DNA of 64,000 nt from Hesseltinella vesiculosa. Lineage: Eukaryota; Mucoromycota; Mucoromycetes; Mucorales; Cunninghamellaceae. A program made the translations under genes and the position numbers. The stretch is taken from NCBI GenBank assembly GCA_002104935.1, contig MCGT01000058.1:1-64000 (forward strand), in the 5' to 3' direction. This document shows, one piece after another, positions 1 through 64,000 of the stretch. How positions within the stretch are numbered: the first letter of the stretch is position 1; each line of letters opens with the position of its first letter. The notes under the pieces are model-generated. The model did no database searches. It was not told the origin of the DNA and saw nothing but the letters and a program-made list of their open reading frames with translations.

Positions 1-23
1 GGTTCTGAGCCAATCCCTCCATT

Positions 24-2444
24 TTGGCTCGCAAGATTACATTTATGGCGTTATGCAGTTGCTGCTTGGTGGTCACATCACGAATCAAAATCCGAACCTC
101 CCCAAGACACAGAATCCATTTTTCACGCATATGTCCAATCATTCGAAACCGCGGATCTCCCAACAGTTCAACCGTTACCTGGCTATTCCCAAACGTACGC
201 TCATATGGCCAAGACCTTAGCCACAGCGTCAAGAATGGCCTGGCTGAATCATTTGAACCTCGCTGCCGAACCTTCTTGGCGTTCAAATTCCGATCTTTGA
301 TTCCAGCCAATGTAAGTTGCGAGGGAAAAGAAGACAGGAACTAAACAACTCTCCCTCTTTGCTCTTAACAGGAAAAGCCAACTAAAAAATCATTGAAGAA
401 ATTGGTGTCATTTGCCTACGACACTCTCTGCGGGACTGACAGCGAACAGCAACTCCTATGTATGCACATGCTTCCTGGCAAGATGCTGTGGCGTCAGTGA
501 TTTCCAATGTGACCCTAGGGCCGACGCCTGTGAATTTGAAAATCTAACAGCCAAGTTTAACTTATACTTGCCCGTCGTGTATGGATTCCTTGGTAAGGGC
601 GTAAAAAGAGGCTCAATTGTGTCAAAGGAAATAGGACTCATCTCTTCCTCCTCCAAAAAATAAAAATAGCTGAAATGGAAGCCTACAATAATGCAGCCAC
701 TGGTGTAGTGAGCGAAGAAACAATCGTCGACTATGCTGACAACAAGAGCTGCTGGGAGCTGCTTACGCGTTTGGAACAATTCAATGATCTGGGCCGCCGG
801 CAGCAAAACCGCTTGTCCGTGCGTTTTTCAAAATGGTCAACCATCCGACGATGCCTGTCAGATTTGGACAAAGCTTGGCGATTATCTTCGCAGTGGAATG
901 ACAACATTGGTAACAAGAACCTGTGAACAACTCTCGTTGTCACGCCAATTCCTGAATGGACGGTATATGATCGACACGTCAGTATGCTTCAGAACGACAA
1001 CAGCTTCAACAATGCATGTCACAAAAATGTATACCCTGCTGCCTGCTCTTCGATTCACGCGCAAGTTTGTGACTCTGGATGCCCAGTGTCTGGCCCGGAT
1101 TTTCGACCAAGCAGGTGCACAACCTCGATACGAAGATTATTTGTTCGTCGGCAATCCTGTGGCAATGGACGGCCCTAACGACGAACCATCCAGACGAGGA
1201 CGACCCAGACAGCCGGTTCTTTCTGACTATCAAAAGATCAAGAAGAAGTTCCTGGTATTTTGGACTTCGTTGGATTTCAAAAAGGTCCGACTGGAGCAGT
1301 GGTAAGCTTGGGCAGGTGAATAGAAAAAAAAAAGCGGGCATCGTGGTAATCTTTTTGTTTCCCTAGCCGAGAATCTCTGGGTCGTATGATGTGGATGTGC
1401 CCCTGAAGGGAACAAAATAGCATTCAGGAACCTTGTACGAACCGATGGCCATACCCTGGAATTCCTGTGCGAACGGAAGAGCCGAGAACGCCTGCCTGAT
1501 CTCGTCATGAGTGACTTGGATGACAACGACATGGTGGAATTTTGGTCCTATGGTGTTGACCCAGGGCACACAGTGCCCTTCACAGCAGTGGATTCCGAAA
1601 AAAATTGCCTTCGATTCACAAACAACGAATTTTACGCCAAATCCGGGTATAAAAAACGTCGATACCACCGCCAGCTGTCAACCACCGAGTCTGGGATGAA
1701 CATTGCACTCAACAGCCTGCCAACGAAAAAAACGGTGTCATCGACCAGATGGACATCGTATTGCCAGTCGCTGTGCGAGACCCTGCCTGTGCTTTACCAA
1801 TTTTATGGCTCATCCTTTACCAATGCGCGCTTTTTGGCCTATGTCTCTAAGCAAAAAGTCCTGGATGAGATGGTGAACATCTTTACGTTTGGTGGCAAAA
1901 AATACAAAGAACATGACGTACTGTAAGTATGAATGGTAAAAAAGAGAGAGGGGGGGGATAACGGAGATTGACGTCAATCTTTATTTTTTTATTCAGTAAA
2001 AAAATACCCTTTTCAAGAATACCCCTGGTCATGATGGGCTCTGGTGTGTTCGGCTTCACACTGAAGGGGAAAAAAACGCGCATGTCAATTATGCCAAAAC
2101 TCAAGCAAGCCGAGTTGGAAGGACGGCTGCTTGTCTGCGTGGTCAATGAAAGCTTTACAAGTCAAGTAAGACAGAACTGGGGTGGCGGGAAGAATAGCTG
2201 CTCATAACAAGTGTCTTGGTTTTAGGTATGCTGTGCCTGCCACACGCAATCTCTGTCGCTTGCGCGAGTTCTTGACCCTTTGACCGATTCCGCGGCTTCC
2301 CTCTGGTCTGTAAAGACATGCTACATTTGCCAACGCCATTGGAACCGGGACAAGTCGGCAGCCAGAAACATTCTGCACCTGGGATATTTGGAACAAGAGA
2401 AGCAACCTCGTCCCGAAGTTTTCACCAAGTCAATGAACCATTGA
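24..2444 (+). CDS. Fanzor (TnpB-like) RNA-guided endonuclease, left part incomplete or decayed
   Basis: Fanzors are eukaryotic relatives of TnpB that cut DNA under guidance of a structured RNA and usually travel with transposons. The C-terminal half reads well through introns: exons 1421-1922, 1997-2165 and 2226-2444. It contains VDPGHTVPFTAV (RuvC-I aspartate), VVNESFTSQ, a zinc ribbon with CCAC and CYIC pairs, and NRDKSAARNIL (RuvC-III aspartate). Upstream exons 670-909 and 1004-1301 give family-like text (TLLPALRFTRKFVTLD). Joining 1301 to 1421 requires a tiny exon (1367-1383) and a 37-nt intron, so a frameshift is equally possible. Before 670 the coding signal jumps between frames (24-323, 372-about 460, about 490-592), which suggests frameshift decay or unrecognised introns, and the true start is unclear. 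The stop is TGA at 2442-2444. The family call is firm; the gene model in the first 900 bases is weak. Confidence 0.82.
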
Positions 2445-2505
2445 TGAAATCCCGAAGATTTCAATTTTACACCTTTCAAATGTAGACGACAAAGGCGTCT
2501 TTGTC
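2445..2505 (+). ncRNA. Candidate 3' guide-RNA scaffold of the Fanzor (two hairpins)
   Basis: The base after the Fanzor stop opens a perfect 7-bp hairpin, TGAAATC/GATTTCA with loop CCGAA (2445-2463). A second perfect 7-bp hairpin, GACAAAG/CTTTGTC with loop GCGT, lies at 2488-2505 and can extend by three pairs across one bulged T. Known Fanzor and TnpB guide RNAs overlap or follow the 3' end of the nuclease gene and are structured. The hairpins are seen; the role as guide scaffold is inference from position and family. The 3' boundary and any guide segment cannot be placed. Confidence 0.3.
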
Positions 2506-2554
2506 TGTCCTTGGTAAGAAAGATGAGAAAAGACAAGGCAGATTCCTTACCTTT

Positions 2555-2776
2555 TTATTTAGGGTAAATTTTCAAACCATATCGAAGAGTATGAACTAAC
2601 ATTTCCTTCCCTTTGTACACGGCTCTGCCTTTCCCTCTTGTATTGTAAGCTTCACTCTCGTGGAATAGCCAAGCATCACTTTCGTCACTCACCGTTCGAT
2701 TTTTATTTATTCTTAGCGGTGTTTCTTTTGGTTGATATTGTATGCTCCCTTTCGCCTTCGTGAGTACCACATCCAT
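2555..2776 (-). CDS. Doubtful small ORF, 73 aa
   Basis: An uninterrupted ATG-started frame of 73 codons runs on the minus strand between the Fanzor and the next gene. It is basic and hydrophilic (ends YGLKIYPK) and matches no family I know. No intron or promoter signal supports it. It lies in an otherwise AT-rich gap (2506-3052) in which I see only a possible 3'-UTR intron of the Fanzor (GTAAGA at 2513, TTTAG near 2562). It may be chance. Confidence 0.15.
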   Translation of the reverse strand: MDVVLTKAKGSIQYQPKETPLRINKNRTVSDESDAWLFHESEAYNTRGKGRAVYKGKEMLVHTLRYGLKIYPK

Positions 2777-3052
2777 CTCAAGTATAAGGTTTAGTTGCTT
2801 CAGGCTGACACTTATGCCTTAAATATTATAGCTCCACTCTTCGGTTTTTTTTCTCTCTTGGTGCTCATCACCACAATTGATGCACGACAATGTGACTTTT
2901 TTTTGATTTTGTTATTTCACGACTTCGTTATTTTGGTATTCCGACATTCATTTTTGGATAAAGTGTACTTCTGACAAGTGAGCACAGGGGAAAACATGTA
3001 AAGGCATGGGAGTGGACAAAACGTACGTATTGTGGGAAGAGGAGTATCAGCG

Positions 3053-5026
3053 TTACATGGTCCAGGTCTTTTGACGTTTGGTTTTAGGGGAGGGTTCGTT
3101 AGATTCAGTCACCGAGTTGTCTTCGTCAGACAAGCTGTCGTAATCGGTTGCAAACTTTTCCATTGCATCTTGCGTCTTAGTCAAAATATCCTAGATAAAG
3201 TAAAAAAGCAGTATGTATCCTTTCATGGTGATTGATACCGTCTTACCTTCACGACAAAGAGCATGTAAGCCAGCTGGGACGCTGGTATAGCACAATGGTC
3301 AATGTTTGTAGGTAGGGTGATGATTTTGACTAGTTCAAAGGCATAAATTCCCCAGACTGGCATCGACAAGCAATAGACACTCATTTGATGACCTTGAATA
3401 CAAAAAGAAGTCATGCGTTATTGCCACTCGATGTCAATCACGGCCTTGACTTACGATATAGTTGAATTCCAATCATTTTTATGTTTGGGATGAGAGATTT
3501 GTCTGCAAAAGGGTGTTTTTTGACGATGGCCTTCAGCATTTTCTTCAGGTTCAGAGCTATCTTGAATCGATCGCCAAGGTAATGGTTGTAGTCGGCCACA
3601 GCTGGAGCTCGAGATATCTCAATTACGCATATTTCAAAACCACAAGAGCTCATCACCTTGCCGTCGACATTTGCACCGGAAGAGCGACGGTCCTCGTCAC
3701 AAAGGCTGACATCATCATACTGTTTTGAAGCGATGAGTTTTACTTCACCCCTGAATAAAATAAAACCGAGTCAGTTGCATTTTCCTAAAATATTTAGGCA
3801 ATGCTTACCACAGGAGATCAAAGGAGGTGTCTTCAAATAGATGGAAAAACAAAGGGTACACGAATGAAGCGCCATAGTCACCTTCACTGCGCTCCATTTC
3901 CAGTCTGTTAGTTCCATTTGCTCGGAATTGGTTGCAGCTGCGAGGGAAAATTGTCAATCGTGTAATTCACAATGTTTAGCTCTGATGGCACTTACTATAC
4001 TTTCAAAATTTTCCGTGTCACTTTTTCTACCGTTGAGGTGGAAATATCCTTCGATGCCTTGATAATTTCCTTCAGCAATTTAGGCGTGTTATTCTTGACA
4101 GTATACTAGGCAAGAAAGGTTAGAACTTTTTTTCATTTCTCTTTTATTATTTAGTACCAGAGTTATCAGCACAAGCTTTGCAAATTTCCTTGCGTCCAAG
4201 GCTTCATCGCACGGCTCCAAGGAATTATGTTTTAAAATTTGACACCACAATCTCATATGCTCACCAAGGATGGTTACAGTTCCTTTGTTTGGGTATGACA
4301 CCATGTCAAATATTCCATGCTTAGTCAAACTAGTTAAAAGGTGAGAACACTCTTCTTGGTGTAATCCCAGTTGCAATTTCAAACTTACTCCATATCAGAC
4401 AAAGATTTATCTTTCTTCGCAGATCTAAGCTGTTTTCGCATATTCCTAATGATTCCAGAATCCAGCTTTTCAAGCATAGCAAAACAATTTAAGTTGGAGA
4501 TGTAGGAACGAAATATCTCGTGCTTTAAACTTACGAAAGGCAGCGAAGGTGGTGGGGTCGGCACAGAAGGCAAGGCTTTACCAACGGACAACTCCTCAAT
4601 CACTTGGCTTCTAATCACCTGCACATCATCTACCACATGTCGCCGTTGGTACAACTGTCGACAAAAAAAAAAAGTAAGTATCCCCAGTGAAATACTGTAT
4701 AGAACTTTGTGATCTTACTTCATTCAGGTGTTTCGTCAGGCTGTCCCAATCGACATAGTGTTTGTCAATTACAGCATCTATAAATAACATCATCATAAAC
4801 AACAGCAGCAATATTATATTTCTTTGAGTTCAAGCTTACCAGTTACACCTCTTTTTGAGCAAAAATCATTGAACGCTTGAATAACAGTGGATTTGACAGT
4901 TTTGAAATTTAAACAATCAGAATTAAATTCGACGTTTTCAATGGCTGATAAGTATCCATTAACAAACCCAGATAGGGAGGGTTTTGTTTGATTAGAATCG
5001 AAATACTCAGAGAAGGCTGCGTCCAT
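3053..5026 (-). CDS. Uncharacterised protein of a Mucoromycota-type family, about 9 exons
   Basis: I cannot name a function. The chosen start is MDAAFSEYF (ATG at 5026), preceded on the minus strand by a T-rich leader. Exons join cleanly at GTAAG donors: RGVTG to DAVIDKHYVDW, then LYQRRHVVDDVQVI, KLDSGIIRNMRKQ, LTKHGIFDMVSYPNKG, YTVKNNTPKLLKEII, and so on. The later part has a conserved-looking segment (SCGFEICVIEISR, DYNHYLGDRFKIALNLK) and a block around MSVYCLSMPVWGIYAFEL. The last exon is acidic, then basic (KTKRQKTWTM), with a possible nuclear signal. The pattern fits a large family of fungal hypothetical proteins I associate with Mucorales. The beta-strand pair around FEICVIEIS is reminiscent of a PD-(D/E)XK core, but the expected lysine is a serine, so this is only a suggestion. 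The gene head faces the tandem array upstream, only about 145 bp away. Confidence 0.6.
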
Positions 5027-5170
5027 TGAATGAAAAAAAAAAAAAAACAAGAAAGCAAAGAAGGCAAACACGGGCATGCCCGCAGTAAATGGAAGACGGA
5101 GATTGCGCGATCAAAAAAACCACAAAGGACCGATCAAAAAAAGGGAAAAGTTTATAAAAATACCCTTTGT

Positions 5171-8100
5171 TACTGCCAGCTGCTGTAGTCTCATTTCAGT
5201 CAACCCTGGCAAGGAAAATTAAATGAGTTTGATGCCACAGTGCTGTGTCTTTAAAAAATATACTTACCTCGGCATAACATCAATATCATCTTCAATAGCC
5301 AACAGCAATGGTACCGTCAAAAGCGGTTCCAGCAGAGCATGGAATGTCCTACATGCACACAGAAGGCTTGCCATGCTAATGCTCCAGCAGAGTATAGAAT
5401 GCCGCCCTTTCACACTGGACGTTTGCTATCCTAATGCCAGCAGCTGCAGTCTCCAATGATCAACCCTGGCAAGGAAAAATAAATGAGTTTGATGCCACAG
5501 TGCTGTGTCTTTAAAAATATACTTACCTCGGCTTTACACCAATACCATCTTCAATAGCCAACAGCAATGAAACCATCAAAAGCGGTTCCAGCAGAGCATG
5601 GAATGTCCTACATACACACAGAAGGCTTGCCATGCTAATGCTCCAGCAGAGTATAGAATGCCGCCCTTTCACACTGGACGTTTGCTATCCTAATGCCAGC
5701 AGCTGCTGCTTCCAATTGATCAGCCCTGGCAAGGAAAAATAAATGAGTCTGATGCCACAGTGTTGTGTCTTTAAAAATACACTTACCTCGGCATAACATC
5801 AAATCTTCAATAGCCAACAGCAATGGTACCGTCAAAAGCGGTTCCAGCAGAGCATGGAATGTCCTACATGCACACAGAAGGCTTGCCATGCTAATGCTCC
5901 AGCAGAGTATAGAATGCCGCCCTTTCACACTGGACGTTTGCTATCCTAATGCCAGCAGCTGCAGCTTCCAATGATCAACCCTGGCAAGGAAAAATAAATG
6001 AGTTTGATGCCACAGTGCCGTGTCTTTAAAAAATACACTTACCTCGGCATAACATCAATACCATCTTCAATAGCCAACAGCAATGAAACCATCAAAAGCG
6101 GTTCCAGCAGAGCATGGAATGTCCTACATACACACAGAAGGCTTGCCATGCTAATGCTCCAGCAGAGTATAGAATGCCGCCCTTTCACACTGGACGTTTG
6201 CTATCCTAATGCCAGCAGCTGCAGTCTCCAATGATCAACCCTGGCAAGGAAAAATAAATGAGTTTGATGCCACAGTGCTGTGTCTTTAAAAAATATACTT
6301 ACCTCGGCATAACATCAAATCTTCAATAGCCAACAGCAATGGTACCGTCAAAAGCGGTTCCAGCAGAGCATGGAATGTCCTACATGCACACAGAAGGCTT
6401 GCCATGCTAATGCTCCAGCAGAGTATAGAATGCCGCCCTTTCACACTGGACGTTTGCTATCCTAATGCCAGCAGCTGCTGCTTCCAATGATCAACCCTGG
6501 CAAGGAAAAATAAATGAGTTTGATGCCACAGTGCTGTGTCTTTAAAAAATATACTTACCTCGGCATAACATCAAATCTTCAATAGCCAACAGCAATGGTA
6601 CCGTCAAAAGCGGTTCCAGCAGAACATGGAATGTCCTACATACACACAGAAGGCTTGCCATGCTAATGCTCCAGCAGAGTATAGAATGCCGCCCTTTCAC
6701 ACTGGACGTTTGCTATCCTAATGCCAGCAGCTGCAGCTTCCAATGATCAACCCTGGCAAGGAAAAATAAATGAGTTTGATGCCACAGTGCTGTGTCTTTA
6801 AAAAATATACTTACCTCGGCATAACATCAAATCTTCAATAGCCAACAGCAATGGTACCGTCAAAAGCGGTTCCAGCAGAACATGGAATGTCCTACATACA
6901 CACAGAAGGCTTGCCATGCTAATGCTCCAGCAGAGTATAGAATGCCGCCCTTTCACACTGGACGTTTGCTATCCTAATGCCAGCAGCTGCAGTCTCCAAT
7001 GATCAACCCTGGCAAGGAAAAATAAATGAGTTTGATGCCACAGTGCTGTGTCTTTAAAAATATACTTACCTCGGCTTTACACCAATACCATCTTCAATAG
7101 CCAACAGCAATGAAACCATCAAAAGCGGTTCCAGCAGAGCATGGAATGTCCTACATACACACAGAAGGCTTGCCATGCTAATGCTCCAGCAGAGTATAGA
7201 ATGCCGCCCTTTCACACTGGACGTTTGCTATCCTAATGCCAGCAGCTGCTGCTTCCAATTGATCAGCCCTGGCAAGGAAAAATAAATGAGTCTGATGCCA
7301 CAGTGTTGTGTCTTTAAAAATATACTTACCTCGGCATAACATCAATATCATCTTCAATAGTCAACAGCAATGGTACCGTCAAAAGCGGTTCCAGCAGAGC
7401 ATGGAATGTCCTACATGCACACAGAAGGCTTGCCATGCTAATGCTCCAGCAGAGTATAGAATGCCGCCCTTTCACACTGGACGTTTGCTATCCTAATGCC
7501 AGCAGCTGCAGCTTCCAATGATCAACCCTGGCAAGGAAAAATAAATGAGTTTGATGCCACAGTGCCGTGTCTTTAAAAAATACACTTACCTCGGCATAAC
7601 ATCAATACCATCTTCAATAGCCAACAGCAATGAAACCATCAAAAGCGGTTCCAGCAGAGCATGGAATGTCCTACATACACACAGAAGGCTTGCCATGCTA
7701 ATGCTCCAGCAGAGTATAGAATGCAGCCCTTTCACACTGGACGTTTGCTATCCTAATGCCAGCAGCTGCAGTCTCCAATGATCAACCCTGGCAAGGAAAA
7801 ATAAATGAGTTTGATGCCACAGTGCTGTGTCTTTAAAAAATATACTTACCTCGGCATAACATCAAATCTTCAATAGCCAACAGCAATGGTACCGTCAAAA
7901 GCGGTTCCAGCAGAACATGGAATGTCCTACATACACACAGAAGGCTTGCCATGCTAATGCTCCAGCAGAGTATAGAATGCCGCCCTTTCACACTGGACGT
8001 TTGCTATCCTAATGCCAGCAGCTGCAGTCTCCAATGATCAACCCTGGCAAGGAAAAATAAATGAGTTTGATGCCACAGTGCTGTGTCTTTAAAAATATAC

Positions 8101-10515
8101 TTACCTCGGCTTTACACCAATACCATCTTCAATAGCCAACAGCAATGAAACCATCAAAAGCGGTTCCAGCAGAGCATGGAATGTCCTACATACACACAGA
8201 AGGCTTGCCATGCTAATGCTCCAGCAGAGTATAGAATGCCGCCCTTTCACACTGGACGTTTGCTATCCTAATGCCAGCAGCTGCAGTCTCCAATGATCAA
8301 CCCTGGCAAGGAAAAATAAATGAGTTTGATGCCACAGTGCTGTGTCTTTAAAAATATACTTACCTCGGCATTACACCAATACCATCTTCAATAGCCAACA
8401 GCAATGGATACCAGTCAAAAGCGGTTCCAGCAGAGCATGGAATGTCCTACATACACACAGAAGGCTTGCCATGCTAATGCTCCAGCAGAGTATAGAATGC
8501 CGCCCTTTCACACTGGACGTTTGCTATCCTAATGCCAGCAGCTGCTGCTTCCAATGATCAACCCTGGCAAGGAAAAATAAATGAGTTTGATGCCACAGTG
8601 CTGTGTCTTTAAAAAATATACTTACCTCGGCATAACATCAAATCTTCAATAGCCAACAGCAATGGTACCGTCAAAAGCGGTTCCAGCAGAACATGGAATG
8701 TCCTACATACACACAGAAGGCTTGCCATGCTAATGCTCCAGCAGAGTATAGAATGCCGCCCTTTCACACTGGACGTTTGCTATCCTAATGCCAGCAGCTG
8801 CAGCTTCCAATGATCAACCCTGGCAAGGAAAAATAAATGAGTTTGATGCCACAGTGCTGTGTCTTTAAAAAATATACTTACCTCGGCATAACATCAAATC
8901 TTCAATAGCCAACAGCAATGGTACCGTCAAAAGCGGTTCCAGCAGAGCATGGAATGTCCTACATGCACACAGAAGGCTTGCCATGCTAATGCTCCAGCAG
9001 AGTATAGAATGCCGCCCTTTCACACTGGACGTTTGCTATCCTAATGCCAGCAGCTGCTGTCTCCAATGATCAACCCTGGCAAGGAAAAATAAATGAGTTT
9101 GATGCCACAGTGCTGTGTCTTTAAAAAATATACTTACCTCGGCATAACATCAAATCTTCAATAGCCAACAGCAATGGTACCGTCAAAAGCGGTTCCAGCA
9201 GAACATGGAATGTCCTACATACACACAGAAGGCTTGCCATGCTAATGCTCCAGCAGAGTATAGAATGCCGCCCTTTCACACTGGACGTTTGCTATCCTAA
9301 TGCCAGCAGCTGCAGTCTCCAATGATCAACCCTGGCAAGGAAAAATAAATGAGTTTGATGCCACAGTGCTGTGTCTTTAAAAATATACTTACCTCGGCTT
9401 TACACCAATACCATCTTCAATAGCCAACAGCAATGAAACCATCAAAAGCGGTTCCAGCAGAGCATGGAATGTCCTACATACACACAGAAGGCTTGCCATG
9501 CTAATGCTCCAGCAGAGTATAGAATGCCGCCCTTTCACACTGGACGTTTGCTATCCTAATGCCAGCAGCTGCTGCTTCCAATTGATCAGCCCTGGCAAGG
9601 AAAAATAAATGAGTCTGATGCCACAGTGTTGTGTCTTTAAAAATACACTTACCTCGGCATAACATCAATATCATCTTCAATAGTCAACAGCAATGGTACC
9701 GTCAAAAGCGGTTCCAGCAGAGCATGGAATGTCCTACATGCACACAGAAGGCTTGCCATGCTAATGCTCCAGCAGAGTATAGAATGCCGCCCTTTCACAC
9801 TGGACGTTTGCTATCCTAATGCCAGCAGCTGCAGCTTCCAATGATCAACCCTGGCAAGGAAAAATAAATGAGTTTGATGCCACAGTGCTGTGTCTTTAAA
9901 AAATACACTTACCTCGGCATAACATCAATACCATCTTCAATAGCCAACAGCAATGAAACCATCAAAAGCGGTTCCAGCAGAGCATGGAATGTCCTACATA
10001 CACACAGAAGGCTTGCCATGCTAATGCTCCAGCAGAGTATAGAATGCCGCCCTTTCACACTGGACGTTTGCTATCCTAATGCCAGCAGCTGCAGTCTCCA
10101 ATGATCAACCCTGGCAAGGAAAAATAAATGAGTTTGATGCCACAGTGCTGTGTCTTTAAAAAATATACTTACCTCGGCATAACATCAAATCTTCAATAGC
10201 CAACAGCAATGGTACCGTCAAAAGCGGTTCCAGCAGAGCATGGAATGTCCTACATACACACAGAAGGCTTGCCATGCTAATGCTCCAGCAGAGTATAGAA
10301 TGCCGCCCTTTCACACTGGACGTTTGCTATCCTAATGCCAGCAGCTGCTGCTTCCAATTGATCAGCCCTGGCAAGGAAAAATAAATGAGTCTGATGCCAC
10401 AGTGTTGTGTCTTTAAAAATACACTTACCTCGGCATAACATCAATACCATCTTCAATAGCCAACAGCAATGGTACCGTCAAAAGCGGTTCCAGCAGAGCA
10501 TGGAATGTCCTACAT
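5171..10515. repeat. Tandem array, about 20.7 copies of a 255-261 bp unit carrying splice-like sites
   Basis: Twenty full units start at 5221, 5481, 5741, 5996, 6256, 6512, 6768, 7024, 7284, 7543, 7803, 8059, 8318, 8579, 8835, 9091, 9347, 9607, 9866 and 10126; a partial unit runs 10383-10515 and a diverged stub is at 5171-5220. Units are nearly identical. Variants are a 5- or 6-A run, alternative text after the TTACCTCGGC core, a deletion of about 4 bp in the CATCAAATCTTC type, GGTACC versus GAAACC, and different unit ends. On the minus strand each unit has a donor GAG/GTAAGTAT and an acceptor TTTCCTTGCCAG/G spaced 61-62 nt. The exon-like remainder (about 195-200 nt) checked by eye has a stop in all three minus frames. 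Short plus-strand frames (78 codons) survive in only a few units. I see no transposase or RNA gene inside. Confidence 0.97.
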
Positions 10516-10775
10516 TCGAGAAGGTTCACTTTTCGTTTGTCATGCCAATGTCATGTGATTCTTAGCCAATATCTCTTTTGCGAGAAGAAAGAACAAGAGT
10601 ATTAAACAAGCCATAGTCTCCTTTTCATAGGTTCGTATGGATAGATTGCATTAGGCAGGTCTTTTTTTTCAATGAGTTCAAAAAAATGTAAAAAAAACAA
10701 AGTGGGTAGGATGAGAGAACTTTAACACACATTTTTCTGAGTTTTTATTGGCTGGCTGGGCACCAGCTTGTACAT

Positions 10776-10952
10776 TTAAATCCAGTTTTTGAACAGATCT
10801 CTCCCATGGCACCACCTTTGGATTTGGCATTGCCCAAAGGGAGAATCGTCGTGCCAAATAATCTTCCATGCACGATCGTTGATCTCCCCATTGTTGTCCA
10901 CGATTCCTAATTCTTTGACCATTTCACCAAAGAAGCTGGCCATCACCTTTGA
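10776..10952 (-). pseudogene. Coding-like remnant, unidentified
   Basis: A stop-free minus-strand stretch of about 58 codons, without an ATG at its head, reads like protein (FFGEMVKELGIVDNNGEI, then WKIIWHDDSPFGQ). A second open stretch in another frame continues upstream of it, as expected for a frameshifted fragment of a gene or element. I do not recognise the family. Chance cannot be excluded. Confidence 0.22.
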
Positions 10953-11357
10953 CACCTCAGCTCACCCACCTCGACGGCTTTGCTGCTGCCGTTCCACGAC
11001 TCAAAACCTTTCTGGTCGGTGGCAATCGCTTGGTTAGGCGATGTATCGTACAACAACGGCCGATGCACTGGATGCGAATAAATAGCACCCAGTGAGCATC
11101 AGCAATAAGAAACAATGCAGACGCACAATCACGATCACAACGTCCTTTACGACACTCCCTGACACTGGTCTTCTTCAACATTCGCTCGGAGTATGATATG
11201 GTGAACCACTGATTCATCTGCAATTTTGGTCTCATCATTCTAACTTGCGTGCAAAATTTGAGGTGACGTTGATAAGCTATCAACAAAAAAAAAAAAAAAA
11301 TCAGAAACTTGTTCGCTACTGCACAATGTATCCCTACATCATTCAAGCGATTCGTCA

Positions 11358-11444
11358 GGTGATGCCATTCAGCAACAGCTACGCTAGGTTATCCCATTCA
11401 GCACCAGTTACGCTAGGTGATCCCATTCATTACCAATTACACGA
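11358..11444. repeat. Three tandem 29-bp units
   Basis: Units at 11358-11386, 11387-11415 and 11416-11444 follow the pattern GGTKATSCCATTCA followed by an AGCTACGCTA-like tail, with the third copy diverged. This is a small minisatellite with no known role. Confidence 0.8.
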
Positions 11445-12604
11445 AAAAGTCAAGGCCCAGTCAGGCGGGAATTAGAATGGATAAAGGTTAGAACTTCCCT
11501 CCTCCAATTTATTTTTACATCACCATTTCATTTCCTAGTATGGGAGCGAAACTTAGTACATCACGCGGGAAGGCACCATATCTGAAAATCCCTTTCCTGC
11601 ATTTTTTTTTTTTTGATTAACATGGATACAACAGTCCAAGAGCACGGAGGTGAAAGCAAAATCATAATATGCAACGTTCTTGCGGAGAGAATTGCCCAGG
11701 TACATACCGGTACTGTACATGGGCTGATTTTTAAAGCCGAGCCACGGTATAAACAGCTTCGTTTGTGCTTTATCAGAGCAAGCTGAGGAGCCTCTCCTCA
11801 TTTTTAAGCTTTTCGGCGGATCCGGCTCAAATGCTCACGCCGTGCGAACCAGGGAAAAAGCATATTTTGCGCGATTTCAGTGTCACGGACGTCGCGAAGG
11901 CAAGACTGGTGCATCTGACACGGCAAAAACATTTCGGGCGCCGAAGTCAGTAAAATGACAAGCTCCAGGCTTTGGTGATCCCTCGGAAAAATATCGTGTA
12001 CTGTATTATTCTTATTATAAGGTTGCCTTGAGTTCTTTTTTTTTTTTTTTGTTTGTTTTGAGAAGACATCGAGTGATAGGGTTGTGTAGAAGAGCTAATC
12101 GGTGGTGCAAATGTCCAGAGAGTTTTTCCCTGCTAGTTTCAGATTCTTCCCATGAAAAGGTTTGGTAGGAAAATCAGATGATTCGATGCATTTACTCAAC
12201 ACTGACACCAATCCTCTCAAAGAATATACTGTTTTTGGTATTCTTTTCTGCGCATTGGCTGACATTGGGCAGAAAAGCATCGGCCCCGGGTCCATAGATC
12301 TTTTTCTATTGTCATATGATGCTCTGCAGCTGTGCTCTCCACTTTTTTTTCCTTTTTTTTGCCACAGCGTTGAAGCGAGGAAAAATTGTTGACTGCAACT
12401 CATAAAGACGGAGAAAGCCAAGGAAGTTTTTTTTTTTGTATCACCTCCCCCCACATCCAATTCGCTCCAGTTGAGTGGGTGAGCTTCCCCGCGGATCACC
12501 AGCCTTACATAAGCTGCTCCTGTCCCATTTTGTGTCACACAAAACAAGAGGGTAAATAGCTGTAGGCCAAATTTATTTCTGCTCACTTTCTCATCGTTTC
12601 TGTC

Positions 12605-15171
12605 ATGGTTAACTGGACAAAAATTACGACAAACGTTTATGTAGTAAGTGAGATCTGCATTTACCACGCATTTTTTTAAGCCATTTTTTCTCATTAGATT
12701 TCGCTCTTTGCCTCCCTTGGTGGTAATGAAACGCCGAAAAAAAAAAGCATAAAAAAAAAAAAAAGCTCATGGACTCTTTTATTTTCTGCGTAAAGGCATT
12801 ACTTTTGGGTTCGACATTGGTACGAAATTCTGTGAATAAAAGGCTTGGATGACATTCATCATTTGAATGTGTTTCATATTTAGGGTCCAACTCTGGTATC
12901 ATTGGAACCACTCAGTAAGCCCTAGAGGAAAATGAAACAACAGAAAATTCACCTCTTTTCCAAGGTATTTGACTTATTTTGACAAACCAAGCAAACTTTT
13001 GCAAGGCGGTAAGCGCGATTTTTTTCAGCACCTTGGTCGGCTTCATCGTTTTCTTCTTGTAGGGATCAATGGGTCATTGTCTGCTGGTTGCTTCGTTGGT
13101 GCACTTTTTGCTGGTGCTATTGCTGATCGTATTGGTCGCAAGTATACGCTGATCATTGCTTCTGCCCTGTTTGTGATTGGCTCTCTACTTCAGTCTGCTT
13201 CCAATGGCGTTCCCATGCTCTGTGTTGGCCGCGTTGTGAATGGTAAGCGACTTGACCTTTATTTCGAGTTTGCATTGATGGTTTTTTTTTTCAGGTATTT
13301 CCGTTGGGTTCTCGTCCATGGTCATTCCTCTCTATCAATCGGAGGTGGCTCCTAAGGAAATCCGAGGTCGCCTGGTTGCTATCCAGGTGAACAATTCACA
13401 CGCCATGTCATTGTTATGCAGTGTCTCATTATTTACTCTCTCTTTTTAGCAATGGGCGATCACATGGGGAATCTTTTTAGCGTAAACTATTCTCACCTCG
13501 TCCTTTTTTTCACCGTTGATTTGCTTACTTTTTTTTTTTTTATCTCATTGCAGGTTCTGGATTCAAACTGGTTTTGCCCAAATCGATGGCACGGTAAGAT
13601 GATCTGGATACCATGCACGCTCTAAAGAAACGAAACCTTTTTTTTCCATTGTCCATTTCAATCAGGGTGCTTTCCGTGGTCCCTGGGCAATTCAAGCCAT
13701 TCCTGTAAGCGGTATTTTTTTTTTCACAACAGCTGCGACGGCTGCTCAACCTTCTTCCCCTCCACCCTCTACCATAAATAGGCTCTCATTCTGTTGGGTG
13801 GGCTATGGTTCTTTCCCTTCTCTCCTCGCTGGCTCGCTGACCAAGGTCGAATGGACGAAGCTATACAAGTTCTTGCTGATATCCATGGCAACGGTGACGT
13901 CAACCATCCTCGCGTGCAAGAGGTAAGCGTCATATCTAGCTGATGCTGTATCTGAAACTCATTATATTTCCTCATTTGGCAATGACAGGAAATCAAAGAA
14001 ATCCAAGCTGTCATTGATTTTGACAAAAATGTTGCCTCTCATCGATATGCCGACCTCTTCAAACCAAGACTAGCTTACCGCGTGTTCCTTGGCGTGTTCT
14101 TGCAAATATGGCAGCAGCTCACTGGCATGAACATCATCATGTTCTATGTTGTCCTAATGTTCAAGCAAGCTGGTATCGGTGGTGGTGGCCAATCCACAAC
14201 CCTCATTGCCTCTGGTGTCAATTACGTTGTCAACGTAGTCATGACGGTCCCTGCCATTCTTTTTGTCGACAAGTAAGTCTGCCACATCTTGTGTGCCGTA
14301 AAAAAACGTAAGCTGACTTGGTTTATGTTTTTTTTTATTCCAGATGGGGTCGTCGCCCTACTCTCATTGCTGGCGCATTCTTCATGTCACTGTTCCTCTG
14401 GCTCGTTGGTGGTCTGATGAAGACGGGAGACTGGTACATTGATGATAACCCAGCCAACACCACTTTTGGGGAATGGGTCGTCAAATTTGACAACGACGCC
14501 AAAGTGAATGCCATTGCTGCCATGGTCTACCTCTTTGTAGGAAGTTTCGCCACCACCTGGGGCCCTCTTGTGAGTAGCCCCTACCTCGCGACCAAACGAA
14601 TATGCGCAGACTCATGTAAAACCACCCCCCCCCCCTCTTTCTATAGGGATGGATCTACCCTGCTGAAATCTACCCCCTTCGTGTCCGTGCAATGGCCGTC
14701 AGGTAGGGAAAAAAAAAAAAAACTGGCTCCAGCGGCTCCCTCTCCCCATATTTGAAGCCAAGACTGATCGGTATGAATTATTCACAGTTTGTCCACTGCT
14801 GCTAATTGGCTGTTTAACTGGGTGCTGAGCTTCATGGTGCCCTATGCCATGCAATCCCTGCGCTATGGATTATACATGCTCTTTGCAGGTTTCAACTTTT
14901 TGATGATGGTCCATGTCTACCTTGCCTACCCCGAAACGAAGGGCTACACGGTAACTGGGAGTAAAAAAAGTATAGCTTCTCTTAATTCATCCTCCATCTC
15001 CCCCCCCTTTTTTTTGGCAACTTGGGATAGCTTGAAGAAATGGACATTGTGTTTGAGTGCAACCCTCGCAAGAAAATGGACCCCGATTATTTGGCAATGC
15101 GCTTGCAAGAAAAGCTAAATGTGGGCGTTGAAAAACTTGACCTTCCTGAACCTGCCAAGGCGGAAGCTTGA
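12605..15171 (+). CDS. MFS sugar (hexose-type) transporter, 16 exons
   Basis: A proton-coupled or facilitative monosaccharide transporter of the plasma membrane. Very short 5' exons are needed: 12605-12643 (MVNWTKITTNVYV), 12698-12722, 12796-12819, 12884-12914, 12965-13008; the main body begins at 13063. Together they give GGITFGFDIGSNSGIIG, the classic first-helix signature of sugar porters. Later signatures are ADRIGRKYT (loop 2-3), PLYQSEVAPKEIRGRL (PESPR-like sugar porter motif after helix 4), QIWQQLTGMNIIMFY (QQxTGxN, helix 7), DKWGRRPTL, GWIYPAEIYPLRVR and YPETKGYTLEEMD. About 520 residues and 12 membrane helices, a normal size for the family. The C-terminal tail is short and hydrophilic. 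Substrate specificity cannot be read from sequence. Confidence 0.93.
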
Positions 15172-17029
15172 ACACTCTTAATGCTCTTAATTTCCTTTTT
15201 CTCTCTGTTTGAAAGCCTGGTTCTTTCATTATGTATTAAATATTTTATGCTACTGATTTACGGGAGAAGTTAAAAAAAAACCACAAGAGTAGGGTGCAGT
15301 TTTCAGATATGCGACATTGATCAAGGACATCTTGTGGCATCGTTTGCTACCATTAAATCGGGTTAAAATTCGGGTTCTGGGATGCTTTGGACAAGGTTGG
15401 GCTTTGGGCATTTGGTTTGCTTTGGAAAAGTCTGGACTTTGGACATGTGCAAAATTTTTGGGTGAATTTAACAAGCGCAATTCTGCACTGTGACTTTTTT
15501 ATCCGATGGGGGTTCCCTGGGGAAAATGGTCCATTTTTTTCATTTTTTTAGCGGAGGAATCGGATGTGTCAAATCGAAATGTACCAAAAGTTGGCTGGGT
15601 GACCTTCACCAATAGACTTGATTTTTTCAGCACTGTCATCATTCACGCTTTTGCGCTCACGCACAAAATATCAGCACCATCTGATCCCTCGAAAGTACTG
15701 TATGAATTAGCTTTTTTTTTTCAAAAAAGAAAAAGAAGTTGGTAGTGGCCAATTTCAATGTCCGCACAGTGCCTGCCATTCTTGGCCAGCGCAAGCAGGG
15801 CAGCTGCAGTGATCACTAACCTCGATATTAAAAAACAATCGAAAAGCCCAAAGTCCGTGCTACCATTTAAAAACTGCTCCAATGGTGCCAATCTCTTCTT
15901 TCGATGTCGTCCCTGTTTCAATGCACTCTTTTTTTCTTTGTTTTTTTTTTTGGAATGGACAAAATTATTATAAAAATCAGACACCCAACGATTCAATCTA
16001 AATTTTGACACATGCGAGATATAATGCTAAAAAGGCAAAGCGGTGCCATGTTGGAAGCATTGCAAATCATGAAGTTCAGCCATGTTGGAAGCATCGCAGA
16101 TCACGGCAGTTTTGATCGATGAGCAAATCATGACAGTTCAGCCATTTTGATCGGTGAGCAATGACGGTGACGGCAGACTCCACCTGGGTCATCTAGCCCA
16201 GAGTTGGAGGCAAGCGAGTAGTTTCTGCTTGCTGGGTGTTCACGTCCAAATTAACTTAACCGTCGATCTTTAAGTTAGAAATACTCCCAGTTCAAAGCAT
16301 AGACAGCTCTTCCGCATTATTTCATCTGGTGTATTATACAATGAATGTGGAATTGGTTTGGTGCTCGGGAAAAGGGTGATTTGAGATATTCCTACCAAGG
16401 GGTTGATGTGAGTCCTGAACAAATACCTACCTTCAGCGTGAATTTCCGATTTTTATTACGTGTCACTGACTTCTTCAGTCATGCCCACGAGGTGAAGCAT
16501 AAATAGAAACAAAAGTCTAGATCTAATAGAAAACATGCCTATATTTAACCTACTACTCTATCCGTGATCCACAACGTGCAAGCGATAAAAACGCGCATGT
16601 AGTCCACTTCCTCGAGGCATCAAATAAAATTAAAACACAGAATCTTCCGCTATCCGTCGCCGACCTCCGGTCGTAGCAAGCTGTGCGAACCGGGGATTGC
16701 TCACAGTACATGACCACGACTATCTGGAAATAAATAATAATAAAAAAAAACATAGAGGAAAAAAGGGACACCAGAGCGGCCCTGAAGGTTGAAAAATGTT
16801 CTTTTTTAAACATTGCCCTGACGCACCCCAAGGTCCAGAAACATCCAAATAAGGACACACGAGTCAAAGACTGTAGAATGGCCTAAAAATGGTCATGCTA
16901 AATTTGGACTTCCTTGAAAAAGAATATAAGGATCGACGTCTTTTTTTCATTTTTTTCTTTCCCCTTACCTTTTTTTTTTCTTCTTCCCCAGTTGTTTTCA
17001 CCCCCCCCCTTATCTCCTTTCATTTTAAT
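15172..17029. other. Intergenic stretch, no gene seen
   Basis: About 1.9 kb without a credible reading frame. It holds a motif at 15591-15650 that recurs in two other gaps of the window, a patch of imperfect tandem repeats (16045-16165) and, at the right end, a pyrimidine-rich leader before the LysM gene. Confidence 0.5.
16045..16165. repeat. Imperfect tandem repeat, about 34 bp
   Basis: The text GCCATGTTGGAAGCATYGCA occurs at 16045 and 16079. Related pieces (GAGCAAATCATGACAGTTCA, then GCCATTTTGATCGGTGAGCA) continue to about 16165. The copies are diverged. No function is apparent. Confidence 0.6.
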
Positions 17030-18270
17030 ATGGTCAAGACAACAGCGACCGTTCTCGTGTTTCTTGGTGCATGGACTGCGTATGCTGCCCCCATCACTTG
17101 CCAAAAACAATACGCTGTTCAGCCAAATGACACTGTAAGGCTATAGCTGACATTCTGCCATAGAAGCATGCAGGGTGGACAAATCTGTCTCTATTTTAAG
17201 CTCACGCTCCGCCTTTTTCTATCTTCTTGACACAGTGTGCTACGATTGCCCAGAAAACAGGTATCACTGTCCAACAGCTCATGAACTGGAACCCACCAGG
17301 TAACGCATCTTGAAAGAACACTTCTTAGATTTCCACGACCCTGATTTTTCATTCTATTTTTTTTTTAACAAAGGCACTTGTGACAATTTGAACGTGACAC
17401 AAGTCTGTGTGAGGTAATCAATTGAAGGTCACTAAATTACGTCGTCATTGAACTTTTTTTTTTTTTTTTTTTCAACAATAGCCCTCCCCTCGCAAGCACG
17501 ACCTCGACTACATTCACGCCCATTCTGACCACTACCACCTCCGGAGGCTCGTCTGGCTCACCCACCCCCACTGGAATCACAACCAGCTTTCCTCCTCCTA
17601 CCACAACCACCACAACAAAATCCACAACCACACACACACCTACCCCCACCTATTTACCCAAATTAACCGTGGCTGTCGCCAATGCCAACAATTTCTGCCT
17701 GTTCCTTCCTCGATCACCCGGGAACAAGGCAGACTTTGGCAGGGTGGACCCCGATGCCATTGCCGATTCTGAAAAAACAGCCGTGTCGTTTTGCACACAA
17801 GCCGGTCTCACGTCTGGTGCAAAGCAACTCCCCAGCGGATTTATCCGCACTGCCAACTATCAATACAATACCACCGCTGGCTTCGTCCAAGTCACCGGCC
17901 AAATCGACAGAACAAAATACCAATTGCAAATGAATGACTTTGGCGGCCAGGTATTTGTCTTCAATGAAATGAAAAAATCGCTGTTTTTAACCTCACTTCT
18001 CTTTAACAAGTATGATAACCATGGATCTGGCTCACCTCCCAAATCAATGTGCATCGGCTATCCCTATTATGTGCAGCTTGTGGAACCCAACCTTGATCAA
18101 TATTGTATCCGATGGTAAGCGACTAGAAAATAAAATAGACCAGGTGATTTAATTACTTTCAAAAAAAAAAAAAAAATTCATATAGCTGCGCTCATTATCA
18201 AGATTGTAATGCTAGTCGATCTCAATATGGCTGTCGCCGAGTCGTGCCTGTCCTTTCTCACAACGTCTAA
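17030..18270 (+). CDS. Secreted LysM-domain protein
   Basis: LysM modules bind chitin and related N-acetylglucosamine polymers. The ATG at 17030 begins a signal peptide (MVKTTATVLVFLGAWTAYA), followed directly by one LysM module (YAVQPNDTCATIAQKTGI, then QLMNWNPPGTCDNL) spread over three small exons. A Thr/Ser/Pro-rich linker, probably O-glycosylated, follows. The C-terminal domain of about 155 residues has conserved-looking text (VTGQIDRTKYQLQMNDFGG, YDNHGSGSPP, CIRCC) that I know from secreted fungal proteins of unknown function. Introns near 17136, 17301, 17415, 17950 and 18116 join in frame; stop TAA at 18268-18270. Likely a wall-associated or secreted chitin-binding protein; an effector role is only a possibility. 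Confidence 0.85.
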
Positions 18271-18445
18271 ATACAGTGTTTCCAACAATCGACGTCGCTA
18301 GACATTCGAAATTAAAGTCGCAGGCCAATCAAAATCAATTTCGCATTTCCAGAAACGTCACTGCTTACAAATCAAGTGATTTTGCAAAAGACAAACCGCT
18401 TTTTCAGGTTTTTTTTTTTTCTTTACTCTCTTTTTACAATTTAAC

Positions 18446-19728
18446 ATGAGTACAATATTTTTATATGAAGATGGACATGGGGGCATCGTAGACGAGAATG
18501 GCGGTCCCGAGCCTATGGACTACATTGTTGATCAGAATGAATTCATTGTTGAGCCGATTGCAACGCATAGTGAATACTTGAAAAATGCAGCGTCTTGTGA
18601 ATCTTCCCAAACTTGCCTGCTGCTAAAAAAACAAAAAAGCGAAGGTATTCAAATGAAGGATGCAAAGACGAAACGAGATTATGTGCGCTATACCGCACAG
18701 GAAAAGGCTAGATTTTTTGATCTGAAGATTGAAAAGTGCATGAGTGCATCAGCCGCAGCCAAGCAGCTGGGAATCCACGTTCGAACTGGGCAGAGATGGG
18801 CTAAGCAATATAGTATGAGTCCTGACAGTATTTTTGAGAGTTATGGAAAAGTAGGTCGCAAGTGTATCTTGACTGAAGAGCATAAAACAGCTGTTATCAA
18901 CTTGATTGATTCTAATCCTTCTGCGACTGTTGCTGAAGTGACTGAGCATTTATTGAAACGATTCAATGATCTCAAGGTTTCACGCAATACTGTTCATAAC
19001 TTTATGACAAAAGAATGCAACCTTTCGTTGAAAAAAGCAGATTTCCACTCCATCGAAAGAAACAGCTCAGCAAAGATTGAGGAACGATACAACTGGGTGT
19101 GTCAATAGGAAAATTCAGATATGAACTTTTTGACGAATTGTGTGTTTCTTGACGAATCTGCTTTTGATATAAATATGAAACGTTCAAGAGCTTGGTCTGA
19201 AAAAGGCACTCGCGCGATTGTTACCAGACCTACTACGAGAGCAAGCACAACGTCGATATTGGGTGCCATCTCAGCCGCTGGCTTGATAACGGTCGGCGTA
19301 AAAAAACCAAGGCCTGCTAAGAGGAGAAAGGCTGAAGGGTATGTAAGTTCAGGAACGGTAACAGGCCACTATGTCAGTTTCTTGAAAATGACTCTGGATG
19401 AAATGGGCAAACACCCACATATGAAAGGACATTATCTGGTGATGGATAATGCACCAATCCATACGCATGGGAGCATAAAGAAATATATTGAGTACCGAGG
19501 ATATAAATGTGTGTATCTTCCTACTTACTCACCTGAGCTTAACCCAATAGAACAGTTTTGGGCAGTGGCAAAGAGTAAGGTTAAGCGCCACAGGTTTTTG
19601 CATCAAGACACTTTGTCAAAAGAATCACAGAAGCTTGCAACAGTGTTGAAAATAATCACTTCAAAGGCTTCGTGTCGCATTCTTACAAGTGCTGGGATAA
19701 ATGTCGAAATAAAGAGTGCTTGTAAAAT
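18446..19728 (+). mobile_element. Broken IS630/Tc1-mariner-type DDE transposase
   Basis: The N-terminal half has a helix-turn-helix region (SASAAAKQLGIHVRTGQRWA) and a second DNA-binding segment. The catalytic part has FLDESAF (first Asp), VMDNAPIH (second Asp) and SPELNPIEQFW (Glu), with 34 residues between the second Asp and the Glu, the DD34E spacing of Tc1-like enzymes. Two lesions are visible: an in-frame TAG at 19106-19108, where the same frame continues (a tryptophan codon would differ by one base), and a frameshift around 19640-19660. After the shift the familiar tail KCWDKCRNKECL is found in another frame and ends at TAA 19726-19728. TACAGTG at about 18275 could be a left terminus, but no matching CACTGTA was found on the right, so element ends are unresolved. 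The copy is probably inactive. Confidence 0.9.
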
Positions 19729-19741
19729 AACTCCTGGGTGA

Positions 19742-20348
19742 CATGACTCTGGAGTAGAAGAAAAAAAAAAAAAAAAAAAACTGGTCTCCGCTGCGTGAGT
19801 TGCGGTGCTCTTGTTTTTGACCTGAACAAAGACTCCCTCTTGTTTTTCAGAGGTAAACACTCGATATCCATAATAGACAGCACTGGTTTTTGGTGTCAAT
19901 GGATCAGAGATGTGTTTGGTTTCAAGGAGGTGAAGAAAAAACTCTATCACCCTGTTCTATTTTTGACACTGGACCTTGTGTATCACAAGAGACGCTGGCT
20001 TGTGCATGTGCATAGGAGCCTGCCGTCTGCCTGTTGATGAAGTTCCCCTTGGAGATTAGAAAAACATGATTACAAATGCCGGAACAAAGAGTGTGTATAG
20101 AAAGAACTTTTTTACAATGACGCAAGAAAAAGGGGTTGTTCTCGTTGACAAAGTGAGGCTTAGCTTTGGGCTTGGAAGGTCCCCCTTAGATTAGGACTGA
20201 GATTAAAAATAACGCCAAAACCGGGACCTTGGAAAAAGTATAAAAACCTCGCATTGGATCACAACTGCCGTCTTTTCTCTCCATCCCTCAAGTCAAATTA
20301 AATCCGTCTACTTCAAGCCCCAAGTCATCTTTCTTCCGCCCTGCCCGC
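19742..20348. other. Gap after the transposase, with a possible second transposase tail
   Basis: A 20-A run follows the transposase. At 20065-20099 the plus strand reads KHDYKCRNKECV and a stop, very like the transposase tail about 370 bases upstream, so a fragment of a related element may lie here. Minus-strand open stretches (about 19790-19950) look weakly coding but match nothing I know. GTATAAAAAC at about 20239 is a candidate TATA box for the small gene downstream. Confidence 0.4.
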
Positions 20349-20541
20349 ATGGTGTTGGCGTCTAACCACGCCATGCGGTGCCTACCAAAACCTTTGTTTG
20401 TTCCAATTTTTTGCTTTATCCGTGCCCGTTACAGCGGGTAAGTGGAGTCACCTTGCATATGAACTCTGTACTCAGTCTTTTTTTTATAGTGCACACACCA
20501 AGATACAGCTGAGCGGGGAGGCGACAGCCGAACTGCGATGA
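20349..20541 (+). CDS. Candidate small two-exon gene, about 46 aa
   Basis: ATG at 20349, exon 1 to 20437, then a canonical intron (GTAAGT to TTTTATAG, 20438-20489) and exon 2 to TGA at 20539-20541. The joined frame stays open and encodes a basic peptide (begins MVLASNHAMRCLPK, ends EATAELR). A TATA-like GTATAAAAAC lies about 110 bases upstream. I recognise no family. The promoter and intron make it better than a random short frame, but it remains unproven. Confidence 0.27.
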
Positions 20542-20667
20542 ATGCGTAAGTGTTTAAAACTGGCATTGAAAGGAGCAATATCTGACTTCTTCCTTCGTAT
20601 GTGTTTGTTCTTGCTTTTGTGTGTGACGTCTTGATCTCTTTTTCAATGGCCATTCCTTATTTTAAAC

Positions 20668-20741
20668 TGCGGCATTTTATTTTTTAATGCGACATCTCTC
20701 TTTTTTGACTTGTGACATTTGTCTTTTTTAATCTGCGACAT
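20668..20741. repeat. Four copies of TGCGACAT at 20-23 bp spacing
   Basis: TGCGGCAT (20668), TGCGACAT (20688), TGTGACAT (20711) and TGCGACAT (20734) are separated by T-rich spacers. The patch lies 115-190 bases before the transporter start at 20856, so it could be a cluster of protein-binding sites or a small minisatellite. Confidence 0.5.
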
Positions 20742-20855
20742 CCAAAAATGAAGTGTAATAAACTAGTGTTTTTCTATTCCCGCCACAGCTGACACTGAAA
20801 AGAGAATGTCAAAGAAAAAAAGCAGCTTGCTTCTTTCCAATTACTTCATTTTATA

Positions 20856-21991
20856 ATGGCAGGCGATGAAAGAACTCCATTGCTTGCACCACCAGTGACG
20901 ACCAATGACACAACACAACAAGAAAAGAAGAAGGAATTGTTTGGCCTGTTGATCATGACCTTGTCTGCTCTGGGGTTCAGCGTCATGTCCTTGTTGGTGT
21001 CCATCACTGGCAAATCGTTTCCCTCATTTGAAATCGTCTTTGCTCGATCTATTGTCCAAGCTGTTCTTGGTCTTGCTGGTTGTGCTTGGTTGAAAATTAA
21101 TCCTCTGGGTAATCCCAAGATCCGTCCTTGGTTGGCCTTCCGTGGCCTGGCCGGTGCTGTTGGGCTTGCTCTCTTTTTTTACAGCCTCACTCACTTGCCC
21201 TTGGCTGACGCAACAGGTAAATGCATGTGACCACCCTCTTTCCTCCTCTCTCTGCTTGCCTCCTCACAATGGTGCCTCAACTTCCTGTCTTTTCTTCCCA
21301 GTTATCTTTTTCTTAGGCCCAGTATTCACAGCGATTCTTGCCTCCATTGTGCTACACGAACCGTTCACGCTGTTCGACATGGGTTGTGCTTGTGTCTCGT
21401 TTGTGGGCATCATCTTTGTGTCCAAACCCAACTTCATCTTTGGTGGCCAAGATGGCTCCAACGCGAGTGGCTGGGATCGTCTCTTTGCCATTCTCTGTGC
21501 CTTGATTGGCGCTGTGATGTCCGCTTTTGCCTATGTCACCGTGCGAAGGATTGGCAAGGGTGCTCATTTCATGGTCCACGTTGTGTATTTTGGTATCATT
21601 TCCACCTTTATCAGCGCGCTGGGATTGTTCCTGTGGCAAGACTACGTACCGCCCTCTGATAAAAACGACTACGTCGGCCTGGTACTTGTCGGCGTTGCTG
21701 CTTTCATTGGCCAATGCCTGTTGAACAAAGGGTAAAGTCTCTCCTCTCTCCTTCTCCTGAGCATATGTAAGAGCTTTATCTCATGCAAATGTCTGCCCCA
21801 CCCCTCCTAGATTACAATTAGCACCTGCTGGTAAGGCCACGCTTTGTCGCAACGTGGATGTTGTGTTCGCCTTTTTGTTTGGCATCCTCATTCTTGGTGA
21901 ATACCCTGATGCCTACAGCATCACTGGCGCCACATTGATTGCTGGAGCTACAACTACTTTGGGACTGCATAAATGGTTGTCAAGCCGTTGA
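20856..21991 (+). CDS. EamA/DMT-family transporter (SLC35G-like)
   Basis: A ten-helix drug/metabolite superfamily membrane protein of about 345 residues. ATG at 20856 (MAGDERTPLLAPP, with a dileucine-like cytosolic head). Exon 1 ends near 21215, exon 2 runs from TVIFFLGPVFTAILAS to LLNKG near 21731, and exon 3 gives LQLAPAGKATLCRNVDVVFA. Introns join in frame. Two EamA repeats are visible: GFSVMSLLVS through FRGLAGAVGLALFF, and GAVMSAFAYVTVRRIGKGAH through GILILGEYPDAYSITGA. Related animal proteins are called SLC35G1. The substrate is unknown. Confidence 0.88.
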
Positions 21992-22150
21992 TATTTAGTT
22001 GGTCGTAGACACACAAAGACAATAGAAGACGATGCTTTTTTTTTATTCATCCCACGTGAGCTGAGATGGCCTTATTTTTTTTTTTTTGGCTAGGCAGGGG
22101 AACTCCTTTTTGCCTTTTTATTTTCTTTCAGTTTTTTGTTTTTGTTTTTG

Positions 22151-23291
22151 ATGCAACTGTACCAGTCCTCATTATATCTGCTGCTACTGTTGATAGCACA
22201 AGTAAAAACTATCCTATCCGTTTTGCTGATGCTTGCATTCCTTATCACTTGTTTCTTTTTCATAGATCGCTGCGACCAGCCCCACTGTTTCTTCAAACGA
22301 CGTGAGTGTGGAGCCACCGGTTGAAAGCTATCTTGGCTATTTGAAGCGGCAAATCGTCAACGTCAATGTCAATGAACTACAGGTGAACCACGGAAAACGC
22401 CTGCCCATTCTTTGCTCCCTGGACGACTACTACTACGTGTTTGCTCATGTGCTGCCTCACAAACTCAAAACCATCATCATTGAACGCACCGCCGATTTGC
22501 ATACCCCTCCCGATCATATTGGTCGCCATGAACTATTTTACCATAAGCTGCATTCATTGCCTGCCTCGATCCAGCAGCAAGCCTTGCGTGCGCGGTTCCA
22601 GCTGGAACAATACTTGCGTCAAGTTCCCGTGCCAATCGATGACCTGCTCGCCCAACATCAGCTAGCTTGGGATGACCTGGGCCACCGTGTGCAACGCTTT
22701 CTGAATCTAATCGAGGAAAAATACCATTCCAATGACTTGCAAACGCCTGACCTTCAGCTCGCTTGGAACGACTACCACAGCGACATCAATACCATTCTGC
22801 GCCAACAGGTTGCCAACTACGACTCCTGGAAGTCCATGACTGACAAGGGCTTTGTGCAAGTTGCCACCACCTTTGGCCCCTTGCGACAGGTCGTCGAGGC
22901 CATTTATATTGATGCGCTTGATCAATCTGTGCGCGCTCTCAACGCTTTCAGTCGCCAAAATTCGGATCTGTACTTGGCTTGGCTGGATACCTTCTGGACC
23001 CAAGTGCAGCTGACAATGACAGACGATCGCCAGCCATCCACAACCTTGTCCGTCCATGAATTTGTACAAACCTGTCAGGACCGCCTGGATCAAATCACTC
23101 AGCAACGGCCGTCACTCTCCAAAGTGCGGTACGACGTTGACCAAACATGGCGGCACGTTGTGCAGGATATAAGCTATAGCCGATGGCAATGGCTCTATTG
23201 GACGGATCTCTGGCAACAAATCAAAGTTCATATTAAGAAACGAACCAAGGCATTCATCCGAGCCTTAGATCAACTTGTCCCTGATGAATAA
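22151..23291 (+). CDS. Secreted helical protein of unknown function
   Basis: A long frame (22266-23291) has no ATG at its head. A GT-AG intron (22202-22265) joins it to a short exon that starts with ATG at 22151 and encodes a clear signal peptide (MQLYQSSLYLLLLLIAQ), followed by IAATSPTVSSNDVSVEPP. The mature part is about 340 residues, very rich in Gln, Leu, Trp and Asp, with no cysteine cluster and no further membrane segment; it looks all-helical (LEQYLRQVPVPIDDLLAQH, WKSMTDKGFVQVATTFG). I do not recognise a family. The start choice rests on the spliced signal peptide. Confidence 0.7.
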
Positions 23292-23936
23292 TGATTCCCT
23301 CCCTCCCTGGTTTAATCCCATACCAGACACTAATATATAAAGTGCAGCCACATGGATCCATGTAGATACGCCCTATGCCATCCTGAGTATCGAAAAGAGA
23401 GAGAGAGAAAATAACGCTCAAGGAAACGTCCTTGCTTTGCCCTCTCACTTTTCGGCTTTCTTTTTCTCTCCATCCAATGCCTCATCCTGAAGCTCTATGC
23501 CCCGGCCAATTTCTCAGCGATGAGCAGCAACACAAGAGTACCAGAAAAAAAAAGATACTGGTGCACATCCTTTGCAAAAAATACACGTCTCCTAGCGTCG
23601 CGCGCCTTCTAAAGCGACGAAAAAAACACGTCAGGCGATGAAAAAAAAAAAGATGGTCCTTTTGGTAGACTTGGCTGATGTTTGAGAAATGGCGCCTTCA
23701 TCGTGAACAAAAGTAACATACTGTCCTTGTATAAGCTACTCAATGTCGTTTTCGCGAACAGAGAGAGGGAGCTCATCTTGAAAAAAAAAAAAAACCACGA
23801 TTTCAGACCTCCTCAGTTCACGACTTTTTTTTATTTTTTGCATCCGACAATCCTTTTCGGAAAAGTGCCATCCCTCACTCTCTACTTTTTAATTTTTACT
23901 TTGATTTCTCCCATTGGGCTTTCAGCTACGGCTCTA
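23292..23936. other. Intergenic stretch before the BIR gene
   Basis: No firm gene. A basic frame of about 54 codons from an ATG at 23477 (ends KRRKKHVRR) is probably chance. The right half is A/T-homopolymer-rich and should hold the promoter and leader of the BIR gene; no TATA box is evident. Confidence 0.4.
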
Positions 23937-26360
23937 ATGAATATTTTTTCAACCCGACTGGAAACTTTTGAAAAGCATAAATACCCTTGGCCGCATGGCG
24001 ATAGAGCAAATTACAGCACGATTAATGAAGTAAGACAGCAACAAGGACAAAAAGAGTGTCTTGATTCATGTGTTTTTACTTTCCAGTGTGCTTCTGCAGG
24101 CTTATACAATGTAGCGACAGCCGAACACCCTGATAAACTCAAATGCTATTTGTGCGATGTCGAAATGGCCGATTGGAAATCAGGCCAATCGCCTCTTGCA
24201 AGGCACTCTCTTGAATCGCCAGATTGCCCTTTTGTGATCCTCAACTTCCCCGGCAACCTGTCCAGTAGCCCAGCCATCGATGACGGTGACCACAGTACCC
24301 ATCCGGAATCTGACCGAATGATGCGTGCTCGGCTTGCCACGTTTAACAAAGACAATGCTTGGGAAACAAAAACAAAATCCAGGCCATCCCCAGCCAACTT
24401 GAAAGCCATTCAACTGGTACCTTGTTTTTTTTAAAAAACCTCCACTCACGCTTTTTTTTTTTTTTTTTAGATTGTCGATGCCGGTTTTATCTTCTTGCCG
24501 ACGATTACAAGTAGGACTCGCATGTTTTGCCCCTATTGTCATCTCACCATCGAAAAATACTATGCTGGAAAGCGTGGTGACATCATGTAAAGAGATAGAT
24601 CAGAGTCAAAAGCAACTGCCTCTCACTCGTTCATTTTTTCTTTTGATTTTGAACAATAGAAGCATTCATCGGCAACGGAGACCCAACTGCCCTTTTGTGG
24701 CACGACATACCCGAGTGGAAAATGAAACGGAACAGCTCATTAATCCTAGCAAGGTAAGAACGAAACAGGAACGATAATGCAGTCGAGAAGATCGTAAACC
24801 CGGGTTTTAATTTTGCGTAAAAGCGAGCCACTACAGAGACCAGATCTTCTACAGGATCACAGCAAAAACGTCGTCGAACCCAAAGTCAGCGCCAGACATC
24901 TACACCAGAACCGCCTCAGGATTTAGACAATGACCAGGAAAACCAGCAGGACCTTGATCAAAAATCAAAGTTTGACAGCGACGTTTGGGATTTCGCCAAG
25001 CAAAAGCTGGTCGAGCGAAAGCCGGCCCTTGCCACCCTCCTGTCTCGGCCAGGCACTGACACCAGTCGCTCCAGCTCGGCGTCAACTGATCATCATGTCT
25101 TGGTGTCCTATGGATCAGAGAAGAAAAAATACCACCGCCATGCCTTTTCCACCCCAATGCCGCCTACAGCACGACGTTCAAATCCCAGCAATATGCTTTT
25201 GTCCGAGCACTTGAATATCTCCAAGCATCGCCGTCCGGCAGACTTTGCCCGTCCAACGATTGCATCCCAGTCCAAGGGTCACACTTCAAGTCAACCAACC
25301 ACCCGAGGATCATCTTACGTAAGCATGAGAGAAGAATTAGTCGACCGACCTTGGTTTTACTTAACTTGCCCTCTTTCTTTGAACAATCTAGTCACAAGCA
25401 AGGGACACCTCTAGAGCGCAAAGAGACAAAGGCAAGGCGCCAGCAACTGAGGAGCTACCCCATCCGGTTCCTACAACGCTACCTAGGACCCGCTCCTACC
25501 AACAAGACTCATTGAAAACGGCAGATGGCATGCAGCCTCCTCCTGGACGGTCATCTGAACCTGTACGTACCACGAATGGACATACTTCACAGCAGCCTTC
25601 CTTTTCGCCGCCGATGTCAGCCAGGCATATCCCAATGCAATCCACTCCTGTCAACAACCGATTCGGCCCCCCGCAGAGTTTTTTCTCCAGCTTGGCTGCA
25701 TCACCTATCCGCTCACGCGCCGACCCATTCATGTCTGGCCAATCCTCCCGTGCCTCGGACCCGCGCGCCACATTGTCGACCAATAAGCCAGTCCCATCTC
25801 GATACCCCAGCCGTTCCATGTTCTCTGGTAACCTTGATACGCCTATGCTGCAGCGAACTACAAGTGTCTTGTACACAGGCGATGTGGCCAAGGATATTGA
25901 AAACCAGTTCATGGCCAATCGTCGTCGGCCGCCCTCGCCCTCTCAACAGCCTCGCTCCTCCATCAACCCTGATGCCCAGTCTTCCTCTGTCAAAAAACCA
26001 AAACGGCCATCCGAGTCACCCGAGTCAGCCACCTATTCTGAGCCAGACGACGAACCTCGAAAGCCATTGCCGAAGCAGCCTGAGCCTCCACTTGTGCTCC
26101 CTCTTCGTGACAAAGGGGGACCCACTGCAGAGGCTCCTGCCGCCGCCGCCGCTCCAACGCAAACTCCTCCTTTTGGTCAGTTCTGGGACTGGTCCAAGCC
26201 ATTGACTGAGGAAGAGCTGAATATGACTGTTGAGGAATTCATTGAACACATGGCAGAAACTAAGACGGAGCAGATCAAGACCCAAGGCCAAGCTGCTATC
26301 GCTGAAGTTTGTAAACATGTCGTCGCTACTCGTCATTCTCTGCTTTCTATGGATCCCTAG
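23937..26360 (+). CDS. Bir1/survivin-type protein with two BIR domains
   Basis: Fungal Bir1 is the survivin-like subunit of the chromosomal passenger complex, acting at centromeres with Aurora kinase and INCENP. ATG at 23937. BIR 1 starts RLETFEKHKYPWP and, after a 57-nt in-frame intron (24030-24086), has zinc ligands in CYLC, H and CPF. BIR 2 starts ARLATFNKDNAW, continues after an intron with IVDAGFIFLP and CPYCHLTIEKYY, and closes in the next exon with HRQRRPNCPF, so its ligands are complete. A KRRR nuclear-type signal and a long Ser/Pro/Arg-rich disordered region follow. The protein ends with a predicted helix, WSKPLTEEELNMTVEEFIEH and about 40 more residues. About 750 residues in total. 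The terminal helix is plausibly the INCENP/borealin-binding part by analogy with survivin. It is repeated in the next gene. Confidence 0.88.
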
Positions 26361-26834
26361 GTGTCTCCTATCTTTCACTGTTCCCTCGTCTCGTTTCTTA
26401 AAGAAGCTCGATTGCTTGTTGATTTTTTTTTTTTTGATTAAAAACTTGACGTTTGCATTTGAAGCGAGAACCTTCCCTTCATTACAATAACTCATCATTT
26501 TTCTATCCTTGGCTTCGATACATTGCTTTTCTGCTATGCTTTGGCCATATGTTAACGTATTTTACATTACAATGGCCCCTTGGGCTCCACCTACCACAGG
26601 CATAAATGGCCGCAACAGTAGCAAAAAAAAAAAATGGCAGGCTCACTTCAGCCAGGAGGTTGGGAGCACAAAGGGAGCACGGATCAGTGAAAAAACCATG
26701 TCAAGAAATGAGACGATGTGCGGATTTTTATTTTATTTTAGAAAGGCGTTAAAAAAACCTCTCCCCTTCTTCCTGCCTGCTTCTTTTGAATATCCTGTGA
26801 ATCAAAAGAGTGAACATCAACAACCGAAACAAGC
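26361..26834. other. Spacer between the two Bir1-type genes
   Basis: 474 bases without a gene. A/T-rich, with one 11-A run; it should hold the 3' end of the first gene and the promoter of the second. No remnant of a BIR domain was seen in it. Confidence 0.4.
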
Positions 26835-29183
26835 ATGCCTCGTACTGGCAGAGTAATAGAGGAAAAGAATTCTGAGGCAACATTTATGCATTTATATTCT
26901 TCACTTCAATAGAAACGTGCAGCGACGAATGATCGACCTCTTGTTGGAACGCGGCAAAAGCATCGACAAATCCTACAAGAGCGAACGAATGACAAGCAGA
27001 AACAGACTCATGGCATTGACATTGATTCATCTTTGAACAATGAATGTCAGACCATGACGAACATTCGAAAGCAGCTGGTCCACCCCAATCTCACCAAACC
27101 AAGAGACAAGCGTGCTGATTCAATGGCGAAACGGTCAGGAAGCAATTCCTTGATCAACCATGACCCACCCAATAAGAGAGTTCACTTTCTCAATGATGCA
27201 CATGTGAATTACGAAAATTCGTTCAACGATGAATCACTCAGTGACCGCAATGAAAACCAGCGACGGGGCCGCACTACTGCTACTACGTCCAAGGATCGCC
27301 ACTTCGAAAATAACCCAGAAACCCAGCCATCAGTAAGTAAGAAAGGTGAAATGTCATTCCAGCTAAGCATTCCTTGCCTTAATTTTTTTTTTTTTCATGA
27401 TGATAGATACCTGGTGTTTCCTTGCCTCTCTCACACGCTTCCGATGAAGGTGTCATCATCCTTGTTGATGAAACACCGAGTCCTGAACGCCCCAGCCGTC
27501 TATACCCCTCTCTGCATCTACGATCCTATCGTACGCACTCTGTCAGTGATGACGCTTCCAAGAACCCAGCCAAAGCTGCACCGCTATTACCAAGGAACAA
27601 AGGAAACCCCATTGCCGTGGAAGGTCCATCGCCAGAGCTTAAATATCAAACCACCTTCAGCATCCCTCTCACCCAATCTTTCAGCGAGGTAAAACTCAAA
27701 AAGAAGAAGAAAAGCCGCCATTCGGACCGAATTGTTTAATTTTTCACTCATCTGTAGACGCAAGCCGCTACCAAATCCGATCACAAACAGAGCCCACCCG
27801 TACAACGAGACAAAGGGAACGCCCCTTCCATCAGATACGGGACCCCCTATCACATCACTGCCACCCGACCATACACGTTGACAAGCGTAAATGACAATCT
27901 GCAACTTGACCAAATGTTAATCATGAGTCCTTTTTTTTACTCAGCAGATGCGAGTTGCAGCAAAGGCAATCCCCACGGTATCGCGTGAAAAGAGAAAATT
28001 CAAGCCTGTGGAAACATCATGCTCCGCTTCCCCCAGTCATAGCAAACCCGGAGCCCAAATACCCACCTCGGTAAAAAAAATACAAGGCAACACAGTCTGA
28101 TTTTGGTGTAATCATTCATCATTTTTCTTTTTCGATCTTTAATAGATGCGAGATGCGACCAAATATATCCCAGTTATGGTAAGCAAAAAAGTAATGCCTG
28201 CAACTGCGCCGCTGCATCGTGCTGCACCATCTCCACCGCAACAGGCCAACAGGCAGGAAACCGACACAATTCCACGAACCAGCTCCCAGCATCAAACTCA
28301 GCAACGAAATGGCTATTGTCCTTCTGTAGCCATTACAGCCGCCCGCTCCCGCTCCTGCTCTCCATTAACCTTTTCTCAGCACGGTGATAGCACCACCTTG
28401 TCGAGGCAACACAATGTCGATACCCAGAACGCGAGCGAAGCCTATCAAACCATCAAAGATCGGGCAATAGCCAACAAATTGCAACCTCACTCACTTGCGC
28501 ACCAGCCACGAAATTCCCTCACCTCCAAAACCACTCCACTCCTCGGTGACAGACAGTTACCTAAAACTGCAACGACTCATGAGCCATCCAGAGACCTCCC
28601 CGTGCTTGTTGTTTCCCCCGCTCACCCTACATCGCCTGTGGATACTTCCGCTCAAGGACTTCCTTCAGAGACACACCTATCGGGTAAAACCAACCGTCCT
28701 GCTCCGAGGCTTGATATCAACGGATTCCCTACTACCCCCCTTACCTATCATACCGCAGCTGGACCACTCTCCTCTGGCAAGATACGACCCCTTGTTCAAA
28801 CGACTGTTCCTGCCGATTTCAAAGCTGGCCCCTTGCGACCAACATTTCGCAAGAAACCTCCGTTGAAACCCCCAGCCAATAGCAAGCTCCAGCACCCAGC
28901 TCAAGTGGTGATGACGGATGGCACCCCTTTATCCACCTCATTCACACCTCATGCTATCACTGCCACTCCTCCATGGACAAAATCTAGTCATATCCTTCCA
29001 GCGCAAACAAGCTGGACCAAGCCATTGACAGACGAGCAGCTGGATATGACTGTGGAAGAATATATCGAGCACTTGGCCGAAATCAAAGTCAAGCTGATAA
29101 AGGCCCAGGGCCAGACCGCGATTGCTTCTGTGTGGAAACAAGTAGGGGCCACCATGCATGCCATCACTTCATCTAAGCCATGA
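26835..29183 (+). CDS. Tandem relative of the Bir1-type gene lacking BIR domains
   Basis: ATG at 26835 (MPRTGR), an intron, then KRAATNDRPLVGTRQKHRQ from 26913 in the same phase. Further exons carry basic, Ser/Pro-rich disordered sequence; introns near 27333-27407, 27689-27757, 27890-27947 and 28072-28145 join in frame. About 640 residues. The last 55 or so residues (WTKPLTDEQLDMTVEEYIEH, AEIKVKLIKAQGQTAIA) closely match the end of the upstream BIR protein (WSKPLTEEELNMTVEEFIEH, TQGQAAIA). No zinc-ligand pattern of a BIR exists anywhere in it. Likely a duplication that lost, or was never given, the BIR half and may act in the same passenger complex through the shared helix; this role is inference. 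Confidence 0.72.
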
Positions 29184-29529
29184 CCAAGATTTTCAATGTC
29201 GGTTTCCTCGCTTCTGGTACTCTCAGACAATGACGTCTATGTGCTCCAATAAAGAAATTTCCTTTTTAAACTGCCATCTATCCTTACGAGTAGAATCCAC
29301 GTTACATCGATTCTTTCATGTATGAAGTCTGTGAAAGGGTGGATGATCTTTTGTGCGATAGCCCAGTTTTTTAATAGTAATGAAGCTCTATTTAGAAATT
29401 TTCTGCTTATTTTGAAGAGGATGCATATTTTTTATTTATTTTAAAGAACACGTAATATCAGCCCTCTTTTTTTTCTTTTTTTTTTTTTTTACTTTGTAAT
29501 TATTTATCCTTGGTTGACACGAATTGAAA
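29184..29529. other. Intergenic stretch before the monooxygenase
   Basis: 346 bases, A/T-rich with long T runs just before the next start. No gene, repeat or clear promoter box seen. Confidence 0.4.
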
Positions 29530-31540
29530 ATGGTATCCCGGCATGAAATCAACACTAGCAACGGTGAACTCCCTGCGTTTGAAGACAAGTCTATTGAAAA
29601 GGTGATTCAAGAAGCTGAAGACGTGGCCATTGCTGCCCTCAACGATCCGTACCGCTTTGAAAAGCCAATCAAGCATGTCGCAGTCATTGGAGCCGGTGCC
29701 TCTGGTGTACGCACTGGCAAACGCCATAGCACGTGATGTTCATAGTCCGACCTTTTTTCCTCACATTCTATTTTTTTTTTATTTGTAGTTACCCACGGCC
29801 AGAGCTTTACAAGACCAAGGTATTGAAGTCACCATCTTCGAACGAAGCAATACCGTTGGCGGCAATTGGTAGGTCGTTTGTGCGGAATTGATAAAGCTGG
29901 GATCAGCACGGGTAATCATTCTCGGCGCCAACCTTAATCTTTTTTTTTTTTTTTTTTTTTTTGCACAGGGCATTCTCCAAGCATTGGCAAGATTTCCCTC
30001 AAGTTCCCGACTCGGTCAATGAAGAGTTGAACTTCAAGAGAGATAGTTACCCATTGCCGGAGGTGCCTGAATTTTTGGAGTCGTCATCACCTGTGCTTGT
30101 CACTGAGGAAGTCCAGCGATACCTGGCCAACCGCCACCAGCCACCTACCGCTTGCTATTTGGATCTGTTCAACAACACCCGTGTGCCTATGCTCGGCTCA
30201 CTGACGTTTCCATGGCCAAAAGGTACACCGCCATTTGTACCTCACACCAAAGTGCATCGTTACTACCAAGACTTTGCTGAACACTTTAACCTGACGCGCT
30301 GGATTCGGTTCAACACCGTCGTCGACAAGATGGTCAAAGACTCTGACGCTGAGCACCCCTGGAAACTGTCGCTTACCGAAGCTGTCCACAGCAAGGACGA
30401 GAACAACCAGCCTCAAATTCAATTTATCAAGTCTGAGCAATCCTTTGATGCGGTTGTCCTTGCGACTGGCGCCCATCATGACGCCTTTGTCCCTCATCTA
30501 CCGGGCCTGGCCGAATTCCAAATCGCCTTCCCTGATCGTGTTTTCCATGCCAAGCAATTCAGAGACCCGCACACCTATACTGGCAAGGTAACACAGGATC
30601 AAAAATGAACGGGCTGAAACTTTGGTGGAACTCACCCGATTTATTTTAAATCTTTAGCGTGTCTTGGTGGTGGGCCACAATGTGTCTGGCATGGACATTT
30701 CTCGCCTGGTCAGCCGAGTGGCTGACAAGGTTTACCTGTCATTCCGCGGTGAATTTGAATCGCCCGTGCGCATCTTACGAATCGTCCGTGACACGCTTCC
30801 TGACTCGGTGATCAAGGTGCCTTACATTCAGCGGTTTGGCTCGCTGGATGGGAATGGCAATGCCAAGGCCGACGGTACCATCCAATTGGTCGATGGCACG
30901 GTGCTGGACGATGTGGACGTGGTGATTTTTGCTACTGGCTACCGAAGCAAGATGCCTTTTCTCGGAGATATGCGCACAGCTGATCCTGCCTTGGCCACCA
31001 CTCCTGGCAAAATCGTGTTCGGTGACATGCCCTCGTCGATCACCAACACCTTCAAGTAAGTTTTGTCCTCCCCGAAAAATAGCTCACGTTGTGGTCACCC
31101 ACTCCTCTTTTTGGTCATTCATCGACAGGGACGTGTTTGTGATTTCTGATCCCACCATTGCCGTTGTGGGTTTCACGAGTTTTATTCCTTCCATCTTATC
31201 CTATGATCCTCAAGCCTATGCTGTCGCTCGTGTGTGGTCTGGAAATGCTTTCTTGCCAAATGTAGAGCAGATGGTGGCATTACCCAAGCAACAAGGTAAA
31301 CCCTGTGCGCCTTATTTGTATGGTGGGCTGGCGGAACGCCGTCGAGCTCACAGCATCCTCGGTTGGCTCAACTACCATGCCAACCAGCTCAACCCTGGTC
31401 TGCCAGTCCTGCAAGCCCCTCCCGAAGAACAAGATGCCCTTTGGGAACATTCCTTTGTCAACTGGAACGAACACATTCTGGATCAAGAGCGCCAAGTCAA
31501 TGAAAGAAGAAAGCACCGGCTCCAAGATACATCCAACTAG
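29530..31540 (+). CDS. Flavin-containing monooxygenase (FMO-like)
   Basis: FAD- and NADPH-dependent oxygenase acting on soft nucleophiles (N, S) or ketones. ATG at 29530. The FAD Rossmann motif VAVIGAGASGLPTARAL is assembled across an intron with donor GTACGC; an ERSNTVGGNW segment follows, split by another intron. The NADPH-binding motif is RVLVVGHNVSGMDISRL, with GHNVSG in place of the usual GxSxSG, and the typical FATGYRS lies in the C-terminal third. The FMO fingerprint is loose (FPDRVFHAKQF before the second Rossmann fold). Five exons, about 600 residues, no signal peptide or C-terminal anchor seen. Stop at 31538-31540. Confidence 0.9.
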
Positions 31541-31728
31541 CACTGCTCGCAGTTCACACTAGACTCCCCCTCCCCTCTCCCCACCTCTTCACATTTAAAC
31601 ATGAAATAAAATGATTGGGCGTCGTCTTTCGTCACTTTTCTGACAGATGAAAAATGAAATCTAAAAAGTTGTATATAAAAAAAAAAGTATGCTACAAAAA
31701 TGGAGATATATAAAATAAAGTGGAAGTT

Positions 31729-32631
31729 CTACAAGGTGATTTCTCCTTCAACAGCACGAGCTTCCAAACCAAGTTGATCCAAACAGGTGTTGTATCGAGA
31801 TAAATCCTTGGTCTTCAAGTAACGCAGCATTTTGGCTCGCTTATGCACCATGGTACGCAATTGTCGCTGGTTGTGCTTGTCCTTTGAGTGTTGCTGGAGA
31901 TGAGAATGCAAGTTGTGGATGCGGACAGTCAGGATGGCAGCTGTGGCACACAAAAAAAAAGGGGGAGTCAATCTCAGCCTGGTCAATCAATTCCTTCAAC
32001 AGCATTTTTTTTTTACCTTGGACTTCAGGACTACCAGTATCACCATCAGATTGTTTGAACCAGTCAACAGCTTTTTGGATGTTCCAGAGTTGCACAGCTT
32101 TGGCATTGCCATTTTGGAGGCTGATGATCTTTTGCAGAGTTTCGATCTTTTCTTGTTCGTGTTTAAGAGCATCATCCACACCACCGACGGCTGCCAAATG
32201 GTTCTTTTCCACAGTATCACGGGGAGTTTGCTCGAACAAGATGCGTTGATCATTCTCGTTCAAGAAGTGTTGGTACAAGTGTTGGCCACTGTTGTAAGCG
32301 CTAGCAGGCGTTTGCAGGGTGTCGAAGAAAGAGGTGTGGCGGGACACGATGGGCGAAGGTTTGCTGCTTTCATACTCTGCTAATCGGCTGGCCCGTCTGG
32401 CCAGGTTTTCCTTCTTGACTTGCTTAGGATGCTTTTTGGCCAGTGCTGATGCTGATCCATGGAAGCCTCGAACCACTAACAAACAAAACAAAAAAAAAAG
32501 ATACAAAGATAGATCAATCGTCTGGCCCAGATCTAACCTTGCCTGCATGTTGCACTCTCGTAGTTCTCATTGCAAGTCGACAACTTACCCATACGGCTCC
32601 ATTGTTGAGGTTGTGTACTGCGAGCAAACAT
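31729..32631 (-). CDS. Mitochondrial ribosomal protein uS15m
   Basis: Small-subunit mitoribosome protein of the bacterial S15 family. The first exon (ATG at 32631, MFARSTQPQQWSRM) is joined by an intron to VVRGFHGSASALAKKHPKQ, giving a basic, Arg/Ser-rich N-terminus typical of a mitochondrial presequence. A long N-terminal extension of about 170 residues precedes the S15 core: WFKQSDGDTGSPEVQ, an intron, then AAILTVRIHNLHSHLQQHSK, KDKHNQRQLRTMVHKRAKML and YLKTKDLSRYNTCLDQLGL. DTGSPEVQ and the HxxRKRxL-like helix are diagnostic. About 260 residues, comparable to yeast Mrps28. Stop at 31729. Confidence 0.92.
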
Positions 32632-32815
32632 GACTAGTACAATTAAAGGAATATCGTAGACACAGAAACGAAGAAGAAGAAAAAAAAAACAAGAGCAAAA
32701 AAAGCGAAGGAAAAAAAAATGCTGCTTTTTTCGGACAAGCCCGGTGACTGCCATCTTCGCTCTGAAACGCTTTGCCCGTTTTTTTTTTCTTCTCCTCGCC
32801 CTTTTCCTTTACACA
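32632..32815. promoter_or_regulatory. Shared divergent promoter, uS15m and PPX1
   Basis: Only 184 bases separate the ATG of uS15m (minus) and that of the polyphosphatase (plus). The interval has A/T homopolymers on both sides and no TATA box, so both genes are probably driven from one nucleosome-free region. This is inference from spacing. Confidence 0.5.
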
Positions 32816-34042
32816 ATGTCCATTCCAGCCTTTTTAGAAACTGTTGCTACTAGATTAGCTTCCGATAGAGATAATACCCATGTTGTTCTTGTAAGTGGAA
32901 ACGATTCTGCTGGTAACGTAAGCATTTGCCTCTTCTGTTCTCTGTCCCTTTCACCACCCTTTCACCTCTAACTCCATTGTCATAAACTCCTTTTAGACTT
33001 AGATTCCATCATTGCATCTCTTTTATTTGCTTTTCTGAGCGATCGACGTCAAGACGAAGCATCCCAAACGCTTTTTGTGCCATACGTCAAGGTGCCGTTT
33101 GCCGATCTTGCACTGCGCCCTGAAGTGGGTTATGTCTTTGACCGTGCAGGCATCAGCACGACCAGCTTGATATGCGCCGATCGTGCGCGTCTCGACGAGG
33201 TCTCACAGCTGGAGATTGCCATGGTCGATCACAATCGATTGACGCCTCCCCTCAGTGATCTCACCAGCGCCAGAGTCATCAGCATCTTGGATCACCATGT
33301 CGACGAAGGCTGTTATCCGGATGCCTCGCCTCGTTGGGTCGAAATGGTCGGCTCGTGCACATCACAAGTCCTTCTTTACTTTGAACAGGAGCTGAAGACG
33401 CTGAGCAAGGAAGACATGACGACGCTCGGCACTCTGGCTCTTGCACCCATCTTGGTCGACTCTGTTGGCTTGCGCTGGGAAATGGGCAAAACTACTCAAA
33501 AGGATGTGGATGCCTTTGGTCTTGTCGCTCCGTTTGTGTTTGGGACAGTCGATACCCAGGCAACGTCGGTGCGGGCCTACTACAACAAGATCGAGTCCGT
33601 CAAATCCCAGATCGACCACCTGAGCTGCCGCGACTTGTTGCGCAAGGATTACAAAGAATGGGTCGTCAATGGCTACCGAGTAGGCACCAGCGCCATGTCC
33701 TGGTACCTGCATGGCTGGTTGGACCGCGACGGACAGGAAAAAATCGTCCATGAAGCGTACGCCTATGCAGATGAACGCAGCCTCGACCTGGAAATCGTCA
33801 TGACCTCCTACGACCATGGCAAGGATAGCGATGATGGCAAATACCAGCGTGAAATGGCCTTTTTTGTCGTCAATGAGAAGCTTCTGTCCATCAAGACCAC
33901 GATCGAAAACGACGCTCACGTTGGCCTCTCACCCCTTATCCCATCCGGTGATCATCGCGTCGGCTTTTACTCGCAAGCCAACATCAAGCTCTCCAGGAAA
34001 CAGATCTGGCCCATGGTCCAGGCCCTTTTGGAACAGCTCTAG
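32816..34042 (+). CDS. PPX1: Exopolyphosphatase, DHH/DHHA2 family (Ppx1-like)
   Basis: Releases orthophosphate from the end of inorganic polyphosphate chains. ATG at 32816 (MSIPAFLETVATRL). The intron is 32913-32995 with donor GTAACG; this choice rather than the nearby GTAAGC restores GNDSADLDSIIASLLFA, the first DHH-family metal motif. Other motifs: VDHNR, ILDHHVDE (the DHH signature) and PILVDSVGLRW. The DHHA2 part includes KDYKEWVVNGYRVGTS. About 380 residues, as in yeast Ppx1, without a targeting signal, so probably cytosolic. Confidence 0.92.
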
Positions 34043-34386
34043 AGGTCCCCATCATCAATGATGCTCTTTTTATTTATTTGTCTGTGCTATCTGAAAATAA
34101 ACATCTGCTTTCCACACCATGCATGTCGGATGCTGAAATCCACAGGAGATTTTGACCAAAGCCTTGCTATGAAAGCGTCGCTTTCCAAGAAGCCTAGTTA
34201 GCAGAGCACGAGGGCATAAATAAAAGCCTAGCCTTGACAGACATGCCTTGACCATGGAAAAAAAAAAAAAAAAATGTCGGCCACTGTGGCGGGTAAAAAA
34301 TGAAAATCCAGGGAAGTCCTGAGCGACGCCAAAACTTTCTTCTTTTTTTTTTTTGTAGCTTCAGCTTGCATCAAAACGTATCATCG
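34043..34386. other. Intergenic stretch before COG6
   Basis: 344 bases with a 15-A run and a 12-T run close to the COG6 start. No gene or repeat seen. Confidence 0.4.
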
Positions 34387-37060
34387 ATGGAATCTACCTC
34401 TCCGCCTTTATCATCTGAGCAGCACTTACCTTCCTTTGTATCCAACAAACCCAACAAGGTTGTTGCTGCCAAGCTACAGAAAGTGCTGCATGCATCCATG
34501 GCAGATGACACTCGCATCAAAGACGCCTTGACCGCTCTCTCTGACATCCCAGATCTCAATCAGGCCGATCTTCGTCGAAACTTACGTGGCACCATTGAAA
34601 AAAAAGAAATCCAAGTCAACCAAAAATTCCTTGACGCCTTTTCCTTGGTGGTTAATGTAAGAACAACGAACATCATCCCTACGCCATGCACTGGACGTTC
34701 AAACCCCCCCCCCCAAAGGGAAGCCATTGACGTTTTCGTTCTTTTCGAGCTAGCAACTCAATTCGTTAGAGACTCAGGTTCAAAACATGCAATCAGCTTG
34801 CCAACAGATGCGTGAACGCCTTGGCAATGTCACCTCGGAAACAGCAAAAATGATTGAACAAGCCAGCGTCTATGAAACTGAAAGGTAGCCAAAAACCGAC
34901 AAAAAAAGTTACATTTCCTCAGTCTGCATGCCTTTATTTTTTATCATAGTGCTGCTTGTGATGCTCGAGTCTTGCTGGCCAAAAAATTCTTGGACAAGTT
35001 CACCTTGAGCCAGGAAGAAGTCCAAATCCTGACCTCCAACAGCTCACCTGTCAATGGCGCCTTTTTCGACGCCTTGGACCACTTGCAACGAATCCACAAC
35101 GACTGTCGACTGCTGTTGACCAGCACACACCAACAAACAGGGTAAGAAAGCTGTTGGATGAGCGTTGACTAGATCATCATCATCCTTACCCTTTTTGCCT
35201 CCTGCCAGGATTCAAATCATGGAATCCCTTTCGCTGCACCAAGAAGCAGCTTATGACAAACTTTACCGTTGGACCCAACTCGAAAGCCGATCGTCCTTTG
35301 GTGGCGATAGCATTGACGTCAGCAGCTTGATGACCAAGGCATTATACTCCCTGCGACACCGTCCTGTGCTCTTTAGGTAAGACAACAACCACCTCTCGCT
35401 CCAAAACTAACGCGGTTTTTGCTTTCGTGCCTATTTGTAGAACCATCTTGGACGAAATATCAATGGCACGACGTGAGGCTGTGGGACATGCCTTTATGAC
35501 AGCTCTGACTCGAGGAGGACCTGGAGGCACGCCGAGACCCATTGAACTTCAAGCTCACGACTCGCTTCGATACATTGGTGATATGCTGGCCTGGGTACAT
35601 CAAGCTTGCGCTGGCGAAAAAGAGCTGCTCGAAGCCTTGTTCAAGAATCCTTCGCTGCAAAAGCAAGGTAAAAGTCGGACTCTTTTTCATCCTGTACTGG
35701 ATCCTCGAACTCATCTTCTATTTTATTTTCGCTGCCGTTAGAAGGCTCTGACGACTACGAGGACGTGACGGTGACGATGATTAAAGAGGCAGTCGATGAC
35801 TTGCTTGATGCTGCTATGGAAGGCACCTGCCGACCATTAAAAATTCGCATGGATCAAGTGCTTGGTCTACACCCTGATGTGATCACTTGCTATAAAGTTG
35901 CCAATCTGATCCACTTTTATGCCATCACCATGACACGCTTGCTGCGCAAAGATTCCTCCCTCTCAAAAACCCTCTATGCGTAAGAAAAGAAAGAACATCC
36001 AACAGCATCACCTCACTCTTTTTTTACTCCAGTGCTGGGAACTCTGCCGGCAAGTACTTGTATCAGACGCTGAATGCACAATCCCAGCGGATACTCCAAA
36101 ATGTCGAGGTAACGACGCATACGCCATATTGCCATAGCCAGCTCACTTGCCATTTGTTTCAAACAGACGCCGCCCAAGACCTTGGCCGTGTCTTCCACTG
36201 TCCGTGATGTGACACATCAATTGGTAGAGTGGCTTTCTCGACAGCTTGTGTTTCTTAGGCTGCCACCTCATTCCCTTTATTTTTTAAAAAAAAATGATAG
36301 AAAGAAATCATTGGCTCCTACGATTCCTCCCTGGTGATGTCCAACCATGCGTCCAACGAAGACCTGCGTGACTTTAACTTTGATGAAATCTTGGATATCA
36401 TCATCGAGCCACTGACCCAGGCGTGTGAAATGTCTAGTGCCATGGTGTCACGAGTGGATGGCCATATCTATGTGCTGAACTGCCTTCATTACTTTATGGT
36501 AAGCGCTGAAAGAAGAAGACGAGAGCTGATCATGCCGGTGGTTTTACGCCGTAGTCAACCATGGCTGTTTATCCGTTCACAGAACAAAAGTACAAAACTC
36601 TAGAATCAAAGGTCAACGATCGATTGGATGCCCTTGCCCAGGAACAATACCAAGAACTGCTTCAGCATTCAGGCTTGGCCAGTATTGTCAACTGTATTTC
36701 CAGCAAACAAAAGGATGTAGGTGGGCAAGATTTTATTTGGAAAGGATATTGATATTCTTTGCCTAGATACCTCTGTCGACGCTGTCCGGCATGGATGCTC
36801 GATCGCTTACCACAACGTTGTCCAAGCTTGATTCCTCCCTGGTCATGGCTAGCGCCGATATCTCGCCTCAAATGCAGCGCCTGCGATCGTCGGAGCACTG
36901 CCAACAAATCCAGGAAAAAGCCATCCACCGCCTTTTAGAGTCATACCGCCTGATCAGTGAAGCTGTCCAAGACCCAGCAAACGACTATGGCCCTGACAGT
37001 GCGTCCATCCTGCCTCGTTCTGTTGAAGATATGGAAGCCATTTTCTCGTTCGCCTTGTAG
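34387..37060 (+). CDS. COG6: Conserved oligomeric Golgi complex subunit 6
   Basis: COG is the eight-subunit tether for retrograde vesicles at the Golgi; Cog6 belongs to the lobe-B half. ATG at 34387 ([15 protein letters not shown]). About a dozen exons join at consensus sites. The N-terminal coiled coil is [16 protein letters not shown] through [16 protein letters not shown], followed by [20 protein letters not shown]. Family-typical text follows: [67 protein letters not shown] and DVTHQLKEIIGSY. About 690 residues, matching the family. The C-terminus ends [12 protein letters not shown]. No oddity seen. Confidence 0.92.
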
Positions 37061-37300
37061 ACTCTCTCTTACCCCAGCTCCTAGTAAAAAAAAAAAAAAA
37101 AACAAAAAAAACCTTGGTTTCTTTAGACCTTCCTCTGGCCTTATTGCTGTACTTTTTCAATTTGTGAACAGCAGTAGGTATCCTGTGACGGATGAAATGG
37201 GTGGGTTATCAATGTTTAGATAGGATTTCTGAGAAAAGATATACACGAGATGGGAGAGGAGGGGATCCGTTTGGACAATGTAGAATGGAGAGAGGGGGGC

Positions 37301-38943
37301 CTAAGGCAAAAACCAAGGGAACGATGGGACTTGAGAAAGAAGGGCGCGTTGTTCAGGCCTCCGCATGAGTAAGGCTTGTACCACTTGTTTGGCATGATCG
37401 GATATAGGGATATGTTTAGGCCAGCGCAAGGTGGCCTGCATGATTTGATAAAATAGATGGGTCATGGAGTTGTCCCTGCTTGTGAAGGGAAGCTGGGCGG
37501 CCAAGAGGGCAAAAAGGATGATACCGAGAGACCAAGCGTCGGTTTGCCTGGCATCGTAGCCAATGCCTTGGACAATTTCAGGCGCCGCATATTCTTCACT
37601 GCCACAGCGAGTGTTCAAAATGGGCTGTTCAGGGTCAATCACCCGCGCGAGGCCAAAGTCAGACACCTTGATCTTGAGCTGGCCATGTTTGTCCGAGTAC
37701 ATCAACACGTTTTCCAGCTTCAGATCTCGGTGGACACAGTTTTGCTTATGGATCCAGTGGACCACATTGACCAGCTGCAAGAACAAACCCTTCACCAGGG
37801 GTTCATCTACACTGCCTTCAGCATTCAGCATGCGCTTGGCCTGCACAAAGTCAAACAAGTCGCCATCTTGAATATACTCCAGCACCAAGCATACGTGATG
37901 TTCGATCTCCATGGTTGCTTCCAATTGGACGATCCCAGGATGACGCAGGTGCTGCGTTACGCCGTGGAAAAAAAAAAAAAAAAAGAGTTGAGTGAGATTC
38001 AAGGATCCCTCCTTTCTTTTACCTGGAGCACGGCGACTTCTCTCTCGATGCTGGATTTGATGCGCAGGTTTTGCATGACGTTGGCTTTGCGGATCATTTT
38101 AATGGCAAACGTTTGCTGGTCCGTTTCGGTGTCCAAGGCAAGGTAGACGTTGGAGAAGGCACCGACGCCGATGAGGCGCAGGATGCGGAATTTCCAAATG
38201 ATTTTACTGACAAGGCGAGTTTCATCATAGGACGACGGCGTGGCGACAGGTGAGCTGTCGTCGTCGGGGTTATCCAAGGAGCTGACCAGCCTTGGCATGG
38301 ACAGGTGGCCCGAGTCAAAGTAGTTGTCGTCAAAGTCGCCCAAGATCGGGAGTTCAGATAGGTTGGGCATTCGCGTGTCTTTGTCGGATGGCAAGGACGG
38401 AGAGACGGAGAGGATGGGAATGTGGTCTTTGTCATGGTTGTCGGAGAGCGGATTCAGCAGAGGTGAGGGAGTGGCAACGATGTCATCGGTGGTTTTGACG
38501 GGGAGTGACATGACGCTGGAGGTGGCTGGAGGAGCAGTGGATGGTCCTCGACCAAATCGTCCATAATGCTGAATGTAATTGTCAAAGGTGGGGACTTGGA
38601 GAAGCAGATGAGGTGGCGGTGAGAGCACTGGATGTTTCTCAAAGGAAGGCCGAGGCTCGATGCTGGAAGGGCTGGGTAATGGGAAGATGTGGCGGGTGGT
38701 GAAATTGGTATCAGTTGGAGAGAGTAAGATGGATTCTGGCAAGCGGATGCGATTAGGTCGGAGTCGTAGAGATGGGTGATTGCTGAGTAGTCCGAGGCCA
38801 ACTCTGTGGGTGGCAAAGGCGTCTTGGCCCTAAAGTCAACAATAAGTTAAAGATTGTGTTCAGCAATGTCTTTTTTTCTTTACCTTGGAGGGCTCAGCCG
38901 TACTGTCCAAGACTGGGTCAGCAATCACGCATTGTGGCATCAT
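37301..38943 (-). CDS. Ser/Thr protein kinase, CAMK-like, with long disordered head
   Basis: Start chosen at ATG 38943 (MMPQCVIADPVLD), an exon that joins at 38884/38830 to GQDAFATHRVGLGLL. The first 280 or so residues are Ser/Pro-rich and disordered. The kinase domain follows: IGVGAFSNVYLA (Gly loop), FAIKMIRK (catalytic Lys), then an intron containing a 16-T run, HLRHPGIVQLEATME, VHRDLKLENVL (catalytic loop), VSDFGLARV, GSEEYAAPEIVQG and TDAWSLGIILFALLA. All catalytic residues are present. The domain ends close to the C-terminus. It resembles fungal CAMK-type kinases; the exact orthologue is not clear. It is followed at 178 bp upstream by a co-oriented RING gene. Confidence 0.88.
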
Positions 38944-39121
38944 AAAAGAGAAAAGAGAGTGGAGACAAATGAGAACGAGGAATATTAATACATGACAAGG
39001 TTTTGGGATTTGGGAATAAATAGAGAGAGGGTGGAGAGGTGAATAAATAAATAAACAGGAAAAAAAAAAAAAAAAAAAAAGAAGCCGTATTGGAAGGCAC
39101 CCGCGGAAAGGTATCTGGCGT

Positions 39122-40533
39122 TCATCTTGCTTCTTCATCGGTGTCTTGGGTTTCCACATGTTCCTTTCCACGGAAATCTTGTTTGCAGAGGGGACACAAA
39201 GGATTCAATGCAAGCCACTCATGCACACAATCTTTATGGAAATGATGACCACACCTATTGAAAAATGCACAGATCCATTAAAAAAATCCTGTGCCAACAA
39301 ATAATGCAACCTTATTTTTGGCCACTTTTTTTTTTCATTCTTTTTGGACTTTACCATAGCTTGCAAAGGAGATCGTCAGGCTCATATTCAGAAAGACAGA
39401 TGGAGCACATGGCGTCTTCTTGGGGAGCAATGCGGAGCGATGGAAAGGATGTGGCGTCGGCTGGCGATGGTTTTTGGCGAAGGAGACGAGCGTAGAAGGA
39501 CCGGAGCCAGGATGGCTTTTTGATGGCGGGTAGAGTAGTAAAGGAAGGGTTGGCCGAGGTGAGGGGGTCGTCGATTTGTTTGAACTTGTACACTGGGATA
39601 TGTTGGATTTCTTCTTGACTTGCTCCTACTGTGACGCCGGGCACATCTTGCACGTGAAATAGCCTCAAGATCACTGAATAAAAGAAATGAGCTTGCAAGT
39701 CGTTCTCCTGTCTTTTGTTTTCCTCACCCAGGACGCAAGGCAGACAAAAGATGACGGAAACACAAATAAAAACCGGGATCAAGATGACAATATAATTGAG
39801 CAACACCCAGGTCAAGATAGTAAAATAAAAAGGACGAGCCTGGATGGCACATGTCTGGGTGGTGAATAGAATGTAGTTGCCAACAATAAACCAAAGAATA
39901 CCAAAGAGATCAAACAAAGATCGAAGTCTGTTGAATTGACATAAAAAAGGAAAATGAGACGATTTATGCGCATTTTCTTTTTTCGGGTCCTACCGGTCGC
40001 ACCATTCTTTGAGTGTTTGGTCCTGCTGCTGTTGTACAGGGCGAGCAGGTGCGTGGGTTTGTGGCTGTGAAGAGGTCGATGGCTGGTGGGACGAGGCCGA
40101 AGCCGATGCTGGCGGACGGCGAGCCGGTCTGGAGGAAGACCGATCAGCAGCTGTTCGACGAGTGTTGCGAGACAAGTGTTGGTATATGATCAACGGCAAG
40201 ACCAGTCCCAGTCGAACAGCATACACAATAAGATAAGTTTGCACCGGTCTGTCACACGACTGGTTGGAAAACACCCCCAGAATTACTGCGGACACGGCCA
40301 CCTAATGAGTGGAAGAGAAAAGGTGAGAAAGGCAAGGATGATGGGATGATGGTTACCTGGGCAAGTGTAAAAAATACCGAAGCCAGTAGTAATAGTTTAC
40401 TCGCTCGAGATATGCTCTGCCAGGATCCACGTAGTAGCATCAAGCCATTGGTTCGTACGGTTGTCCCGGACACACCTTGAAGAGACGCAGTCGAATGGGT
40501 GTCTACAGGAATGGATGTAGAGGTTGACGCCAT
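39122..40533 (-). CDS. Membrane RING-H2 ubiquitin ligase
   Basis: Probable membrane-bound E3 ligase. ATG at 40533 (MASTSTSIPVDTHSTAS). Four or so hydrophobic segments: KLLLLASVFFTLAQ, YLIVYAVRLGLVLPLIIY, FGILWFIVGNYILFTT and ILTWVLLNYIVILIPVFICV, with a Ser/Pro/Gln-rich loop between the second and third. The C-terminal RING-H2 is CSICLSEYEPDDLLCKL, an intron, then WCGHHFHKDCVHEW and NPLCPLCK, with all eight zinc ligands. The topology resembles plant and fungal multi-pass RING proteins. Stop TGA at 39122-39124. Substrate and compartment are unknown. Confidence 0.88.
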
Positions 40534-41553
40534 GGTCAATATCTAAATGAAGCAAAGAGGATAGAAAGTGAAAGAAGAGGAAATACAAAAGGAACGATCC
40601 CTGACAACAATGAAAATCACACAAAATAAAAAACAAAACAAAAAGGAAGAGTAAAAAAGGTTGGGAGGGAAAAAATCTAGGCTGAATTGCCCTAAAATGG
40701 CAAATCAGCCAATTGATATGGCCATCAACAATAACCAGAAAAGCAGCAGCATTTGTTTTTGACATTGGGATGAAAATAGGATCACAATTGAAAAGACGCA
40801 GGAGGTGTGCTGATGCAACGTGATGATTCCTCTTTTATTAAACTGTAAGTAGGAAAGCGACACTGACCATGAAAAACAAATACGGACTCCCCCCCCCCCC
40901 TTGATCGCCCGCATATACCGAGGTTTGAGCAGAAAAAAAAAGGAGAAAACCCCAACAAGGCGGCATTACAACCCCCATGATGAACTCATAACATACTGCC
41001 ATTATTTCAAGCCGCCCTTTGGCTTCATTCCCATACCAAATGAACAACCCTCGGATTTTTTTTTTTTTGGACGCTGGGCCGGAAAGAGTCGTCAAGTCCC
41101 GACCGCAGGCTTCTTTGGCTTTCCTCAGTCCTCCCCTCTCCATTTCAATGTATGCGTTCTCCAGCTACAGCCTACAGTAGTATTTGGCAAACGCACAGAA
41201 AATGACAGCTTTTGCATATTTTTACCTCCTTTACAAAAAGTCAGAGCCGCTCCTTTGTCTTTCGTTTGCTTTCTTCTGACCAGCGAGAGGTGGATGACGC
41301 GTTTCTACCTTCCTCGGGACCTAGGCTGTTCTTTTTTTTCTACAGTACTGTATCAGGAGAGCAAACAATCATTTAAAAATAAAATGATATGATTTCATTC
41401 AAAAAAAAAACAAGAATGTATCAAACTCAAATTAGTGAAAACTGAAAAAAAAAGGAGGGGGCTGCCAAAAATATAATAATAATAATAATAAAAAGCACGC
41501 CCTCACATCTGGATTTTCACGTTTGTTTTAAGCAAGACTTTTTTTATAGAGGT
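40534..41553. other. Intergenic stretch, no gene seen
   Basis: About 1 kb between the start of the RING gene and the 3' end of the YeiH-like gene. Homopolymer-rich (10-C run at 40890, ATA microsatellite at 41475-41490). Open frames here are short and featureless. Confidence 0.45.
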
Positions 41554-43199
41554 TCAGAACTTGGTAAAGGCAACCCATGCTAAAAGAGCAGTAACAACAA
41601 TGTCGACCAACTGAGCCATCAGGTATAATGTGCACAGCTTGCCGAGGCTACGCAGGTCCTTCTTAATTTCGCCCAGTTGCAGTCCCAGCCCGATGGACAC
41701 AAACGACAGGGTGGAAAAGTACTCGGAGACATAGAAACTAAAGTTGTAGACCGAGGTCCGCTCGGTTTCGACCGTCAGGACAGTATTGAAAAGCACCGCC
41801 GTGATGATAAAACCAAGCACGAATTTTGGGAATCGACGCCACAGTAGCACCAAGGGAGTGTCGCGTTTCTTGGGAGTCTTTGTCAGGGTGACGGCATCCT
41901 TATTGGAGGTATAAGTGGCCGAGGATTCGGGGGCAGGTTTGGGGATGGGCTCCAGGACAAAGGCATCGTTGGTGGTATTGGAAGCGCTGGTGGTTTCGGA
42001 GGCAGTGTCGGGTTGCTGCAGGTGGGTTTCTTCATCGTCTTGCGTCTTGAGCGTCCTTAGTTCGTACTCACTCCAAGCCCATGCAACAATCACAGACAAG
42101 GGACCAATCAGGACATTCTGCATCATCTTGACCACAGCAGCAGTGGACACAGCTTGGTTGTCGCCATAGATGGATGCGGAAGCAATCACAGCACCGGTGG
42201 AATCCACACAGCCACCAAACCAAGCTCCCGACACTTCGGGACTAAGCCCCAAGCGTTTGGCAATATAGGGAAGGGCGATGATGCTGGGGATAGTAAAGAT
42301 AGAGATCTGGAGGGTGAAAAAAAGTGGTCAGCGATGCATTTGTAAAGAAAAGATAGCTTTACAATGGCAATTGGCATTTTTGTCTTGAAGGAGGCTCCCA
42401 TACTAGCACCCAAAGCAATGGCAGCGCTGGAACCACAGATGAAGGTGGCTCCACTGAGGATGATGGCCAGCTGTTTGTCAATGCCCATGTAATGCCACCC
42501 GATATAAGCCACGATCATGAAGAGGGTAGGGGTATCTAACCAGGAAACAAAGAGGGCACGAGGAGCCAGGGGCCTCAGCACCGAGATATCGATGCACAGT
42601 AATACCAAACTGATGGAGATATACAGTTCTGTTTGTTGGGCAATCTTGAGCCAGGGGGGTAATTCTTGCTTGTCATTGGGTTGGAGGCGGGTGACGACCA
42701 TACGCAAGCAGCAACCCAAAATAATGGCCCAGATAGAAGCTCCGAGGCTGGCACTGTGTAAGGTTTCTAAACAAGAAAAAAAAATGAGTTTACTGGACCT
42801 TCCAAAGGGATCTGTCAAAAATGGAGGGAGAAAGGCTTACTGTTGCTGGCCAGCATATTGCTCACCAGAGCAAAGAGAAAGACAACAAAGTAGCCCAGGG
42901 GAAACAGTTTCCAGGCGGTGGGCTGGTAGCAGGCCATCGCAATATATAACAAAGTGCCCATGATAAAAAAGAGGACCAACAAGCCATAGTTGCCAAGGGT
43001 GGCAAATGTCATGAATGGATTGTGATCCCATGGTAGGAATTGAGGTTGAGGAATGTCATGTCGAACGGCAGTCACCACCAAACCAAAGAGAATGAGCCCC
43101 ACCCAGCACGACCACCATTCTTCACTATTCCACCATAGCAACCATGACTTCTTCTTTCGCACCACAGCCAAGCATTTTTGTGTATCTGGTAAGCCCATG
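41554..43199 (-). CDS. UPF0324/YeiH-family membrane protein (putative anion exporter)
   Basis: The family (Pfam Cons_hypoth698, PF03601) is widespread in bacteria and annotated as a putative sulfate exporter. ATG at 43199 (MGLPDTQKCLAVV). Three exons: the first with three or four membrane helices, the second starting TLHSASLGASIWAIILG, and the third carrying the diagnostic block (IALPYIAKRLGLSPEVSGAW, then GGCVDSTGAVIASASIYG and STAAVVKMMQNVLIG) plus the C-terminal helices. The family's second motif appears as TFICGSSAAIALGASMG. An insert of about 80 hydrophilic, Thr-rich residues (begins LRTLKTQDDEETH) sits between late helices, unlike the compact bacterial proteins. About 510 residues. Substrate and compartment are not known. 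Confidence 0.85.
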
Positions 43200-44099
43200 A
43201 CAAAGATATTATAGAAAGGAAAAAATGAGAGCGGGAGAAGAGAGAGAGAGGGGGGGGCCACCGAAAAAAAAATATTTTTTTAGCATGCGGGAACTGAATT
43301 ACGTTATCGTAGAAAGTGATGACCAGTCATGACGTGGAAGGTAAGTCTTTATGTCAACGGTAAAGAAGTAGGAATTTTATACGCGCCCGGGAAAAGGAAA
43401 TGGATCAAAAAAAATGCGGGGAAAGGGTTTTGCAATGTTTTGACAGTTGGATGAATGAAAGCATAGGTCTGCTTGATCACGCCATCGCCATCGTTGGCAA
43501 TTGGGCCTCTGTTTCCGCCTTTTTCAACGGGAGCTCAGTGATTGGCCAGACAGTTTTCATTCAACGCCCGACAGCTCAAAAGGACCCAAACTTTCCCTTT
43601 CCTCTTTTTTTCAAGAAGAATTGCTTAATTTGAGAAGATGTGCCTAAAACGGATTCGACCTGGTGACATGTGGTGAAATGTGAGGCTCTTGCGTGAAATA
43701 ATAAAAATCGTGCGTTCTCTTTTTTTTGCATGGTTGATCCATTCTATTTTATTGGCGTTGGAAATAAAAATCAAACCAATGGTGACTCCAAGAGAAATCA
43801 CCTCCGAGGAAAATTTTTTTTAGAGAGCCCACCAGCTGAAGCCAAAAAATTCCAGAAAAAGTGCGTGGGTCAATTTTCTCCAAAATTGGGTAGAACCCAC
43901 TCTGGAAGCGTGAGAAAGTTCAATCAATGAGAACCCAATGATTGGATGGCATTCCTTCACAGCTAAAATTTTTTCAAAAAGTTGCGCGATCAAGGCACCT
44001 TTTTATTTTTTTTTTTCTTGTTTATTTTCTCCTTATCTTTCTCTGACTCCCCCTTTTTTACTCCACACCCTTTTTCGTTGCTGTTTTGCCACTGCCACC
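43200..44099. other. Divergent promoter region, YeiH-like and GATA genes
   Basis: 900 bases between two divergent genes. It is A/T-rich, with a long pyrimidine tract (43998-44070) as leader of the GATA gene. TTATCTTT at 44033-44040 is a perfect AGATAA site on the minus strand, 60 bases before the GATA start. No other gene seen. Confidence 0.45.
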
Positions 44100-44999
44100 A
44101 TGCCAACCGACTCGACATCCACCAATAAAGAAGAGGTCCTGGCAAAATCAGAATCGACGGATGGCAACAAGGAAGACCCTGCTATTATTCATTGCGCCAA
44201 TTGCCAAACCACCACCACTCCACTCTGGCGAAGAGATGCTGATGGCCGAAACATTTGCAATGCTTGCGGCCTGTATTACAAACTGCATTTGACTCATCGT
44301 CCCGTCGCTCTCGCCAAACCTGTGATTAAACGACGAAAACGAGGCTCTGATAAGAAGAAGTTTTACGATATGGAACACAAGAAAATCAAGTCGGCACCCA
44401 CCATCAAGATGATTTATACCCAGCCGTTGTTGACGCCCATTGTTCAATATGCCCCCAAGACCTCCACTTATCCTCCCATGCTACCCAAGATGGACTACAA
44501 ATGGCCTACACCAGCTCTACCAAACCCCATCTCTCCTCCCCTCCCACCCGCCTTGTCGTCCACCTCTTCCATCACCTCCTCCCCTTCCTCGGTACCTGAT
44601 TCTCCTGTTGACCAGCCGCCTGCCTCCTTTACCCTTGCCGATTGTCAACATCGGCATGAATACCTGGAAAAACGACAACACCTTCAGCAAGAAGTTTCTC
44701 GATTGAACCAACTTCTCACTGACGCCTCCGCCATGCTTTCCCACATTGACAAAGTATTGGACGCAAATCAGTGTCAGATCTGTCCCTCCCCTACGCAAGA
44801 GCAACAGGTTGCACAATCTCTTTTATCCCTGGCCCAATCACCGTCGTCCTCTCCTTCTGGCCCTTCCTCAGTCTTGCCTGCCAACTACCCCAAATTACCT
44901 CCAATCATGACATCTGCATCTCTTCATCATCCACTGCCACACCCCTTGGATCTGCCCTCTTCGTTACCATCGTTTCACACGGTGCAACAGCTCAAGTGA
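44100..44999 (+). CDS. Single-finger GATA transcription factor with C-terminal coiled coil (AreB-like)
   Basis: Start chosen at ATG 44100 in a good context (CCACCATGC); an in-frame ATG at 43938 would add an unlikely Phe-rich head coded by the pyrimidine leader. One class IV zinc finger lies near residues 30-60: [18 protein letters not shown] followed by [11 protein letters not shown], the C-x2-C-x17-C-x2-C pattern of fungal GATA factors, then a basic [11 protein letters not shown] tail. The middle is Pro/Ser-rich. Residues near 185-220 form a heptad-like coiled coil ([20 protein letters not shown]). One finger plus a C-terminal zipper is the layout of AreB/Dal80-type nitrogen repressors, which dimerise. 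300 residues, no intron. The nitrogen role is inference. Confidence 0.87.
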
Positions 45000-46392
45000 T
45001 GAGCAAAAAAAAAAAAAAAAAAATAGTCATTCCGCCGTCATTTGATCACTTTGCTTGGATTCCCCTCTCTCATCTGCTTCATTTTTTTTATTCTTTTGTG
45101 CATCCCTTGAATAAATCACCACCACCATTCCTTTTGTCATCTCAGGTTGTTTGGAAAGACCATTTCATGCTTCGGTTATCTGTTTCAAAGGCTTTCGGCT
45201 GTTCCGGAGGCTACATGAACTTAAAGTCCTAAGCACGTGGCAAGATCTGCACATTGATGTAATTAAAAAAAAAACAATCATCTCCACTCCCATTGGAGGG
45301 AGCCTTGCCAGGGGCTGTTTATCCACAGGGGCAGTTGAACTGGTCACGGCCACTTCCATCTCTACCCATTGCCAAAAGGTAGGACACCACCGATGTCTTG
45401 TCGAATGGCTTGTTCTCCTTCCTGGGTGAATAAAAAAAGCAGAAAGTGCATGGGCCAATTCTTCAATAGGCAAAGCTAATTTTGGGCAGCTCCTCGTCAC
45501 AAATTTGTCTGCCTGCCATGGTTTCGATGTCACTTTTTACCGAGTCTGTAGATGCCTCTCGACAGGTCATCATGCCTGTTCAAGATTGCACAATTTATTT
45601 TTCGCACTCAGAGTTTGCCCCCCCCCCTCTCTTCTCCTGGCTGGCTGAAACAGCTGCCAGCGCCAGTGCCGCTCTTTCTAACGCCGCCTGGTACTGCAGC
45701 GCAAGAAAACTCCTTGTTTTGGCCAGGCGAGAAAACTGAACTGGCAACAACTTGGCTGGGTGGCCAAGGCCAATCGACTTGATTTTTTCACCATCCACAC
45801 TCCACAGGTTTTTCTACACCCATGTAAATTATCACTTTAAATCTGCCTGAGGAAAAGCGCTTTGAGGCGTCCACCTTGGTTTTTCTCCCGACCAGCTCGT
45901 CCTGTCCCATCATCCTATCACTTCCACCACTGCAGGAGCCAGCTCTTCCACTCGTCCATGAATGTATGTTTGAGGAGACCACTGTGACAACAACGACCGT
46001 CCTGTAACCTGATCGGTCCTCCCCTAGGCAAAAAGATGCGCGCTGCAATGCGTAAGCTTTTGGACTCACCTAACTGTCGGACACTGACACTAGAAAGCCT
46101 CCCGAAAACGTCTGGCCATCAGGTCATGTTTGGTCATTGACCTTGCGTACAACGTTTTCTATGCTCGCAATACCTGTGGCTACCAGCAAAGTCCTCTTCG
46201 TTCATTTGAGCACACACCTTCGTAGCTTGAATAATTTCTCGGACTGTCATTGGCTGCCTACATTATTCTTTTTCCGCAGTGTGGACATGGAAAGCCACCA
46301 GGCTGAAAAAAAAAAAAAAGGCAGTGCTGCATTTTTCCTGTTCCTCGCTCTTCTCACTATTTTTTTTTTTTTTTTTGTATACCTCTTTGATC
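45000..46392. other. Long gene-poor gap
   Basis: About 1.4 kb without a recognisable gene. Minus-strand frames near 45165-45533 and 45788-46069 are open but featureless. At 45750-45795 it carries the motif shared with 15591-15650 and, more loosely, 56209-56255. The right end is a T-rich leader of the Mpp10 gene. Confidence 0.45.
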
Positions 46393-48467
46393 ATGGTGGC
46401 TAAAAACAAGCTATCAGCAGCTGATACTTTCATCAAAAACGTGGTGGAGAAGCCTCAAGTGTTTTTCGATAATAATCCAAAACTCGTCGAGCAATCCATC
46501 GCCCTCACAAAACACTTTTACGACTCTGGTAAGGCAGCAAGGTTAATGTAGAAACCCAACGCTGATCCATTCTCTCCTAACTTCATTGCCCATGAACACA
46601 CCAGCCAAAGAGCATGAAACCGAATCATTCTCCCCATTTACAGAATTACTCACCGAAGGCTTTGATCATGACCAGATCTGGGAAGAGCTCTGCACACAGA
46701 ACGAACCCTTTATAACCTTTTGCGAATCGTCCTTGTCGCAATTTGCAAAACTTTCGCATTGGACGGATGACCAGCGGAGCGATTCACCAGCCTCTGACCA
46801 AAGTGAAGACGAAGCCATGTACGATGTGCCTGCAGACGATAGCGACATGCAAGCCAGCGAGGACGATGTCGCCATGGACGATCTGGACGAAGACCTGGAT
46901 GATTCTGACGAGCAAGACGATGAGGACGAACTGGAAATGGATGAAGAAGATGCCGACGAACAAGAAGAAGATCAAGACGAAAGGTAAACTGTCCATCAAC
47001 AGCTTGGAGTGCTACGGAAGTCTTATTTTTTTTTGTTTGTTCCTGCAATGTAGTGACGCCCCCAACAAAGCGTCTGAAGTCGATGACGAGTTCTTCAACC
47101 TAGAATCATTCAACAAATGGACCGAAGAACAGGAAGAGCTGGACATGATGTCAGATCATGAAGACGACGATGATGAAATCGATTACGATAACGACTTGGA
47201 CGGCATGGACGACGACGACGACGAACTGTTACAAGCAGCAGGTATGATTTTAAGAGTTGCCCAAAAGTACCTTTTGCCTCATATGCTTTCTCTTTGGCAG
47301 ACCTCACCTACAAAGACTTCTTTGTTGCCCCTAAAAAGCGGAAAAACGCCGGTCCCAGGAAGCAAGTGTCATTCAAACCCGACGACAATGAAGACGACAT
47401 GGAGGATGCCGGTCTGGAAGACGACGAAGCCAGTGGCGACGAAGACGACTTGCCTACCAAGACCCGCAATCTCTTTGACGACGAGGAGGAACTTGACCAA
47501 GTCGGCCAGGAAAAATCAAAATTCCAGCGCCAACAAGACAGGATACAAGAACAAATTGATCAGTTTGAACAAGAAAACATCGAAGGTCGTCACTGGACCC
47601 TGAAGGGCGAAGCTTCAGCCAAAGCCCGTCCTATCAACAGTCTCTTGGAAGAAGATCTGGAATTCGACCACTCTGCCAAACCTGTGCCTGTCATCACCCA
47701 AGATGTCACCAACGCTCTGGAAGACCTGATCAAACTGCGCATCAAAGAAGTAACCCATCCAAAAAAAAACAGCAAAGGAAAGGAACACATCGCTCATTTT
47801 TTCTTTCTATCGGTTTTAGAACAACTTTGACGATGTCGAACGCAAGCAAGATCCTACACTACGACCCTTCTTACCTTCAAAGCGAGTAGAATTGCAGGAC
47901 ACCGCCTCGAAGAAATCACTCGCCGAACTGTATGAAGACGAATACGTCAAGACCACCACGAGCAATGCCTCGAACGAGAAGGACGAAGCCTTGGCCAAGG
48001 AACACGAAGAAATCAAGTCCATGTTCCAGACTCTCTGCTACAAGCTGGACGCCCTCTCCAACTTCCATTTTACCCCCAAGCAAGCCCAACCCGAGTTGAC
48101 AGTGGTCAGCAACGCAGCCTCCATCAGCATGGAAGAAGTGATTCCTGTCAACGTGTCGGATGCCACGCTCTTGGCCCCCGAGGAAGTCTACGACAAGCCC
48201 GCAGTCGATGTCAAGGACCGTTCAGAAATGGACCAAGCCGAACGCAAGCGGGCCCGCAAGGTCAAGAAGGTCCAGAAACGCAAGGACCGGGCCCTCAAGG
48301 AGAAGGAGCGCCAACTTTTGCACCCCAACGCCAAGGTCAACGACCGCCAAGCAAAGACCAATGCTGTCAAGGAACTCATGGGCCAAAAGAACGTCACCAT
48401 GATTGGCAAGGACGGCAAGCAAATGAAAAAGGACAAGAAAATCGCCTCTGCCTCCCTGTTTTCATAG
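46393..48467 (+). CDS. MPP10: U3 snoRNP protein Mpp10
   Basis: Mpp10 works with Imp3 and Imp4 in the small-subunit processome, at early 18S rRNA cleavage in the nucleolus. ATG at 46393 (MVAKNKLSAADTFIKNVV). Introns near 46529-46604, 46984-47053, 47241-47301 and 47747-47820 join in frame. A very acidic middle (runs of Asp/Glu, about residues 110-260) is family-typical. Signatures: DLTYKDFFVAPKKRK, NLFDDEEE, EGRHWTLKGEASAKARP, NSLLEEDLEFDH, DLIKLRIKENNFDDVERKQD, LPSKRVELQDTASKKSLAEL and, at the end, RKRARKVKKVQKRKDRA. About 600 residues, as expected. Confidence 0.93.
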
Positions 48468-49006
48468 TCCTCCCTCCCATCTCCACCTTGTTATTGTTCT
48501 CAACAAATATTCCATTTTCTCATTTGTTTGCATACAGCATTATTTTTTCTCCCTTTGTCGTGAAAATAAATTTAGACATTTTCGACAAAATTGGCAACAA
48601 AAAAAAAAAAAATAAGAACCTTGATTTTATTAGCGAAATTTTGGCTGGTACAACAATGGTGCATAAGTGACATATGAAAATAAGCTGGTGGAATGGAGAG
48701 CAGAAAAAAAAGGGGGAGATCAAGTTAGAAAAAAAGTAAGGGGTTGGGGGACGTGAGCCATTTTTTTTTTTTTTTTTTTTTGCTTTTTCCTTTTAGGACA
48801 TGAAGCATCATATGGCATGTCCTGCCAAAAAAATAAAAATAAAAAAGACGGTGGATTGCGATGACCAACCATAGAAGATGTTTGCCGGGTAACATAGAAA
48901 ATTATACATAAAGAAAAGGGACAGACAGGGGTATCATTCATAACTAAAGAAAAAGACGTTGCTGCCATTGGCGTTGGCTGGTGATGGGTGGGTAGGGCAT
49001 TTTTTC
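48468..49006. other. Intergenic stretch between convergent genes
   Basis: 539 bases between two 3' ends. It contains a 21-T run at 48761-48781 and other homopolymers; AATAAA-like signals occur on the plus strand near 48565. No gene seen. Confidence 0.4.
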
Positions 49007-49924
49007 TTAATGAACTTGACGGCGGTGCCACTCTAGCACATGACATGTGGCTGAGGCATCATGAAGAGGAGAACTTGGTTCATCACCCAAAGTAATTTTG
49101 AATCGACCTCGTTGGATCACACGCACCGAGCCGAGTGAATGCCAAGTCTCCGAGGCATCGACCAAGGAAAAATGTGACACGTGATCGTACAGAGAAGGCG
49201 ACTTCTTGGCTGGGTCCAGCGACTGAGGTTTCCAAAAGCGATCATCAAGAATAGAAAAGGGACGTGCAGGCATTGCCAAAGGCCTTGGACAGTCATGACG
49301 TGTGGTTGGAGGTGAAGGAGATGTGGACCCAGAGGAGGACGAAGCTGTCGTCAACATGGAAGACCGGAGTGCAGAGGAAGTGGCAACAAGTGGCGGAGGT
49401 GCCAAACCGTCTACCAGCGAGTCAACCGGCTCATCCATGTCTTCTTGGTCGCTGTCGGACAGGTCATCCTCATCACTGGACAGATGGTCAAAATCATGCC
49501 GACCATACGGCATCATGCTCCTGGACCGCCGAGGCGGAGTCAGGCCCGTTGCGCTTTTCTCTGCAAAGACATCGTCATTGTCATCATCGGTGTCCTGATC
49601 GCTGTGGTATCGGCTGCGTTTCACACTGATGCCGGCCATAAAAGCAAATTGGCTGGCCGTCAGGTCTTGCGTTTCAATCAACGTCGAAGTGCGCCGAATA
49701 CATTTTTCAGTGGCAGCAGCAGCGACGGTGTTTGAAGAGCCCCTGGGTGGATCTTGAGCGGCATGAATTTGCGATGGCCACTGTTTTATCTTGGCAAGAC
49801 CACGTCGCCATTTACTTTTACCAGACCCCATCGGCTCTGGTTCATCATACTTGGAAGGAAGCGTCACGCAGCTAAAGGGACATGACATTGGCCGGCTGTT
49901 TTTCTCCATTGGCCGCATGAACAT
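49007..49924 (-). CDS. Uncharacterised single-exon protein, 305 aa
   Basis: An uninterrupted frame from ATG 49924 (MFMRPMEKNSRPM). It is mostly low-complexity and hydrophilic: an Arg-rich centre (TPPRRSRSMMPYGRHDF), an acidic stretch (SSDEDDLSDSDQEDMDE) and a Ser/Pro-rich region. The C-terminal 70 residues look folded (PFSILDDRFWKPQSLDPAKK, GSVRVIQRGRFKITLGDE). I recognise no family. The charged, phospho-rich composition suggests a regulatory protein, no more. Confidence 0.6.
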   Translation of the reverse strand: MFMRPMEKNSRPMSCPFSCVTLPSKYDEPEPMGSGKSKWRRGLAKIKQWPSQIHAAQDPPRGSSNTVAAAATEKCIRRTSTLIETQDLTASQFAFMAGISVKRSRYHSDQDTDDDNDDVFAEKSATGLTPPRRSRSMMPYGRHDFDHLSSDEDDLSDSDQEDMDEPVDSLVDGLAPPPLVATSSALRSSMLTTASSSSGSTSPSPPTTRHDCPRPLAMPARPFSILDDRFWKPQSLDPAKKSPSLYDHVSHFSLVDASETWHSLGSVRVIQRGRFKITLGDEPSSPLHDASATCHVLEWHRRQVH

Positions 49925-51018
49925 TTGCCAGAGTCAATGATAAAAAGTAAGAATTTACAAAAAATAAAAGTACAAGAGAAAAAAAAAATGTTGAAAGATG
50001 AAAAAAGAAGAACTTTTTTTGACGACGTGAATTATATCATAAACAGGCTGCGGGTTTAATAAAATAAGGGGGTAGATTGGGAAAATATGGACGATGATCA
50101 GTGCAAAGAAACGACATTTTTTTTTGAGGCTTTTTTTTTTTTTGGACGTGTAATTTGGCTGGAGGGTTGGAAGGAAAGTCAAGAAAAATGCGAGTGAGCG
50201 AATTGTCCTCCAATCTCCCGAGCGCAAAATCACCTCAAGTTCTGGTAATCTTTAAAAAACTCCTGAAAATTTATTTGAAAAAGATTGGCCAAGGCGGTTG
50301 GAACGGGAGAGAGGGGGAGATGCTCGTTTTCTCCTATTTTGGTGACCTTGCTCTTTTCCTAATCATGCAAAATCCTCTTTGGGATCTCCCCATTTTAATG
50401 GATTATGTCATGCATTTTTTTTTTATTTTTAAACATAGGTACTGTTTCATGCAAGCCATTCCCTTTGACATCACCAAGTAGAAATCCAAGAAAATCTGCC
50501 CATGCGGTGGCCCTTTTTTTTTTTTTTTCTCTCTCTCTCTCTCTCTGTTTTTCATGCCGTCATGTCTACCATCTTTGGGAAATTCTTACTTTTATGTCCA
50601 AGAGTCTCAGTCTATTGTTGGAGCCATTGAAGATTGAAATGGTCTTGACGTTGTCATGGTAACCAACCACTGACCCTGGGACTGTCCAGCCCTTATTCGT
50701 TCACGGACCAATCACTTTGTGACCTTGTATTTTTTGCTCTGGTAAGCATTTTCTGCTCACCAGAGCTATTTTTGCATTGAAGCCAATCGATCGTTACGAT
50801 ACAAAAAAGGTGAAGGTTGGCGATCGCCCTTTTTTTTTTTTTTCTCTTCCCGTGAGGCACGGAAAAAGCGTAGGAGACTGGTGGAGTTTCAAAACAAGGC
50901 TGTGAAAAAAGCAGCTGTTGGTCTGCTGTGGGTCTCCCTTTTTCTTTGTTGCACACTTCTCTCACACTCCAAACTTTTTCTTTTTTTTTTTTTTTATTCA
51001 TTCTCATCACGCTTTTAC
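49925..51018. other. Intergenic stretch before USP7
   Basis: About 1.1 kb. A T run followed by a CT microsatellite lies at 50514-50546, with another long T run at 50830-50843 and at 50981-50995 just before the start of the USP7 gene. No credible gene. Confidence 0.4.
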
Positions 51019-55828
<4,810 letters not shown>

Positions 55829-57376
55829 TTTTTCTTCCCTTCTTGTTGCGTTTTTTTTATTGTATTGCTTAGCGGGGCATCATTCAATATATTGCCATTT
55901 CTCTGCGCTGTCCTTTTATTGAAAAAAACAAATGACGTAGGTCATACGTTACAGCTGCATGGAACAGACCGTCGCCTATTTCAGAGGCATTGCAAGGGTG
56001 GAGATTTCGTGCAGAAAAAAAAAAGATTTTGGTCGGCTCTTGCCCAACGAGGATGGGAAAGCCATACGCAAGCACTGGCCAGCCTTTGCCTTCACTATCA
56101 CATCCAAGCCCAGCATGGCAGTCAGTAAATCAACGGGAGGTGGATGCCTGTCGGCGTTTTCGGTGGACGATGGGCAATCGGAGATGACAAGATGAAAGGC
56201 ATGCCTTCGCTGGTCGACCTGGTTTTTTCAGCATCCTCATCATTCATGGTTCGTTGCCCCCATGCAAAAGCTCGGCGTCATCCGTTAAGGTGCTGTGCTG
56301 TGGATAGATTTTTTTTTCAGGACGGCCATTTTCATCCAAGGGAGCCTCAGGCGACCTGACAAAAACTAGCGCTCGGCGAAAGACCAACGTACTCGTTCTC
56401 AGGGGCGGTTGTATGAATGAGAGTGGCAGTGAAATGCACAGGTAAATATGTATCGATTTTGGGCGCACAGCTAAATTTATGAGCGAAATGCTCACGCAAA
56501 GAGCAGATCTTTTGCATTGTGGGGTTTTTTCTCCAACCTCTTGTTGACTGTTTGGAAATGAACGCCGGCTCAACTTTCCATTTGTGGGGGGAGCAGGGTG
56601 GGGCAAAGATTGCTCATTCTTTTTTTCTTTCCTTTGGAGGGATGGTTTCACGACAAAGTACACTTTGAACAAGTGATCTCATTGGATACCAGGCTTTTAT
56701 TTTTGACAGCCTCCAAATTAGGAAATGCTGTCGATTGACTCATCCACAGTAGGTTTCCAAATCGACGCACGCCCCCTCTCTCAGTATCATATGAATACAG
56801 AGGACGCCTCGTGTATATATCATTCGTGCACGATACCCATGGCACAAGTAACTTACAAAGAGCAATCCTCGTGCACACATAGATCAAAAATCGGCCTTTC
56901 TCCCCATACACCCATTGGGCGTCAAGGCAAGAAGGGACGAGAGGCAGCCAGGTGCGCCTTTTGCCTAGAAAAAGCAAGATTTTTTTTTTTCATTATCACC
57001 CTATCAGTTTTCCTTTCTAGGTTCGGGTGCTGAATTCCAGGTGACTCATTGATTCATATTGCCATATCGGTAAACACTGGATAATGCTAGTTCCGTAGGG
57101 CCATTTCTGCCTTGTGATCGAAAAATGGCTGTGAGGCGTGGGTTCTGAGCGTTTTTAAATAACAGGCAGCAAAAGCAAAGAACAGATACGAAATACACAA
57201 GGTGAGATATAACAAAGAAGAGTTCGGTTCAGTGAAAATAAAATAAAAAAAGAAGGATGGTTCCATGGGGGGTGTCACTTTTCAACTCCGTTGTCAAGTC
57301 GAATAAAAAGAACACTTTTTTCTTCAGCAACACTGTTTTTTTTTCTTTACTTTTTTTATCGTTTCTATATAAAACA
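55829..57376. other. Long gene-poor gap before asparagine synthetase
   Basis: About 1.5 kb with no recognisable gene. It contains a loose copy (56209-56255) of the motif shared with 15.6 and 45.75 kb. T-rich runs and the text TATATAAAAC lie just before the asparagine synthetase start; the latter is too near the ATG to act as an ordinary TATA box. Confidence 0.45.
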
Positions 57377-59266
57377 ATGTGTGGTATTTTTGCTTGTTAC
57401 AACTACCAAGGTGATGTCGACACCTTCCGCCAACGTGCCTTGTATCTGTCCAAGAAGTAAGTGATGCTACCATTCGCGTCTGCCCACCACATTGTATTCA
57501 TTGTCTCGTTTGTAACCTAGGATCCGTCACCGTGGTCCTGATTGGTCTGGCTGTGTGATTGCTAACAAGACTATTCTCTGCCACGAACGTTTGGCCATTG
57601 TTGGCATTGGTAAGTGGTAGTCATGTAGCCCTAGGATGTTCAACCAGCTCACCTCTATTTTTTTTTTGATAGACACTGGTGCCCAGCCTTTGGTCAGCGA
57701 CGATGAAAACCTTGTTCTGTGTGTCAACGGTGAAATTTACAACCACAAGGCTCTCCGTGCCAACTTGAAGGAAAAGTATGAATTCAAGACGCACTCTGAC
57801 TGTGAAGTGATCATCCCCATGGTAAAACCGGCTTGGCCAGTTCAGAAAAAAAAAAAAACGGGGCGCTGACGATCCTGTCTCCAACTTTGTAGTACTCGGA
57901 ATTGGACACTGGCTTGGCGAACAAATTGGACGGTATGTTCTCATTTGTGCTGTATGATAAAAAGCGCAACCGTGTCATTGCTGCCCGCGACCCCATTGGT
58001 ATCACCACCTTGTACTACGGCTGGGACTCCAAGATGCCTGGTACTGTCTACTTCTCGTCTGAATTGAAGTCCTTGAACGAAGAATGCGACAAGATCTTGG
58101 CTTTCCCTCCTGGCCATGTCTACGATTCCGAAACAGGCGAAACCGTCCGCTACTTCAACCCCTCCTGGTGGGATGAAGAACGTGTGCCCACCAACCCTGC
58201 CGACCTCAAGCTGTTGCGTGAGAGCTTGGAAACCGCTGTGCGCAAGCGTCTCATGGCCGAGGTGCCCTATGGTGTGCTCTTGTCCGGCGGCCTGGACTCT
58301 TCGTTGATTGCTGCCATTGCAGCTCGCGAAACTGAAAAGATTGCCCAAACCGGTGTGCCTGAAGATGGTTTTGATGAACGTGGCCCTACTTTGTGGCCTC
58401 GTCTCCACTCCTTCTCCATTGGCTTGCCTGGCGCTCCTGATTTGATCGCCGCCCGTGAAGTTGCCAAGCACTTGAAAACCATCCACCACGAATACACCTT
58501 TACGGTCCAAGAAGCTTTGGATGCCGTGAGCGATGTGATCTACCACTTGGAAACCTACGATGTCACCACCATCCGTGCTTCCACGCCCATGTACCTGTTG
58601 TCTCGCAAGATCAAGGCCACCGGGGTCAAGATGGTTTTGTCTGGCGAAGGTGCCGACGAAGTCTTTGGCGGCTACCTGTACTTCCACTATGCCCCCGACA
58701 ACACCAGCTTCCATCACGAAACCGTCACCCGTGTCAAGAACCTGCATACCTCGGATTGTCTCCGTGCCAACAAATCCACCATGGCCTGGGGCTTGGAAGC
58801 CCGTGTGCCCTTCTTGGACAAGCAGTTCTTGGAGGTGGCCATGAACATCGACCCTCAGTTCAAGCGCCCCAACAAGAAGGAAGGCCGCATGGAAAAGTAC
58901 ATTGTACGCAAGGCTTTTGACACCTCTGACGACCCCAGTGCCAAGCCTTACCTGCCCGACAGCGTGCTCTGGCGCCAAAAGGAACAATTCTCCGATGGTG
59001 TGGGCTACAACTGGATTGATAGCCTGAAGCAAGTTGCTGAAACCAAGGTGACTGACGAAGAATTCGCCACTGCTGCCTCCCGATGGACCAAGGATGTGCC
59101 CACCACAAAGGAAGCCTTTATGTACCGTGTCATGTTTGAAGACTGGTATCCTCAAGAAGCCTGCACTGCCAGTGTTGTGCGATGGATCCCCAAGGCCGAA
59201 TGGGGTTGTCCTGAAGACCCCTCTGGTCGTGCCCAAGGTGTGCATGAAGCTGCCTTGAGCGATTAG
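57377..59266 (+). CDS. ASN1: Asparagine synthetase (glutamine-hydrolysing)
   Basis: Makes asparagine from aspartate, ATP and glutamine. ATG at 57377; [17 protein letters not shown] puts the catalytic Cys2 of the glutaminase domain at the N-terminus. Four exons; the first three introns lie near 57456, 57611 and 57822. Glutaminase text: [29 protein letters not shown]. The synthetase domain has the PP-loop [46 protein letters not shown] and [18 protein letters not shown]. About 560 residues, as in other fungi. Codon use is strongly biased to C-ending codons, consistent with high expression. Stop at 59264-59266. Confidence 0.96.
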
Positions 59267-59844
59267 GCTGTTTTTTATTTTTTTTTTTGTATCACCACCC
59301 CTATACATATTTCCCTCCCCTCTTGCATGTACATGATTTCTCTCCATCCCCACCAAAGCACTTTATATAAAGACTATTTTTGACATTCACCGACGCAACC
59401 TCCTTCCATCTGAAGGGACGGACAGACTTTTTGCCGAGCAAGCGACGCTCCATTTTTTTTCGTAGACCGAAGCCAATGACAAGAGACCGAGTCACCCGCG
59501 GTTGATATTATTTTTTTTTTGTTTTTCTTCTTCAAATGTGGAGGATGACGAAAACTTAGCCAAATCTGATCAGTGGCATTAGTGCATGACTCACCGATAG
59601 GCCAGAAAATTAGGATGGAGACATGGCTGGCATTAACCCTGTGTAGAACAGAGCGTTGATACCCATCTCTCTCTTTTTTTTTTTTTCAACGAGCCGAACG
59701 TGTATTTGCTTTTTTTGCAGCTGTTGACGACAATGATTTGTTTACTGAGGGAAAATTAGAAACTGTCTGACACATTTTGGAAAGCGATGGAGATGTGAGC
59801 GAGTGATGTGTTTTTTATTATTTTTTTTTTTTCTTTGTGGTGCT
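59267..59844. other. Intergenic stretch between convergent genes
   Basis: 578 bases between two 3' ends, with several T runs. No gene, repeat or structured element seen. Confidence 0.4.
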
Positions 59845-61233
59845 TTAGCATTCAGGAGAGGGTTTTGACCAGTTGAGCATGGACATGCGTTTGAATGCTT
59901 TGGACCAAGACTTGGTATCTTGCGGGGAATGCGATATGGTGCTGCGTCTTGGCCGTTCCTTAGGTATTGGCAAATCGTCGACATTCAAAATATCGACCAA
60001 GGTGTGGTCGCCCACAATCTTGGACAAGATTTTATCCATGTAGGTGGCCAAGGCATCGTTGGCTTCTTTGAGGCATCGATTTTCGGCGTAGAGTTCTACA
60101 CAGGGTTTGGTGAGACTTTGAAACGGAAATAAAGCAATGGTTACCTTGCAAGGTGGTATCATCTGTCGTTTGACTGATTTCCGAGGCAAGGCTGCCGATG
60201 GCTGGCACCTAAAAAAGAAAGACGTGTGAAAGGGAGGCACAGGGTCTCCTTTTTTTTTTTTGCGTCAAAGAGGTGGTTGTACCTCAGTGTCATGATCGTC
60301 CAATTGATTGGCCCAACGAAAGCCTTCGTTTTCTTCCATGAGCGATGTGTGGAGCTTCCGGAGCTCATTGAGTTCAGCCTCGACACCTGTCAAATATCGC
60401 TGCTGACGTTGCATGGCCTGGTGATGATCTTGATCTTGCTTGTTTAGCTCGGCCTCTAAATAAGCGATCTTGCGTTCATTCTGGCCTTGGCGTTTGGTTA
60501 TTTCCATGTCCAGCTTGATTTTCTCACCTGCAAGGAAAATGAAGTCGAACGCTGGTTTGGCTTCAAGGCTTTTTTTTACCTTCGCAGCGGGTGCAAAATG
60601 TTGGCATGGAGCCGCCGGTGATTTGATGCGACACGGTGGCTCGGCGTGCTCGTTTGGCTGTCATACGTCGAGCTATTTGAGATTCTGTTTCCAGCCAGAG
60701 TGTTCGATCCAAATCGTAGCGGTGGCTCTGGGAAAAAAAAAAAAAAAAAGTGGGTTACACGACAAGCAGCCCATCTTGCATAATCTCTGGTGTATTATTT
60801 TCTCGGCGAACCTCTTCATCCAACCGACTTTGTAGATCTTGATTTTTTCGTATCAACAAGGTTACTTCTTTTTGACTGGAAGCCAAGGTTTCTTCTCGTC
60901 CTTCGAGCTGTGTTTCTAGTTGCTGCTGAGTATGCTGTAGCTGTTTGTTTTCTCGCTGCAAGATCGCGACTTGCTACGCACGTAGCAAAGGAAAAGAAAG
61001 TAAACTGCATAAATGCCAAGTTTGGCAATGATTGCTTTGGTCTCCTTTTAAGTTTGTACCTTTTGCAAGTATTCAGCATGAAGCGATAGTTCGCCGTAGG
61101 CGTCCGAATCCTTAGGATCCTAAATGGGCAAGCGAAAAAAAAAAAAAAAAAAAACTGTGAATTCTGTTTCTTCTGGGGATCTTGAAACTGGGGTGATTAC
61201 CATGACCTCCGTCACACAATGGGATGGCACCAT
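59845..61233 (-). CDS. Coiled-coil protein with Rab11-FIP-like C-terminal helix
   Basis: Six or seven exons. Start at ATG 61233 (MVPSHCVTEVM), then DPKDSDAYGELSLHAEYLQK and a long coiled coil (QVAILQRENKQLQHTQQQLE, then EKIKLDMEITKRQGQNERK). A short CTRC motif sits in the middle (SMPTFCTRCEG). The last exon is best entered at TGTGTAG, giving LQELYAENRCLKEANDALAT followed by YMDKILSKIVGD. This Y-x-D-x-I/L pattern within a helix resembles the Rab-binding domain of Rab11-FIP proteins. The tail is basic (KSWSKAFKRMSML). A link to Rab-dependent vesicle traffic is inference; sequence comparison would be needed to name it. Confidence 0.65.
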
Positions 61234-61684
61234 GAGAAAAAAAAATCAAAAGAAATTAGCAAGAGAGAAAGAGGCTAAGAAGGTTGGAGACCCAGGATTT
61301 TTTAAATCCCCTAATGAGCGTCAAACGACGTAATTGTCGCCAACCTCCTTAGCCAACAAACATTGCAGGGTAGGGGAACAAAGAAAAAACAGGCACAAGG
61401 AGGTTTTTTTTTTTTTGGTGATCAAAAAAAGGGGACGAGGGGAAGTTGGGAAAACAAGTTGAAACGCTTAACCATGCCCAGCTATTCCTTTCTGAGAATG
61501 GGATCAGTTGTCCAATGACACCGGCAATGTCGTTTGAGCCAAGTGGCGTGGCACTTTTTTCATAGCAAGGGTTGTACAGCATGGGGCATTTTTTTTAAAA
61601 GTCTCTGTACAGCGATAGCATATGTTTATTGCTTGGGATTGGTTAAAAAAAAAGCATTCAAATTTGGCAAATGAGGAAATTGGC
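61234..61684. other. Intergenic stretch
   Basis: 451 bases between the coiled-coil gene head and the methyltransferase tail. A/T homopolymers only; no gene seen. Confidence 0.4.
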
Positions 61685-61895
61685 TCAGGCATGTTTTTTT
61701 GTGTAGAATTGATACAGATTCATAAAGCATTTTTCTGTGTCCAGGGTATCATCCAAGGTGCCAGTCATGTCTTCCCATTCTTGCTCGGACAACGGATCTT
61801 CTTCAGATTTGACGGGCAGCGTCGCCACTTTCAATGCATCCCACAAATCATGCAAATCATCCCGAAAAGTCACGCCTATTCGTCCACCCCACACC

Positions 61896-61927
<32 letters not shown>

Positions 61928-63770
61928 GTCAGGCGATAGTCCTCGGATTGGTGTTGGGTAGTTTTTTCTTTTACCCCCAGTGGCAAAGATGTGTAAGCGA
62001 CTTCGTAATGTTGCCGTTGGCGGGAGGGTTGGTCTTGAATAAGGAGTTCAAAAAATAAATCTTGCAGATGACGAGCCATGGTCGGGTCTAACCGTTGCTT
62101 CTTGGTCACACAGAGCACTGACCATCCAGATCACAACAAATAATGAGCAAAAAAAAAAAAAAAAAAAAAAGACAAGGAGCTTACTTCGTTGGTTGAGCCA
62201 GCGAGTTAATTTGCCCAAGGGAAACTGGGCATACAGGATGGGGTCCAGCTCAGTCAGCTCAACATAGCCACCAGGTTTGCATACGCGCCAAGCGTGCGAC
62301 ACCATGGCCTTGTAATCCTTTTTCGGCAATGTCAGTAGCAGGCACTGGCCATAGACCAGATCAAAGAAGCCGTCGGGCAGCCAAGCAAGGCCATCCAATA
62401 AGGTTGTAGGAGATCGAATGAACTGGTAATTCCCATGCGTGTTCCTTGGCAGACCATTCAAACGGTCTAAACCTCCGGAGGTGATGGCAGCGTTTCGATA
62501 ACGTAATGCTGACGGTGGGAATTGTCCGCCTGTGAGGTCTTCCATGCCATAAAAGTACCAATTTGGATACGCCTTGCTTGTGGACAAACACCACGAACCA
62601 TCCCCACATCTGCATTAAAAAAAATTACAGCGATCTTTCATCATTGTTTTTTTCTCATGGTCATCTGCTATTCCTATTTTCAGCCATCAACCTATTTTAG
62701 AAACAAAACTCACCCAATATGCAACACATTTCGTTCTTGATCTGAAGTGATAGGACTTTTGAAATAGCTAGGCACAGAAACAAGAATATCAGCAAGAGTA
62801 GCACGGGGGTCGTGTGAGTGAATTACCCATCCAGAGTAAGTCGCACAAGATCTTGTCGTAAGGAGAAACGTTTGGTATCGTCCAGCATGGGTGGGGTGAG
62901 TGGATCGGCAAACTCGTCAGCCGCGAGCATGGGTAAGGAATAGGTGGAGGGTTGAGGATGAGGAGGATATAATTCCGGGAAATGGTGGGTCAGAGGAGGA
63001 AGATGGGTAAAGGATGCTCGGTGAGAACCGATGGCAGGGTGGGATGGATTCGAGGTTAAGGCGGGCATGGTGGGAGAATGGTGCAACGAAAGCTGAGGCG
63101 GTGGTGAGGGGGCTCGGTTGGAAATGGAAGCAGACATGGGCAAGGTGGAGGATCTGGGCGGGATGGGTGGAGAGGAAATCAAACAAAGAGAAGGATGATG
63201 CTGTGGCAGAGAGAGAGGATCTGGCAGAGAGCTGGGGGGCCGTTCGGTGTGTTCGGACACTTCAATCGAGGGTGGCAAAGGGGTGGCGACGGGCGACGGC
63301 AGCCGTTGGCGGCCACTGTGGTTGGGTGGGGAGACGGGGGGCGTGGCGGTGGTGGGGAGAGGAAGGGTGGAAGGATGCGATTGGCTTTTGCGGGAAAAGA
63401 AGTCTCGCAGGGATGCTTTTGTGCTGCGTCGAGATCCACTGATGCTGGAGCTGGTGGACGAAGGATCATGAGGCGAGTTGGATTCGGAATGACGTCTGGG
63501 CGGGGTAATGATCATGCCGTCAAAGTCAAGGATGTCATGGTGAGCTGGTATGGATGTGCGATTCATAGAGCAGATGTCTTGTTCAGACAGCTGTCGTTGT
63601 CGCCGTCGCCCTCGAAAACCTTCATCGGCTGACCGGCGCCATGGCCTTGACGAGGGCTCAGCATCGCTGGTCAAGGGTAGATGGTCTTGTTGATCGCGCC
63701 ATTTCTTTGGCGGCCAAGCCCAGTTAAAAAGTCGGGTGGAGCTTTTGGACTTGTGTGCAGATTCCACCAT
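61685..63770 (-). CDS. SAM-dependent methyltransferase with long disordered head
   Basis: Class I methyltransferase of a type common in Mucoromycota. Start chosen at ATG 63770 (MVESAHKSKSSTRLFNWAW); an in-frame ATG at 63851 would add a Phe-rich head that I read as leader. The first 315 residues are Ser/Pro/His-rich. The domain is assembled over small exons: YFKSPITSDQERN, VLHIGCGDGSWCLSTSKAYP (SAM motif I), YPNWYFYGMEDLTGGQFPP, FFDLVYGQCLLLTLPKKDY and AWRVCKPGGYVELTELDP (motif after strand 5). Further exons give KKQRLDPTMARHLQDLFFEL and VWGGRIGVTFRDDLHDLW. Stop TGA at 61685-61687. About 600 residues. Substrate unknown. Confidence 0.85.
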
Positions 63771-64000
63771 CAAGGGTGATGCAAAAAGAAAAAGGAATGT
63801 CTTTGAAAAAAAATGGAGAAAGAGTGAGAAAAAAATAATCCAGGCGGTCATCGGTTAAAGAAAAATGAATCATCGGGCTTTGGATCCACCATTCCAAATC
63901 GAGCGTTTGTCCATGCAGAAAGATTGAACCAGCCCCCCATCCAAAAAAAAAATGTGGGGAGCCAATGGAAAGCGTTTCCCGGCCAAGGAATCGTAAAATC

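Follow-up and report, generated by a model that had tools for sequence, protein, structure and literature searches.

A Fanzor1 gene in a multicopy, probably Tc1/mariner-type element of Hesseltinella vesiculosa

The Fanzor gene and its family assignment

Fanzors are eukaryotic relatives of the RNA-guided TnpB nucleases of bacteria. The window analyzed here (64,000 nucleotides, positions 1 to 64,000 of MCGT01000058.1) is the left part of contig C54 in a 27.05-Mb, 85-contig assembly of Hesseltinella vesiculosa, and it opens inside a Fanzor gene. Positions 1–2967 (forward strand), aligned with 14 further copies and partial copies, are the 3' part of an approximately 4.25-kb Fanzor element that is cut by the contig start. 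Using GT-AG sites and the gene model of two other copies (L035 and L038), we place the remaining part of exon 3 up to position 311, exon 4 at 372–592, exon 5 at 670–1301, and exon 6 at 1367–1922, all on the forward strand. Exon 7 (1997–2165, forward) is also bounded by GT-AG sites, and exon 8 (2226–2444, forward), which includes the stop codon, scores above the cut-off for Pfam PF07282. The original prediction described clean introns, and indeed the GT-AG introns at 1923–1996 and 2166–2225 join the three C-terminal exons into 306 open residues. A public protein model from another copy in the same genome (P0002) is continuous across both of these junctions, while a protein model from a second family (P0003) supports the second of them and carries an insertion at the first. 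In L035 and L038, the gene encodes 900 aa in eight exons separated by seven introns, starting 560 bp inside the element (measured in L035). The locus end originally given, 2444, is correct for the stop codon; the element itself runs to 2967.

The nuclease core was also predicted to be intact, and all of its named motifs are present in the order given. The translation includes RuvC-I VDPGHT with its DPG signature (1555–1572), the zinc-ribbon pairs CCAC (2229–2240) and CYIC (2319–2330), and the RuvC-III NRD motif in NRDKSAARNIL (2343–2375), the latter three within exon 8. To this set, we add a motif not named originally, the rearranged RuvC-II glutamate in VVNESFTS (2139–2162, within exon 7); all five are on the forward strand. 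The spliced window piece matches PF07282 (Cas12f1-like TNB) at 32.9 bits (E 7.3e-8), above the cut-off of 26.3 bits, so the proposed Fanzor/zinc-ribbon HMM search has a positive result. In the full 900-aa protein, the same domain scores 29.4 bits and is the only one named by Pfam. A search of PHROGs gave one weak transposase-family match (21.7 bits) over the same C-terminal part. Residues 1–120 of the L035 protein contain Cys/His-rich stretches that have no Pfam name and are common to the window's family (family A) and a second family (family B); these stretches are possibly zinc-binding.

The gene shares the TNB zinc ribbon and RuvC-III with bacterial TnpB of IS200/IS605 and IS607 elements. 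It differs from them in its introns, its DPG, its rearranged glutamate, and its score of 35.1 bits against NCBIfam guided_TnpB, which is under the model cut-off of 100 bits. According to the part of PMC10711439 that covers these signatures, Fanzors are set apart from most TnpBs by DPG together with a glutamate placed six residues ahead of the first CxxC. We found both features in all four sequences tried (window piece, L035, L038, and P0003), and the RuvC-III aspartate lies six residues past the second CxxC. The search pattern given in the same source allows 120–160 residues from DPG to the glutamate and 12–18 between the CxxC pairs; both families exceed it, with spacings of 169 and 26 in family A and 185 and 26 in family B. 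Because that pattern was made for searching TnpB-like sequences, we do not take spacing as defining.

Comparison with solved structures yielded weaker similarities. The closest structure to the spliced piece is the Fanzor of Spizellomyces punctatus, SpuFz1 (PDB 8gkh), with a weak local alignment over the same RuvC and C-terminal NRD region (E 0.018); with the 900-aa protein at full length, this match loses significance (E 0.77). When solved structures were searched with a profile built from families A and B, no Fanzor reached significance, and SpuFz1 came sixth (E 0.56), after unrelated chains. The Parasitella parasitica protein PpFz1 (PDB 9cf0) is also a large Mucorales Fanzor1, and its NRD motif aligns with that of the window piece, but the overall match is not significant (E 0.41). 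As similarity to solved Fanzors is weak overall, family membership rests on the zinc-ribbon domain together with the catalytic signature. The length of 900 aa and the element ends, which by inspection are not of the IS607 type, point to Fanzor1 rather than Fanzor2. Altogether, the sequence evidence supports the reading of the window gene as a Fanzor with the nuclease motif set, carried inside a transposon; by analogy with characterized family members, it would be expected to perform RNA-guided DNA cleavage. A structure prediction of the family B protein, made from a two-row alignment, reached a mean pLDDT of 35.5 and was set aside.

Copies of the element and the broken frame in the window

The Fanzor element is present in about a dozen near-identical copies across the genome. 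L035 measures 4249 bp between ends that are sharp in the alignment of internal copies, and the right boundary seen at position 2967 is common to 12 right ends. Genome-wide queries with 150 bp of each end found 12 near-identical places for the left end (95–100%) plus one older (85%), and 12 near-identical places for the right end (92–100%) plus three older (77–81%). Since the right ends of L037 and L043 have one flank in common and are probably a single site read from two contigs, there are 11 distinct right-hand sites. Overall, we count about 11–12 recent insertions. Reaching further, the 306-aa query has at least 184 related stretches in the genome and PF07282 has at least 46, both counted as stretches, not genes. 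We recognized no second gene in the element, though open frames are present in its leader and trailer. A second Fanzor copy, also truncated at its 5' side, lies at the other end of the window's own contig (C54:79241–79768; L010, L039). In L034, the left flank shows the Fanzor copy lying against the edge of a short tandem array made of a different sequence.

The original prediction proposed a comparison with other copies in the same genome and suggested that the locus may be a live nuclease or a recent remnant. The other copies proved to be 97–99% identical. Four out of five contig-internal copies (L032, L034, L035, L038, and L041) have no indel or internal stop in the coding sequence; L041 has one frame change, and L034 has AA in place of AG at one intron end, which changes a splice acceptor while leaving the frame otherwise whole. 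The frame of L037, a contig-end copy, is also unbroken. The high identity and whole frames narrow the original choice between a putative live nuclease and a recent remnant.

The window copy is frame-broken as printed over positions 1–1390. Its coding region contains nine frame-changing events, and the copy has nine private deletions, all in the first 1.4 kb, plus two private substitutions. This would fit a true pseudogene, in which case the deletions are real and the copy that closes contig C11 is a separate one of very similar sequence. That reading appears quite unlikely given how the copies compare: the C11 contig-end copy has no substitutions relative to the window across their overlap (12 indel columns), while the remaining 13 copies and partial copies in the alignment have 9–27 mismatches over 1.5–3.0 kb. 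Moreover, private indels concentrate in contig-end copies (window 9, L039 7, L043 5, L044 4, L042 3, L031 1, L033 1, and none in L036, L037, and L040), compared to one in the five internal copies together. The simplest reading of these sequences has a single copy split between C11 and C54, with poor consensus at the break, and the frame breaks are probably contig-end consensus errors rather than decay. By this reading, where repeats break an assembly, a gene that looks like a pseudogene beside the break can be whole in the genome itself. The ends of C23 and C45, like those of C11 and C54, overlap inside copies of the Fanzor element, and each of these pairs may be neighbors in the genome. A subtelomeric location, suggested by the many contig-end copies, was set aside because contigs break inside the Fanzor repeat and the assembly contains no exact (TTAGGG)x4.

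A different explanation for the multiple copies is that the Fanzor was taken over as a host gene and was copied by old segmental duplication. In its favor is the divergence between families, which suggests long-term constraint. Family B occupies at least eight genome places that match the 306-aa query at 55–61%, and its protein is 58% identical to that of family A. Between the two families, dN is 0.36 over 858 codons and dS is not computable, which we read as saturation; a dN of this size with saturated dS indicates a protein kept under selection, and we count it in favor of the transposon reading as well. Within family A, the 24 nonsynonymous and 16 synonymous changes and zero stops, against a neutral expectation of 2.35 to 1, are counts too small to judge. 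Yet the 97–99% identity among copies and the sharp ends with unrelated flanks at the 11 distinct right-hand sites are at odds with old segmental duplication, and we consider the host-gene explanation very improbable; recent transposition accounts better for these copies. Two protein database searches returned two Hesseltinella proteins alone (2 of 7199 candidates and 2 of the 7994 candidates scored), and a scan of viral contigs gave 27 stretches that fit a pattern, with no confirmed relatives.

Element ends and mobilization

The right terminal inverted repeat lies at positions 2955–2965 and is followed by TA up to 2967. Inverting the right end gives CACTTTATCCA, which agrees with the left end of other copies, CAGTTTTTCCA, at 9 of 11 positions; a match this good to the left end is found for 32 of the 121,978 other 11-mers in the window. 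At occupied sites, all 12 right ends seen have TA immediately after them, and 10 of the 12 left ends seen have it immediately before them (seven of nine flanks plus three of three further 14-mers; background 3.9%). The exceptions are L034, which has AA, and L035, which is two bases short. The base next to TA at the left end varies (CAG, CTG, TAG). In families B (seven places), D, and E (two copies each), the right end likewise finishes in TA with related terminal sequence, which is not so in family C (two copies). We sought the left end of family B, and none was settled. A 14-mer end pattern allowing one mismatch is not enriched in the genome (22+17 vs 16+29 for the control).

Tc1/mariner transposases are abundant in this genome, with 164 matches to the DDE_3 domain. 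Three of nine left flanks of Fanzor copies are the end of another element, which in L041 directly adjoins the Fanzor copy and contains an open 439-aa frame with a DDE_3 domain (94.1 bits). Each terminus of this neighboring Tc1/mariner element, read in L043, matches the Fanzor element left end at 9 of 11 bases, but its long inverted repeat is absent from the Fanzor element. Genome queries with the 150-bp ends matched this Fanzor family and its remnants alone, and we found no transposase with fully matching ends in the genome. Since we recognized no transposase inside the Fanzor element, mobilization in trans is probable, with a Tc1/mariner transposase as the likely agent. The window also includes a Tc1/mariner DDE_3 transposase stretch (19139–19615), among the best of the 164 genome matches; the inverted repeats around this fragment are low-complexity or weak pairs alone.

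Some features of the ends could also suit another recombinase, e.g., a tyrosine recombinase joining at TA-containing sites, in place of Tc1/mariner-type movement. A short inverted repeat with a pattern no more common than its control is one such feature; others are the variable base that follows TA at left ends and two deviating left ends, one with AA for TA and one short. We regard such a recombinase as unlikely because the inverted ends carry TA on both sides, families B, D, and E likewise have TA-terminated right ends with related sequence, and the genome has many Tc1/mariner transposases. Altogether, we have good confidence in a joint explanation: the window's first 2967 positions would be the 3' portion of a non-autonomous, recently mobile transposon of the Tc1/mariner type that has Fanzor1 as its sole recognized gene, is moved in trans, and is RNA-guided, and in which the frame breaks are contig-end consensus errors. 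In the proposed mechanism, the element would be moved in trans by a Tc1/mariner transposase supplied from another genomic locus. The Fanzor would bind RNA from the right end of the element plus flanking DNA, and the complex would cut matching DNA beside a short motif, predicted to end in TA. Such guided cutting would help to keep the element in place at its donor sites.

Putative guide RNA and relation to known Fanzor elements

In characterized Fanzors, as described in the parts of PMC10432273 and PMC11423790 that concern them, the guide is 3' of the scaffold RNA and targets adjoin a short 5' motif, which is CATA for SpuFz1 (PMC10432273) and ATN for PpFz1 (PMC11423790). By analogy, the 3' non-coding region at 2445–2965 (forward strand) is the expected site of the guide (omega) RNA, and the cleavage motif of the Hesseltinella Fanzor is predicted to end in TA. 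The predicted motif resembles that of SpuFz1, which also ends in TA, and differs from that of PpFz1. In their final 30 nt, families A and B agree at 24 positions, while the best of 174,522 other ungapped 30-nt pairings between the two regions reached 23; this conserved segment may be a guide scaffold or a site of transposase binding. Folding of the right end in two sequences (z +1.08 and +0.39) gave no support for a guide RNA, nor did a three-row right-end alignment, in which 1 of 17 predicted pairs changed on both sides.

One internally deleted derivative was found, the sole copy of its kind. This older 576-bp sequence (C1:188048–188623, within L055, C1:187900–188800) has no Fanzor match. What remains is 88 bp from the left end and 333 bp from the right end (77–85% identical), with a left flank of TT, not TA. 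We raise, as a long shot, that it may be a guide-RNA-only passenger that borrows both the Fanzor, for donor-site cutting, and the transposase made elsewhere. If true, this derivative would parasitize the RNA-guided component of the transposon.

Fanzor1-alone elements with Mariner inverted repeats and flanking TA duplications, such as PUl-4, were described by Bao and Jurka 2013 (PMC3627910, in the sections on these elements), which also reports Fanzor1 in Rhizopus, Phycomyces, and Mucor; this kind of element is thus already known. Based on those sections, PUl-4-like and Hesseltinella elements have in common a Fanzor1, no recognized transposase, Mariner-like inverted repeats, and TA. They differ in that the PUl-4-like repeats are identical to those of confirmed Mariner members, while those of Hesseltinella match their neighbor at about 9 of 11 bases (a comparison at the level of descriptions). 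The cyclophilin-binding RuvC insertion of PpFz1 is reported for Parasitella and Rhizopus alone in the relevant part of PMC11423790. Among the papers covered, in part by title and opening of the abstract, we found no description of the Hesseltinella Fanzor family, and the name Hesseltinella does not occur in PMC10432273 or PMC3627910. Judged by sequence, the Hesseltinella Fanzor1 appears to be a new, isolated family in an element of a known kind. With several intact, recently spread copies, it would be useful for testing the role of a Fanzor for its transposon in the native fungal host.

Elsewhere in the window, just downstream of the next gene, positions 5200–10515 consist of a 256-bp tandem unit repeated 20.6 times with 95% match.
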